DNA of 64,000 nt. It comes from Mayamaea pseudoterrestris. Taxonomy: Eukaryota > Bacillariophyta > Bacillariophyceae > Sellaphorales > Sellaphoraceae. Below are positions 1 through 64,000 of the stretch, one piece after another. The DNA is taken from assembly GCA_027923505.1 (NCBI GenBank), contig BROI01000019.1, positions 434,001 to 498,000 on the forward strand, written 5' to 3'. A model generated the notes under the pieces. The model was given only the letters and a program-made list of their open reading frames with translations, was not told the DNA's origin and made no database searches. The position numbers and the translations under genes were made by a program. How positions within the stretch are numbered: the first letter of the stretch is position 1; every line of letters begins with the position of its first letter.

Positions 1-3000
1 GTGGTGGAACTCGGACCGAGATCTTGAAACGTCTCGTACTCGTCCAGGTTCGCAAGCTCCACGCCTTCCGCGTCCGTCCACTTCGTGTGTCCTGCAGCTT
101 CTTGGAGACGACGCGCTTCCTTCCAGTCTTGGGGTACTTGGACTCCAAACTTGTAGCGCGGTCCGTTCTTTTGCTGCTCCATTCGGTCGCCACCTTGCGC
201 GCAACCTTCTTGGCGTTCCGGGCCCATCGGTTCAACGATGACCATCCGTCCTTGTCGAGAAGATTATGCTTTTGCGCGTAGGCTGCCACTGATACTTTGT
301 CGCTTTCGATCATCGCGTTGAGAGGCTCCCAAGTCTTGGATCCATCATCCCATTGTACAAGGACGTTCCACTTGGAGTGCTTCCAGTTTTTCGACTTGCT
401 CGTCAGCGGACCCTGATGGTCTAGAATCTCCTTGAAGAACCATTTACGCTCAGGATTCGCCATGTCTTGGTTCACTTCGGCCTCGTAGAGATCGGAAACC
501 TCGACATACGACATGACTTCGTCCGCTTCGCCGTTACCAAGCTTCAGCATCATTTTAATGTTCTGATGGTTCTGGGCGTCGCGGTTGTTCAGCTTGCTCA
601 TGACGGTCGCTCGAACTTCTTGCCCGTCGTCCGTCTTCATGAGAAACGACTTGCCGATAAGTTCGTCGGGTGCATACTTTGGGAGTTTGCGCCACGGATT
701 GATGTTCTTCTTCTTCGGCTTGTCGTCATCGTCATCGGCAGGATTCGGATCTTCCTCCCCGTCGGTCATATCGTCGTCTTCCGGGTACTCCACCGTCTCG
801 ACCAAAGGGGTATCGTCTTCGTCAGGAATGAAAGAATCATCGTCTCTGCTGTCGGCATCGGTAATCTTCTTGATCATTTCCGGCATAAGGATCTCGCCAC
901 CTAGACCAGGTACGGTATAGAGACGCGGCTCCCCTTCTTTCATGACTGGGGAAGCAGGTGCCGGTACGCGAAGGTTCAAAAAATTTTGGGTTGTTTTGGG
1001 GTAAGCACACCGATTCGCGTCACTGATCTCGTGGGTCTTCGCAAATCGCAGATAAGTACGTCAGGTCGTCTCCGCACGTCGTGTTGGGACCAAGCCAGTA
1101 CGCCAAGGCGCTGGCGGGTACCGGGGCTTCGACATCCTTGACAAGTAGTTGAACAATTTCAAACCAACGAAAATGCAAATACGCCGAACCGGTGACTTGC
1201 CTAGTGATAAACTCGATGGGAGACTTGTCGTCTACAAGGTGATGCGACAAAGAGGTACATCTCGGGTCTGAAAGAGTAAAGCTGTGAAGCCAGAAGATGC
1301 GAAGTGCCCGTTCGGTCCATAAGTCGTCTTCATGACTTTCCTTTATGTGCCCGATGATGCGCCCGGCTGATTTGATTCATAGTACGTTGGCTGTGACGAC
1401 GGGCTAATCATGAACTCGCGACACATACTACGGGAAAGCACAAACGTTTCGCGACATCCGAGAAGACTTCCAACGGAGCTCCAAACTCGCGGATGAAATC
1501 AGAATCGTTTCGCACGCCACCTTTCGTCCGCATGGGATACACGAAATGATCTGAGCGTATACCATAGGAATAGCTGCACGATGTGCACCTGTACGTCCGC
1601 CCGATATTGACTCGGCCCATGGCTGGCTCGTCAAGAACAGTTGGGCCAGATCATCTAGACGTGTAGACGTTCAGGAATCGGTCTTGATGATTCGTGGGGG
1701 TATCGGGCGCTTCGGCATGTTGAACTGTGTGCTGTGGCGCAAAAGTATCCTTGATCGCTGCGCCGGGTACCATGCAAAGTTTGGCAGCAATGCGTCGATA
1801 TCAGGTTTCTTTGGCAGGATAGACTTGTAGGGCTGATAGACGAGATCCGCATTGGTACTTCTGTACGACGGCACAAACATTCAGCTCCTTCTGGTATAAA
1901 CAGGTTGATTGTCGGTCCGAGATTCGTGATACGCCACGCTGCTCTGACGATTTGGTGTATTTAGCGCACAGTATATAAACGTTCACACCCGTGTGTGGTA
2001 GCCCTGCTCTTCAAGATCGTCTTGTCCTCGCGCGACTGTAACAAGTCCGGTGTCGTCGACGCCATCCGAAGAGTTACTAGCGCAGCCCCAGGCGTTCCCG
2101 AGCCAAACGCATCGACCCAACAATCAAGTCAGATGAACCGAGTAAGTTAACAGCGCCGACAATGGAAATCATTGATGGGTCGCCAGCCTTCCATACCGAG
2201 CAAAATTGCATCCTTTTTGGCGTTTCGATTTGTAACTGCCACCAAAGCTGTAATGCTTATCGCTGACATGAAGTCCGGGCTACTTCCATCTGCATACTGA
2301 ATGAATCAGTCTCTGCCGGTTCCAGAATATGCGCAATTATGGAACTCTTTCGCCGAAACCAACCCTTGGTGCTCTTAAGCTTAGCGACTGCCGCGGACGG
2401 TAGACAGGTCCGAAGTTGAGACCACCGACTCCAGTGATTCAATCTTGTGGAACTTGTCCTCGGTAAGGATGCGGTCAGTCCGCTCATACTCCGCCAGCGG
2501 ATCGAAGTAGCTTGAACGTTTATCCAAGTAATGTCGCGCCTTTGTACTTGTGGACTCCGAGCAATATTTGCCCCTGTCGAGTGTGGTCTGACCTAAGAAA
2601 CCCGCTCCGAGCAGGCCAGTGTTGTTCACAGTCGGGTCGCGGAAAGCACGCCACGGTTTTTGTGGATGGCTGTGTTGTTGATGCGACCACCGCAGATGGT
2701 TGTCGACGCATTTTACGTACAAAATTTTGTGATCTAAGGAGTCGCCACACGGTTTGGTGGAATCGTCGATGGGAATTTCTGATCGTTTTCCGCGTAGTGC
2801 GGAACATACGAACGAAAGTATCTCCCTCACCGGCGCCGCCGGTCATGTGAAGACGGGAATTGTTGCTTCTTTCGTTTTCTTTTTTTGGTTGCTCAGCTTG
2901 CTCTCGCGGTGTCTTGCAGGTATACTCGAGCGCCGCTAAAAGCTTCGAACACTGATACTGATACTCGGCGAATTGGGTCGAGTGCAGCTGCCTTGAACTC

Positions 3001-3591
3001 GTCGTCCCAAAAGTAGCCAAGTCGCTCGCTTCGCATGCGGTTCTTGAAGGCCCGCCAGTAGGAGCAGAACTTGCGATCGTTTTGACTCCAGCATGGTCTT
3101 CAGATCCAGCTGATGTCGTGTCGCTTCGTCGTGGTGTCGTTGCCTCCGATAACGCTGAAGTCTCCGGAACCGCGGTTGCCTGCGGTGGTGACCCCGTGCT
3201 ACTGGGAGGTCTCGACTGTAATTTGTCTTTCTCCAAGTCTTGCCATTGCGCAGTCGTCCGACGTTGCTCGTGAATCCAACTCATGAGCTTGCGCAATCGT
3301 TCGTATCGTGACAATGGTACTGGTTCTTATCGTTCGTCACGTCTTTGTTCCGACAACTCGGCCATCGCCTCCGCAGTCGTGAGTTTCTCGGATTCGAAGC
3401 AAACTCGGTAGGGTCGTTGGGTCCAGGCGCGGACGCTGCGAGCCACGAATATCGAAGACTTTACCGACGGCACGCTGTAGGCCGTTACATCAATCGTCGT
3501 CATGGTGGAGGTTGATCAGAGGAATCGGACTCGCTGCAGACGAATGTGTCACGATAGCTCCTCGCTCGTTCTCGCTCTCAAAGCACTGAAA
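1..3591 (-). mobile_element. Decayed Copia-type LTR retrotransposon, internal region (partial, runs off left edge)
   Basis: Read on the minus strand, the order of parts is gag-like sequence (about 3,500-2,400), protease/linker region, integrase core (about 1,620-1,440) and integrase C-terminal part (about 1,250-1,020), an acidic linker with a chromodomain-like stretch (about 985-200), and the first part of reverse transcriptase at the window edge. The integrase-before-RT order is that of Copia. The linker and RT start match the whole-looking element at the right end of the window in layout and in many residues (for example the TWEPL stretch and the start of RT). The reading frame is broken many times, so this is an old, dead copy. 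The 3' half lies outside the window. Family call rests on domain order and internal similarity, not on a search. Confidence 0.8.
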
Positions 3592-3946
3592 TGTTAATCT
3601 AACACCGTTGACGATTTCGCAGTCAACGTCTTACCTCCAAAAAGCTCCGATACAGGGTCCTTGGCCACGGTCTGTACAGCTCTTGATGGAGATGGCTCGT
3701 CGAATAGTCTTGCGCTCGCCACTACACGAATACGACTGCACTCTCGTCACAAACTAGTAGTTCTATATTGTGAGCTTATCGCTACATCGCTACATCGACC
3801 ACTCGGAAGATCATCCGATCAATCCGTTTCTTTCAATCACATTACATCAGTCGTAACTGGTCGTTCCATTCATACAACGCATCCACACGACGGTTGCGCA
3901 CTTTCTTCATTCACATGTCACATACGACAGCTGCGGACTCGACACA
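3592..3946 (-). repeat. Putative 5' LTR of the decayed Copia element
   Basis: The stretch lies just upstream (minus strand) of the gag-like region. On that strand it begins TGTGTCGAG and ends AGATTAACA, so it has TG...CA ends. The same AGATTAACA end occurs before the gag start of the right-hand Copia element (59,105-59,113). The partner LTR is outside the window, so the outer boundary is a guess. Confidence 0.35.
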
Positions 3947-3989
3947 AGCTAATTAGGGTTCGGGCTCTTGACTTCGCCGCTCTGCGACT

Positions 3990-4480
3990 TGTCACTTCTC
4001 ACCAGTCTCAGCCCACAGATGCCTTGTCATTCAGTTGCCTAAAGAAATATGCCATGTCTACGCCCCTATCACACCAGCATGGTGCCAACATCATTATTCA
4101 GTCTGTGCTACATGATGGTATGTCTGGCTTATATCTTAGTAGACTGCAATGTGATTGGTCACAAGTTGTCACCAGTCTCAGCCTGCAGATGCTTTGACAT
4201 TTGATTGCCCATATAACATGCCATGCATACACCCAAATCACACCAGCATGGTGCCAACATCATTTTTTAGTCTGCGCTACAAGATGGTATGCCTGGTTTG
4301 GTGTCTTGGTAGACGCAATGTGACTGGTGAGGACTTCTCACGAGTCTCAGTTCGCAGATGCCTTGACCTTTTATTGCCCATATAACATGCCATGTCTACG
4401 GTACACCCCTATCACACAACAATGGTGCCAACTTCATTATTCAAACTTCAATACAGGATGGAATGCCTGGATAGTGTCTC
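3990..4480 (+). repeat. Three diverged units of the 170-bp satellite
   Basis: Units start near 3,995, 4,167 and 4,337, each with a version of 'CACCAGTCTCAGCC.GCAGATGCC' in the first 30 bases and 'GGTGCCAACATCATTATTCA' about 80 bases later. The spacing is about 170 bp. They belong to the same family as the long array at 54,517-57,528. They resemble the first, most diverged units of that array (shared 'GCCCATAT...CATG') more than its later units. No protein is encoded: the unit length is not a multiple of three. Confidence 0.85.
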
Positions 4481-6329
4481 AGTAAAGATTATTGGCCCAG
4501 ATACTCAATTGCCTCTTGTTGGATGGGCCTCGTGATAGATGCACCTGAGTACCCATATGGCTGTCATTGGCTTCCATTGGTATAGTCAATAAGCTACCAG
4601 GCATGCCTGCCAATTGGGGAACTGATGTGGTGCAGCTCCTCTTTACTAATCTCATTCAGCAGTTGAAGTCTGCGCTCTAGGGATCGGGCTAAGTGGAACC
4701 TTATTCATCCAACTTGATTGCATTTCATAATGTTACTAGTGCTATCAATGAAAACAAGCAAGCAGCAGTGATCAAGGAGAAAACATCAACCAGCAAGCTG
4801 ACAAGTTACTTAAGAATATTCATGCTAGAGAGCAACTCCTCAATGGAGCCACTTCTGTGCATGTTCTTTCTACCCAGATTAAAACCAAACAAACTCAGCA
4901 GATGAATGCAGCAAGTGACAATAATGGAGAAGATAAGATAGATGCTGCCTGTCTTTCAAAGTGAGTGGTCTGTTTTGCAGTCACCATCACACCAATAAAG
5001 TATAAGCAAGCTAATCAAGCTGCCTTTCTCTTGCAAGTAGAGCATACCATTATCCAGAACTGGCCACATTTCCCACTAAATCAATTTACATCCCCTCTGG
5101 AGAATGTCGATTTGGTTATTCCTCCAGGTGGAAGTCCTTTCTTTGCCTGCTGGTGCATTGAGCACCTCTTTGGGGCATGCCCATACCGCCATAACTCCGC
5201 GGCAACACGTCAGTTCTTTGCAAACTACCATTATTACTGTGAGTATTGAGGCATCCCCCCTAATGGAGTACCCAAAGCATCCTCCATTGGCCCCAATGGT
5301 GGTGAGCACAAGTTTCCTGTTACAACTGCACAGGATTAGCTCAAGTCGCTGTCACCACGCAAGGTGGGCCTCCTAATGTGATCAATCATACAGCTTAGAA
5401 TACCTAGCAGCAGTCTATGCAGCAGCAGGAAGCGCAGCAGCAAGGGCTCCCATACCAGCAAAACCCAGCACCCCTTCTGGTCATGTGAGCCCTTGGCAAG
5501 CAGGCAGCCATGAGTGCTAATGCCATTCTCCTAAGCAAGTGGCAGTTGAGCCAACAGTGCCACATATTATTTTGGTGGTTGTTCCTAATCTTGAGTCAGC
5601 GGCTGCTCTTCCTTCTATGGATGATTCATGTGCCACAATCAATGCAGGCACATGGCATTGTTCATTAAACTGCCTTTTGCCATGCTTTTGCATACCCAAC
5701 TCCTTTTAAGCATTCCATCACATTTGTGCTTGGGAAAGACATTCCAGTGGTGGTAGTTGTTGGTCATGCAGACCAGCAATGTTTCAAGATGTACTACCTC
5801 CCAGTCCCTCAAAAAAGGATGTTTAGCTTGGCATTGCTTGTCCCAGACTTTATGTACAAGTATTGCCCCATTGTTTATGTTTTCCCAGTAACCAGCGTGA
5901 CTGCTCCCTCAGTGGCCACTGTGGATAGGGATCAGGCTCCTGGCAAGTCAGGAGTAGTGTTGCCTCCAGCTCTTTTGGACCAGTCAGTTGCCCCAACGCC
6001 CACAATCTATGCTACCAGACCTTGTTCCAGTTGCAGCAGTGCTTGTGACAGTGGAGGGTGGCGTCGCACTGCAACCACATGTAAATAATTAGAGTATGAT
6101 TTGGGAAAGCCAGTGCTTCCCATTGTGATTTGGTTTGCATTGGAACAATAAAGGCTGCATGCCTCCTTAGGTGATTCTGGGCTGTCACCAGAGCCTTGGT
6201 GGCTGCCATAAAATGTGCTGGTGAGCTGAGATGAAACACCTTAATGCTCTCCACTAATACAATCCAATCCTAATGGGGCCAGGGTGCCAAGGTAAAGGAG
6301 TTTGTTTGTTGGTGACCCAAAATGTGCCA
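4481..6329. other. Gene-poor stretch, unrecognised
   Basis: Only short reading frames on both strands with no recognisable motif. The text is rich in CA/TG and CAG-type words (for example CAGCAGCAGGAAGCGCAGCAGCAAGG near 5,420) and reads like old, decayed repeat DNA. I see no RNA gene and no host gene here. Confidence 0.5.
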
Positions 6330-6575
6330 TGTATGCCAACAAATGGGAGTGTCCCCCATTAAGCGCGTGCAGGCTGAGATGATGTCAACGTGCGGCTGGC
6401 TGAGTGATGTGGGCCGATTAGGCTTTGCTAGCTTGTTTTAGGGCAGAGAGTCCATTGCATGCAAGCACAAAGAATCCATCTAGAATGTTGTAATGCTGGC
6501 AGAGCAGGAGTACAATGGCAGTGGTTTAATACAATCCCATCAGTTCACTCCGGAAGGCACTCTGGTCCTACTTTT
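6330..6575 (+). repeat. Direct repeat copy A (246 bp)
   Basis: Begins TGTATGCCAACAAATGGGAG and is repeated with few mismatches at 7,467-7,712, an offset of 1,137 bp. The two copies run nearly identically for about 170 bp (through the CATGCAAGCACAAAGAATCC stretch) and then diverge with small indels. They could be terminal repeats of a short non-autonomous element or a simple segmental duplication. Confidence 0.75.
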
Positions 6576-7466
6576 GACCTGGTGAGGCAGCTGGCAAAGA
6601 TTGCATTTATTTTCACAAGAATGTCACTCCATTCCAGTCTCTCCAAAACTAAGGCTGCCGCCGTTGGCACTGACCCAACCTTTGGAGTTGGATGGCAGGT
6701 TGGTCTGTCAGTGGGCGGTTGCAATGGATTACCGGTAGGCAGTCATGTACTGTTCGCAAGAGAGAGCGTCAATTAGCTATCCGACTAATGGCTACACGAC
6801 CTATCAGGATCTCTTGCGTGCAGCGGTTGGATGGTGGTTGGCTATTTTACTACTGCCTGCGCAAACTACGGTAGTAGCGGGATCAGTTCGCAAGAGACTC
6901 TTGGTGCAGCTTCGGTCGGGCGGTGGTTGGGTAGCTATCCGACATAATTTGTCGTAGTGGGTTACACACTCATGCGTAAAACTTTTAACTCACGGAGCCT
7001 GTTCTGGGTCAGTGAAAAGCTTATACGGTGCCAGACTGCCACAGTTGGAAATCACATTGGTATGGTGCTCTTGACGTTCTAGATGCAACAGCTTTATGGC
7101 TTTGTAGGATGCCAATTAATCCATGTGAACCTCTGTGGCGTCCCCCAATTGCCCTTACTGCACCAATAAGGCAGGAGTGGTGGGCAATTCAATTGCTCGC
7201 ATACCTGACTGCACCTTGCGCAGATTCAAGCCATTGACACAAAGTGGGCCATCACCCCAATGAGGAACTGAGGCATTTGAGCAGTGGAATTATCCACAAT
7301 TAGCAGGCGGTGAAGCTTGGCTGCCTTGTCCATTGTGTCACTCACGGTGTCCATTGTGTCATGGTGTCCATTGCATCAGTTAAGGTAGCCAAGCATTATA
7401 AGGGCCAACCGGTTGAGTGCCCTCCCATCTGCCTTGCTTGCGTTGGTGGCTTAGAACATGTAGTTG
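6576..7466. other. Interior between the direct repeats, no gene recognised
   Basis: About 890 bp with no convincing frame. It holds its own loose internal repetition: 'TTCGCAAGAGA', 'TAGCTATCCGAC' and 'GGTGGTTGG' words recur between 6,745 and 6,955. If the flanking direct repeats are terminal repeats, this is the inside of a small non-autonomous element. Confidence 0.4.
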
Positions 7467-7712
7467 TGTATGCCAACAAATGGGAGTGTCCCCCATTAAG
7501 CGCTTGCAGGCTGAGATGATGTCAACGTGCGGCTGGCTGAGTGATGTGGGCTGATTAGGCTTTGCTAGCTTGTTTCAGGGCAGAGAGTCCATTGCATGCA
7601 AGCACAAAGAATCCATCTAGAATGTTGTAATGTTGGCATGTATGAGTGCAATGGCAATGGTCTGATACAATCCAATCCATTCACTCCGGCAGGCACTCAC
7701 TCTGTTCCTCCT
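7467..7712 (+). repeat. Direct repeat copy B (246 bp)
   Basis: Second copy of the repeat at 6,330-6,575 in the same orientation. Divergence of a few percent in the first 170 bp and more after that suggests the duplication is not recent. Confidence 0.75.
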
Positions 7713-8346
7713 TTGTGGCTGTGTCACCTTAGACAACCTCACCTTCTAATGGCACCAACAAGCTTGCAGGTCTCCATATTGGATTGCCTTGTTGCAGAGC
7801 TCTGATCCTGACTACCGGTAGTAAGATTGAATAGCCACAAGTACCGCCCATTTTTGGTTTGAATGATGACACACTGCAGCTGGCTACCAGTAGCAGCGAA
7901 CTATGTTGACCTTTGGCACAAAAACTCTTGCTACTGACTTAGTGGGCTGAGCGGGATGTGGCATCTAGCCACTTGAACTTCTAGGCTGGATAAATTGCTT
8001 GCTCCTGTCTATTGTTGGTCTAGTCCTCATTTATCCTAGTACACGTATGGCTTGTATGTCACAGCATCAACAAATAGTATCACCATTAGCACTCCAGGCA
8101 GCCAGTGCATGGCCAAATTCTCTTGACTAACATTGAGCATAATGACAGCAAGGCACTCATGGCATACGTAGATGCCTTAGCAAGTTTTGACTTTGAAAGG
8201 AATGCACCATATGGATATTATACAGAGCATGTATGTAGGTAATTTGCAGAAACCGTACAGTACATAATAGTTGAGAGTCGTATAAATTTAGTGTAGATGA
8301 TTTGCTGCGCTAGTATTATTTAGGTTTTGACTATTTCTTAAAGTGT
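7713..8346. other. Gene-poor stretch downstream of histone H2A
   Basis: No reading frame with coding character. It lies beyond the 3' end of H2A and marks the border between the repeat zone and the gene block. Confidence 0.5.
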
Positions 8347-8362
8347 GCCATTTATAAATGGC
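8347..8362 (-). terminator. Histone mRNA 3' stem-loop of H2A
   Basis: GCCATTTATAAATGGC, a 6-bp stem GCCATT/AATGGC with a 4-nt loop TATA, about 35 bases after the H2A stop codon. The stem is identical to that of the H2B stem-loop at 9,637-9,652. Geometry (6-bp stem, 4-nt loop, shortly after the stop) is that of replication-dependent histone mRNAs, where SLBP binds and the message is cut without polyadenylation. The sequence is a perfect palindrome, so strand is set by the gene. Confidence 0.7.
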
Positions 8363-8396
8363 GGTTGTTTGGTTGTGATCCAAAAGATTTTGGGAT

Positions 8397-8786
8397 TTAC
8401 TTGGCCACGGCAGCCTTTCCAGTGCTCTTCGGCAACAAGATCTGGTGAATGTTAGGTAAAACACCTCCCGCTGCAATAGTCACACCACCCAAAAGCTTGT
8501 TCAGCTCCTCGTCATTCTTGACAGCCAAGGTAATGTGGCGGGGAACAATGCGGGACTTCTTGTTGTCACGGGCAGCATTGCCAGCAAGCTCCAGGATCTC
8601 AGCACACAAGTACTCAAGGACAGCTGCAAGGTAGACGGGGGCGCCGGCACCCATGCGCGTGGCGTACTTGCCCTGGCGCAAGTAACGACCGATACGACCG
8701 ACGGGGAACTGGAGACCAGCCTTGCTTGATGATGAGGTGGACTTCTTCTCTCCGCGGCCTCCCTTTCCTTTTCCTTTTCCAGACAT
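8397..8786 (-). CDS. H2A: Histone H2A
   Basis: 129-residue core histone, uninterrupted. Pairs with H2B to form the dimers that complete the nucleosome. The N-terminal tail is Gly/Lys-rich ([15 protein letters not shown]), followed by the H2A fold with [15 protein letters not shown], the acidic-patch helix [33 protein letters not shown] and the docking segment [14 protein letters not shown]. The C-terminus (STGKAAVAK) has no SQ motif, so it is not an H2A.X form, and it lacks H2A.Z-type changes, so it is a canonical replication-type H2A. The gene is head-to-head with H2B over a 455-bp shared promoter and is followed by a histone 3' stem-loop, which together point to S-phase expression. Confidence 0.98.
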
Positions 8787-9241
8787 GGTTGCGAGTTGGT
8801 TGTTGTTGTAGTTGTTGTTGTTGGTTGCAAGTGAGCGATGCGAACGACGAGTGATCGTTGATGGTTTTGTGCAGCGACGGTTTCTCGCGTTGAAATCGTG
8901 GCTTGGCGTGGTTTGCGTTGAGGTTCGTCGATTGTGTAGAAAATGTATGTGAGCCTACGTTTGGTATTGTTTTTACGCAAATTCAACGTATTGGTCGTTT
9001 TGGGCTCGTGCGCTAGGGAGTATTGACACTTTTTCCATGCATCTGATTGGCTGAAAAACGCACTATCGAGCCGCCTTTTTGACACGTAGAAATCCACGTT
9101 AAAACAGTACCGGACGCCGAATCCAACGCGAGACTCCGTTTCGACAAGCATCCGTCATCTCGACTTGCTTCCCACAAATCGTCGACAAGCATTCTCGCAT
9201 CCGTCCTCTTTTCTTTCAACAACAACAAACAACTCGCAATC
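8787..9241. promoter_or_regulatory. Shared bidirectional promoter of H2A and H2B
   Basis: 455 bp between the two divergent histone start codons. It holds a CCAAT box (TCAGCCAATCAGATG on the minus strand, near 9,039-9,053), a common element of histone promoters. Both 5' leaders are rich in CAACAACAAC next to the start codon (8,795-8,825 on the minus strand and 9,219-9,240 on the plus strand). No clear TATA box was seen. The start sites cannot be placed from sequence alone. Confidence 0.6.
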
Positions 9242-9601
9242 ATGGCCAAGACACCATCCAAGCAATCCGCCAAGGCGCCCAAGAAGGCCGGAGAGTCCAA
9301 GAAGCGCACCAAGCGTACCGAGTCGTACAGCTCGTACATTTACAAGGTGCTCAAGCAGGTCCACCCCGACACTGGTATCTCCAAGAAGGGCATGTCCATT
9401 ATGAACTCGTTCATCAACGACATTTTCGAGCGCATTGCCGGAGAGGCTGGCAAGCTTGCCACCTACAACAAGAAGGCGACGCTCAGCAGCCGCGAGATCC
9501 AGACGGCGGTCCGCCTCATGCTCCCCGGTGAGCTTGCCAAGCATGCTGTCAGTGAAGGTACCAAGGCTGTCACCAAGTTTTCGTCCAACACCAGCGCGTA
9601 A
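9242..9601 (+). CDS. H2B: Histone H2B
   Basis: 119-residue core histone, uninterrupted. It has a Lys-rich N-terminal tail (residues 1-25), then the histone fold from [20 protein letters not shown] through [20 protein letters not shown] to the C-terminal helix ([20 protein letters not shown]). The segment [13 protein letters not shown] contains the conserved Lys that is ubiquitinated in other eukaryotes (AVTKF; analogous to yeast K123). It is short-tailed compared with animal H2B but normal for algae. It is the head-to-head partner of H2A and carries the same type of 3' stem-loop 36 bases after the stop. Confidence 0.98.
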
Positions 9602-9636
9602 ATTCGCATGACTTGCAACAGTCATAACAACAAACC

Positions 9637-9652
9637 GCCATTTTTCAATGGC
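9637..9652 (+). terminator. Histone mRNA 3' stem-loop of H2B
   Basis: GCCATTTTTCAATGGC, stem GCCATT/AATGGC with loop TTTC, 36 bases after the H2B stop codon. The 6-bp stem and UUUC loop match the form known for metazoan replication-dependent histone mRNAs, though the stem bases differ. The same stem at the H2A gene shows that it is kept by selection or gene conversion rather than chance. Confidence 0.8.
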
Positions 9653-11492
9653 ACTCATGCAACAAAATTGAGCCAAACCCAAACGTACCACTTAATTGAA
9701 ATACTTTACTTAGCATCAATTTGAACTATTTCAGAATATATCGATAGCTTATTCTATAGTATGCAACATGAACATTCAGATCACACATTGTCGATGTCAA
9801 CGCTTCGCGCGCTATGTGTCCCGTCGTCGGTTCGGCCATGGTGGCGGCGAGACCGCCAATGCGCACAATGATACTTAGATCCAACTATTCACCTGCACGT
9901 CGAGCATTGAGTGCACTTTGTCATGCTATTTTGTCCGATGCCGACCGTTGATTCTTTGCCATTTTAGTTCTTGGTCGTCTTTCCAATCATCAAAACGCGC
10001 AGCAGCATCCGGCTCGCCAGTTGGCTGCGCCTCAATTGTTGCCTTGCAAAACCTCCACCGCTTTTGACGATCGGAAGCTTCCTGCTCGTAACTTCGCTTG
10101 CGATGACAGTCTTGGCAAATTCCGCTCTCTAGAATGGCAGCGCTTGAACAAGAATCTGACAGCGCGGGAGTCGTTGCTGTGATGTTGTTTGCCCGGCAAC
10201 TCGTGTCATTTGCTTTTAGTGGGAAATGTACATGTCTACCTCGTTTAACATTTCTTTCCCATTTTGCATCGGCGCTTTTCGTTACAGGGCGCAGCATCCT
10301 GCTCGCCGCCTGGCTGCCGTCGCATGCGTCGCCTGCACTCGCCGTCGACTTGGGGGCTGAATCGCCGCGTCGTCAAAGGGCTGATGATTGGCTACTTTCA
10401 CACTCATAGCAATATGGGACGAATCCAATTATTCAACTTTCAGCATGCCGGGCTAGGCTGTCAATGTAGCGGTAAGGAGTCAAGTTATACTGAATGCGCG
10501 TGCTTGGATAATTGTCAACCCGCACGGTTGCTTTTGTATGTCTGACGCAAGGAGTGATAAGTGGACTGGCCTTTGATCCATTTACAGTTAGTCAACTGCT
10601 ATTAAGTTACAGAGGCGCCTGCAGAAGGCGCGGGCAGCTACTGGTATTTCTTGGACGTCAGCAAAAAGCAAGGGCAATGTCTTGGTGGAGGCGAGAGCGT
10701 AGAAGACGGTACCACCAATTAAGCTGTAATCGTAGACGAGGGTGGCAAGCTGTCGCGGGCCGATATTCGTAAACAATGCCCATGCCAAAAGATCAACCAA
10801 AGGAAATGGAGTAGGGCCTTCTTTCCCCACTCCCTGCTCGCTCTCGTCGCCGCCGCCGCCGCCGCTTTATGTAGAGTAGCCTGCAGTTAACCGCAACCGG
10901 CTCCACGCTGCAATTTGGCAGGTACTATTACTAGTACGCAAAGTCATGCGCACGGTAGCTCGATCGCATTGTTTTGTGAACGAAATCCCCGCGAATCTGC
11001 AATGATTCTTGCCATGTTCACTTTCGGTCATTAACAGTAAGTCCCATGTGCTGGCTTGGGCGCAGTTGACAGAATCAGGCGAATGACGTTCAAAGTCATG
11101 GTGCACATAACCTTGCTATAGTAAAATCCGTGGAGTATCTCCTGGCGTCAGGAAAACGTCATGAATAGCAACGTCAGTGTGTGGAACAGTCATGTGAAGA
11201 ATTATGGGTTTGCTGGCGTAATTATTCGCTGAAAACACTTGAAGTTGAACGGTATCGTGGCTTATATAAATGACCCAAGGGTCTAGAGGCATATCTCATG
11301 GACGAAGCCTAACGAAGTCTCAATATGTCAATGCGATCGTGCAATGTCCAGTGAAAACGCACGAGTGCCATGGCGAGGCTGTTGGACCTTCAACACTTCC
11401 CTCACTTGCCACCAGCTGCACTTGAGGGACCAAAAAGACGATAACTACTGCAAGAGGCCTTTCTAAATAACAGCAGCAACAACGAGATTATC
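9653..11492. other. 1.8-kb intergenic region with one possible hidden exon
   Basis: Between H2B and the cyclase gene. Most of it shows nothing. On the minus strand, 10,588-10,850 has the character of a coding exon (listed separately). A short GCC/CGC trinucleotide run lies at 10,847-10,866. The stretch just before 11,493 is the leader of the cyclase gene and includes CAGCAGCAACAACGAG. Confidence 0.5.
10588..10850 (-). other. Possible coding exon or gene remnant, unidentified
   Basis: An open minus-strand frame of about 85 codons ending in TAA at 10,588. It begins in a Gly-rich run and continues FPLVDLLAWALFTNIGPRQL and then a hydrophobic stretch around GGTVFYALAS. The third codon position is strongly C/T/G-biased (ctt gcc acc ctc gtc tac), unlike the opposite strand and unlike nearby noncoding DNA. 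There is no ATG in frame; possible 3' splice sites (CTGCAG near 10,880, CATAAAG just before the frame) would make it a terminal exon. I do not recognise the protein. It may be a real gene missed because its 5' exons are small, or a relic. Confidence 0.3.
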
Positions 11493-14400
11493 ATGGCGAG
11501 CATCAGACAGCAAATGGAGGCCATGAGTAAGCTTCAGTCCTCGCTCGACGAGCAGGCTGCTGCTCCGTCTTCTCAAGCAGCATTGATAATGACCGACGAT
11601 TCAGAAGAAAGCCACTCAATCTCCGACTCGGAGGATGACGATGACGGCAGTGAAGATATGGAGTCAGACTTTGAGAGCGATGAAGAGTCTGGTAGCGATG
11701 AAGCCGATCATGTCGCTGAAACCGTCTCGGCGCCGGTCCTGCCTTGTGACACGGAACAGTTGCAAAAGCAGCCTACTCCATCAAGCATGCAGCAGCAACT
11801 ACTAGCCATTAGCAAGCTCCAGGCCATGATGGCGCAAGCAAACGTTCCTCCTTCAAGTGAACCTGCGGAGACGACTGCCGGTGCCGTCCAAGAAACTCCG
11901 CCGGCACCCAATCAGGTGCCTGCTACGCCGGCAAAGCCGCAGCCCTCTCGCATGCAACAACAAATGCAGGCAATGGGCAGGATGCAAGCCGTGATGGCCA
12001 AAGCCAACGTTCCTCCACCCGATAGTCAACAGCCCGTCGCGTCGTTACAACCTGCTGCAACTGTTGCCAATAGTCACGAAAGTCTCAATTCCGACTCGGA
12101 CGGTGATGACAGCGACGACTTGGATTCTGACGACTACAGCAGTGAATCAGACGATGAACCTGCTGGACAAGGACAAGTGAACGAGCCAGAAGTGGCCCAT
12201 TTTGCTTCAACCAAGCCGCTTGCTCCGCCTTCTGGCATGCAGCGGCAATTGCAAGCCATGGACATGCTGCAGTCAATCAACGAGCCAGAAGTGGCCCACA
12301 TAGCTATAACCAAGCCTCTTGCTCCGCCTTCTAGCATGCAGCAGCAAATGCAAGCCATGGGAATGCTGCAGTCAATGAACGAGCCAGAAGTGGCCCCTTT
12401 AACCAAGCCGCTTGCTCCGCCTTCTGGCATGCAGCAGCAAATGCAAGCCATGGGCATGCTTCAATCAATGATGGCCAAGGCAAACGTTCCTCCGCCTACT
12501 AGTCAACAACATGAACCAGTTAAAGCAGCAAACGACATGGACGACTCGGAAAGTGATGACAGTAACGACAGTATGGACTCTGACTACGACAGTAGTGATG
12601 AGTCGGAGGATGAAGATGAAGTGCAAGACGATGAAGCAATGATGGCCGATGAACCGAAAGGGGCTGGCGGCGTTGACGTTACCAGCGCTACCCCACCTCA
12701 TCTCGTAGCTGCCCAAGACTTGAGCGCGGACGACATGGAAGAAGACAGTGAAAGCGATAGCGAAAGCGAAGATAGCGACAGTGACGAGGATTACTCAAAC
12801 GACATCACGGGGAGTGAATTGGGCGACATGACTGGTGACGGCAGCAGCTGGTGCAGCGATGACTCCGAGTCTGACGACTACGACGACCTCATGGCAGACC
12901 TCATGGGCGGCGGAAATACGACGGGAGCTCAGCGCCGACCGACGCTACTGCCGCCAAAACCAACTCTACCAGCTGTGACGGAAGGTCTCGTTCCGATTGC
13001 CAACGCGGATGAAGGGATGAATCCCATGGAGGGATTGGCCATGTTGCAGAACATTCGTTCCGAACTTGAGCAAGTTGGACGCATGATTGTGACGCAAAAG
13101 ACTGGAGAAAAGTTTTTGCAGCGAGCTCATATTCTGGCGTCCATTAACTGGCTTGCGACAAATGTACCTTCCTGTGTCCTCGACCACCTTGGACAGGAAA
13201 TTCGAGAAGGTCTGAAAGCAAAGGAGCAACAGAAGAATGCGGCACCTAAGTTCATGCCTATGCAGCGACGAGGCTCCGTCGTTGCTAGCTTTGATTTACA
13301 ATTTGAAGATGACGAATCGGAAGCGAGCGAGTTGTCAGACGTAATGGTCGGCTACAACGATGACGACGACGAACTCAGCCTCGCTTACCCTTCACATGAA
13401 AATAGCATGCGCCGCACCGAAAGCCTTGGAACATTTGAATCAAAAGCGCTAAATATGAAGGGTGGACTTAAGCGCAACGTTTCGTTCAGTATGGATGGAG
13501 ACTACTCCCCAAGCCGAAGCTCGTCCAAAGCATTCACTGGTCCAGTGTCAATGTTTACCAGCAGTGTGACTAATTCACATACCAATGGGGCCACGGAAGG
13601 GACGGTTACAAACCGCATTCTCCCATCTGTCTCGCACTTTGAATGCGCTCTGCTTTTTGTCGATATCTCGGGCTTCACGCAACTTTCCACAATGCTTGAT
13701 CCCGAGAACTTGTCCAAAACGATCAATCAATACTTCGAAGTCATTACAAAGACTGTCTCTGACTATGAGGGCGATATCCAGAAGTTTGCGGTATGTATTG
13801 TCTGTTTTGACGTGCAGTGGTTGTCTAAATTGGCGTTCAGTGAGTATGTGACTCTTGGCGCTTGGACCTAGGCTCACACAGTTATTTTCAGGGCGACGCT
13901 CTTTTCTGTGAATGGAGGGTAACTTCTACAAGGCCTAAAGCATATTGTGTCGATCTTGCTGCGCACTGTGCCGCCCATCTCGTCAATGTATGCGCCGACT
14001 TTCCAGTCATGGCTTTTGGGGATATTGTTCAGGCAGCCGAAGGGAACGGATCACCTGTCACGCATTTGAATGTTCATTGTGGATTGGGAATTGGTTCCAT
14101 GGCTGGTATTCACATCGGTGATAGCGCAAATCGTCGCGAGTATGTTTACTTAGGCGACCCAATTCAACAAGCCACAAACTCGTGCAACGATGCTACTTTT
14201 GGTCAAGCAGTTGCGTCCAAACAATTCATTAAAGAGCTATTGAAACTTGGAATGATTGAATCTGCAGTTGGGGAGTCAGGAGTGATTGCGCATCGATCAG
14301 TGAATCATTTGCAGATGACTTGCCATTCCTTTCACCGCAACGCAAATTCGCGAGGTGTAACGGAGCACGTAGATGGACTTGAAGTCGAAGCACTAATTGA

Positions 14401-17400
14401 ATACCGACGTCTCATGTCTTTGTATGTGCACCCAGTTGTCGTCTCAAACGATGTGGCCGCTGCTGATGGATTTAAGTCTTCAAGAGGACGCGCAACGTCT
14501 CGAGAAACGTCTCAGGAAGAATCGGAACTCCGGAGCGTATATGTCATGTTTATGAAACCAACAGTCTCAATGAATTTATCAGGTAACTCAGCAGAGGACA
14601 AGGCAGCTGCGCGGCTGCTGAACAACATTATGCTTGTGACAACACGCGAGCTTAAAAAATATCATGGCCATCTCCGGCAGACAATCCTGGACGATAAGGT
14701 AAGCTCAGACGATGCTAAACGGCTTAAAGTATCCGCATTTATAACAGCTAATAGTAAAATTCTTCTGCGATTCAGGGCTTGGTTCTGATTGCCACCTTCG
14801 GGTTGCGCGGGTCCACTTTCCCAAATTTGGTGTCGGAACGCGCCTTGCCGGCGTCGGTGCTGATTCACAACGCCTTACTTGTGGAGTTGGGCGTCGACAG
14901 TCGCATCGGATGCACATTTGGAGATGTATATTGTGGCCCAGTGGGAGGGGTGAAGCGCAACGAATACGCTGTCATGGGCCCTTCTGTGAATCTTGCTGCG
15001 AGATTGATGAGTTTGGATCAGAATGCAGGTATTCTTGTTGACATTGCTGTCCGGCAGCTTGCATCGCAGGCATACGGATTTAACGCCCTGCCACCTGTCG
15101 CGGCGAAAGGATACAAAGATCCAGTACCAATATTTGAGCCTCTCGCTGCGCTTGACCGCTCATGGGGACGGATTGAGCCCAATTTTGTCGGCAGGACTCC
15201 CGAGCTCACGAAGCTAGTAAAAATTGCTCGAGAAATGGCGAGTGCGAAACAAGCGCCACCAAGAATTGTTATGGTGTCAGCCTCCAGCGGCCTCGGTAAA
15301 TCTACTTTCTTGACACATAGCATTGAGCATATTCGGCGAGCTGGTGTGCGAGGGCGCATTTTGGTTGCGAAGAACGTGGGAAGCGAAAGCCACGCCCTTA
15401 TTCCATTTACGACGATTCGGCCAATTTTGATGAAGGTTCTTGGCGCTTATGTTTGCTCACACGACCAGTCGCTTGTGTCCTTGATGTCTGCTAATGACTC
15501 TTGTGCGACAGGTTCGGTCCACTTCAATGGGGAGTTTTCGGTTGTTTCCGAAACACTGTCGCGCGAGCCTTCAATTTCCGAAGCCATCCAGAAACTGATG
15601 GTTATCGCTGAATCCCTCAATGTTCCTTCCAAACTGACCCGACGGGTACAAGGCGTTGTTCTTGAGGGCAATTCACCTGAGATTAAAGCACTTTCGATGA
15701 GGACAAAAACTGCTGCTGCGGCAATTTCCGAAATGGTGACATTCATCTCTCAAATTTTTCGCACTTGCACGCGAGGCATTTGCTTAAATTTGATCGCGAT
15801 CGACGACATACACCATGCCGATGCTGCATCATGGCTAGTTCTGCGCAACGTATTTGAAACGGCTGACAACTTTCTAATAATTGGCACGAACTATGCAACG
15901 ACGGACTATACCCTGCACATTGATGAATCATTCGCAGAAGATCTTAATAGTGTCTACTCGAAAAATGGTCGCTTTGAAAATATTGAGCTCGGTCCACTGA
16001 GCAAGGATGAATTAGAATTGATGACGATGAAGACCTTGGGTTTGCAAAAGCAGGAGGTTGATGCCGACGCCTTGCAGGAAGTGGTTATTCAGTCAGGAGG
16101 CTCGCCACACTTTGCGACAAAAATTTTACGAGATATTAAGGATCGTATGGATGTAAACAGGCCAAATAGCACACTTGAAGCTGATGAAGGTCTTGCCGAC
16201 ATTATTTTGCACCGGTTCGATACGTTTGACCTTCCTGTTCGAAACACTTTGAATGTGGGTGCAGTTATGGGTTCTCCTTTCCGACTCGGCGATATTTTGG
16301 CGGTATTAAAAGAAAGCAGCGACATGAAAGACGAAGATTTAAGACTTCAGACGGTCGACGCACTTAAACTCGCCGTCAAGGAGGGAATTTTGATTTTTCG
16401 TGACAGTCTGCGCGACAACGATACGAAGAACGATCCTGGAGTTTTTGACAACAACGACACTGAGTTCTTGTTTCGACATAACCTTTGGCGCAATACGCTG
16501 CTTGGCTTGATGCTGAATTCTCGGCAACGCCATGTCCATCGGAAAGTTGCGCAAGCAATTGAGGCCAAGCTTGACGACGACGCTTCGTTCGACACCAGAA
16601 AAAAATTGTTTTTACACTGGAAATCCTCCGGTGACACGGGGAAGGCAAGTAACGTGGCATTGACCAGTGGCAAAGCTTTGGAACAAGACCCTGCTGGTAT
16701 TGAATTCAGTGTTTCCATGTATAAGGAGACTCTTCAAATGTGGGGTTGGGAAGGTTTTCGTGACGGATCGATTGCTGGCTTCAGTTCACAGGTTCTTGAT
16801 TATGTTGCAGCTGACGATGTTGCAAGTATGATCAGTTTGCTCGTGGCTTATGGCGGAGCTTTAAGCAAGCTTCGAAAGACTAAAGAGAGCGTGGTGTTTC
16901 TCCAGGACTCACTACGTGTTGTGCAGTCCGCCAAAGCCGCCTCTAAACTCGAAGATCGTTCGATCATGTTTCCGGCATACACTGGCCTGGCCAATGCGCT
17001 GACTGAAGGCCAAATTCAGCAAGATGCATACTGTCGCTACGAAGCCTCATTGATTCTTAGCTTTATGAAGGAGACGCGGACTCATGGGCGTTTGATCCAC
17101 CACATATATGCGTTGTATCTGCAGATGCAATTCTACAGCAAACGTAACCAGCTTCAGAAGGCGATCGCAGTCCACAGCGTCATTAAGCAATTATACAAAC
17201 CCGAAAAGCATTCTATGCTCTTGCGCAAAGTTTATGGCATTGATGCCGGAGCTTTAAGTTTTTGTCTGTCGTCACATCTCCAAATGGTATTGGGTGATAA
17301 CCGCCAAGCAATTCGCAACTGTCGCAACATAGTTCGCGATCTATTACCGAGAATACAGACGGACTTTTTGCAGTCGTTCGCCATGATGTACTCGCTTGTG

Positions 17401-17969
17401 TTCGTCTTGAATGAGAATGGCTATTCCGCGGAGGCGCGAGGTTTCTTCGAAAAAGTAGTCGTCCTGCCCTTTGGCGAACAAGTACATGAAACGGAAGAGA
17501 AGTTTTCTCTCTTGACAATCTACGAGCCGCTTGTAATTTTGCTCAATCTGAGCGTTAAGGGCGACCTTTCCGACAAGAAGCTTGACGAATATCGGCAGTG
17601 GGCATTAAACGAAGACAACCTCATGTACGACGCAGCTGTGAACACGAAGCTTGGGCGCCTTGGTCGGTGCGCCGACTCTGTGGGCGCAGAAATATGTCTC
17701 CTTGTTGCGGCCCATCTGCCTGACTGTCCTGATCGAAATATAATCATCACGAACGGTACGTTTGAAGGCATGTAGCCACTTCTTCTGGAAATATTGTGCT
17801 TAATCTATCTCTTATTCTTTTTGTTTCTCCAGGAACCCGAGTCGCGTTGGCTGCATCCATATTCGACAAGAGAAACGGCCTGACTGTGGCTCACAAGCAG
17901 GTCTACGCTATTGCTAATAAGCTCAAGGTTATGAATCCAGAAACGGGGAACACATACCTTGAATGCTAA
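11493..17969 (+). CDS. Soluble-adenylyl-cyclase-like protein (two class III cyclase domains, NTPase, TPR-like tail)
   Basis: Four exons: 11,493-13,790, 13,892-14,698, 14,776-17,755, 17,833-17,969; introns of 101, 77 and 77 nt, all GT-AG; about 2,073 residues. Residues 1-650 are acidic and low in complexity, with repeated short Gln/Met-rich units (MQQQMQAMGMLQSM) and long Ser/Asp/Glu runs. Cyclase domain 1 (about 710-870) has FVDISGF and, rebuilt across intron 1, KFA-GDALFCEW, the two metal-binding Asp positions. Cyclase domain 2 (about 1,036-1,180) has VMGPSVNLAARLM. A P-loop (SASSGLGKST, about 1,205) and a Walker B (LIAIDDIHHAD, about 1,375) follow, then a long helical, TPR-like end. This is the architecture of mammalian ADCY10, a bicarbonate-responsive cyclase that makes cAMP from ATP. 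Activity and bicarbonate response here are inferred. Confidence 0.88.
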
Positions 17970-18293
17970 CGCTAGACTTTTTGTACGGAAGATGTGAAGA
18001 AGCAGTGTATGTAAAATCGCATTTCTGTAAGAATACAACATTTTATACAACTTTACAAGTAGCTTAGCATCGTTTTTAGCTGCGGCCTTTCTTCTGATCA
18101 AGCATTTTGAGGCGCATTCCTGCTCCTGCCGGACTCTTTGTCTTGTAAGGACTTTAGCGCGTTACTCGGCCAGCTGTAGTCTAGGCGTTAAGGACCGAGC
18201 TTCATGAAAGCCCTGCGCTTTGTCCGAAAAGCTCATATAGTAACCTATTCATCGGGTCATTGTGTGAAACTGGAGGGCCCACATCGCAGCAGA
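17970..18293. other. Intergenic, convergent 3' ends
   Basis: 324 bp between the cyclase stop and the MATE stop; the two genes point at each other. Nothing but 3' untranslated sequence is expected. No RNA gene seen. Confidence 0.5.
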
Positions 18294-19847
18294 TCACAGA
18301 GCATCGCCCTTTTCCGCCATAACAGCGCCATACAGAAGCGCTTCAACATCGTTACCTTCGACTCCCTCAGTCCGTTCCATGCCTTCCCGCCGTCGCACCT
18401 CCTTGCTAATCGCCGTCCAATCCTTCGAGACAAAGATTCCAAAAAGAACTATATTTGCCAGCATGTATGGCGGCCAAATGTAATCCCATACCACTTCCAA
18501 GCTGTGATATTTTGTAATGCCAAGGCACAGTGCTGCTGGCAATCCAAAGATCCAAAGAAAGACAAAGGTAACAACGCCGAGCGTCCACTGCATGCCCAAA
18601 CCTGTAGATACGCCCATGTTGAGCGCGTAAATGCCCAAGTGGAAAAAGTAAAAGCAAACTCTCCACCAAATGGCATGACATCCATCAATCACGTCCAAGT
18701 CAGATGTGAACATGCGAAAAATGGCTTCCCGATAGTAGTACATGATGACTGACATGAACGCAAAGAGGACCGATCCAGAAACATAGACGAGCGCAGTCAA
18801 TCGTTTCGCATGTTGCACATTGCATGAAATGGTTGCTCCAAGTCGAAGGCTGAGCGCAATCCCAATGCCCAGCGGCACCATAAAGGTGATTAGAATGGCT
18901 TGCGTTGCAACCGTGTGAATTGACAGTTCATTGACACCAAGTGTTCCAATCGCTAGACTGACAATCTCCCAGTAAATCCACTCGGAGGTTGCCACCATGC
19001 CGCCGACGCCCAATGAAACATAGGCTGAGAGTGACTCCCAGTGTAAGGCTTCCCGCCAGGCCGCCAGCGTCGGCCACGTATCGACATGGTGCGGTTGAAA
19101 CAGATGAACATACAGCAGCGTCAGCAAGGCTTGCGCCATTTGAAAGACGCAAATGGCCACTGCGGATCCCAAGAAACCGAACCATTCCGTCGCATACTTG
19201 AGTGCCAAGGGCAGCACCACGACGCAGGAAACCACTCCGGACACTACCAACGGCAGCATGACATGCTGGGCCGCCAAGAACTTCCAAGTCACCATATAGA
19301 GCGCGTAGAACGGCAGCGACAAAACGTAGACAACGTACCAGCGCCAAGCATGCACCGTCACGACTGGGTCTTCGCCAATGGCGATGAGCGTCGACTGCAT
19401 GTACGTTATCACCAATACCGTAATGGGAACAATGAGCAGCATGCCACCGAAAAAGCCACGCATGGCCAGCAATCCAACTTGTCGGTAGTTGCGGGCGCCA
19501 AAAGCTTGCGGCGATAGTGTATCGGATGCACTATATAGTCCCGATAGTAGTGACAGCGTCAGTAGATTCACCAGTAAATTCGCCAAGCTAAAGGCATCCA
19601 AGTAGATTGGTCCAAAGGTGCGGCCAACGTGCGAAGCGGTCAGAAAGGATGGGACGGTAAAGCCGAGTTGAATCAAAATGGTCGGAATGGCGAGTTCCAG
19701 TAAGAGTCTGATTTCCCTAGTCCATGCAGTAGATTCGTCGTCGTCGTCTTGCTTGATGGGTGCCGCCGAAGAATCTGTAAATGATGTGCGTGACAGGCGT
19801 CGCATGAGCGGCTTGGTTTCGTCTACATTGGCTGTCGAAGAGCACAT
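18294..19847 (-). CDS. MATE-family efflux transporter
   Basis: 517 residues, no intron. The first 45 residues are hydrophilic and Ser/Asp-rich, followed by 12 hydrophobic segments in the two six-helix bundles of MATE proteins. Bundle 1 starts with ELAIPTILIQLGFTVPSFLT and contains ALSPQAFG-like LSPQAFGARNYRQVG. Bundle 2 contains VPLGIGIALSLRLGATI, the second half of the inverted internal repeat. MATE proteins exchange H+ or Na+ for organic cations, metabolites or xenobiotics at plasma, vacuolar or Golgi membranes; the substrate cannot be told from sequence. A short hydrophilic tail follows the last membrane segment. Neighbours give no clue to its substrate. Confidence 0.93.
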   Translation of the reverse strand: MCSSTANVDETKPLMRRLSRTSFTDSSAAPIKQDDDDESTAWTREIRLLLELAIPTILIQLGFTVPSFLTASHVGRTFGPIYLDAFSLANLLVNLLTLSLLSGLYSASDTLSPQAFGARNYRQVGLLAMRGFFGGMLLIVPITVLVITYMQSTLIAIGEDPVVTVHAWRWYVVYVLSLPFYALYMVTWKFLAAQHVMLPLVVSGVVSCVVVLPLALKYATEWFGFLGSAVAICVFQMAQALLTLLYVHLFQPHHVDTWPTLAAWREALHWESLSAYVSLGVGGMVATSEWIYWEIVSLAIGTLGVNELSIHTVATQAILITFMVPLGIGIALSLRLGATISCNVQHAKRLTALVYVSGSVLFAFMSVIMYYYREAIFRMFTSDLDVIDGCHAIWWRVCFYFFHLGIYALNMGVSTGLGMQWTLGVVTFVFLWIFGLPAALCLGITKYHSLEVVWDYIWPPYMLANIVLFGIFVSKDWTAISKEVRRREGMERTEGVEGNDVEALLYGAVMAEKGDAL

Positions 19848-20324
19848 GGCGAAACGTAGCGTACTGCTAGCAGTGATGAATAGCGAAAGTGTAGTATGTA
19901 CAAGAGTTGTTCAGAGTGGAACAGGTTCAATGGTGAGATGGCGGAATGTGTTTTTTGAGCTGCGCGAATGGACCTCATCGCGAGCTTCGTCACTCGCGTC
20001 ATCGCAACCGCGTCGGCGCGGCGAAACGTCATAAACGTCGTAGCGGTAACTCTGTCGTAGCGGTTCTAACCGTTTGACTTCGCCGCCAAAGCGGATTGCG
20101 GGAAAGGAAAAGGAATGATAGCCTCTACATCAATCATTCAACATTACAACGGAGCCAAGATCGAGAAAGCGTCTATGTGACTGACAAACGAACAAGCAAG
20201 TAACTAGTGTTGACTTATAAATTAGTAGGCGCACCGCCATCGTGCATCGCACAACATATTTCAACATGCCGTCGTGTCCAAAAGGCTGAAGGTTCCTCAA
20301 TCTTAATTATTTACTAAAGTATTG
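19848..20324. promoter_or_regulatory. MATE promoter and DIX gene 3' end
   Basis: 477 bp between two genes on the same strand. Sequence adjoining 19,848 must hold the MATE promoter; no TATA box or clear element was found. No coding frame of note. Confidence 0.4.
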
Positions 20325-21383
20325 CTACAAGCTAAAGTCATTTATATCGCCAAACGCCCCGGGATTCTTGGCCTGGCTAAAGGCATCAAACACGTTTGAT
20401 CCGGGCCGCGGCGGCGGCTGTCGCGCTTGCTGCCCAAAGGCGTTTGGCTGCTGCTGATTTCCATACCCTCCGGATTGCTGCTGCTGCTGATTTCCGTACA
20501 TGTTGTTGTTGCTGTAGTTACCCGAAACTGGCGGCGTATGTTGTTGCTGCGTTGGCGCCGACATGCCAAAGAAATCGGCATGCGCCGCCTGCTGCTGCTG
20601 AAAGTGATTGTGACTCATATCCAGCAGCGGCGACTCCTTGTGTTGCGTAGCTTGCGCTGGCGAGTGTCCGCCGTCCAACAAATTGGGAGCGCTCTGCGCC
20701 ACATGTTGCTGCTGCGGCGGAGCACTTATTGGCGCCGGCGCGTCAAACAAGTCGTAGGACGCTGCCGGTGATGGAACATGATGATGATGATGACTACCAA
20801 CACCATTCGAGGTTGGAGCAGGCGTACTTCTGACAAAGTCGTCGTCATCCTCATCATCATCATCCTCAATACCAATGCGCGTCACCTTGGCGACAATGCC
20901 ACCCTTCCACGTTGGAACATGCATGCGATCATCAACACAATCCATCCACACCGCCATGCTTCCCTTGTCGCGATCCGTTCCCGCCACTAACGGTGTTTTG
21001 AAGCGAAAATGGTACCGTCCGCTCAGTGGAAAGGAACGCTTGACTTCCTCCAGGGTTGGAGGAACCTGCGGTTGACGAGGCTTTGGTGCGAGAAAGACGT
21101 TGGGCTGGAGCTCCAAGTCGCCGTCCTCTGGAATAAAGTATCTGCAATTTATAAAATATGTATAATCATGAGTGAGTTTAATAAGTCGCTTGTTAAAGTT
21201 ATAAAGATTGCTTTGCAAGAATGACTGAAGTAAGAAGCGAACGGACGACGAAATCAAAATGCAAAAGTCGCGACGACTTCCAGCGGATTTACTTCCGTCA
21301 GCTCTCTTGATATTCGTTTAATGCAGCTTTGCCATTACATTAATGACTGCATCTCGTTCGATAACTTACCGTACCGTCGTCAT
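20325..21383 (-). CDS. DIX-domain protein with Gln-rich tail
   Basis: Two exons on the minus strand: 21,383-21,370 (only 14 nt, MTTVR start) and 21,141-20,325, with a 228-nt GT-AG intron; 276 residues. The first 95 residues fit a DIX domain: a beta strand RYFIP, then TLEEVKRSFPLSGRYHFRFK, VWMDCVDD and a closing GGIVAKVTRI, in the order seen in Dishevelled and Axin. An Asp/Glu run follows (DDDDEDDDD), then His- and Gln-rich low-complexity sequence with several NMYGNQQQQQ-type stretches, up to a conserved-looking end (NVFDAFSQAKNPGAFGDINDFSL). DIX domains polymerise head to tail to build signalling or polarity assemblies; in plants SOSEKI proteins use one. The role here is inferred only. It shares a 457-bp promoter region with the Tudor-like gene. 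Confidence 0.75.
21370..21383 (-). other. 14-nt first coding exon of the DIX-domain gene
   Basis: ATGACGACGGTACG followed by GTAAGT. Joined to the acceptor at 21,142 it restores MTTVRYFIP in frame. The main exon has no start codon before the RYFIP strand, so the short exon is needed to give the domain its first strand. Confidence 0.75.
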
Positions 21384-21840
21384 GGTGCTTGGCAAGAGTC
21401 GCTTCGATGATTTTTGACCGTTCCGCTTGGCTCGTCGTCGTTTCTGAAATCCTCATCTCCAACTGTATCTCCAACTGAGGTATGACTTTTTAAAATGACC
21501 CGGCATTGGTGGGAAATGTCAAGGGTCATTTCGGGAGGGCCATTCGGCGGCGATATTCCAACGCGCGCGCCAGCCCGCCTTGCAGTGGTTCCGCAAAAAG
21601 GTGAACCTCTCCACTGCATTGAAGGGAAAAAGACTCTTTCTCTCGCAAACATAAGAGATACATACATACATATTGCATGCCTGCGCTGAAACAGAGATTG
21701 AGAGTCTGCTTGAGAGAGAGACTGGAATACAGGAGCAAGTCTTCTGCTGCGTACCAGGACCGCTTCCGCTGATTGCTGGCTGTCAAGTTTGTTTTCGTCA
21801 TTCTCTTTCAAGCAGGACCTGAAACCGAACTTGCATTACC
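21384..21840. promoter_or_regulatory. Shared region between divergent DIX and Tudor-like genes
   Basis: 457 bp between the two start codons. It includes GAGA/CTCT-rich sequence around 21,625-21,725. No coding frame. Promoter function is inferred from the head-to-head layout. Confidence 0.45.
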
Positions 21841-24800
21841 ATGTCGTCGTCGAATCAGCATCAGCATTCTTCTCCACCAGCCGCCAAGAGGCAGCGTCGC
21901 GAGCAACCGTTCGTCGTGAGCATGGACTCGCCGCCGCCGTTAACCTTTCGCATTGGCCGCACCGAAGCCGTCAGGGTGCGTTGCGCGCGCTAGACTTTCG
22001 AATTCGAAAATTCAGCCTTTAGACTCACACGCATTCACTTTCATACCCTTCTCTTTATAGTTTCACAAGCCGAGTCGATCCTGGCGCGTGGGTCGTTTGG
22101 TGCAAGTGATAAATGGTCCGGCGCTGCAATGCAAGCAACAAGGAACAGCAAACCAGCAGCAGCAGCACTACATTCTCATGTTTGACAATGGCGACCAGGA
22201 AACTCTTTCGGCCAAGCAATTCACCAAGAGCGTGCTACTGAACAGAGTCAGTGTGGGGACGCGCGTCTCCGTCGATTGGAAACATTCAAATTGTCGTCAT
22301 TCGGCCACTGTTGCGAAACTTTGCGCCTCGCGTCGGGAGGCGTGGAACGTCGTCTACGACTTTGGTGAGCGCGAGTGGATCAACTTGGCCAAGACGAGCT
22401 TTCGTATACTGTCGCAACCAGATGGAGTGGATCATGATGATGACGATGAGTCTTGGTCCATGCAAGACGAGTCATACTCGTGGAACAGCGACGACGAAAA
22501 GTGTCCGGCTGTCAGCAGCGATGCGGATGAAACGAAACCTGTCGTGGCATCATGTTTAGACGTGACTGCAAGGCAACGGATGCAGTCCATGAGTCGTCAT
22601 ATTGCGTCAAATGTAAAAGCAAAGCCGACTGTCGTCAATGTGGCTGCCAATGTCAAACCCGAAATTCGATTGCCACTTCAGGAACATATTGCGCCTGATC
22701 CTGACGTTACTCCAGCAATCGACAATGCAGAGTCAACGCTGATGTTTTGGGGCGCGCCGGATCATGTCAAACATGTGCAAAAGGGCTGCCGCATTGCTCT
22801 TTGGTGGCCGGGTGAGCAATTTCCAAAAATGGGAACCGTGTCGGTGCAACGAAAGGACTTGGTGCGGTTAGATTTTGCGCAGGCGCACAAGGAATGGGTG
22901 GATCTACGAAAGTATCGCTTCAAAATACTGTTTACTGCACTTGGGAAGGAATATTTAGTGCCGCCAGTGGATAAGTATTGCTTGGAAACGCAGCGGGAAC
23001 CAAAAGGCGACACTGCGGTTGACAAAATCATTGTTGGCAGCCGCATATTTATCTACTGGGCGTCGGATGATACGTTTCGGGATTGCATTGTCATTGATCG
23101 AAAGTCGGATGGACGAACCAAGCCATATTGGCTGGATTATGGAAATGGCGACAAGGAGTGGATCAATTTTGATCGCGTCATTTGGAAATTTCAGCCGGAG
23201 CAACAATTAGCAACAAACGATCGTCATAAAATTGCTTTCGAAACTACTTCCATGATGCCAAGCCATGCATGTGAACCTTTGTTATCTTCCATGCAACCTT
23301 TGCCACTGGTTTCGTCGAGTTTGGATGACGAGATAAACTCATTTTCGTATCCCAAGACTGACGAGTCCACTTGCGGCATTTTAGCGACGGAGCCTCTCGA
23401 TGACTTGATTAGCCGAGGAGGTTTATCAAAAACCCTGCTAGAATCGGAACCTTCGCTAGGGGATGTTACTGCGTCGACGTTAGCAGCGAATGAAGATTGT
23501 TTTGCCAGAGATGCTGAGATGGAGGTGAAAATCGAAGATGCGGCACCTCCCAAAGCCTTTTCCAAGCGCATTTCTAAAGATGCAGCAATCTGCAAAAACA
23601 AGTTGAAAGCAACCAAAGATGCGAATGCAAGTTTGAGGACTGATTCTGTTGAAGAAATCGTTGTTGGGTCCAGAATAAAGATTCTAGGTGACAACAATTC
23701 CTGGACGAATGCCATGGTGACCAACATTCGGCTTGGCTTTGGCGCGCTGACGCACCATGTGGAACATGAAGGTGGTAAAAGCATGTGGCTTGACTTTGCA
23801 GGTATTACGTTTCGATTCTTGCGCGGCAGCAAACGAAAGGCAGAAGACATTGATGACTCGTGTGACGAAGCCGATATGCCCGAACCAGAAGACAATGAAT
23901 ACGAGATTTTACCAGGATCAAGGATTCGAATATGGGATCCGTCCTCGAAGCAGCATTTTCTGGCCAAAGTACTTTGCTATCGTCGCGACGGTCGTGAAGA
24001 TCCATACTGCATTGAACTTGACAACGGTACCAGGGAATGGACTGGTTTTGAATCTCGATCCTTCCGCTTTTGTCCAGGGTCTAAGCGATGTCATTCTCCT
24101 TTTCGCAAAACAAAGCTGTACGAGTTTCCGCAAATTAAAGTTGGAATTCGGCTTTACGTCTGGTGGGAGAGTCATAGTCATTGGTTTGTCGCCACGGTGA
24201 CCCAAATTAAGCCTCTTCGCGAGCGTCCACATTTCTTGGAGTACGAAGATGGTGATAAAGAGTGGCTCGATTTGCAGCGCAAACGGTTCATGTTGCATCC
24301 ATCACCTTGCGGGTCAATTAAACAAAAGAATGGATCGAGTAGGAAAGGCAAGATAATGGAGAGCAAGCGCAGCCGGGCTGAAAGTTTTGACAGCGAGTCT
24401 GGTCTCGAAGACACATATTCGAGCGATGAGCTCGATGATGTCAGTGAAACATTGCCTACTTCTGATACGCGACAAGGACGTGATAATGTGAATGCAAAAG
24501 CTTTGGCCGAGAAGCGAAACGTCGACGCGTCGAAAAAGACAGAGCGACGATTACCTCGCGACACGTCTGATTGCGGAATGAATACTGAGAAACAGCATAG
24601 TAGAAGAGTGCCGCGCTCATCTCTCGACGAATCGAAAGCCAAAACCGGTCGAGTTGGTGACCAAATCGTGGCCGACGTTGAGCGCGAGAAGGCCAGCAAA
24701 GCACAAAAACCAAAAAAGCGTAATGCTCGCGGCACTTTTCATGAACCAGCGAATGACAAGGAAGCGCGCAAATCGATAGCTACGATTCGAGAGGGCTCGC

Positions 24801-24955
24801 GAGTTTCGGTCTGGTGGGACGGTGAGGCAGCCTTCTTTACGGGTACTATATCGCTTGTTCGAGAAGGCAAGCGGCCGTTTCTTCTCGACTACGACGATGG
24901 TGACAGGGAGTGGGTCGACCTAATGAGTGAAAGGTTTCGCGTTTTGGAAACTTGA
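21841..24955 (+). CDS. Protein with eight tandem Tudor-like repeats
   Basis: Two exons: 21,841-21,975 and 22,061-24,955, with an 85-nt intron; 1,009 residues. Eight units of about 50 residues with the pattern G.R(V/I).(V/I)WW....(F/W)..G.(V/I).......DYDDGDREW(V/I)DL....FR(V/I)L lie at about 53-105 (degenerate), 109-160, 288-335, 370-425, 580-635, 662-715, 738-795 and 955-1,009. The compact beta-barrel pattern with aromatic and acidic positions fits Tudor/Agenet-type readers of methylated Lys or Arg; the exact subtype is unclear. The long linkers are charged, and basic runs (AAKRQRRE, QKPKKRNARG) suggest a nuclear protein. Likely a chromatin-associated scaffold. The last repeat has been copied again just past the stop codon. 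Confidence 0.72.
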
Positions 24956-24971
24956 ATGCGTTGCTGCTGAA
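24671..24971 (+). repeat. 301-bp tandem duplication, copy 1 (last Tudor-like repeat of the gene)
   Basis: This block starts at GCCGACGTTGAGCGCGAGAA, covers the final Tudor-like repeat and the stop codon, and ends in TGCGTTGCTGCTGAA. It is repeated at once at 24,972-25,272 with only a handful of changes. High identity shows a recent event. Confidence 0.95.
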
Positions 24972-25272
24972 GCCGACGTTGAGCGCGAGAAGGCAAGAAA
25001 AGCACAAAAACCAAAAAAGCGTAATGCTCGCGGCACTTTTCATGAACCAGCGAATGACAAGGAAGCGCGCAAATCGATAGCTACGATTCGAGAGGGCTCG
25101 CGAGTTTCGGTCTGGTGGGACGGTGAGGCAGCCTTCTTTACGGGTACTATATCGCTTGTTCGAGAAGGCAAGCGGCCGTTTCTTCTCGACTACGACGATG
25201 GTGACAGGGAGTGGGTCGACTTAATGAGTGAAAGGTTTCGCGTTTTGGAAACTTGAATGCGTTGCTGCTGAA
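24972..25272 (+). pseudogene. 301-bp tandem duplication, copy 2 (extra, detached Tudor-like repeat)
   Basis: Near-identical second copy of 24,671-24,971. Because the period is 301 bp (one more than a multiple of three) and the first copy already has the stop codon, the second copy is out of frame with the main gene. It stays open from an internal ATG at 24,927 to 25,256, encoding a complete extra repeat (EGSRVSVWWDG ... FRVLET). Changes include Ser to Arg in the segment before the KPKKRNARG stretch. I see no promoter of its own; it is probably 3' untranslated sequence or a dead partial copy. Confidence 0.8.
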
Positions 25273-25298
25273 GATAGTGTCTACGACGCCGGCGCTAG

Positions 25299-26167
25299 CA
25301 AGGGGGATAAATTAACAGGGTGTGCAACGTCACAATTTCGGCCAACCCTATGTAGCGACCTTTTCATCACGGTTTGTTAAATACAAAACAGCTATCACTA
25401 TAGGGATTTGTACACTATTTTTCACGCGATGCCCGTGTTGTGCAAAATTCTACACATCGTCGTCCGTTTCTGCCGTAACCATCGCTGTTGTTCACGTACA
25501 TCGCAACTGCTCTTCCCTTCATCTAAAGCATGACAATGACTGCATGACGCATCCTCAACCTACACTATCAAAGTATATGACCTTGGGAAGTAAGCGTTTT
25601 GGTAGAAAGCTGCTTATTCTTGATCCCAGACGCTTCGTTGTGCCGTTGGGTGTCTGTCTTTCCCATGCCACGGGGAGAGAAACCAACAAGTTTAAACCTC
25701 ATTGAGACAACAGCTACATCATATATGAGCAAATAAGTCAAATCATGCATAATAGGCCATGTGAATGGCTGTTAGAGTGTGCATTTTACGTGGTTTGTCA
25801 AGGCGATTCTTCCACATGTGTGGGGTACGTTCCATGACGTCAAATCTAAATTCTGGCATATTATAACTTAACAATGATGTCCTCAGTAGAATAAATGACT
25901 GATTGCAAAGTTATAGATCAATCAAAGGTTTACAAAGGCTAATTTGAGTGGATACTTCTACGTTCTGTATCGCGGTGCCATCGAGGGCAGTGGCTCGACT
26001 TGTGTAGAATTTTGCAAAAGTCTTAGCGGTACAGCATTTCAATCCGGTACCCAATGGTCGCTACATAGTATTCAAGATCGTCAAACCCTAACAATTTGTA
26101 CAGTTAAATTTCATAGTAAATTTGTGGCGCCAACTTCGATGCACACCCTGTTATTTTATCCCCCTTG
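25299..26167. mobile_element. Foldback/MITE-like non-autonomous DNA element (about 0.87 kb)
   Basis: The ends at 25,299-25,326 and 26,140-26,167 are 28-bp inverted repeats with one mismatch (outer part CAAGGGGGATAAA, inner part TAACAGGGTGTGCA). The inverted match continues in patches inside, for example TATGTAGCGACC at about 25,349 and its complement GGTCGCTACATA at about 26,067. The interior has no transposase and no convincing gene. It lies between the convergent Tudor-like and plastid-protein genes. A short TCTACGAC occurs outside both ends (25,280 and 26,223) but not flush with the inverted repeats, so target duplication is unproven. Superfamily unknown. Confidence 0.6.
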
Positions 26168-26286
26168 GGCGCTAGGGCGTGTGCAAAAGGCGAAAGCTCA
26201 ACAACGGTGTCTGCGGTTGACATCTACGACAATTAGTTCATGCAAGAACAATTTGACCAACATAAATACGTAGCTTCTTCGAAATA

Positions 26287-27303
26287 CTATTCGTCATCGT
26301 CAATCTCTTTGCCTTCTCGTCGCTGCTGCTCCCTCCACAAGGTTTCAATGTCTTGATCCTTTAGCGCCGCTTTGAGCTCCTCCAATTCCTGGTCGTTTGG
26401 CGCCCGATACTCGTCGTTGTGTGATTCGTCACTTGCACTAAATGCTGCTGCCGCCGCCGCTGCATCAAACGGTTGGTTTTGCTGCTGCATGTTTCGCGCC
26501 GCCTCCTGCAGCTGCTGCTCCTGTGGGCCAGATATCTCCGGCCGCGCCGGACTTCCATCCGGCAGTCGCCAGGTGCGAAAGCCCGGTTCGCCTTGCTCGT
26601 AGACTTCGCCCTGGAAACCAACCATGACGTTGGAAATGTTGTCAAACAATGCAGTATCTGTTTCGTCGCCACGATGCACTTGCTCCAGTTGTAAGTTTGG
26701 TCGATTGTACGCCACCTCCAGTTCCGAGTCACCCGGCGCGATCCAAAACTGCATTTCGTTTCTAGCTTGATACAAATCCATGGGCCGCAGATTCATGGCG
26801 TGCGTTTCAATCAAGTGCCACTGCCGCCGCATTGCGTCAACCGCCGATACATCCGAAACCCGCGCCACTTTTCCCACGAACCAGTAGACTTGCGACTCGT
26901 CGCGCGGATCGCGCGCGTAAACGTCGTGCAGTAAATCGGCATCGGCAAGCTCGCGCATCTGCTGGTAGTGGCGCTGCTGGCGCTGGCAGTGGCGGGCATT
27001 GTACTCCATGTCGGGTGGAACGAAATAGTTGGATGTAGTGGTGGTGCGCTGCGTATTGTCTGCGTCAAACGCATGTTCATTCTTTTTTTCCTCTTCTTCC
27101 TCGACTTGCTTCAAAATGGCGTCCCAGTCCTTGGCCATGAATAATGATGTTGATGATGCTTTAGAGCAAGCAGTCGATGGACGAGAGCATGCCGCATAGT
27201 TTGGCGGCGCTGCCACGTGAAACGCTTGCGCAGTTTCAATCCGTAGCATGGTGCACAGTAGCAATGTTAGTAACATTGACGAATGAGTGAAATGTCGCTT
27301 CAT
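26287..27303 (-). CDS. Conserved-looking plastid-targeted protein of unknown function
   Basis: 338 residues, no intron. The N-terminus has a basic start (MKRHFTHSS), a hydrophobic core (MLLTLLLCTMLRI) and ETAQA before FHVAAPP, an ASAFAP-type cleavage site, followed by a Ser/Thr-rich transit part: a bipartite plastid presequence. The mature part starts with an acidic helix (WDAILKQVEEEEEKK) and has a compact middle domain (residues about 125-255) with YWFVGKVARVSD, RQWHLIETHAMNLRP and FWIAPGDSELEVAYNRP, then a Gln/Ala-rich and acidic end. I do not recognise the family. The frame stays open upstream to 27,627, but the signal peptide argues for the start at 27,303. Head-to-head with the NIPA-like gene. 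Confidence 0.75.
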   Translation of the reverse strand: MKRHFTHSSMLLTLLLCTMLRIETAQAFHVAAPPNYAACSRPSTACSKASSTSLFMAKDWDAILKQVEEEEEKKNEHAFDADNTQRTTTTSNYFVPPDMEYNARHCQRQQRHYQQMRELADADLLHDVYARDPRDESQVYWFVGKVARVSDVSAVDAMRRQWHLIETHAMNLRPMDLYQARNEMQFWIAPGDSELEVAYNRPNLQLEQVHRGDETDTALFDNISNVMVGFQGEVYEQGEPGFRTWRLPDGSPARPEISGPQEQQLQEAARNMQQQNQPFDAAAAAAAFSASDESHNDEYRAPNDQELEELKAALKDQDIETLWREQQRREGKEIDDDE

Positions 27304-27686
27304 GATTGAAAAGCAGTGATTCTTTGAACGAAAATGTGATGTGAGATGGTTCGTTGTTATCTGGATCAAACGCAAGCTTTCAGTGTCCTTGTTTATCCAC
27401 TTTTTAACACACGCAACTTCGCAGTAGTTTTGGTTGTATCGAAACAAGTAATGCGGAGCAAGCCCCTTCTTGTTTGCTGTCAATGGAACGAGCGTCGGAC
27501 ACGAGTGGTCTAAGAAAGCAAGTCTGGAGCGTGTCGCAACGGTTTTAAAAGTTTTTGGTGTCGTTCCGGTATTAAAAGGCTTGACCGCGAATCCTTCCGT
27601 CGTCGCAGCGTTTTCGCGAGCCATCAATCATGATCATCTGCCACTTTCTCCTCGACTTTTTCCACCAACATCATTTTACTTCAAAG
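27304..27686. promoter_or_regulatory. Shared region between divergent plastid-protein and NIPA-like genes
   Basis: 383 bp between the preferred start codons. Frames remain open into it from both sides (to 27,627 on the minus strand and from 27,630 on the plus strand), so the true starts need transcript data. No defined promoter element seen. Confidence 0.4.
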
Positions 27687-28739
27687 ATGACTCTTGCATC
27701 AAAACAGGAATCCATGTTGCGCCATTTACAGGTTCCAGAGAGCGAGACGGCAACATCAGTCCGCGCAGCATACCGCCAGCGCTTGCTGACCTTTACACCG
27801 GCGCTATATTTCGCGAAACCAATGTCGCTGTCACCAATCGTTTGCGCCCGCTACGGATGGACATGTCGTGACGTGGATTTGTTGGTCTGCGCCAACTGCA
27901 GCAACGCTTGCTCCGTCGTCTTTCCGGCTGTGTTATCGTTGGAGGCGGAAGCGAAACTGTGCCACTACTACGAAACGCAACTAGTGGAAGCGCATGACGA
28001 ATGTTGCACGTTTCGTAACGAAATGAAGGCTTATTTGCGAGAGCTGACAGCCGAACCGCCAAAACGAACGATTCCGTTGGCGTTTGCATGTATACTGCCC
28101 GTGCCGCAGCTGCAGCTGCTCGAGTCGCCGCATCCCAATCACGTGTTTCAAAAAATGTGCGACTCGTACGTCAACCATTTGCAGTCGCGCAGCCAAACAT
28201 TACCTGTCATAAAACTACCACCAAATGTGGACAACTTTCAGAATAACGACGAGTCGACGGCGGCAAATACGTTACTATCGCGCATCGAAGCTACGTTAGC
28301 CACGCCAGCCGATGAGTCGATTCCTGCAAGTGCCATGACGATTGCCATTGCTCTAGTTCTCTTTGGGTGGATGCCTGTGAATGATGAAGAAGATAGCGAC
28401 ACGACGAATGATGATGCATCGTTGATAGTTCGCACCGAGTGCTCCTTTTGCCTCTCGACCTTTTCCATACATGAACCTGATGTGAACGATGCAAACAACA
28501 ACAAACGACGCAAAACACTGTCACCATTTGACGCTCACTCGTACTATTGTCCCTACGTGTGTGGTTTTCAAAAGCAGCCGCCATTGTGGGAGTCGCTTGC
28601 GTCTAAACTGTTGACGGAGCCAGAAACGCCCAACGTGGAGACTGCCTATTTAAAGTCTCACGGCATTTTGCGAAGCGCGCTGTCCCCCAAGTTTCGACAA
28701 CCACTGCATGGGTCGAAAGACGACGGTAACGACGATTAA
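27687..28739 (+). CDS. NIPA/ZC3HC1-like C3HC zinc-finger protein
   Basis: 350 residues from the ATG at 27,687 (an upstream in-frame ATG at 27,630 would add 19 hydrophobic residues that do not fit). The first zinc-binding part lies at about residues 30-120: the spacing in PIVCARYGWTCRDVDLLVCA, then NC and HDECCTFR, fits the C3HC finger of NIPA. A second, Rsm1-like part near residues 235-300 has ECSFCLSTFSIHEP and FDAHSYYCPYVCG (C-x2-C ... H-x3-C). Human ZC3HC1 (NIPA) is a nuclear basket and F-box-associated protein; yeast Rsm1 helps mRNA export. Nuclear envelope or export role is by family only. Long Asp/Asn-rich insertions separate the fingers. Confidence 0.72.
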   Translation: MTLASKQESMLRHLQVPESETATSVRAAYRQRLLTFTPALYFAKPMSLSPIVCARYGWTCRDVDLLVCANCSNACSVVFPAVLSLEAEAKLCHYYETQLVEAHDECCTFRNEMKAYLRELTAEPPKRTIPLAFACILPVPQLQLLESPHPNHVFQKMCDSYVNHLQSRSQTLPVIKLPPNVDNFQNNDESTAANTLLSRIEATLATPADESIPASAMTIAIALVLFGWMPVNDEEDSDTTNDDASLIVRTECSFCLSTFSIHEPDVNDANNNKRRKTLSPFDAHSYYCPYVCGFQKQPPLWESLASKLLTEPETPNVETAYLKSHGILRSALSPKFRQPLHGSKDDGNDD

Positions 28740-28812
28740 CGCCAAAAATCTTATTAATCATCTAGTGGGCTGTAAAGCGACCGTAATTTCTCATCACTGC
28801 ATGCCGCCTCTT

Positions 28813-30132
28813 TCATTTTCCTCGCCACTTCGCTTGCAGCGCCTCGTTGATCGTGTACGAAAACGCCAACGCCAGCGCTACACCGGCAAGCTCCGCCACC
28901 ATGTTGCGCATGCTCGTCCACACTTGCTCCCGATGTAAACGCCGTTTCGTTTGCTCCAGTCGCGACTGCGCCTCCAATATTGCTTTAGCAGCAGCGCCGT
29001 CATTCGCCTGGTAGTGCCACGAAATGTAATCAAAGTGAGCCTGCACCACGACATCGACCAGTTGCGATTCCAAAACGTCAGAGTCGTCGGATGTAGTTGG
29101 TTTGACTAATTCCACCATGTTCCACGTACTCGCATCTGTTGGATTCTGTTGGCGAAAATTGTGTGGCTGCAAGATATAAACCTTGTCGTGTCGACTCTGC
29201 AGTAAATTGCCAACGACCAAGTGGCAGCCGTAGTTGGTGACGGCACGTTCGGAATTGTTTCGTAACACTTGCGCATCCGTTTCCAGTTTGAAGCTCGTCA
29301 CAAAGGCCTCCGGCGCCCACGTGCGACGCAGCGTGCCAATCATTTTGGGGACTTGCGTCAAGTGCAGCGTATAACTATCGCTTGCATGAATCTTGTGCTC
29401 GGATCGCTCGCTGCGTGGCACGTAAAAGTCGGACACGGCGGCGGCTAGAAAGAACGTTGCGAGCGAGCGACACTGATCAAGTGACGTGGCCGCCAGCTCC
29501 AGGTAGCCCAAGTATTCTTCGACCGTCCGAAAGGAAATTGTGAGTAGGCGATGCTCACGAACCGCCGTGGCTCGTTCCGTGAGCGCCTTTAGTAGCTTGG
29601 GACTGTGCTGAATTTGTCGACGAAGAACATTGTTGTCATGTGACACGCGATTGTTGCTATTGCCATCATTATCATTCGTCACTGGATTTGACAAGAATTT
29701 ATCCTGCTCCAAGACTGTATTCACGTACTCCTCCTCCTGACCCAGCGTCGCATTCGCAAAGAGTTGCTCCAAAGAGTCAATGTTGAGCGCATGATTCGCA
29801 ACTTGAACGCCCAGCAGTTGCGTCAACACGCGCGCATACGGACTCGCACTGCCGCTCCGCCAGAGATGAATCACCGCGTATCCACGCTCCAAAAATTGCT
29901 CGACGCATATTGCGCCGCGATGTCCCGTGCTGAAATTGTCCAAGCAGCGCACAACGTGCAACTCCAAGTCGCAGCTTGTGCCGCCGGATGACACCAAGAC
30001 CATGGGGCGATGGCTAGTGGCGTGGTGAAGAACAAAGCGATCTATCGAATCTTTTATGTCATTGACTTGATTGGTTGGTAATTCCGACAAGAAGCTTTTC
30101 GTCTCCTCATTGCATTCTGATGTAGATGTCAT
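28813..30132 (-). CDS. PPCS: Phosphopantothenate-cysteine ligase
   Basis: 439 residues, no intron. Joins 4'-phosphopantothenate to cysteine, the second step from pantothenate to coenzyme A. The nucleotide-binding Rossmann part is seen at residues 44-95 (VLVSSGGTSCDLE, then CLDNFSTGHRGA), and the active-site region at about 235-250 (FFLAAAVSDFYVP), followed by SFKLETD and NYGCHLVVGN, all in the order of human PPCS and the CoaB half of bacterial CoaBC. It has no CoaC (decarboxylase) half, as usual in eukaryotes. Odd: it carries a 60-residue C-terminal extension with a charged helix and then a 20-residue hydrophobic stretch (around ELAGVALALAFSYTI) near the very end, which could be a tail anchor. 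Head-to-head with the Snu114 gene, 223 bp apart. Confidence 0.93.
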   Translation of the reverse strand: MTSTSECNEETKSFLSELPTNQVNDIKDSIDRFVLHHATSHRPMVLVSSGGTSCDLELHVVRCLDNFSTGHRGAICVEQFLERGYAVIHLWRSGSASPYARVLTQLLGVQVANHALNIDSLEQLFANATLGQEEEYVNTVLEQDKFLSNPVTNDNDGNSNNRVSHDNNVLRRQIQHSPKLLKALTERATAVREHRLLTISFRTVEEYLGYLELAATSLDQCRSLATFFLAAAVSDFYVPRSERSEHKIHASDSYTLHLTQVPKMIGTLRRTWAPEAFVTSFKLETDAQVLRNNSERAVTNYGCHLVVGNLLQSRHDKVYILQPHNFRQQNPTDASTWNMVELVKPTTSDDSDVLESQLVDVVVQAHFDYISWHYQANDGAAAKAILEAQSRLEQTKRRLHREQVWTSMRNMVAELAGVALALAFSYTINEALQAKWRGK

Positions 30133-30355
30133 GTTCTCTGTGATGTATACGGTAGGGAGTAGGGAGAAACGTTTTGTGGATCCTCGTATTTCGAGCGACG
30201 GCGCGCCACTTTCTAGAACCGGTGCGACGTTAATGAAACTCCTACCGGTACTGCCCGTCTGGCCGTCACATCGTCCAACAAGGATCCCACCATGAGATCA
30301 CCGCTCACATCCTTTCGCGCCGCCATCACACTCTACAGCAGCAATAAGACATATC
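30133..30355. promoter_or_regulatory. Short shared promoter of PPCS and Snu114
   Basis: 223 bp between two divergent housekeeping genes. It must hold both promoters. It has paired CCGGT-containing words (AACCGGTGCG, CTACCGGTAC at about 30,218-30,250) but no TATA box. Confidence 0.5.
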
Positions 30356-33300
30356 ATGTCGGACGACGACAACAACGACTTGTACGACGAGTTTGGCAAC
30401 TACATTGGTCCCGACTTGGATAGTAGTAGCGATGAAAATTCATTGGCGGAGGCTGCTCCGGACGATGCGTCGGACGTTTCCGATGACAACAACAATATGG
30501 TGATGACTGCTGCGTCAATAGACAATGAACATACTACAACAACTCCCATGCAAGCCATTGTGTTGCACGAGGACAAGGAGCACTACGCTTCGGCCGATGT
30601 AGTCTTTGGCCAAGACGTTACGACTGCCGTCTTGGACGAGGATGCCATGGACATTGCCACGCCCATTCTGGAGCCGTTCGACGCGACGAAACACAACAAA
30701 CTCTACGTCAAGAGTAGTCATGGTGATACAAATTCACTATACTCGAGCAGCGACTACTTGGGAGTGCACTTGCGCAACGAGTCGACACTGACGCGTCGCG
30801 GCGTGGCGGTTTTGGGGCACTTGCACCACGGCAAGACGACCCTCATGGATTTGCTGCTGCTGGAAAATGAAAGCAAGAATGACAATAATACAAAGTCTAG
30901 CAACAATAGTGACAGCAATACTTGTCGCTACACGGACACGCTCTTATCCGAGCAGGACCGTCAAATGAGTCTAAAGTGCACGCCCGTGACGTTTTTGTCG
31001 CCCGACTTGCGCGGCAAATCCTACTGTTTGACGGCCTTGGACTGCCCCGGCCATACGAATTTTCACGACGAGTCGGTGGCGGCGCTGCAGTTGGTGGATG
31101 GTGCCGTGATAGTGGTGGATGTCGTCGAAGGAGTCATGCTGCACACGGAGCTCTTGTTGAAACAAGTCGTGCTGCAGCAAGGGTTACCAATCATGCTCGT
31201 CTTGACGAAAATGGATCGACTCTTTGTGGAGCTCAAAATGCCGCCCCGCGACGCCTACTACAAGTTGTTGAATGTCATTGAATCAGTGAACCAGCTCGTG
31301 CAGCAATGTTCCAGTGGCCGATATCCCATCATTTCGCCAATTAACAATAATGTGGCCTTTTGCAGCGCCAAGCATCATTGGTTGTTCACACTGGAAAGCT
31401 TTGCGCACGTTTATTTGGAGCAACAGATACATGATGGTGGTGCACTGGGTGACAATTTGTCAACCACGGATTTCGCCCAGCGATTATGGGGCGACTCGTA
31501 CTACTGTCCCATTTCGCGGCAATTCTTCAAACGCGCCCGCGACTGCAAAAGTGCGAATGTTGATGAGCGAACCTTTGTGTCGTTTATATTGAACCCACTC
31601 TACAAGATTTACGCGGCATGCTTGGGTGAATTAGAACCGGACGTGGATGTGACGCTGCGCTCCGTCGGCGTGTACTTGCGCAAACATCAATTGCGCGCCA
31701 GTCCGGAGCCGCTGCTGCAGGCGGCCATGTCCAAGTTTATGCAAACGGCCAATCGCGGACTCGTCGACATGATTGTCAGGTGTGTGCCGTGTCCGGCGGC
31801 GGCCGCCAAGGCAAAAGTGGCGCGGTGCTACACTGGTGCGCTCGACTCGGACGTGGCCAAGGCCATGATGGAGTGCGACCCGCGTGGACCGCTGGTGGTG
31901 CACTGCACCAAGCTGTATCCGACGCCGGATGGGCAGTCCTTTGTCGCGCTGGGGCGCATATACTCGGGAACGGTGCGAGCGCAAGTGCCGGTCAAAGTCT
32001 TGGGCGAAGGCTACTCGCCGCGTGACACGGAGGATGCGACCATGGCAACGGTGGAAGGTGTGTCCGTGCCGGGTGGTCGCGTCTCCAGCAAGGTGTCGAT
32101 GCTAGCGGCTGGTAACTGGGTGTTGCTGCATGGAGTTGATGCAGGTATTACAAAGACGTGCACCATTGTCGGTGATAGTTTGTTGAAGGATGATGCGCAA
32201 GAGATGCACATTTTTGCGCCTCTGCGGTTTCCGCACGTTGGCAACGAGTCGATTTGCAAGCTGGCCATTGAGCCGCTGCATCCAGCGGAGCTTCCCAAAA
32301 TGGTGGAAGGCTTGCGTCGCATCTCCAAATCTTATCCTATGGCGACAACCAAGGTGGAGGAGAGCGGAGAGCATGTATTGCTCGGGACTGGCGAACTGTA
32401 CTTGGACTGCATTATGCATGATTTGCGCAACGTTTACTCGGACATTGAAATCAAGGTGGCGGATCCCATAGTGTCCTTTCGTGAAACAGCGGTGGAAACT
32501 AGCAGCATCAAGTGTTTTGCCGAAACGACAAACAAGCGAAACAAGCTGACCTTTATTTCCGAGCCATTGGATGATGGTTTGGCAGAATTGCTGGAAGCTG
32601 GAAAAGTTAACCCGAACTGGGAGAAGAAGAAGCTTGGGCGATTTTTCCAGACGCAATACAATTGGGATTTATTGTCCTCGCGATCGGTCTGGGCGTTTGG
32701 CGACTCGCCAAGGTATGGAACCAATCTACTGATGGACGATACGCTTCCCGGAGAAGTTGACAAGCAGTTGCTAAACTCTTGCAAGTCTAGCATTGTTCAA
32801 GGCTTTCAGTGGGCGACGCGCGAAGGTCCGCTCTGCGAGGAGCCGGTGCGTGGCACCAAGATTAAGATTTTGGATGCCACCTTGGCAGACAAACCCATGT
32901 ACCGTGGGGGCGGTCAAATCATTCCAACCACGCGGCGCGTCGTGCATTCATCCATTTTGACGGCAACGCCACGTTTGATGGAACCCGTGTATCGGCTTCA
33001 GATTCAGTGTCCTGGATCGATTGTTGATTCGATCCAGCCGCTATTGCACCGTCGACGAGGGCACATTGTGCAAGACAGACCGATATCTGGATCCACATTC
33101 TACGACGTGAAAGGTTTCCTGCCTGTTCTCGACAGCTATGGGTTTGAGACAGATCTTCGGACTTTTACCCAAGGCCAAGCAATGGTTTATTCTGTATTTG
33201 ATCACTGGGCAGTGGTCCCTGGCGATCCATTGGATCGAAGCATCTTGTTGCATCCATTGGAACCAAGTCCACAGCAGCATTTGGCGAGAGAGTTGCTGCT

Positions 33301-33421
33301 AAAGACGCGTCGCCGCAAGGGACTGTCGGAGGATGTCACCATGAGCAAGTTTTTCGACGATGAGCGCATGAAGATGCAGCTGAGCCGTGAGGCTGATGCA
33401 TCGTCGGACCTGTTGCAGTGA
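30356..33421 (+). CDS. EFTUD2: U5 snRNP GTPase Snu114 (EFTUD2)
   Basis: 1,021 residues, no intron; human EFTUD2 is 972. Spliceosomal relative of EF-2 that controls Brr2 and U4/U6 unwinding and spliceosome disassembly. The acidic N-terminal tail starts with the family signature (LYDEFGNYIGPDL). GTPase motifs: G1 GHLHHGKT (about residue 160), G3 DCPGHTNF, G4 TKMD. Domain II and the EF-2-like domains IV and V follow, with RGGGQIIPTTRR and GSIVDSIQPLLHRRRGHI. The C-terminal RRRKGLSEDVTMSKFFDD is nearly diagnostic for Snu114 against EF-2. Differences from family: Asn/Asp/Ser-rich insertions in the N-terminal tail and in the G domain after G1 (about residues 178-195). Confidence 0.96.
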   Translation: MSDDDNNDLYDEFGNYIGPDLDSSSDENSLAEAAPDDASDVSDDNNNMVMTAASIDNEHTTTTPMQAIVLHEDKEHYASADVVFGQDVTTAVLDEDAMDIATPILEPFDATKHNKLYVKSSHGDTNSLYSSSDYLGVHLRNESTLTRRGVAVLGHLHHGKTTLMDLLLLENESKNDNNTKSSNNSDSNTCRYTDTLLSEQDRQMSLKCTPVTFLSPDLRGKSYCLTALDCPGHTNFHDESVAALQLVDGAVIVVDVVEGVMLHTELLLKQVVLQQGLPIMLVLTKMDRLFVELKMPPRDAYYKLLNVIESVNQLVQQCSSGRYPIISPINNNVAFCSAKHHWLFTLESFAHVYLEQQIHDGGALGDNLSTTDFAQRLWGDSYYCPISRQFFKRARDCKSANVDERTFVSFILNPLYKIYAACLGELEPDVDVTLRSVGVYLRKHQLRASPEPLLQAAMSKFMQTANRGLVDMIVRCVPCPAAAAKAKVARCYTGALDSDVAKAMMECDPRGPLVVHCTKLYPTPDGQSFVALGRIYSGTVRAQVPVKVLGEGYSPRDTEDATMATVEGVSVPGGRVSSKVSMLAAGNWVLLHGVDAGITKTCTIVGDSLLKDDAQEMHIFAPLRFPHVGNESICKLAIEPLHPAELPKMVEGLRRISKSYPMATTKVEESGEHVLLGTGELYLDCIMHDLRNVYSDIEIKVADPIVSFRETAVETSSIKCFAETTNKRNKLTFISEPLDDGLAELLEAGKVNPNWEKKKLGRFFQTQYNWDLLSSRSVWAFGDSPRYGTNLLMDDTLPGEVDKQLLNSCKSSIVQGFQWATREGPLCEEPVRGTKIKILDATLADKPMYRGGGQIIPTTRRVVHSSILTATPRLMEPVYRLQIQCPGSIVDSIQPLLHRRRGHIVQDRPISGSTFYDVKGFLPVLDSYGFETDLRTFTQGQAMVYSVFDHWAVVPGDPLDRSILLHPLEPSPQQHLARELLLKTRRRKGLSEDVTMSKFFDDERMKMQLSREADASSDLLQ

Positions 33422-33632
33422 TTGGGTGATGTTACATGCTTTCACTACAGGATCAGTTCGTTAAAATTGTTGAAAGCTACACCAGAACATAGTTTGCTAA
33501 TATGTTCCGTAGTTTAATGGTCCGTCCGACCCATCATTGGGTGGAGGAAGAGGGGAAGCGCGTACGTACCCATAGGAGACACAATATGCAAAATTAACTG
33601 TAATTGCTTATGCAATATTGACTTTTTACATA
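33422..33632. other. Intergenic, convergent 3' ends of Snu114 and FAAL
   Basis: 211 bp with no coding frame and no RNA gene. GTTCCGTAGTTTAATGGT at about 33,504 looks like the 5' part of a tRNA, but no T arm or acceptor partner follows. Confidence 0.4.
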
Positions 33633-36128
33633 CTACATGATTATGCACACGACTCCCGGTGGGCAGCCAAGCGCTCCAGCAAGTCCACTGGCCTTCCCCG
33701 CGTCTTGACGAGCCTGGGCAGCCGAAGCGTCGGTATCGCCGTCGTCCGGCGCGTAACCAAGCTTGACCACTTCCACAAGCTTTTGCGGAGTCGTCGATTC
33801 GCGAAACAGATATTCGTCCGAAAGCTTGGTTGCGTACTTGCTTTCCAGTAATCCTTTGAATTGGGAAATCGTCAAACTGTCAAGCATGCATACTAGGCTT
33901 GTGTTCTTGTCGATTGATTCCGCTGGAACATCAGCCATTTTTGACAAGTCAGTCGTCAGTCTCGCGAGAAGTTCCGATTTGCTCAGCTGTCGGATTGTCA
34001 TCGCATCCTCTCTTTTTCCTTGTTGCTCACTATCACCCGAAACTGGCGTTCCCTCTGTTTCAAACGCAGTAGACGATGCAGATTTGAACGATTGTCGATA
34101 TACAACCTTGAGCGTGTTTCCCAAAAACGCCTTTCTGCACCACGCGCGAGCAATCTTTCCGCTGCTCGTCTTTGGAATGGTCCTTGGTTGCAAAAAGACA
34201 ATCTCGGCAAGCCCCAGGGAGTGCTCCTGGTTCACAGCGGCACGAATGTCCGTCGCTAATTTCCGCCACGTCTCGTCGTTACCACTTTTAGCGTCCTTCA
34301 ACTCCAAGACGAGTGCCACTTGCTCGCCGCCCTCGTGCAAGGTATTAATGGTAAAGGCTGCCGCGCAGCCGGGTCGCACGAAATCTGAAAACGACGCTTC
34401 CGCCGTCGCTTCAATGTCCTGCGGGTAGTAGTTGCGTCCGCCAATGATAATGAGATCCTTTCGTCGGCCACAAATAAAGAGCTCATGGTTGTGAATAAAT
34501 CCCAAATCGCCAGTGCGCAAAAAGTCTTGACTATTGTCATTGTCATTGTCTTCGCCAGTGTCATGCACAAGCTTGGCGTGAAAGTCGTGGAGCGTCTCCT
34601 CCGGCATGCCGTAGTATCCAGCCGCCTTGCTGGGCGAGTCGACCCACACTTCTCCCACTTGATCGCATGGCAATTCCTGCAACGACTCGGGGTCGACAAT
34701 TTTGACCGTCACGTCATGCTTGGAGGGGTAGCCGCAGCCGACCAGTTTGGTAACGTGACGAGTCGCCGTGTCGTCATTGTCATCATCAGTTGCACCATTA
34801 GTTTGAGTTGTTGCTGCTGCATCATTATCATTCACAATGACTACTCTACCACTCGTTTCCAAAACTTCCTTGTCGACGTTTAGCCGCTGTGTTCCACCCC
34901 CACACACAAAGACGGTATGCTCGGCGAGCCCGTAGGTGGGCACAATCACGTTTGACTTCAAGCCGTAGGGCGCAAAGGTATTTTCAAAGGTTTGCATGCC
35001 TGCTTCGTCAATGGGTTCGGCCGCGTTGATGATGTGACGCACCGAATCTAGCGAAAGCAAAAACTGTTGCTGCTGCTGCGACTTGTCATTGCTGTCATTA
35101 TTGTCACTACTCTTACAACAATAATCACTTTTACGAAACTTTCTTGCCGTGAGTGCAAACGCAAAATTGGGCGCCTGAAGATGCGTCGCCTGATATACGC
35201 TCACCATTTCGAGCCACATCATGGGGCGTTGCACGTACGACAGTGGCGAGGTGTAGTAGCCCGTTCCCCCGCACCATAAACAACCAAGGTAGCTGCCAAT
35301 TAGACCCATGTCGTGGTACTGCGGCAACCAACTGGCGACAATGGTGTTGCATGTGGCGTTTAGTTCGGCCGTGATGATGGACAAATTGTGCGACAAGTTG
35401 GAATGCGTCACGCGCACGCCCTTTGGGTCGCTCGTCGAGCCGCTCGTGTACTGCAAAAAGGCCACGTCGGATGGAGTTATGGTGGGTAGTACTTGTTGTT
35501 TTGTAGTAGCTGATGATTGCTTGTGACTATTGACAATGGCGTCCGTGACCATCCACTCCAAGTCGTCGGGCCATGCTGCTGTAGCTGCATCATCATCACT
35601 TGCTGCATCATGTTTCTGCTTCTTCTTTCGCAATTGAAACACGCTGCGAATGTTCGCCAGTTTCGTTTGGTAGTTGTACTCGTGATTCGTCAGCGCCACG
35701 TTGGCGCCACATTGTCTGCAAATTTTACGAAACATGGTTAACGTTTCGCGCCTCGTGGGATGCGGCGGAAAGACGGGCACCGCCACGAGTCCAGCCTGGA
35801 GGCAGGCAATGAACGCGACCATGAAATCCAACGACGGCGGATAGACCAGCACGACGCGGTCGTTTCTTTGTAGTTGCTTTGATTGCAGCAAGTGACGCGC
35901 CAGTGTCGTTGTGCGTTCGTGGAGTTCCCCATAAGTCAAGGAAGTTTGCAGATTGCCACCGTTTGGTCCGGGAGCGATCCAAGCGACGGCGCGCTTGTTT
36001 GCAAAGTTGACGGCATGATGAGAGAGACGGTCGAGCAAGAGATCGGGCTTGTCGTCGTGTTCTTGGTTGTCTTGCATGATTGTATGAATTGTAAAGGTGC
36101 GATCTACTGGTTGCGCTTCCAGCTGCAT
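33633..36128 (-). CDS. Fatty acyl-AMP ligase fused to an acyl carrier domain, with C-terminal CaaX box
   Basis: Up to 831 residues, no intron. The longest frame starts at 36,128; the inner ATG at 36,077 (814 residues) has a better context. FAAL enzymes adenylate a fatty acid and pass it to a phosphopantetheine arm, not to free CoA. Seen: RVVLVYPPSLDFMVAF, the P-loop-like LQYTSGSTSDPKGV, SWLPQYHDMGLIGSYL, LRTGDLGF, and GRRKDLIIIGGRNYYPQDIE, whose NYYPQDIE form is typical of FAAL/FadD32. PKTSSGKIAR follows. Residues about 715-790 form an ACP, with Ser in MLDSLTI as the arm site. The protein ends CPPGVVCIIM: CIIM is a classic prenylation box, with a second Cys seven residues before it. No polyketide synthase is near. 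Membrane-bound lipid activation is inferred. Confidence 0.9.
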   Translation of the reverse strand: MQLEAQPVDRTFTIHTIMQDNQEHDDKPDLLLDRLSHHAVNFANKRAVAWIAPGPNGGNLQTSLTYGELHERTTTLARHLLQSKQLQRNDRVVLVYPPSLDFMVAFIACLQAGLVAVPVFPPHPTRRETLTMFRKICRQCGANVALTNHEYNYQTKLANIRSVFQLRKKKQKHDAASDDDAATAAWPDDLEWMVTDAIVNSHKQSSATTKQQVLPTITPSDVAFLQYTSGSTSDPKGVRVTHSNLSHNLSIITAELNATCNTIVASWLPQYHDMGLIGSYLGCLWCGGTGYYTSPLSYVQRPMMWLEMVSVYQATHLQAPNFAFALTARKFRKSDYCCKSSDNNDSNDKSQQQQQFLLSLDSVRHIINAAEPIDEAGMQTFENTFAPYGLKSNVIVPTYGLAEHTVFVCGGGTQRLNVDKEVLETSGRVVIVNDNDAAATTQTNGATDDDNDDTATRHVTKLVGCGYPSKHDVTVKIVDPESLQELPCDQVGEVWVDSPSKAAGYYGMPEETLHDFHAKLVHDTGEDNDNDNSQDFLRTGDLGFIHNHELFICGRRKDLIIIGGRNYYPQDIEATAEASFSDFVRPGCAAAFTINTLHEGGEQVALVLELKDAKSGNDETWRKLATDIRAAVNQEHSLGLAEIVFLQPRTIPKTSSGKIARAWCRKAFLGNTLKVVYRQSFKSASSTAFETEGTPVSGDSEQQGKREDAMTIRQLSKSELLARLTTDLSKMADVPAESIDKNTSLVCMLDSLTISQFKGLLESKYATKLSDEYLFRESTTPQKLVEVVKLGYAPDDGDTDASAAQARQDAGKASGLAGALGCPPGVVCIIM

Positions 36129-36436
36129 CCATGGTTGCGCTGGTTCTCGCTCGAACTCTTCGAGTACCGGAACGATTCTCGCTCGATCTTATCAAGTACC
36201 GGAAGGACAAAGCGTGACTTCCATCCACATCTCGAAACTGCATTGCATTTCCTCACGTCGGATACTCAAGTAGTTCTATTTTGCTGTTTGCTCTTACAAC
36301 TGAATAAATACCTTTGCAGTTTGCTTGAAAGCATTCGCGACGATTACAAGTACCGTACTGTACTATACGCAGTCAAGTCGTTATCGCAAACTCCATCAGC
36401 TCCATCATCAGCTACATACAACATTCACATTACAAA
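36129..36436. promoter_or_regulatory. Shared region between divergent FAAL and methyltransferase genes
   Basis: 308 bp between the start codons. It holds two near-copies of a 20-30-base block (CGAACTCTTCGAGTACCGGAACG and CGATCTTATCAAGTACCGGAAGG, about 36,151-36,208), which could be paired binding sites. No coding frame. Confidence 0.45.
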
Positions 36437-37417
36437 ATGGATTTGGACAAGCTCTTTTCGCTGACAGACTACCAGTTGACGCCTGTCGCATTACAAACCG
36501 TTCATGCCAGCTCATCCATGCACGTTTGGTGCAGCAGGCAGGCCAGCACCGATTACTATCTAACGGGTCAAGTGCTGTGGCCCGTTTCCATCCTGACGAG
36601 TCACTATTTAATGCACGTATGTCAGCAACAAAACGATGATAATAAATCACAATGGCACGACAAAACGATTGTCGAACTGGGAGCCGGAGGCACGGCGCTG
36701 CCAAGTCTCATTGCGGCGCAATGCTCGCGCGCGAACACAATTGTTGCGACGGATGGCAACGACGATTTCGTCTTGGAGTTGCTGCGGAAAAATGTCGACT
36801 ATTTCAACAATGATCAGCGACAAGGCGCGTCGAGTGCAGCAACTTCCATTGAATCTACCGCTGCTACTGCTGCTACTGCGACTGCTATAGAGTTACGCAC
36901 TCAACTACTCGCGAAACAGCTCGTCTGGGGCAATGGCGCGCAAATACAGGCGCTGCTGCACGAAATCAAAGCGGTGGATATTGTGGTGGCGGCCGACGTG
37001 GTGCAGTGGCCGGCAGTGATCGAGCCGCTGCTGCATACCGTCAAGGCGCTGCTGTGGCGTAATAGTCATTGTCAGCAGCGGGAGCAGGCGCACGAGCAGG
37101 CGCAGGATCAACAGCAATCACCACCAGTCTTCATTCTTGGCATTGTCAATCGCGCCAGCAGTACCTACGACATGTTCTTTCGCTTGGCGCGACAGCTTGG
37201 ATTCAAATGGCGACAAGTACATGCCAGCGAGTATTTACAAGATGGCATTGTTCCTAAATCGTGCCAGGAGTTTGGGGGACGTGCGACCGAGATTGTGGAG
37301 CTAACGTTGCGCACGGATCAAACGGATGTTCCGGTGCTGCTGGCAGTCGACGGCAAAGCACCAAACGTCAAGACGACTGGAACGGGATATGAAAGTACCT
37401 TGGCGCTTCCTTGTTAG
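36437..37417 (+). CDS. METTL21/FAM86-type (Methyltransf_16) lysine methyltransferase
   Basis: 326 residues, no intron. A seven-beta-strand SAM-dependent methyltransferase: motif I is IVELGAGGTALPSL (about residues 75-88), the following acidic strand is TIVATDGN, and the post-motif strand is DIVVAADVVQWPAVIEPLL. TGQVLWPVSILTSHYL before motif I is the family's typical (G)...LWP region. Family members methylate Lys on chaperones and translation factors (METTL21, EEF2KMT); the substrate here is unknown. The motif after strand 4 reads AADVVQW where many members have (D/E)xxY, a difference that may affect substrate choice. Ala/Thr- and Gln-rich insertions sit at about residues 130-155 and 210-230. 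Confidence 0.8.
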   Translation: MDLDKLFSLTDYQLTPVALQTVHASSSMHVWCSRQASTDYYLTGQVLWPVSILTSHYLMHVCQQQNDDNKSQWHDKTIVELGAGGTALPSLIAAQCSRANTIVATDGNDDFVLELLRKNVDYFNNDQRQGASSAATSIESTAATAATATAIELRTQLLAKQLVWGNGAQIQALLHEIKAVDIVVAADVVQWPAVIEPLLHTVKALLWRNSHCQQREQAHEQAQDQQQSPPVFILGIVNRASSTYDMFFRLARQLGFKWRQVHASEYLQDGIVPKSCQEFGGRATEIVELTLRTDQTDVPVLLAVDGKAPNVKTTGTGYESTLALPC

Positions 37418-37465
37418 CGGGCGTGAAATGAGAAAAATGACAACCTGCTGCTGATCAAACCTCGT

Positions 37466-38893
37466 TTACAATCCACCAACATGCTCCACGTTGATTGCCG
37501 CGTACTCGCAACCATTGTTCTCACTATCTCTGGCGACACAGATTTGCTCCAGCGTCCACTGCAACTGCACTTGGTGGTATATGAGGGCTTTCAACAAGGC
37601 ACTCGCCGTTGCTGCATTTAGTTTGCCCAACGATCCATCCGATGACGTGCAGCCTCCAAGCAGGCGCGCCAACAATATGTCATTGTGCGTAAGGCCAACC
37701 ATGATCTTGTTCCCATCGGCGTGATCATGATTTGAATGCACGCACAATGTCAAGCGACCAAACGGAACGTCGATGCGCTCGTGTCGCGAATTATTCAGAC
37801 ATTTCACCAGGCGTGTAGCGAAAATATCAAAGTCATGTTGACTTGTAGACTTGGAAACTTGTAATTGCTCTTTATCGTTGAACTGTACTTGCAGCGAATG
37901 TATCGACGCTCGTATGGTCACTTGCTGCGGCTGCGAACAGTCTTCATGCTGCTGCTGCGTCAAGGAAAGCATGAACTGCGACTGCGCAGCGTCCAAGTGC
38001 TCCGCTTCTGTGCTTTTTGAATGGTTTACGATGGAATCCTCGTCCATTAAAACAATGCGCGTGTCACGAGTTGGTAGTAAGACAACGTTATCTTCGCAGA
38101 GGCCCGTCTTGACATAAAACATTTGCACCGCTTGACATGTAGATTGAGCAGTCTGCAGCAACGGCGTCCATTTGTCGAGTGAATCGACAAACGTTAGCGT
38201 CGTTTCGTCGTTCAAATCCTGGAGCAAGGCATACGTTTGCGACTTGCTGCCAATGAGTCGATGCTGCTGCTTCCGGCTCCGTGGACTATTGCTAACATGA
38301 GTCTGTACATCCAGGACGCGAGCACATGCATGGCTGACAATGCCATGAGATGATTGTAGCTCGGAGAGTGTCTGAAATCGACGTAATAGCGACAAGGCTG
38401 ATAGCGCCGCCGGTTGGTCTTGTCGCTGCTGCCGTCGGCTGTACCATTCGACGAGTCGCTCAATGCACGACGGATGAGTCGCCATGGATCCTGGATCAGC
38501 AAACGCAGCATGCTTCGTGTTGTTACTATACTCTTGAAAATCGTCTCCTTGTATTCTTCCTAGCACCGCATATGTCGAAGCTGGATCAAACGCATTTACA
38601 GCAAAGTGATAAATTCGCGTGCTAGCGGCAGCATACTCCTCGCTTGAAACTAACTTGACGCTATTCATCCTTACAACGTCTCCCACGACAATTGCTTGTT
38701 GTTGCTGCTGAATCTTGATGGATACGGCAAGTTTAGTTTCGGCAGTGATCGAGTCGTCACACAGCCAAAGGACATGGATTGGAAAGGGCGCCTTGGAGAC
38801 TGTCACGTCCATGACGACACCCAGCAAATCGACCGAAGTCTCTCCTATTGCAGTCTGAAGCACTTGACCAAGAGGCAATAGTTTAGAGCACAT
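37466..38893 (-). CDS. Unidentified protein with OB-fold-like N-terminus (possible POT1-type)
   Basis: 475 residues, no intron, good coding character. Residues about 15-85 read like an OB fold of the telomere end-binding class: DLLGVVMDVTVSKAP, then strands HVLWLCDDSI and KLAVSIKI, then IVVGDVVRMNSVKLV, which parallels the GVV...K...GDIVR...L pattern of POT1 OB1. The rest has no clear domain: a middle part with FQTLSELQ and LQDLNDETTL, and a C-terminal part with GRLTLCVHSNHDHA and NDILLARLLGGC. No transmembrane segment and no targeting signal. A single-stranded DNA or RNA binding role is a weak inference; the protein may be lineage-specific. Confidence 0.7.
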   Translation of the reverse strand: MCSKLLPLGQVLQTAIGETSVDLLGVVMDVTVSKAPFPIHVLWLCDDSITAETKLAVSIKIQQQQQAIVVGDVVRMNSVKLVSSEEYAAASTRIYHFAVNAFDPASTYAVLGRIQGDDFQEYSNNTKHAAFADPGSMATHPSCIERLVEWYSRRQQRQDQPAALSALSLLRRFQTLSELQSSHGIVSHACARVLDVQTHVSNSPRSRKQQHRLIGSKSQTYALLQDLNDETTLTFVDSLDKWTPLLQTAQSTCQAVQMFYVKTGLCEDNVVLLPTRDTRIVLMDEDSIVNHSKSTEAEHLDAAQSQFMLSLTQQQHEDCSQPQQVTIRASIHSLQVQFNDKEQLQVSKSTSQHDFDIFATRLVKCLNNSRHERIDVPFGRLTLCVHSNHDHADGNKIMVGLTHNDILLARLLGGCTSSDGSLGKLNAATASALLKALIYHQVQLQWTLEQICVARDSENNGCEYAAINVEHVGGL

Positions 38894-39262
38894 TGATAAG
38901 GAATAATTGAAGGCGATCTGGTATCGTCGTTAACTTTTTTGTTTGCGACGGAACAATCGGACGAGAGGATGCGATCCGATGGTTGGTTTCGGCGATACAT
39001 CGCATCGGTAATCATCTCGATCCGCCCCGCAGCTGCGTGAATATTGGCTTAGTTTGCGTCAATAGATTATATGAATGACTATCGCAAGGGGCGGGACGAC
39101 CAAGCGAAGAAAATGGCGACGCACTACTCATAAATTATAAATGCTTGTGACGAAGCGGCCAACACGCCAAGGCGGCGGAAGAAAAGAAGGCGTGTAATTG
39201 AACAGCGTACGACTATAAGATAGAATCAGTGAATATAACCAAAGTCAAGTAATTTATTATGT
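38894..39262. promoter_or_regulatory. Intergenic, promoter of the OB-like gene and 3' end of the GPALPP gene
   Basis: 369 bp, no coding frame or RNA gene seen. Both flanking genes are on the minus strand. Confidence 0.4.
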
Positions 39263-40891
39263 TTACGAACCCTTGTGAAACTTTTGCTTCAAATCCGCAC
39301 CAGCTCCACCAAAGACTGCGTTGAGGTGTGCCTTGTCCACGTGTCGGCCAGCGGATAGATCCTTATCTCGATCCCATTTCCACTTGTCACCCTTACTTTT
39401 GCCCAAAGCCGCCTCTTGGGCTTTCCTTTGACGATGCAGCTCCAAAAGGGCAGGTCCGCGTGACTCGTCATGAGCTTGATGAATGGCGTCAATCTCGGCC
39501 TGAATCTTAGGATCCTTGCGCTGTTTAACAGCAGTTGGGTCGTTCGTAGCAATGGCACCATCCGCTTGGAAACCACGACTCCGCATTGGCTGACCAGACT
39601 TGATGTTGCTGAGAAAGTCAAACTTGCCGGGGTCAACCATCCACTCCTCTCGTACCGTTTCGTCACGTGCACTCGGCGGCATAACGCCAGTCTTGGCGTA
39701 CTGCAAGTCGCCAGCACGCTTCTCCGCGGCACTTTTGATTGCTTCATCCGTCATGTCGTTGCTATGTGCAGTGCCGTATAATACAGGGCCTTCCTCATCG
39801 TCAGATTCATCTGCGGCAGGTGCTGCATATGTCTGCCCAGCATAATCCTCTGGATTCAACATTGGGCCAGCAATGCTCCGTCGGCCTTGGTTGTTTGCTA
39901 GCTCTTCGTCACGACAAACTCGTATAATATTCTTCAACAAAGAAGCTGCCAGCTCATGATTCACGTTGGGCAGTGCAAATCCCATGACGGCTTCAGTAGC
40001 ATCATTGACGCTCTCGTCATTGTCACTGTCGTCTTGCTCCATTTCCGATTTTTCCAAGCGACAGCTCTCAAACAACCTTTCCAACCCAATTCGAAGTTTT
40101 TCATTGGGTAAACCATCGAGAGCAATGCTTTCGCCTTCCAAGATCATGGTGCACAGACTAGCAAGTTCCTTGGTAAGTTGTTTCTCGTCGCGAAACGCGC
40201 GCAGCAAGTTTTGCGCGATTCGTTGGCACGATTCTCGAATCGAGTCTTCTGCAGTTTGAGTCTGCTTCCGCGCCGCATCTCGAGCTAGATCAGATTCGTA
40301 AGTTTCAATCGCTGCTTCCGTCAATCCCAACTGATCCAGCATGGCTCGAATGACTCGAATCAACACCAAATCATCCTTGGGACCTTTCCACTCCCAAACA
40401 TTGTCCGTTTCTCGACGCGCCACACCCAATGGCTGCATCGCTACAAAGACGGCTTCCAGACAGCTGGAAGCATGACGATTCGTCATTTGTGACAGGTTAA
40501 AGGACGCTCCGCCGCCCATGCGGATCAGCATGGAGACTAAATCGTCCACCAAGTCGGGGTGCGAACTGAACAGTTGACAGAGTGCATCGGCGAGAGCAAT
40601 GTTTCTTTGTAGCATATTATGAGACACCTCATCATCAGCATCATCATCTTTGGAGCGCCTGCGTTTCTTATCCTTCTTGTCTTTTGAATTGTCATGTTTA
40701 CGCTCTCGCTTGCGATCATGCTTCTTTCGTCGATGCCTGTCTTGGTCGTCGCTACTGCTGCTGTCATCACGCTGATGTCGTTTCCGCTTGCTCTTTCGCT
40801 CCTTGCTTCTTTTCTTACTATGTTTCTTTGACGTTCGCCTCTCGTGACGTTCACTACTTGACGATGATGACACGTCGTCGCGGCGGCCCAT
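39263..40891 (-). CDS. GPALPP-motif/DUF3752 protein with Arg/Lys/Ser-rich N-terminus
   Basis: 542 residues from MGRRDD at 40,891 (an upstream in-frame ATG at 40,945 adds 18 residues). Residues 1-85 are an SR/RK-type low-complexity region (KKHSKKRSKERKSKRKRH), as in many spliceosome-associated proteins. A helical middle part follows (about 90-330). The C-terminal part has a GP-rich spacer (AGPMLNPEDYAG), then REEWMVDPGKFDFLSNIKSG and, at the end, LLELHRQRK ... DRDKDLSAGRHVD ... LKQKFHKGS, which is the DUF3752 pattern of GPALPP1. The nuclear role of this family is poorly known; the N-terminus suggests RNA processing. Head-to-head with the SulP gene, 293 bp apart. Confidence 0.72.
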   Translation of the reverse strand: MGRRDDVSSSSSSERHERRTSKKHSKKRSKERKSKRKRHQRDDSSSSDDQDRHRRKKHDRKRERKHDNSKDKKDKKRRRSKDDDADDEVSHNMLQRNIALADALCQLFSSHPDLVDDLVSMLIRMGGGASFNLSQMTNRHASSCLEAVFVAMQPLGVARRETDNVWEWKGPKDDLVLIRVIRAMLDQLGLTEAAIETYESDLARDAARKQTQTAEDSIRESCQRIAQNLLRAFRDEKQLTKELASLCTMILEGESIALDGLPNEKLRIGLERLFESCRLEKSEMEQDDSDNDESVNDATEAVMGFALPNVNHELAASLLKNIIRVCRDEELANNQGRRSIAGPMLNPEDYAGQTYAAPAADESDDEEGPVLYGTAHSNDMTDEAIKSAAEKRAGDLQYAKTGVMPPSARDETVREEWMVDPGKFDFLSNIKSGQPMRSRGFQADGAIATNDPTAVKQRKDPKIQAEIDAIHQAHDESRGPALLELHRQRKAQEAALGKSKGDKWKWDRDKDLSAGRHVDKAHLNAVFGGAGADLKQKFHKGS

Positions 40892-41184
40892 GGTTGCGAA
40901 ACGATCGGTTGTGTGATGATGAGATGCGTGCGAACAGCTGCACATCGTCCCAACGGGACAGGCAAGTACCGTTCCGACGTTTCATAAACAGCAAGAATGA
41001 AAAGGCGCGTGCCTCGTTAGGATCGCAATCTGACATCCACAAAATCGATTTGCAACCTGCGCATGACACAATTTCCACCGATTGCTTTGCTTTCCCTGCC
41101 TTTCATAAAGTGGCAAGACGAAAGAAGTATACAAATCAATCATGGGATATCCAAAGTTCAAGTAAGATCATACCGGGCGAGGCA

Positions 41185-42666
41185 ATGTCATGGCGTCGTT
41201 CGATCCGCTTCGTCTTCCGTCGTTCCTCATTCATTCTTCGCCCTCATCTCTCACTTTGTTCTTTGTTCCAATCTTCTCTACGTTCCCATTTCATTCACAG
41301 TCCACTCCGCGACGTCTTGTCGGGAGTCATCATGGCGGCAACCTCCATTCCCCAGCTCATTGCCTACGCCGAAACCGTCGGCTACGCTGGCCATCGCGGC
41401 TTGGCCACGGCCGGTCCTCCACTACTGGCCTGGGGCTTGGTCACTGGTAGTCCCTACTTGAACTGCGGTGTCACGAGCGTGACGGCGTTAATGTCAAAGT
41501 CTGATTTGAATGGTGAAGACTATGTTCAAGAGCATGGCGAGCAAGCGTACGTGGAACTCGTGGCGGCGTATTCGCTGGTGGTGGCAGTCGCGTCGATATT
41601 GCTGAGTGTTTCGGGGTTTGGTCGGCTGGCCAAGAATTGTCCGAAACCAGTGCAAGCTGGTTTCAAGTGGGGATGTGCTGTTGGAGTCTTGGTTAGTGCG
41701 CTTCCCAATGGGTTGTTTGCGAGTGGAGCCAAGGAACTAAAGCAGCTTGTTGGGAGTTCAAATGTATTGGCTGGCCTTGTGTCGCAGTTGAAAGGAAGCT
41801 TTCCAGGAGCAGTCAACGTCATTGGAATCATTTATGCTTTGACGCATCCAGTACTATGGTCCATTTACACGACAGTGTTGTTTCTTGGAGGCACCTACTT
41901 TATGATGCAAGGCAGCAAGAAGGTACTGCCAAAGGCTTGTCCGCCAGGAACAGACGTGCTATTAGTGACTGCCATTGCTACATTGTATAGCATGTACTTT
42001 ACCTATCCAGCCAGTATCGTTGGTGAAATTCCGGTTTTGGATTCAGATGTGGGCATCTTCATTGGACCCATTCGCATTCCGGTGCAGTTTTTGGATATCA
42101 AAAAACTTGTCACGGAGGTACCATTGGTAGACCAATTCGGCGGATCCTACATTCAGCTAGGCCTTTCGTCGCTGGTGTTTGCTGCCGTCAACTTCTTCTT
42201 CATCATGGGAACGACTTCTATTTTTGAAAGTGAGGATGGCATTGCATGGAGTCCGGCGCGTGAGCTCTTGTCGCAGGCCGCTAGCTGCGGCATGGCCGCC
42301 ATGGTTGGATCGGCACCCCAATCCGGCTCACTGTCGCGATCGTTGGTTTCGCGCATGACGGGCACGACGAGTCAATTGGCTTGCATTGTGACTGCTGTTT
42401 GCTGGATCTACTTGCAGCCGTACATGAGTATCATGTCGCCAACTCCCAAAGCTGCACTCAGTGCAGTCATTGTCGCTGCCGTCCTCCGTGGATGCGTCCA
42501 ACCCAAGGATTTGTTAAATCTTCAGGGACTTGATGCGATTGTCGGATGGATTGCTGGAATTACAACGTGTCTCACCAATCCTACGACAGGGTTTGGATTT
42601 GGACTTGTTGTATACTATGCGTTGCATTTTCTTTTTCCAACAAGTGACAAGAACAAGGTTGAATAA
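41185..42666 (+). CDS. SulP-family anion transporter without STAS domain
   Basis: 493 residues from MSWRRSIRF, no intron. The frame is open further upstream to 40,582, but that part overlaps the divergent neighbour and is not membrane-like. LRDVLSGVIMAATSIPQLIAYAETVGYAG is the SulP entry helix region (family: D..AG...G....PQ..AYA). Later, GMAAMVGSAPQSGSLSRSLV and TGTTSQLACIVTAV match the G..P.tGS.SRS and aG..T.la parts of helices 8-10, and NPTTGFGFGLVVYYALHFLF is the last segment. About ten to eleven membrane segments. SulP proteins carry sulfate, bicarbonate or other anions. The usual cytosolic STAS domain is missing; the protein stops 9 residues after the membrane part. The basic, Ser-rich first 45 residues could be an organelle signal. 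Confidence 0.85.
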   Translation: MSWRRSIRFVFRRSSFILRPHLSLCSLFQSSLRSHFIHSPLRDVLSGVIMAATSIPQLIAYAETVGYAGHRGLATAGPPLLAWGLVTGSPYLNCGVTSVTALMSKSDLNGEDYVQEHGEQAYVELVAAYSLVVAVASILLSVSGFGRLAKNCPKPVQAGFKWGCAVGVLVSALPNGLFASGAKELKQLVGSSNVLAGLVSQLKGSFPGAVNVIGIIYALTHPVLWSIYTTVLFLGGTYFMMQGSKKVLPKACPPGTDVLLVTAIATLYSMYFTYPASIVGEIPVLDSDVGIFIGPIRIPVQFLDIKKLVTEVPLVDQFGGSYIQLGLSSLVFAAVNFFFIMGTTSIFESEDGIAWSPARELLSQAASCGMAAMVGSAPQSGSLSRSLVSRMTGTTSQLACIVTAVCWIYLQPYMSIMSPTPKAALSAVIVAAVLRGCVQPKDLLNLQGLDAIVGWIAGITTCLTNPTTGFGFGLVVYYALHFLFPTSDKNKVE

Positions 42667-42715
42667 ACACATGTTGAATTGATATACAAGCTAGTAAATA
42701 ATTTTCCTTGTACTG

Positions 42716-44334
42716 CTAGACATCTACTTTTGGCTTTCCGTTTTCGAAGGTTAACTCGGTGCGTGGAAGCTGCAGTTCCAGGTGGTCATATGCCAGCTGC
42801 ACCATTGTCCGTCCACTGATTGCACTCTCGGCTTCGTCCATAATAGCCATTTCCGCAGCACGTGTGACAGGACCACTGCCAATGTGATTTAAGAGTAAGC
42901 ATTTAGCGCGAACCGCATCAGCCACTTTGGCAGCCGCTGCTGCCGTCGAGTGACCGCCATTGTCAATCTTGTCGCCAGTGTCACTTTCCAGAAACGTTGC
43001 CTCGTGGACCATTACGTCCACATTTTCGCACAATGCACGCATTGGCGATGGTACATGGAAACAATCACCTAAAAACGCAGCGGATCGCGATGGCGGACGT
43101 TCTCCGACCAATACTTCGTCCGGCTCAACCTGTCGTGAGCCGTCGTCACTCATGACTGGAAATCCGTTTTTCAATAGCTTGTACTTTCGCCCAGGCCGGA
43201 TTCCAGCAGCCAATGCCTTCTCCTTGTCAATACTTCGCGGCTGGGTATAAGGCTCCCGAAAGACATATCCAAAACATTGGAGCTTTGGTACATGATGCAC
43301 CTCGGCCGCGTAAATGTACTCGCCTTGCGGTGCATCTCTCGCCTTTGCATCCTCCTCGGTTTCAATTTCAGCCGCTTTCGCTATCGTCCATGTTCCATCG
43401 GCATTCTGTGGAATAGTGCGGCGTTGCAACCCGCGATGCCGAAACTCGCTGTAGGTTCGAGTCGCCCCAGGGTGCTGCATTCGCCTGGAACCGCCAAGTA
43501 ACTCATATACTTGAACAGACAGGTAGCTTAGTTCGCAAGACGTCAAGCTCAAGCTACTCGCAATGTAATTGTAAATTCCGACTGGACCGTACACTTGCAC
43601 AGTCCGGCGTTGTGGTTGTTTGCTAACTTTGGCGCTAATTTGAAGGCTGAGTAACATACCAGGAAGCCCAAAAATATGGTCTCCATGCATGCTATAAGTT
43701 AAATATTGATCGTGTCAGAGTGAAATGAAGCTTAACAATGCATTCAAATCTTTCACCATCAACTTACTGGGTGACTATTGACGATGAGAGAAGAAAGCAT
43801 GCATTGTCAGAAACAAACACATCGCAACACAGAATCGATACTCCAACCTTACACAAACTCACTAAAGATCTTTGTAACTTTCGCTCCACTCAATTTTGAT
43901 TTCATAATCTGCAGTTGCACTCCTTCGCCTGCATCAATCAAGTAAACGTTTCCGCCTCGTCGCAAGGCAGTGGCCGCATTGGAACGCTTCGGCGTTGGCT
44001 TGCCGGCACCCGTTCCAAGAAAGATTAACGACATGCCAGTGTCTCTACTTTGGTCAATGGCGTCATTGTCATTTAAATTTGGTGCTAATGACGGACGAAG
44101 GTGCTGCCGTAGATGCGGATTGATGATCCAATCGTCGTATGGTTCCTTGCTATAGCTGCTGCTGCTTCGACGAGCAGGCGCTGTCGCCCAGCCATGGCAT
44201 GGTCCAATTGTTGAAAATAGCGTTACACGGGAACAAGTAACTAGTCTATAGAGATGTGAAACATTTCCTGCTATTCGAGCAGTGCGTCTCATGGTTGTTT
44301 TGCTTTTCAAGATAGCTTCTAGCAAGTGTGACAT
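42716..44334 (-). CDS. Ribonuclease Z (tRNA 3' endonuclease), three coding exons with a 7-nt microexon
   Basis: Minus-strand exons 44,334-43,863, 43,774-43,768 (7 nt) and 43,691-42,716; introns of 88 and 76 nt; 484 residues. Cuts the 3' trailer from precursor tRNAs. The metallo-beta-lactamase fold shows LGTGAGKPTPKRSNAATAL (about residue 103), LIDAGEGVQLQIMKS, the metal-binding motif ITHMHGDHIFGLPGML (HxHxDH, rebuilt across both introns), HEATF and NGGHSTA with LLNHIGSG near the end. The length is between short (about 320) and long forms; the extra part is mostly N-terminal. Residues from MRRTARIAGN (44,292) look like a mitochondrial or plastid presequence, so organelle targeting or two start sites is possible. 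Without the 7-nt exon neither frame nor catalytic His is restored. Confidence 0.93.
43768..43774 (-). other. 7-nt microexon of the RNase Z gene
   Basis: TCACCCA, preceded by ...CAATAG and followed by GTAAGTT on the minus strand. Exon 1 ends in TTT-A before GTGAGT; the last exon starts C-ATG-CAT after TTATAG. Only with the 7-nt exon does the joined sequence read KIFITHMHGDH, exactly the family consensus. It supplies I, T and two bases of the first metal-binding His codon. Confidence 0.9.
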
Positions 44335-44991
44335 GATCGGCCATGGTCGTCGCGCATTGCCAAAGTGATGGTTCCGAGGAATGTCTTAGCGGCAATCGCG
44401 TGACTCACGGAATCGCTCGCGGTCGAATCGGGTGGCTTCGGGACGGTCGCCATCACACAACGCAACTGCCTCACCCGCAGTGCGTCCTCTCCTTTCGCTT
44501 TTCCTTTTCCTCCTCAACAAGGGTACATTTGACCCCTTGTCCTTTTTTAATTGTAGTCAAGAACCATCACGTGAGTGACGGCGATTGAATGACGAATTAT
44601 TGGAGAAGGAATTGTCACGGAGATGGCGCTGCAGCGCCGATGACGTTTCGACGGACGGACGGCCATGGCGGGTCTCGTCGTTCCGTTTATTCTCGTCGTC
44701 TTTCATAGAGTGCTGCAACTATAACAAGTCCAGTACTAACTGTGATCTCTTTTTGCTATTTGCAGCCGCTAAAAGACAAGAGACGATCAAGGAGAGAGGA
44801 GTCTTTTAACACTCCAATTTGGAGTCGGCTGCACTGACCCCCAGCGGTCACCCCCTTTTTACTCTTTTCCTCTGGCTGCCTCGACGATTGTGAATTACTG
44901 CTCCGTTCACAAGAATAGTACAACCAGAGACTCTACTTGCTTCTCTCTGCTCAACAACATCATATCCGACGAAAAGTCAGATCCCGCCAGC
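44335..44991. promoter_or_regulatory. 657-bp shared region between RNase Z and CDK genes
   Basis: Head-to-head promoter region. No coding frame of note (a plus frame from 44,890 runs into the CDK exon, but its first 34 residues look untranslated). A pyrimidine-rich stretch (CCTTTTCCTCC, about 44,495-44,515) is the only simple pattern seen. Confidence 0.4.
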
Positions 44992-46655
44992 ATGGCGAGT
45001 TCGACTGTCACCATGCTGCGGCCCCCTCCAGCTGCTGCTGGTCCGCCTCCAAAGAATGTTTCACCACCTCCAAAAGGCTTTGCCAAGCCTCCTCCACCAC
45101 CAAGGGCTCCGCCGCCGCCTCCAGCTCGATCTCCTGCGAGTTTGTCAAAGGTGCCGCCTCCGCCGCCGGTCAAGAAGCAGAGTTCTCCTGCTCCCCCTCC
45201 GCCGCCACCGCCACGAGCACTACAGGTGAAGCGATCGCCTCCTCCTGCACCAGCCGATGCAAGCAAGCGCTTGCGTCATGCTTCATTGGCAATCAAGGCT
45301 CCGGTGGAGTTGCGCGACGTCAATGTCTTTATTCGGCAGCATCAAGTCGGCCAGGGAACGTATGGTTCAGTCTTTGTCGGATCGGACCGTTTAACCCTTG
45401 AAGTGGTTGCGCTCAAGCGCATTAATACCAATCAGGAGGAGAATGGCTTTCCAATTACTGCACTTCGGGAAGTCAAGATTCTCAAGGCTTTGAACCACAA
45501 GAATATTGTGCGACTGCAAGAAATTGTGACTTCCAAAGGTTAGTATCTGTTGGCAGGGACTGGAGTGTTGGAATCATGTCGTTTGTTTGCGTGCCTGATT
45601 GTTGGCGGATCAAAGTTTCGTGCGTCCACTCTATGTTTCCATGGTGGCTTCTGCACAGTTCTATTCGCCGAAAGTGTCGTGCAGGTTTACTATCACGGAT
45701 CGTTGCCACTTTTTTGGACGCTTTGTATAAAACTTTTGCTACAGTTTTGTTCGTATTCGTGTCGTCATGGTTTCGCTTGATGACTACGTCTCATGTTTGT
45801 TTGATTCGAACAACAGAGGGCCAAAATGAGATTCCCAAGAATGTGTTCATGGTCTTTGAGTACCTGGAATACGACTTGACTGGAATTCTCGAGACCCCTG
45901 AGATTCGTTTCTCGCAAGATCACATCAAGAGCTGGTCGCAACAGCTCTTGGCCGGAGTGCACTACATGCACACCAACAAGGTTATTCATCGTGACCTCAA
46001 GGCGTCAAATTTGCTTGTGAACAAGGACGGCGAGTTGAAGATTGCTGATTTGGGTCTGGCTCGAACCTGGAACTCGGAAATGAAGCGACTCACGCACAAG
46101 GTTGTGACGCTCTGGTATCGTCCGCCGGAGCTCTTGCTCGGATGCATGGAATACACGCCAAAGATTGACATGTGGTCAGTCGGCTGTATTATTGCCGAAA
46201 TGTTTCGTCGATCAGGCTTTCTCAAGGGCTCGAACGAAGCGACGCAGTTGGACCTCATTTTCCGCACGGTTGGCCACCCTACCAAGGAGAATTGGCCCAA
46301 TGTTGACAAGACGTGCCGCCTTTGGAAGCAGTTTAAGCCTTCTGCGGGCACTTCTTTGTTCCCAAACCGTCTGACGGAAGCACTCAAGACCAACTTGCCG
46401 AATCCAAAATGGATGACGGACCATGCGGTGGCGCTCATCACGCATTTGCTGACCATGGATCCTGATGCACGTTGGTCAGCCGAGCAAGCCTTGGACGCGG
46501 AGTACTTCTTCGAGATGCCTGTTGTCAAGCCTCCCGATCAGCTCTCCATGAATTTTTCGGTCAAGACGGTGCATGAATGGGAATGTCGCAAAAAGTACGA
46601 GCAGCTCATGGCCGCGCGCAAGTCGCAACCACCCCCTCCGCCGTCTCGTAATTGA
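44992..46655 (+). CDS. PITALRE-type cyclin-dependent kinase (CDK9/CDKC/CDK12 group)
   Basis: Two exons, 44,992-45,538 and 45,817-46,655; 278-nt intron; 461 residues. ATG 44,992 has A at -3; an in-frame ATG at 44,890 would add 34 residues. Residues 1-95 are Pro-rich (PPPPPRAPPPPP). The kinase domain has GQGTYGSVFVG, the VALKRI Lys, a cyclin-binding helix GFPITALREVKIL (exact PITALRE), HRDLKASNLLVN, and THKVVTLWYRPPELLLG with the activating Thr. Such kinases, with cyclin T or K, phosphorylate the RNA polymerase II C-terminal repeat and drive elongation. Odd: the metal-binding DFG reads DLG (KIADLGLART), seen in some active kinases. The intron falls between VTSK and EGQNEIPKNVFMVFEYLEYD and is longer than its neighbours. 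Confidence 0.93.
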
Positions 46656-47024
46656 GTCGACATTCTTGAAACCATATAAAAAACTTGCGTGTTCCTCTTG
46701 ATTGTGCCCTGTGACCGTCTCCCTTCATTCCTCTTCCAAACTCTACAAAAACTTACAAAAATGGCTTTTGCCTCTTTCACTGCGCTATGCGCAGTAATTC
46801 CAAATAACTACTCTATCTATTATATATTCATTCGTCTGTTGACTTTTATACCTTGTTCAGTTCCCTGGAAGTGTAATTTCAGGTATTACACCGTATGCAA
46901 GGTAAACATGCAGTGTTGTGCCATGGATACTCTAGCCAGCACTACTGTATTTGATAATATGTTTTACTTATTTACTTGTTTGACATTATGTATGTACCGG
47001 GATTAAATAAACAACTGTTTCTTT
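46656..47024. other. Intergenic, convergent 3' ends of CDK and Tic20-like genes
   Basis: 369 bp, AT-rich around 46,800-46,850, no coding frame or RNA gene recognised. Confidence 0.4.
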
Positions 47025-48161
47025 TTAATTCTTGTCAGCGTCGTCCTTCTTGTCCTTGCTGTCACGCTCATTGCGCGGAACAAAGCGACCAGACTCGTCA
47101 AACATTTCCAGCGTCGGCATGCGGTCGTTGGACGCTTGCGAAATAAAGGGGACCCTGTCGGGCGTAATGCCCAGCAGCGAGCTGACAGTGGCGTATCCAA
47201 TCACCGCTAGCAGCGTCAAAAAGAGCGCATTGTTGGCCAACACGACGGCACCAGCGGGTAGCGTAAAACCAACACCCGACGCCACCAAGGAGTATAGACC
47301 AGCGATCAAACCGGGAAAGAAGAGAGCAATGTCGAGGAAAATAGCCTGCTGCATGTTGAATCGAATCAAGCGGTTAATGGACGGATTGCCGCTGAAAAAC
47401 GACAAGGAGAGGAACGCGATGAACCCACTGAATGGAACGCTGCGATATAACGTGTACAGTAGACCAAGCGCAACCGCTAGTGGGTTATCCAAGTTTTCCA
47501 AGACCAGAAAGCGTCCGTAGGCGAGACTGTCCATGAGCGGAAAGAGGTAAGGCAATACCGATAAGATCTTGTCCTTGGTGGTCGGTTCTCGGTCGTTCAA
47601 GACTTCCATTTGCGCCTGAATAAACTTGAGTGTCTCCTCCTCCTTCTTGGCCATCTTGGCTGCCTCAATAGCATTCGCCTTTTCGTCACGAATAATTGCA
47701 TCAAGCTTGTTTCGCAGCTGATCCAACGAGACAAACTCGTTCGGTTGCAGAGCACCATCGCCCGACTGATCAAAGTTCTGCATGAGCTTTCTCACTTGTC
47801 GTTCCGGTAACTCCTTTTTGAAAATCTTTTCCAAACCATCCTTAAGCTCCTCAACCGTAATTTGTCCATCTTGGTTCGTGTCGAATCTTTCAAACGCCTT
47901 TTGAGCCGCCTCGGCGACGCGATCGGCTTGTTGAGATTCCAAGGCGGCTGCTTCGGCTCGAAGCTTGGCGGCCATTTGCTTGAGCCTGTCTATTTCGGAT
48001 TCATTGTCAACTATGCTTTCGGATGCATACAAGCGGGATGTTCGTGATTGTGATGGCGACGCAAAGCTTAGACTCGTCTTTGTGAGCGTGTGTGGCGCGA
48101 CGGAGAAGGCAAAGGCCGTGCTTGGAAGCAACGCGAGGAGGACTGATCGGCTGAATTTCAT
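47025..48161 (-). CDS. Plastid EF-hand/Tic20-like membrane protein
   Basis: 378 residues, no intron. The presequence has a hydrophobic core and the site STAFAFSVAP (ASAFAP type), then a Ser/Thr/Arg-rich transit part to about residue 45. A coiled-coil-like helix follows (RLKQMAAKLRAEAAALESQQ), then two EF-hands: DTNQDGQITVEE (about 93) and DQSGDGALQPNE (about 130), both with the acidic residues needed for Ca2+. After a second helix, residues about 205-330 hold four hydrophobic segments that fit Tic20: LPYLFPLMDSLAYGRFLV, LYTLYRSVPFSGFIAFLSL, NRLIRFNMQQAIFLDIALFF. Tic20 forms the channel of the inner plastid import complex. The soluble, charged end follows. A Ca2+-sensing import component is a reasonable inference but untested. 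Confidence 0.85.
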   Translation of the reverse strand: MKFSRSVLLALLPSTAFAFSVAPHTLTKTSLSFASPSQSRTSRLYASESIVDNESEIDRLKQMAAKLRAEAAALESQQADRVAEAAQKAFERFDTNQDGQITVEELKDGLEKIFKKELPERQVRKLMQNFDQSGDGALQPNEFVSLDQLRNKLDAIIRDEKANAIEAAKMAKKEEETLKFIQAQMEVLNDREPTTKDKILSVLPYLFPLMDSLAYGRFLVLENLDNPLAVALGLLYTLYRSVPFSGFIAFLSLSFFSGNPSINRLIRFNMQQAIFLDIALFFPGLIAGLYSLVASGVGFTLPAGAVVLANNALFLTLLAVIGYATVSSLLGITPDRVPFISQASNDRMPTLEMFDESGRFVPRNERDSKDKKDDADKN

Positions 48162-48663
48162 TGTGCTGGTGAATTTATTGCTTTTGTGAGCGAAACAGAT
48201 TGTTGTTTAGCTTCACGCTGCTGTCAGGATCTACTCAGAGACGCGTGCTGGAGGCTGAGTCGTCTTCTTGCTGGTTCTTTTAGTTGCGCGTTGAATGACG
48301 ACGAGGGAGAAGATCGCCGCAAACGAATGCGCTGGAAAAAGCTGCAAGTGGGACTGAATGTGACACGTGACGTGTCCGAGCACGACTGACTCCGCCGACC
48401 CGCGGCGGCATCGTCATATGGATAGCTTATGTCAGAGCTGGCTCCCCAATCACTAAGCATTGCTCATCAATAAATCCTACTTTTCTTTAATACAACACCC
48501 ATGAGCATAAATCGGTTCAATGTACTACTGATTAACAGGAATAGTCAAAATAAACCGGATAGCGTCAACGCCGAAAGAACCAGGCAATGGTTTTGTAAAG
48601 AACCAGCAACCATGGTGCCCGCGTAACTAACAATGCATACTTCCATCGCAGCTTGTTTTATAA
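48162..48663. promoter_or_regulatory. Intergenic, promoter of Tic20-like gene and 3' end of RRM gene
   Basis: 502 bp, no coding frame or RNA gene recognised. Both flanking genes are on the minus strand. Confidence 0.4.
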
Positions 48664-49860
48664 TTAAAACTCTTCAGTCTTCTCCCTTCTAGCCTTGGCC
48701 TGGGCTTCATTTATTTGAATGTTGCGTCCATCAATCTCACATCCGTCCAACTCACTCATGGCGGTGAGTGCCGAGTCGCGCGCCATGGTCACAAACCCAA
48801 AGCCTCGCGACGTGTTTCCGCCTCGGTCCATGTCCTTGGGTAAATAGCAGTCGACGACTTCGCCAAACTCCTCAAAGAGCTCAACCAAGGTCTCTTCAAT
48901 CGTGTAAAAGGAAAGGTTTCCGACAAAGAGTTTGCACAATTTGTTGGGTCCCTTTTCGCGTCTCGCCGCCTTTTCACCTGGCGCCAAGGATTGGTTGACA
49001 ATCAACTCGCGTCCTTGGAAGGCAACTCCACTCGCCTTTTCCAAAGTGGTGGAAACATCCTCGTTCTTCATGGTGACAAAGGCATATCCCTTATTAATAT
49101 TCTTGTTGCGGTTCATTGGAATATAAACTTCACTCACATCTCCATATGTTTGAAAGAACTCCACCAGCTCCTCCTTGGTTGCCTCAAAGGGAAGATTGGC
49201 CACGTACAATCGACTGTATCCTTCTGGCACTTGCGGCACTTCTGGAACCTTCTTTTCCACTTGATCCTTTGGAACGGATCGCTTGACGCGAATGGTGCGG
49301 CCGGAAAACTCGCTGCCATCCAAGGCCGTAATGGCTTGATCAATTTGCTCCTCCGAACCAACGTCGACGAAGCAGAATCCGCGCGGGTTATTGTTGAGCT
49401 TGTCGCGTGGAAGAGACACAAGCTTGACGTCAACATGCTTGGACACCATCTCCTTAATGTCGGCTTCAGAAACGTCTGTAGGAAATATGAGAGGTGAGTT
49501 TGAATGTTTAGTCAAACTATTTGACATGCGCCAAGAAAGTTGCCATCTGCTGCCTTCTTTTTACACGAACGTACCAAAATCCATGTTTCCAATGAAAATG
49601 GTGTGACGTTCGCGTTCCACCTTTTTGGTGGATGTTTCCGACTTGGCAGCGCCATCGTCACTACTGGCTACTGCTGCTGTTTCCGCATCTTCGGCAGTCG
49701 ACGCTTCGAGTCCATCCAGATAGCTTTCACTGCTCAGCTGGCTGACCATGAACGGCGATGCTGATCGAGTGTTTGACAGAACGCTGCGCGAAGGCAGCGA
49801 CACCTGAAAGGCCGTCACCGACAATGCTCCAAATAAACTACTAGCTAGAACGACTCTCAT
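48664..49860 (-). CDS. Plastid-targeted RNA-binding protein with three RRM domains
   Basis: Two exons, 49,860-49,575 and 49,475-48,664, with a 99-nt intron; 365 residues. The N-terminus MRVVLASSLFGALSVTAFQV is a signal peptide with an ASAFAP-like site (TAF), followed by a Ser/Arg-rich transit part. The intron cuts RRM1 inside RNP2: TIFIGNMDF is on exon 1 and DVSEADIK on exon 2. RRM1 (about 85-160) has RNP1 RGFCFVDV; RRM2 (about 170-245) has LYVANL and KGYAFVTM; RRM3 (about 265-340) has LFVGNL and RGFGFVTM. Chloroplast RNPs of this kind stabilise, edit or process plastid mRNAs; plant cpRNPs have two RRMs, so three is a difference. The tail ends KARREKTEEF. Confidence 0.92.
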
Positions 49861-50374
49861 TTTGATCGTTTGTCGAATTATATAAGGTGGTGCAGCAACG
49901 AAGAAAGGGTTTGCACGAACAGCTTGTGATGTCTCGCGGAGAAGGAATTATTGATGGCTCTCGAGAGAGCTGGCGCGGCGGAAGGTGCGTGGTGATGACG
50001 TCATGGATTGCTTTGCGACACGGTTTTATAACCGGTACGATAGTTTGTCGTCGCGATGAAGCGCACGCAAACTTCGGCAAAAAAATGAAACGGGGCCAAG
50101 GGGCAACGCTACTATGCCGATGTCCATGGGGCCAAGGCGCAACGCTACTATGCCGATGTCCTTCCCAAAGGAAGTGCCGCAAAGTGGGCACAAACCATTG
50201 TGCTCGCTCTTTGTGCCGCTGCAAGACATCACATCAGACATGGGTGCCACTGAAATATGTCCAGGAAGTTACATGTGTGCGGATGACATGGAGTGTTTTT
50301 GAATGTGTTCATGGCGGTTGTCTATTTAAATAATGATCCTAAATTAACACTTATCTGCTCATTTGTCCTCACGT
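49861..50374. promoter_or_regulatory. Intergenic with a 2 x 36-bp tandem repeat
   Basis: 514 bp between two minus-strand genes. At 50,092-50,163 a 36-bp unit (GGGGCCAAGGGGCAACGCTA onward) occurs twice with few changes, about 230 bp upstream of the RRM gene start. No coding frame. Confidence 0.5.
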
Positions 50375-52989
50375 CTACCCGTTCATGTGTTGTTCAAGTT
50401 TCTTTTGATTATCCTTTCGAGTCTTCATCTTGAACTTCATAATGTCGCCCGTATATTTGCTGATGCACTTGTTGTCGCAAATGTAAATCTCCTGCGCACA
50501 CTGCGAGATGAGTCGCATGTCGTGCGAAATCATCAGCACGCCACCCTCAAACTTGTTAAGGCATTTGGCCAACGCATCAATCGAGTCCATGTCTCTTAAG
50601 GAAAAAAGAGGGAAACAAGTACACGTTATTAGCAACGACAGAAGCAGATACTCAATAGTACCATAACAATGGCAGGCAATGTAACTTACAGAGGATTTGT
50701 CGGTTCGTCAAGCAGCAGCAAATGCGGCTTTTCGTGAGCAATAATGGCAAACACAATTCGCGCCTTTTGTCCAGCCGACAATTGATTCATGACTTGCTGC
50801 TGCTGGTCGCCGGAGCAACCGTAACGCGCCAAAAGAGGGCGAATCTTTTCAATTGGCTGATCTGGCATGACTTTGTGCTTGAAAAAATCAATTGGCGTCA
50901 TGGTCAAGTCCAACTTGTCCTCGAAGTGCTGTGTGAAGCGACTGATCTTCAAATGCATGTTTCGTTTGATCTGTCCCTTGGTTGGCTGCAGCTCCTCCGT
51001 CATTAGTTTGATCAAAGTGGTCTGTCGGATTAGCGAGAACATTATTGCATTGGTCAGCAACATGACAATAAAAAGGAATAATTAAGCCCGCATACACTCA
51101 AACAAAACAAAGTCCATCATACCTTTCCAGCTCCATTTGGACCAACCAGTGCCACTCGCGTCTCCAAATCCACTCCAAAGTCAACGCTATTGTAAAGCTC
51201 CTTTCCACCCGGATACGCGAAGCTCACATTTTCGATCGACAACACTGGCACAGGCAATTTACCAGGCGATGGGAAAGACCAATCGAACTCTGGATCCTTC
51301 TCGGGCATTGGCGTCAAACCCGCTTCGAGTTTCTTCTGCAGCAACTTTTCTCGCGACTGCGCCTGTCGTACCATTTTAACAGTACCATGACCGAAGCGCG
51401 CAATAAAGTCCTTGATCTCGGCAATTTCCCGCTGCTCCGTTTCGTATTGCCTTGTCTGCACCATGTCTTGGTCACGTCGTGTCTGCACGTAAACGTCGTA
51501 ATTACCGGAATAGTAGCGCAGCTTCTTGTATGTCATGTCCAATCGAACAATGTCAGTGCAAACGTTATTCATAAAGTCTTGTGAGTGACAAACAAAGAAC
51601 AAAATCTTGTTCCAACTGCTCAAATAATCTTCAAGCCACAAGACGGCTTCCATCTGTGTTAATAGTGGCGGTAAAGCAGCGACACGTGAGATGAGCTCGA
51701 GCTTCATACACAAAATGGGATGTACAATACCAGCTCTCCTATAAACATGCACCAGCATATATGTGAAAATGCACTTACATCAAGGTGATTTGTAGGCTGT
51801 CGGACAGGAAATAAACGACGTTGGATAATTTAGTGATGCGCATGGTGCCGGCGTTCACAATCATGAAAGGCTTGTCGCACTATATACATACCTCATCCAG
51901 CAGCAAAAATTCTGGTTCAATGAACAACGCCCGCGCCAATGCCACTCGCATGCGCCATCCTCCACTAAACTCGCGAGTCTTCATGCTTTGCATTGCCTTA
52001 GTGAAACCCAATCCATGTAGAATTGTCGTAGCTCGCGCTTCCGCCTTGGAAGCATCCAAATGTTCCAATCGTTCATAAATACCTTCCAGTGTTGCTTGAA
52101 TTTCTGCTTGCGCCGCATCGTCCTCGGCATCGGCCATGGCATGGTTCAAAACGTCGGCTCGCTTTTCGAGACGCTCAATTTCATCATTACTTTCCATGAC
52201 GGCCTGGAGCGCCGTAATGTCGTCGCGGGCCGGATACTCGCAGTCCAAAAAGTAAATATCGAGTGCGTCGGGAATAGGAATACTGCGGGCAGCAATGGCC
52301 TTCATGACTGTCAGATGCAAGCATGTTGGAAAACGAACGAATGTAAGAAACAAGCGAGCCACAATTCTTCAAATCATGCCACTGCGATACGCACCTGTAC
52401 TTTTGCCACTTCCGTTCGGCCCAATAAAGCCGTAACGATTGCCATAGTTAATGACAATATCCGTATCTTCCACCAGCGGCTTCCCATGGAAGGCCACGGT
52501 GACACCCGAAACGTTAATGTCGCGCGTATTGGCATGCAGCTTGCCCTTTTTTTGTTCATACGTCACGACAATGTTTTGCGCAGCCAACCACTCCAGACTC
52601 GCTTCACGCTTGGTCTCCTCACTAACGTCATCCTTCATCGCCGAATTCAAAAAGGCTTGCATGTCAAGCTCGGACTTGACTTCCGTCAAGCTCGTCGCCG
52701 TCGAGTCTTCACCCAACGAAGCGAGTGAAGCCTTGCTGGCGCTCTTGCCAATGCCGTTACCATCCTTGGCCTTGCGCTTGGCTTCGCGGGCCGCCTTGGC
52801 AGCCGCCTTCTTTTCCTCCTTGGTTTGCTTCTTTTCAAACAGTTCGGATTCGCCTTGGCCCATGGCGGCGGCGCGAACGTCGGCTTGGGCGAGCGAGTCG
52901 CTGTCGACGGCGCCGTAGCCCGAGTCGAGCTCCTTGTCAATGGCGGCGAGCATTTGCTTGTTGCGTTTCTCATTGTAGCGTGATGCCAT
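50375..52989 (-). CDS. ABCF2: ABCF2/ARB1-type ABC-F ATPase, six coding exons
   Basis: Minus-strand exons 52,989-52,395, 52,307-51,892, 51,796-51,779 (18 nt), 51,653-51,123, 51,021-50,690, 50,594-50,375; introns 87-125 nt, all GT-AG; 703 residues. A soluble twin ATPase; yeast Arb1 works in 40S and 60S subunit maturation. Domain 1: P-loop FIGPNGSGKST (split by intron 1), signature FSGGWRMRVALARALF, Walker B EFLLLDE and PTNHLD. Linker: ARFGHGTVKMVRQAQSREK. Domain 2: VALVGPNGAGKTTLIKL, signature LSAGQKARIVFA, Walker B HLLLLDE. The match to human ABCF2 is strong throughout, including LHGLGFTKAMQSMKTREFSG. The N-terminal 130 residues are charged and helical. Odd: the second D-loop reads PTNPLD rather than PTNHLD. 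It is the most intron-rich gene here. Confidence 0.95.
51779..51796 (-). other. 18-nt microexon of the ABCF2 gene
   Basis: CCTACAAATCACCTTGAT, preceded by GACAG and followed by GTAAGT on the minus strand. It encodes PTNHLD, the D-loop straight after Walker B (LLLDE on the previous exon; MEAVLWLEDYL on the next). All three pieces are in phase 0. Skipping it would keep the frame but remove the D-loop. Confidence 0.88.
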
Positions 52990-53836
52990 GTTTATGATGC
53001 TGCTGTTAGTGTGTTATTACTGTTGTTGAGTCTGTACTCACAGTCAAGTTATAGTCCTCCTTGACTTGTGAACTTGTCGTATTGCGCCATCGCGTGTCGT
53101 TCCAATCGGTCGAAATCGGATGGAGCTGCGCGCGAGATTCGTCTGGCCAGTGTCCGGAATACATGCGAAAACGTCCTTGAGTCATTTCAGTGCCGCAAGA
53201 GCCACTGCAGCTCGTTGGTCACGATGCGACGTTTGGAGCCTCGTTTCACGTCGAGGAAAAAATAATGTTGTCATGAACAAACGATTAACAAACGATTAAC
53301 AGCTTCCCAAGTAGACCACCATGACAGCCAATTCCAAACTAGCAAAGGCTTTGGTGCCTGTCATGCTGACATTCACTGCCTACTACTCTACCTTTCTCAT
53401 GGAAAGATACTACATAAACTTTCTTGCTCCTCAAAATGACCTTCAGCTTGTGACGGAGGAACGAAAGTCACGCATACTAATATAATTCCATTGAATAAGT
53501 ACATTCAAAGATTTGATGGCATCAGATACTCCGCAACTCGCAATCAACTACGGCAACATGGCGCCGGATGATGAAATGTGCCACATGCTGGAACATGTCA
53601 CTTCCATCTATAAACTTGCTTTCGGAGGCAACGCCGCACGAGGTTTGACACTTTATATTGTGACAAACTGTAAGAACCCATTTAGAATGAGTTGGTGTGC
53701 ACGTCGACCAAGATCCAAGCATTCCAAAGGCACTGAAAAAAATCTTGCCAAACAACTTTTTTGTCACCACTTTGGAGCAAATCATTGGACCAAACCCAGC
53801 AGTCATTGAATTCACCAGCTTTAAGCATATCCAAAC
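52990..53836. other. ABCF2 promoter and transition into repeat-rich DNA
   Basis: 847 bp. The part next to 52,990 must hold the ABCF2 promoter; ACAAACGATTA is repeated head to tail at about 53,278-53,299. No convincing coding frame. From about 53,640 the sequence has the CA/TG-rich look of the satellite zone. Confidence 0.4.
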
Positions 53837-54315
53837 AGGATTGATGGAACATGACTACAATTGGGGGAAGATATGGAAGGTCATGCAATTTAGCACCATG
53901 GAGCTGGTACCTGTGTGGATGTCTGAACTGCCCTCCCATACCGTAGCTTCTTGGAATCAGCTATGGATGATTTTTATGCACCAATCTCACTGCAAGCATG
54001 TGTCCAAGCATAGACAAACAGGAATGATGGAGCAAGACTACAATTGGGGTAAGGTTTGAATGCCATGCACTGTAGCACCATGGAGCTGGTTCCTGTGTTA
54101 ATGTCTGAACTGCCCTCCCATACTGTAGCTGCTAAGAATCAGCTATGGAAGATTTTTATGCACCAATGTCACAACAAGCATGTTACCAGGCATAGTTAAC
54201 AGGATTGATGGAACAAGACTACAAGTGGGGATAGATTTGGACAGCACCATGGAGCTGGTACCTGTGTGGATGTCTGAATTGCCCTCCCACACCGTAGCTG
54301 CTTGGAATTTGTGTA
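53837..54315 (+). repeat. 183-bp minisatellite, about 2.6 units
   Basis: Units begin with AGGA(T/A)TGATGGA(A/G)CA at 53,837, 54,020 and 54,201 (spacing 183 and 181 bp). Shared blocks inside each unit are GCACCATGGAGCTGGT(A/T)CCTGTG and CTGCCCTCCCA(T/C)AC(C/T)GTAGCT. Its sequence differs from the 170-bp family next to it. Identity between units is moderate, so the array is older than the satellite block to its right. Confidence 0.85.
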
Positions 54316-54522
54316 CGTCATGCTTAGGCCATAGACTTGATGGTAAGTTATTAGAGCTTGTTCGTGTGTTAAGCCATGATTGTATAGTTTCTTGATGTAA
54401 TGCCCAGCCTTAGTCTGCAGGCGCTGCTGTTCCTCGCATGGGACTCCCACTAGTGCATGAAATTGACCAAGTGTTTTGTATCCCTTTTTACATTCCCAAA
54501 CTCTTTTCCTTATCTCAGATGC
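54316..54522 (-). other. Coding-like island between two satellite arrays
   Basis: A minus-strand frame of about 70 codons reads EIRKRVWECKKGYKTLGQFH, then a helix-rich part ending near QVYGLSMTY. It has protein-like composition and lies exactly between the end of the 183-bp units and the start of the 170-bp units. It has no start codon of its own and is not recognised. It may be a relic of a gene or of a mobile element. Confidence 0.25.
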
Positions 54523-54870
54523 GCTACAAGGCAAGTTGATGGGCTTCACCAGTCTCAGCCAGCAGATGCCGTACTTTTCAAATGTCCATACCTTGAGCCA
54601 TGTGTATGCCCAAATCAAGCCAGAATGGTTCAAAAATCCTTACTTCAGATGCGCTACAAGACAAGTTGACAGGCTAGTGTCTTTGTGGACTGCAATGTGC
54701 TTGGTGACAACTTGTCACCAGTCTCAGCCAGCAGATGCTGAACGTTTCAATTGTCCATACCTTGAGACCTGTGTATGCCCATATCAAGCTAGAATAGTGC
54801 CAACATTCTTATTTCCGATGTGCTACAAAATGGATTCCCTGGTTGGTCCCTCGGTAGACTGCAATGTGAC

Positions 54871-56199
54871 TGGTGAGAATTTCTCCCCAGTCTCAGCCAG
54901 CAGATGCCGTGACATTCAAACGCACCTACAGCAAGCCCCACAGGTGCCCACATCACACCAGAAATGGTGCCAACATCATTATTCAGGCTGCGCTACAAGA
55001 TGGTAGGCTTGGCTGGCGTTTCAGGGCATGGCAATGTATTTGGTGACAACTTATCACCTGTCTCAGCCCGCAGATGCCGTGAAATTCAAACACCCCTACA
55101 GCAAGCCCTGTAGGTGCCCAAATTACACCAGAATGGTGCCAACATCATTATTCAGGCTGCGCTACAAGATGGTAGGCCTGGCTGGTGTCTCAGGTATTGG
55201 CAATGTATTTGGTGACAACTTGTCACCAGTCTCAGCCCACAGATGCCGTGACATTCAAACGCACCTACAGCAAGCCCTGTAGGTGCCCAAATCACATCAG
55301 AATGGTGCCAACATCATTATTCAGGCTGCGCTACAAGATGGTAGGCATGGCTGGTGTCTCAGGTTATGGCAATGTATTTGGTGACAACTTGTCACTAGTC
55401 TCAGCCCGCTGATGCCGTGACATTCAAATGCACCTACAGCAAGCCATGTAGGTGCCCAAATTACACCAGAAATGGTGCCAACATCATTATTCAGGCTGCG
55501 CTACAAAATGGTAGGCTTGGCTGGCATCTCAGGTAATGGCAATGTATTTGGTGACAACTTGTCACCAGTCTCAGCCCGCAGATGCCGTGACATTCAAACG
55601 CCCAAACAGCAAGCCCTTAAGGTGCCCAAATTACACCAGAATGTTGCCAACATCATTATTCAGGCTGCGCTAAAAGTTGGTAGGCTTGGTGTGTGTCTTA
55701 GGGCATGGCAATGTATTTGGTGACAACTTGTCACCAGTCTCAGCCCGCAGATGCCGTGACATTCAAACGCCCAAACAGCAAGCCCTGTAGGTGCCCAAAT
55801 TACACCTGAGTGGTGCCAACATCATTATTCAGGCTGGGCTACAAGATGGGAAGCTTGGCTGGTGTCTCAGGGCATGGCAATGTATTTGGTGACAACTTGT
55901 CACCAGTCTCAGCCCGCAGATGCCGTGACATTCAAACGCCCAAACAGCAAGCCCTGTAGGTCCCCAAATTACACCAGAATGTTGCCAACATCATTATTCA
56001 GGCTGCGCTACAAGTTGGTAGGCTTGGTGTGTGTCTTAGGGCATGGCAATGTATTTGGTGACAACTTGTCACCAGTCTCAGCCCGCAGATACCGTGACAT
56101 TCAAACGCACCTACAGCAAGCCCTGCAGGTGCCCAAATTACACCAGAATGTTGCCAACATCATTTTTCAGGCTGCGCTGCAAGATGGTAGGCATGGCTG
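54871..56199 (+). repeat. Higher-order satellite block, copy 1 (1,329 bp)
   Basis: Starts at TGGTGAGAATTTCTCCCCAG and ends at GATGGTAGGCATGGCTG. Holds just under eight 170-bp units. As far as I can compare by eye and through identical translations at a fixed offset of 1,329, it is the same as the next block base for base. Confidence 0.93.
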
Positions 56200-57528
56200 T
56201 GGTGAGAATTTCTCCCCAGTCTCAGCCAGCAGATGCCGTGACATTCAAACGCACCTACAGCAAGCCCCACAGGTGCCCACATCACACCAGAAATGGTGCC
56301 AACATCATTATTCAGGCTGCGCTACAAGATGGTAGGCTTGGCTGGCGTTTCAGGGCATGGCAATGTATTTGGTGACAACTTATCACCTGTCTCAGCCCGC
56401 AGATGCCGTGAAATTCAAACACCCCTACAGCAAGCCCTGTAGGTGCCCAAATTACACCAGAATGGTGCCAACATCATTATTCAGGCTGCGCTACAAGATG
56501 GTAGGCCTGGCTGGTGTCTCAGGTATTGGCAATGTATTTGGTGACAACTTGTCACCAGTCTCAGCCCACAGATGCCGTGACATTCAAACGCACCTACAGC
56601 AAGCCCTGTAGGTGCCCAAATCACATCAGAATGGTGCCAACATCATTATTCAGGCTGCGCTACAAGATGGTAGGCATGGCTGGTGTCTCAGGTTATGGCA
56701 ATGTATTTGGTGACAACTTGTCACTAGTCTCAGCCCGCTGATGCCGTGACATTCAAATGCACCTACAGCAAGCCATGTAGGTGCCCAAATTACACCAGAA
56801 ATGGTGCCAACATCATTATTCAGGCTGCGCTACAAAATGGTAGGCTTGGCTGGCATCTCAGGTAATGGCAATGTATTTGGTGACAACTTGTCACCAGTCT
56901 CAGCCCGCAGATGCCGTGACATTCAAACGCCCAAACAGCAAGCCCTTAAGGTGCCCAAATTACACCAGAATGTTGCCAACATCATTATTCAGGCTGCGCT
57001 AAAAGTTGGTAGGCTTGGTGTGTGTCTTAGGGCATGGCAATGTATTTGGTGACAACTTGTCACCAGTCTCAGCCCGCAGATGCCGTGACATTCAAACGCC
57101 CAAACAGCAAGCCCTGTAGGTGCCCAAATTACACCTGAGTGGTGCCAACATCATTATTCAGGCTGGGCTACAAGATGGGAAGCTTGGCTGGTGTCTCAGG
57201 GCATGGCAATGTATTTGGTGACAACTTGTCACCAGTCTCAGCCCGCAGATGCCGTGACATTCAAACGCCCAAACAGCAAGCCCTGTAGGTCCCCAAATTA
57301 CACCAGAATGTTGCCAACATCATTATTCAGGCTGCGCTACAAGTTGGTAGGCTTGGTGTGTGTCTTAGGGCATGGCAATGTATTTGGTGACAACTTGTCA
57401 CCAGTCTCAGCCCGCAGATACCGTGACATTCAAACGCACCTACAGCAAGCCCTGCAGGTGCCCAAATTACACCAGAATGTTGCCAACATCATTTTTCAGG
57501 CTGCGCTGCAAGATGGTAGGCATGGCTG
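56200..57528 (+). repeat. Higher-order satellite block, copy 2 (1,329 bp)
   Basis: Head-to-tail copy of 54,871-56,199. Internal units differ from one another by several percent while the two blocks look identical, so the block was copied as a whole, very recently, or the assembly repeated it. The sequence leaves the array straight after this copy (CATTGCACCCATTTTGG). Confidence 0.93.
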
Positions 57529-58650
57529 CATTGCACCCATTTTGGCTGCAGGGGTCATCAGCATTGCCAACTGAGCCCTTCAATTGCTTTCAATTCATGA
57601 TTGTTGTTATGATGGGTCAGTATCCACCACAACATGTGCCATAATAAGAGTCAGACGGTTCAATAATTTGTTAAATCTGCTAGCAGTGCAACTCCAGTAG
57701 CATGTCAGACTTGCAAAATGGCCTACACACCCCTGGGCAGTTGCAACAGAAGCTGTAGCATGTCGATGCTGCCATAAAGCAATGATGAAGATGACCAACC
57801 CTGTTCATCACATGATTATTTGCTAGCTCAACTCGTTACGCATGGAGACAAAGTTTGGGTACCAACAAGAATGCAAATGCACAGGCATTTCATCCCTTAC
57901 TATTTGCATGAACTGCAGGACTGAGTTATGAACATGCTGTTGGTGCAACCTTTAAATTTTTTAACTTCTTTGCGAGGCTCTGCGTCTACATTTTTTCCAG
58001 CTGCACACCAATTTTCAGCTTCCTACAACGTGCAGAAACACCAACTGGCAAACCATCAACAAAAAACACCTCTAAACCACAATCTACATTCCAAGTGGGC
58101 AATTGAGGCTGCATATGCATCCCTGCAAACAGAGTGGTACGCAGCAACAACAGTGTTGACCTTCACACCATGACATGTGAAGTGGTTTACCGGGACAAAG
58201 AAAAAGAATATCCACTGTGCCAAGCTTGTGTTCACACCCTTATTCCTTTTGAAGTTGACTAGAATAATGTCAGCCGGGAGGTGAAACATTTTATGAGGCA
58301 TGCAGATTACTTGCCATCCAAATGAGCAGCTGTAGAGAAGAACTTTGATGCCAAGGCAATGTGATGTGTTGCTTATTTGAGTGAAGGTTCAACATTTGAA
58401 TTTGATGACTACATCATGGCTCCATTCGACAATACAGGCTTGTACCCTGGCATTATTGTTGTGAAACAGTCAACAAAGATACTTACAGAGAGTGATTTGA
58501 AGATGGCGAATGTGTATCACACATCTTTGGACACTCCATTGTATGTCTGGATGATTTTGAAGATGAGGAGATGAAGACTTTGATGAGTACGAGGATGACG
58601 CTGATGACGGATATTTGACTGGTACTTTACCGTAATGGCCTGCCACACTC
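57529..58650. other. Gene-poor stretch between satellite and Copia element
   Basis: No recognised gene. A short frame at 58,377-58,574 (STFEFDDYIMAPFDNTGLYP) has a protein-like composition but no motif and no neighbours that support it. It may be decayed mobile DNA. Confidence 0.4.
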
Positions 58651-59113
58651 ACGACAACAAGAAATTGTGTTGGTCATGTGTCTCATAGGTTGAAGTGACA
58701 ATGGCGCTTTGTTAAGTATTTCAGGCATTTGGCTTTGAAGCAAGCTTGCCAGACATAACTGAATAGACTCTGTTTCTGACACAATATTATTGAGTTGAGT
58801 TGACCTGCGTCTTATGACAAGACGGTTAGCTACCTGTGTTTTGTATGCATTTAATCCTGTGCAGGGTTGAGTCACACTTGTGACCGAATCCTCACATACA
58901 TGAGTGAAATCGCTGACGATCGAGGCGTGAACCTCGACCGTGAACCCAGTGAGAACGAGAAGGAAGCGCACGAGTAGAGTAGCGAGTAACATGCACTATT
59001 CTAGCAATTGAGTTTGTTTGTTTGCTTTACGCTGGACGAAGAGGTTGATCGCTCCGAGTCCATTGTAGTCGCTGGAATAAAGGTTCGTCTGATATTATCG
59101 TGTCAGATTAACA
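58651..59113 (+). repeat. Putative 5' LTR region of the right-hand Copia element
   Basis: The gag frame starts at 59,325, so the 5' LTR should lie just upstream. AGATTAACA at 59,105-59,113 is shared with the inferred LTR end of the left element and is taken as the LTR end. The left boundary is a guess because the 3' LTR is outside the window. Confidence 0.3.
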
Positions 59114-59324
59114 GTCTTGCTAGCTTGTCTTGACCTGAGAGAGCTGTGCGAAAGAGAGAGAGTGAAAGAATCGAGAAATTGAGAGAGAAAGAGCAGATTC
59201 CTTGCGGCGTCGTCAATCCGAATACTTGACACGAGCGCGTAGAACAGGATCGTATAAGGCTCGACTGCATTGAGAGCGGTTGTTGTGTAAGAAAGGACTT
59301 GCGGAAAGCGAGGTATTCACTATC

Positions 59325-62300
59325 ATGGTTGCGATTACTGCGGAAGCTTTGCAGCTTCTCTGCACGAACGTTTTCGGACGAGACATCCAAGAAGCGTTCT
59401 TGTTTTGGAATGTAACCACCACTACCCAGATGTTGAGATTGACCAAGGAGCAACTTGAAGCCCCCTACTGGGTCGACAGAGCCGCCATCCAAGCTGGCGT
59501 TGGACAACCTGAAGGCGCGCAACCCGACGATGCGCCCGGCGACGAGCCGGCCGAGGAACCGGCCGAGGAACAAGCAGCCGCCGCCCCAGAACGATACGAA
59601 ACGACACTAGCACCAGTCTACGTGAACCTTGTCCTCGATGCATGCGAATGGTTTACCATGCACGACGGACCCCCGAACACCAAGAAGTGGGCGTTGCTTG
59701 ATTTAGGCAAGCTCGAGCGATACCAAGCGATTCTCGCGGAACAAGAAATCGCGCGGAAGCGTGAAGAAGGATACTACGTACTCGAGTCCAAGAAGAAGCA
59801 AGCCGAGCTACTTGCCAAGCAACTCGAAAATGAGACCATCAAGGCTGAGAAGGCCGAAAAGGAAGAAGATGCCAAGGGTCGTTTCTCGAACCTCAAGACG
59901 AAACGAGACTATAAGGACTACAAAACGTTCCAACATCCCCACGCGTGGTTGAGTTGGAGCGCGTCTACCAAGGCAATCGCCAAGCTCCATGGCTGTTCTA
60001 ACGTGCTCGACAGCAAGTACGTACCAGTCACGGAAGAAGAGAAATTAGAATTCGAGAATCAGCAAGTCTTCATGTACACTGCGTTTCGCAATTGTCTCGA
60101 AGTCCCTGGACACCAGTCGCTCCTGATGAAGTACGGCGACAAGTCTGACGCTCAAGGCGTCTATCGCGAACTCGCGACCAAGTTTGGTTCCGGCGAGTTA
60201 GCTACCATCCAAGCGAACGAACTGCAAGCCAAGCTTGCGACGATTCGCCTAGATTCGACCTGGACGAAAGGACACTACAAGTTCCTAAACTACATCGAAC
60301 AGCTCATGAAGAATCTCGAAGAGTTCCGTCCTGGAGTGACGGATGACAAGAAAAAGTACTACTGGCTCCGAGCTGCAGTGGAAGGCGACGAAGAATTCGG
60401 CCCCACATGCACGACGTTCGACCAGCACTTGCAATTTGAACGACGACGCATCATCAGTGCAAATGGTGACCCAGACGCCGTCGTGACGGAAGATTATGAC
60501 TGTCTTTTCGACATGTTGTCGCAGCAGGCTCTGCGCGTCGACAACAAGAACGCCAAGTTGAATAAGGGCAAGAAGAACGCCGACCGCCAAGCGAACAACG
60601 CGAACACTTCCGGACAAGGACGTGGTAATGGACGCGGTTCCGGTCGTGGCGGAGGACGCGGCGGCCAAGGCGGACGCGGCGGTGGACGAGACGGTGGACG
60701 CGGTTCCCAAGTGAGCCGTGGTTCCGGAGGACGAGGCTCTTCCGCGCCACTACCAGCAGCCGGTACGCAAGCGCATCGGGAACGATTCCCTGGTGATTAT
60801 CTGAACTTTGAACAGTTGTTGCAGAACCCCTGGTCGTACATGTCGTACGAACGACTCGGCCGACTTAACGAGGACGAATACGCTCAGCTCATGGCTCGAC
60901 GCGAAGCCGTCCCAAGACCAGCCACGACAAGACGCGCGAACAATGGCAACCGCGCGAATAACCAGCAGTCACAAGCGGCTGCCTCGGTGCCTGGTACAAT
61001 CCTGTATCAGAATGATGCTGTCTCGATCGCCCCGACGACAGCCACTCAAGGTGCACCGGATGACATGATTAGATCTTTCCTTGCGAACGCTGCGTCGTCT
61101 CGCACTCAAGCTGCGAATAACACCCAGCAAGAGTTTATGGGAAGCGATGGGCGTCGGTACCGCGCAATGGTATCGGTGCGCTACACTGTGAATCGAGCTC
61201 GCAGCAACGAGACCCGCCAAGGATCGCTGATTGACGGCGGTGCGAACGGTGGACTCGCTGGAAGCGATATGAGAATCTTGAGTACTACCAACCACACGTG
61301 TAACGTGACAGGTTTGAGCGACCACACGGTTCGCGACCTCCAAGTCGGAACTGGCGTCGCATTGATTGAGACTCGGACTGGACCCATTATCGGTCAGTTC
61401 AACCAGTATGCTTTGTACGACGGTGCTGAATCCATTCATGCACCATCGCAGCTTCGTTCGTTCGGCCATCTGATCGACGACGTTGCTCGCTCCCAGAATG
61501 GAACACAAGCCATTGTCACCAGTTGTGGCAAGACCATCCCCTTGGCGATCCGCGACGGTTTGCCTCGAATGGATATGCGTCCGCCGACGGACGCAGAGTT
61601 GGAAATGTATCCGACGGTCATTTTCTCTGCGGACACCCTTTGGGATCCGGCGGACTTGGACAATGAATGGAACGAAGAAGAACTTGAGTTTAATCGTCAC
61701 CTCGACGAATTGGAAGAAACCCACGGTTTCGTCGACGCCCGCATGGATGACTTCGGCGACGCCACCTACCGGAACAACATGAATTCAGTGGAACGTGTGG
61801 TGCAGTATGTCGATCGCAATCAGGCTGATACGACGCGCCAAGCCAATGCACGACGCATAATGCCACAAGAACCTGACTACCAAGCGCTTCGACCCTACCT
61901 TGGCTACACGCCACTTGAACGAGTCAAGCGCACCATTAAGAATACGACACAGCTTTTCCGTGCATCGGCACACACCCCATTTCGCCAACACTTTAAGTCG
62001 CGATTCCCTGCCGCCAATGTGGTTCGTTTCCATGACGATACGGCGACAGATACCTGGTTTTCCAAGGAAGCCGCCTTTAACGACGGAATCCGCGGCCATG
62101 GCGGATGCAAGATGATGCAACTGTTCGTCGGCAAGAAGAGTCTGCTGACGAGGGGATACCCACTGAGAACCGAGAGTGACATGCCCATGGCGCTCGAAGA
62201 CTTCATTCGAGACATTGGCGCTCCCGACTTGCTCATTAGCGATAACTCGCGAGTGCAGCTCGGGAAGCAAGTTGAAACCTTGTTGCGATTCTACGCGATT

Positions 62301-64000
62301 CGTGACCAACAGAGCGAGCCCGGATACCAGAACCAGAACCCTGCCGAGCGTCGCATCCAAGAAGTCAAGTCATCAGTCCAGAACATCATGAACCGTACGG
62401 GCGCACCCGCTGGAGCCTGGCTCCTATGCGCGCTGTACGTAATCGCCTTATTCAACAATCTGGCGACCGAGTCCCTCAACTGGAAGACCCCTACTGAAGC
62501 CGCCTTCAACCGAGTACCCGACATTTCGCCGTTCCTGCAGTTCAAGTTCTGGGAACGAGTCCTGTACGAAGCTGGAGCCGACGAGCCGCCGACATTTCCT
62601 CACACCAAGGAAGCAGCAGGACGCTGGGTCGGCATTGCAGAGAACAAGGGTGACATCCTCACGTACCAAGTTCGATCCGATCGGACTGGAATGGTTGTCG
62701 TCCGATCCAACGTTCGTCCCTTCTCCGAAGGACGTAACCTACGCGCTGAAGCTGAAAGCGCTCCTGAACCCGAGTCCGAACGACCACTGTTCGCGGAACC
62801 TGTCTTCGACGCGCGCCCCGCGCGTGAACGAGTCCAAGTCGAAACTGTCGACGAGTTTGACGATGAGTATGACCTAGTCGGTCCGGTGTTTGAACACGAC
62901 CTTACACCGACCCCAGCGCCTGATTCTGGGGGAACCGTGGATGAAGACGCATTCACGTTGGAAAGCGCTGCCGAGTTAGCCGGTCTGGATCCCGACGGAC
63001 CCATGCCGTCCTTTACTCCGGCTGAACTGATGGGACGCACTGTCCTTCTTGACGAGGAAGACGGCTCCACGCGACGTTACAAGGTTATCGAGCAACTAAA
63101 CGATCGCGATGAAGCCAACCACAAGATTATCAAGTTTCGATTGAGTCTCGGCGACGGCGACGTCGACGAGCTTATTACCTACAACGAACTAGCCGACCTG
63201 TGCGAACGGCAAGATTCTTTACGACTGGGGGACGATGACAACGACGACCAGTACTACAAGTTTGATTTCATTGACGGACATGAAGGTCCACTGACACAAG
63301 CCGACGCTACGTATCGCGGCTCATCCTACAACTTGCTCATCCAATGGGCAAATGGCGAGAAGACCTGGGAGCCACTCGCATTGATTATCAAGTCCGACCC
63401 TGTGACCGTTGCCGAGTACGGCAAGCGCAAGGGTATGCTGGAAAAGGATGGATGGAAGCGCTTGAGGCGCATGGCAGGACGCACTAAAATGTTTAACCGC
63501 ATGTGCAAGGCTGCAAAGAAGAACCGTGTCCAAGAAGCGCGTTTCAAGTTTGGCGTTCAAGTTCCTAATACCTGGAAGGAAGCGAACCGCCTCGACGCTG
63601 CTAATGGAAACACCCTGTGGGCTGACGCCGTCAAGACTGAGATGGAGCAGCTACACGAGTACGACACTTTCATCGACAAGGGCATCGGTGCCTTCATGGA
63701 AAGTGATTGGAAGCGCATCAACGCGCATCTTGTTTTCGACTGCAAGAACGATCTACGACGTAAGGCCCGACTCGTCGCCGGGGGACATTTGACCGCTCCG
63801 CCCAAGGACTCCGCCTACTCCGGCGTTGTATCTATGCGAAGCATCCGAACCATAGCACTGTTAGCTGAACTGAACGACCTCAAGTTTTGGGCTGCCGATG
63901 TCGGTAACGCCTACCTCGAGGCCAAGACCAAGGAAAAGGTCTACATTGTTGCCGGTCCCGAGTTTGGACCATTGGAAGGCCATACCTTGGTCATCTACAA
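59325..64000 (+). mobile_element. Whole-looking Copia-type LTR retrotransposon, gag-pol (runs off right edge)
   Basis: A single open frame runs from the ATG at 59,325 to the end of the window with no break seen. Parts in order: gag (about 59,325-60,570), an Arg/Gly-rich stretch that stands where a zinc knuckle often is (about 60,570-60,760), protease (around 61,215-61,260), integrase (about 61,900-62,660), an acidic linker and chromodomain-like part (about 62,700-63,420), and the first part of reverse transcriptase (from about 63,540; AADVGNAYLEAK near the edge). The integrase-before-RT order fixes it as Copia. Gag and pol are in one frame. An open frame of this length suggests a young insertion. 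RNase H and the 3' LTR lie outside the window. Confidence 0.9.

Follow-up and report, generated by a model that had tools for sequence, protein, structure and literature searches.

A gene for a predicted short-form (ELAC1-like) RNase Z in a diatom most probably carries a constitutive, clade-conserved coding microexon of 7 nt, TCACCCA, placed within the catalytic HxHxDH motif of the enzyme. The gene lies on the minus strand of the window, a 64,000-nt stretch of DNA comprising bases 434001-498000 of contig C19 (720,860 bp) in the genome of Mayamaea pseudoterrestris (30.6 Mb, 41 contigs), a pennate diatom. The microexon would be flanked by introns of 88 and 76 nt, both short and both equipped with a consensus donor, an AG acceptor and a branch-like CTGAC site, and splicing would join TTT-A, TC-ACC-CA and C-ATG to encode F-I-T-H-M-H-G-D-H. 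Considering the gene structure together with what can be read from translated introns of relatives, it is very likely that the microexon is real and common to at least three diatom lines.

A seven-nucleotide exon in the RNase Z gene

The coding sequence falls into three exons (Table 1), which when spliced give an open frame of 470 aa. With a slash marking each splice boundary, exon 1 ends at 43863 as AAGATCTTTA/GTGAGT (KIF-A/GTGAGT), and the last exon starts at 43691 as TTATAG/CATGCATGG (C-ATG-CAT after the acceptor). TCACCCA, flanked by CAATAG and GTAAGTT, has no second copy within the 801 nt from 43600 to 44400. It is thus an internal exon of 7 nt between GT-AG introns, needed for the reading frame, and it begins H146, the first histidine of HxHxDH. 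Both introns contain a CTGAC site that we take, by its consensus, to be a branch-point candidate.

Table 1. Coordinates of the RNase Z gene features within the window
Feature	Positions	Strand	Basis
RNase Z exon 1, coding part, from ATG to KIF + A; arginine-rich N-terminus, then FLGTGAG and DAGEG	43863..44292	minus	coordinates, translation, kept in relatives
RNase Z intron 1, 88 nt, phase 1, GTGAGT...AATAG	43775..43862	minus	sequence; donor position also read in other proteins
Branch-like CTGAC, intron 1; 32 nt from its A to the intron end	43806..43810	minus	match to consensus
7-nt microexon TCACCCA; completes I144, encodes T145, begins H146	43768..43774	minus	splice enumeration; same exon read in P0123 and P0016
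RNase Z intron 2, 76 nt, phase 2, GTAAGTT...TTATAG	43692..43767	minus	sequence
Branch-like CTGAC, intron 2; 23 nt from its A to the intron end	43714..43718	minus	match to consensus
RNase Z exon 3; completes H146, MHGDH to the C-terminus, stop codon included	42716..43691	minus	sequence, alignment
ATGT, inferred 4-nt first coding exon of the deposited model P0001, probably false	43819..43822	minus	sole route found to MFTHMHGDH

Exons 1 and 3 cannot be joined directly into the motif. When single-intron joins were tested with GT, GC or AT donors and AG or AC acceptors, three ran in frame into xMHGDHIFG (preceded by H, N, D or Q), and none of the three gave ITH. We then enumerated three-exon structures with GT-AG introns of at least 20 nt and a middle exon of at most 60 nt. 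Just one of the 192 combinations restored F[ILVFMT][TS]HxHGDHIFG, namely that with TCACCCA, giving FITHMHGDH. Twelve three-exon products were in frame and stop-free in all, and a histidine preceded MHGDH only with TCACCCA. The sequence-only reading had proposed this 7-nt exon with the same exact boundaries, had held that the outer exons could not be joined into the motif, and had assigned part of HxHxDH to the microexon; all of this agrees with the enumeration.

Chance was assessed by shuffling the 171-nt interval 20,000 times with dinucleotides preserved and 6 nt held fixed at either end. The relaxed motif F[ILVFMT][TS]HxHGDHIFG was recovered in 140 of the 20,000 and FITH in eight, while none of the 20,000 combined FITH with a GTRAG donor after the middle exon. 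Taken together, the join, combination and shuffle results indicate that the microexon is more than chance, even before relatives are counted. A chance fit of TCACCCA in a gene that is a broken copy or otherwise spliced could appeal to those eight shuffles, yet it is extremely improbable given the empty GTRAG class, two long exons that are both open and conserved, and the reading of the same exon in two relatives, one of them with changed bases.

The 88- and 76-nt introns are ordinary in size, since the two introns that we placed by eye in another gene of the window (13791-13891 and 14699-14775) measure 101 and 77 nt. That gene (11493-17775), presumably cyclase-like by its motifs, has an acidic low-complexity N-terminus and a C-terminal part that we likewise take to be ATPase-like. 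Upstream, the RNase Z gene is divergent from a proline-rich CDK-like kinase gene on the plus strand, with a gap within ~0.7 kb (44292-45030), so the two may share a promoter region. Downstream, it lies tail to tail with a 694-aa plus-strand open frame, presumably a SulP-type transporter, with ~50 bases between the stops (42666-42716).

Traces of the exon and its introns in relatives

Metagenomic gene calling ignores introns, and metagenomic proteins can therefore read through introns and spell out their splice sites. We collected 126 related proteins (55,660 residues; 120 + 1 + 5 from successive protein searches) and searched them for the predicted sequence AG/TNACNCA/GTRAGT, where the second-place N is C, T or A. 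Depending on frame, it would read as VTQ-stop, S[YHN][SPTA]VS or [KQE][SL][PLHR]S[KE]. A C-terminal VTQ occurs in one of the 126 proteins (P0123), S[YHN][SPTA]VS in one (P0016), and the third form in none. Under uniform codon usage the chance of S[YHN][SPTA]VS is 1.4e-5 per position, and that of VTQ before a given stop 1.2e-4.

The first of these, P0123, is an exon-1 fragment from a contig of 3490 bp. It reads KIFSKFFWCGLEPLVACFRFSSNHACFCFLLPASFIVTQ and then ends (KIFSK...SFIVTQ-stop), corresponding to a 99-nt intron 1, the microexon and the donor, which implies AG/TCACNCA/GTRA or a close variant. P0002, 70% identical to the window protein, also lies on a 3490-bp contig. The second, P0016, is 60% identical to the window protein, comes from an 11401-bp contig and reads SYTVS...TFPFS-LHGDH. 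This implies AG/TTACACA/GTAAGT, that is, a microexon TTACACA followed by an 89-nt intron 2 and an acceptor AG/C. Two bases of this putative exon differ from those in the window, and I-T-H would still be encoded. P0124, an exon-1 fragment (KIFSE...) ending before any microexon reading, lies on a contig of 11401 bp as does P0016. The equal contig sizes suggest that P0123 with P0002, and P0124 with P0016, are exon-1 and exon-3 fragments from common contigs, each gene being broken into two pieces.

The sequence-only reading had suggested comparing orthologues for the same microexon, and the translated introns of P0123 and P0016 bear it out: the same 7-nt exon appears to be common to these two metagenomic relatives. 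Their exon sequences are deduced from translated fragments, and one query each of the viral and genome contig collections found no relative.

Other relatives show intron 1 alone. In eight of the 126 proteins (P0017, P0035, P0045, P0046, P0050, P0052, P0057 and P0065), V[TS]H[LM]HGDH is read from an open intron 1, with the rest contiguous. In all nine (those eight and P0123), the residue before V is codable with a final A, as an AG acceptor requires. The donor is visible as KIFS[KE] in 10/126 proteins, including the window's own P0122. The acceptor count was reduced from 11 to eight by leaving out P0001, the deposited model, and P0058 and P0107, which are contiguous (FFITH and ILITH). P0011, P0080 and P0091 have V[TS]H[LM]HGDH and were not counted, being contiguous as KIFVTH; 25 proteins were left unclassed, among them contiguous ones with HxHxDH but not HGDH (P0013, P0018 and P0039). 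Nine of the 126 start at [LM]H[GA]DH, and these were not used as evidence because a start codon at that point explains them. Many other proteins are contiguous at the junction, which may reflect either DNA lacking the intron or an origin in transcripts and gene models.

Intron-1 lengths read in the relatives are 48, 66, 99, 126 and 138 nt, all multiples of three because only open read-throughs are visible. Intron 1 is in frame and open in P0045, P0035, P0046 and P0017 (48, 66, 126 and 138 nt), and an unspliced message in these four would therefore encode an insert just before the metal-binding motif. This openness is possibly a selection effect of gene-caller output.

In a quick tree built from the exon-3 part only, with 74 of the 126 proteins and the window gene as its 75 rows, the three microexon rows fall inside one six-row clade (SH-aLRT 100). 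P0002, one of the nine proteins starting at [LM]H[GA]DH, takes its microexon label in this tree from P0123 on the contig of equal size; the remaining three rows of the clade (P0003, P0006 and P0009) are uninformative on intron 2. P0057 and P0065, with intron 1 only, fall in the next larger named group (11 rows, SH-aLRT 82). The microexon rows need three changes on the tree if uninformative rows are scored as lacking the exon. Since eight other relatives show intron 1 alone, the second intron is probably a later gain, inserted 7 nt further downstream. Most simply, intron 1 came first and this line acquired intron 2 a single time, an origin with which the tree appears compatible. We infer this direction of gain, by which intron 2 would have joined the older intron 1 in the common ancestor of a small group of diatoms. 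Gain of intron 2 would thus have severed the microexon from a formerly single exon.

The enzyme, its deposited model and the effects of mis-splicing

The best solved-structure match of the window protein is ELAC1 (3zwf; E 1.1e-48, 169.6 bits), whereas the highest-scoring ELAC2 chain reaches 62.8 bits. Second comes bacterial RNase Z (1y44; E 8.7e-39). The match to 3zwf covers most of the protein (query residues 1-341 of 384), and the window protein has the HxHxDH, GDC, HEAT and GHST motifs as do both structures. Unlike them, it has ~86 extra N-terminal residues, and its HxHxDH motif is spread over three exons of the gene. The full set of what we take to be the RNase Z metal-binding motifs comprises H146, H148, D150 and H151, GDC (354-356), HEAT (375-378), GHST (392-395) and NH (414-415). 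In an alignment of nine sequences (the spliced protein and eight relatives), the motif residues are invariant except N414 and C356/A377; no gap interrupts the junction, and neither I144 nor H146 varies. Among Pfam models, Lactamase_B and Lactamase_B_2 score above their cut-offs and Lactamase_B_4 (tRNase Z) below. The best NCBIfam model, TIGR02651 (RNase Z), gives E 2.4e-63 and 214 bits against a cut-off of 292.95, the model having been built for prokaryotes. The single-domain match, over the long ELAC2 form, is the ground on which the short form is predicted. A mitochondrial role would be a guess from the arginine-rich N-terminus.

The protein deposited for this locus, P0001 (MPSEU_000842800, hypothetical protein), is the best protein match, with 99% identity over 85% of the query. 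It starts MFTHMHGDH and lacks exon 1, the first 143 residues. We searched 1.3 kb for the source of this start, allowing up to two pieces before exon 3, and found one route: ATGT (43822-43819) is joined to TCACCCA over an intron of 44 nt whose donor is GTTTGT, and intron 2 and exon 3 follow. Because the sole route found runs through TCACCCA, it is apparently the real exon 1 that the annotation has lost, with the microexon kept, contrary to the earlier expectation that standard gene finders would miss the microexon. The probably false 4-nt first exon would account for the missing N-terminal part, and the annotation of the locus (43819-44292, minus strand) needs mending.

Could the deposited model nevertheless be correct, with a transcript from near 43822 encoding an N-terminally truncated MFTHMHGDH... 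protein, with or without a full-length form? Its presence in databases speaks for it, as does the possibility of assembling its start from ATGT, TCACCCA and exon 3. We consider it very unlikely, however, because the truncated protein lacks FLGTGAG and DAGEG, conserved in 9/9 aligned sequences, and its TIGR02651 score falls from the 214 bits of the full spliced protein to 136. The model also requires the donor GTTTGT and a first coding exon of 4 nt, whereas exon 1 is intact in the window and is 71%, 62% and 68% identical to the fragments P0123, P0124 and P0121 (over 73%, 63% and 83% of the queries).

In modelled transcripts, skipping the microexon shifts the frame and brings a stop after 190 aa, while retention of intron 1 or of both introns gives a stop after 147 aa and retention of intron 2 alone after 146. 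All four forms thus stop early, in line with the earlier claim that missing the microexon destroys the enzyme. Intron definition is the principle that applies to exons too small for their two splice sites to be bound simultaneously. With seven bases there is probably not enough room for both sites to be bound together, and the two introns are thus likely to be removed one after another by intron definition. This order, like constitutive use of the exon, we infer from the gene structure.

The sequence-only reading had gone further and suggested an on/off splicing switch for tRNA processing, for which we saw no support. Such a switch would turn down RNase Z, and with it tRNA maturation in its compartment, through microexon skipping or intron retention, with the faulty transcripts decayed. 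The early stops mean that splicing could set enzyme output, and two relatives or more seem to have retained the exon. Conservation would equally be expected of an obligatory exon, however, and both donors read GTRAGT, which gives no sign of a weak, regulated site. The genome also holds two further RNase Z-like loci, so losing the product of the window gene need not stop all tRNA 3' processing. One (L003, C1:1072314-1075517) has the motif THAHGDH with an intron upstream of it, and its N-terminus is extended; the C-terminal half of the other (L004, C6:665200-668451) matches ELAC2 best; and an intron inside the motif is absent from both. Regulated splicing is therefore an improbable explanation. 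The microexon is necessary, yet necessity alone is no sign of a switch.

Microexons and the annotation of diatom genes

As presented in PMC8831610, small coding microexons of plants (1-15 nt) are conserved between species and often misannotated, and in about half of them the length is not divisible by three, so that errors shift the frame. The RNase Z exon resembles them in being very small, internal, coding and apparently conserved between species. The same source describes 1-nt microexons in plant APC11 and VPS55, which are likewise conserved and flanked by two introns; they differ in being even smaller, in belonging to other genes and in having RNA-read support, the window exon being known from sequence. 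On-topic matches in the microexon literature for algae and genome annotation concern plants and streptophyte algae. Among the titles and abstract beginnings of a small collection holding few subscription papers, we found no on-topic paper on microexons in diatoms or stramenopiles, and a search for tRNase Z introns in diatoms gave off-topic matches only.

The RNase Z microexon would extend very small, clade-conserved coding microexons to diatoms, and place one within the catalytic motif of an enzyme central to tRNA processing. It shows how an exon of 7 nt can derail annotation, leaving a deposited protein that lacks its N-terminal part and metagenomic relatives in two pieces. It would also represent a clean case of microexon birth, in which a new intron arose beside an old one.
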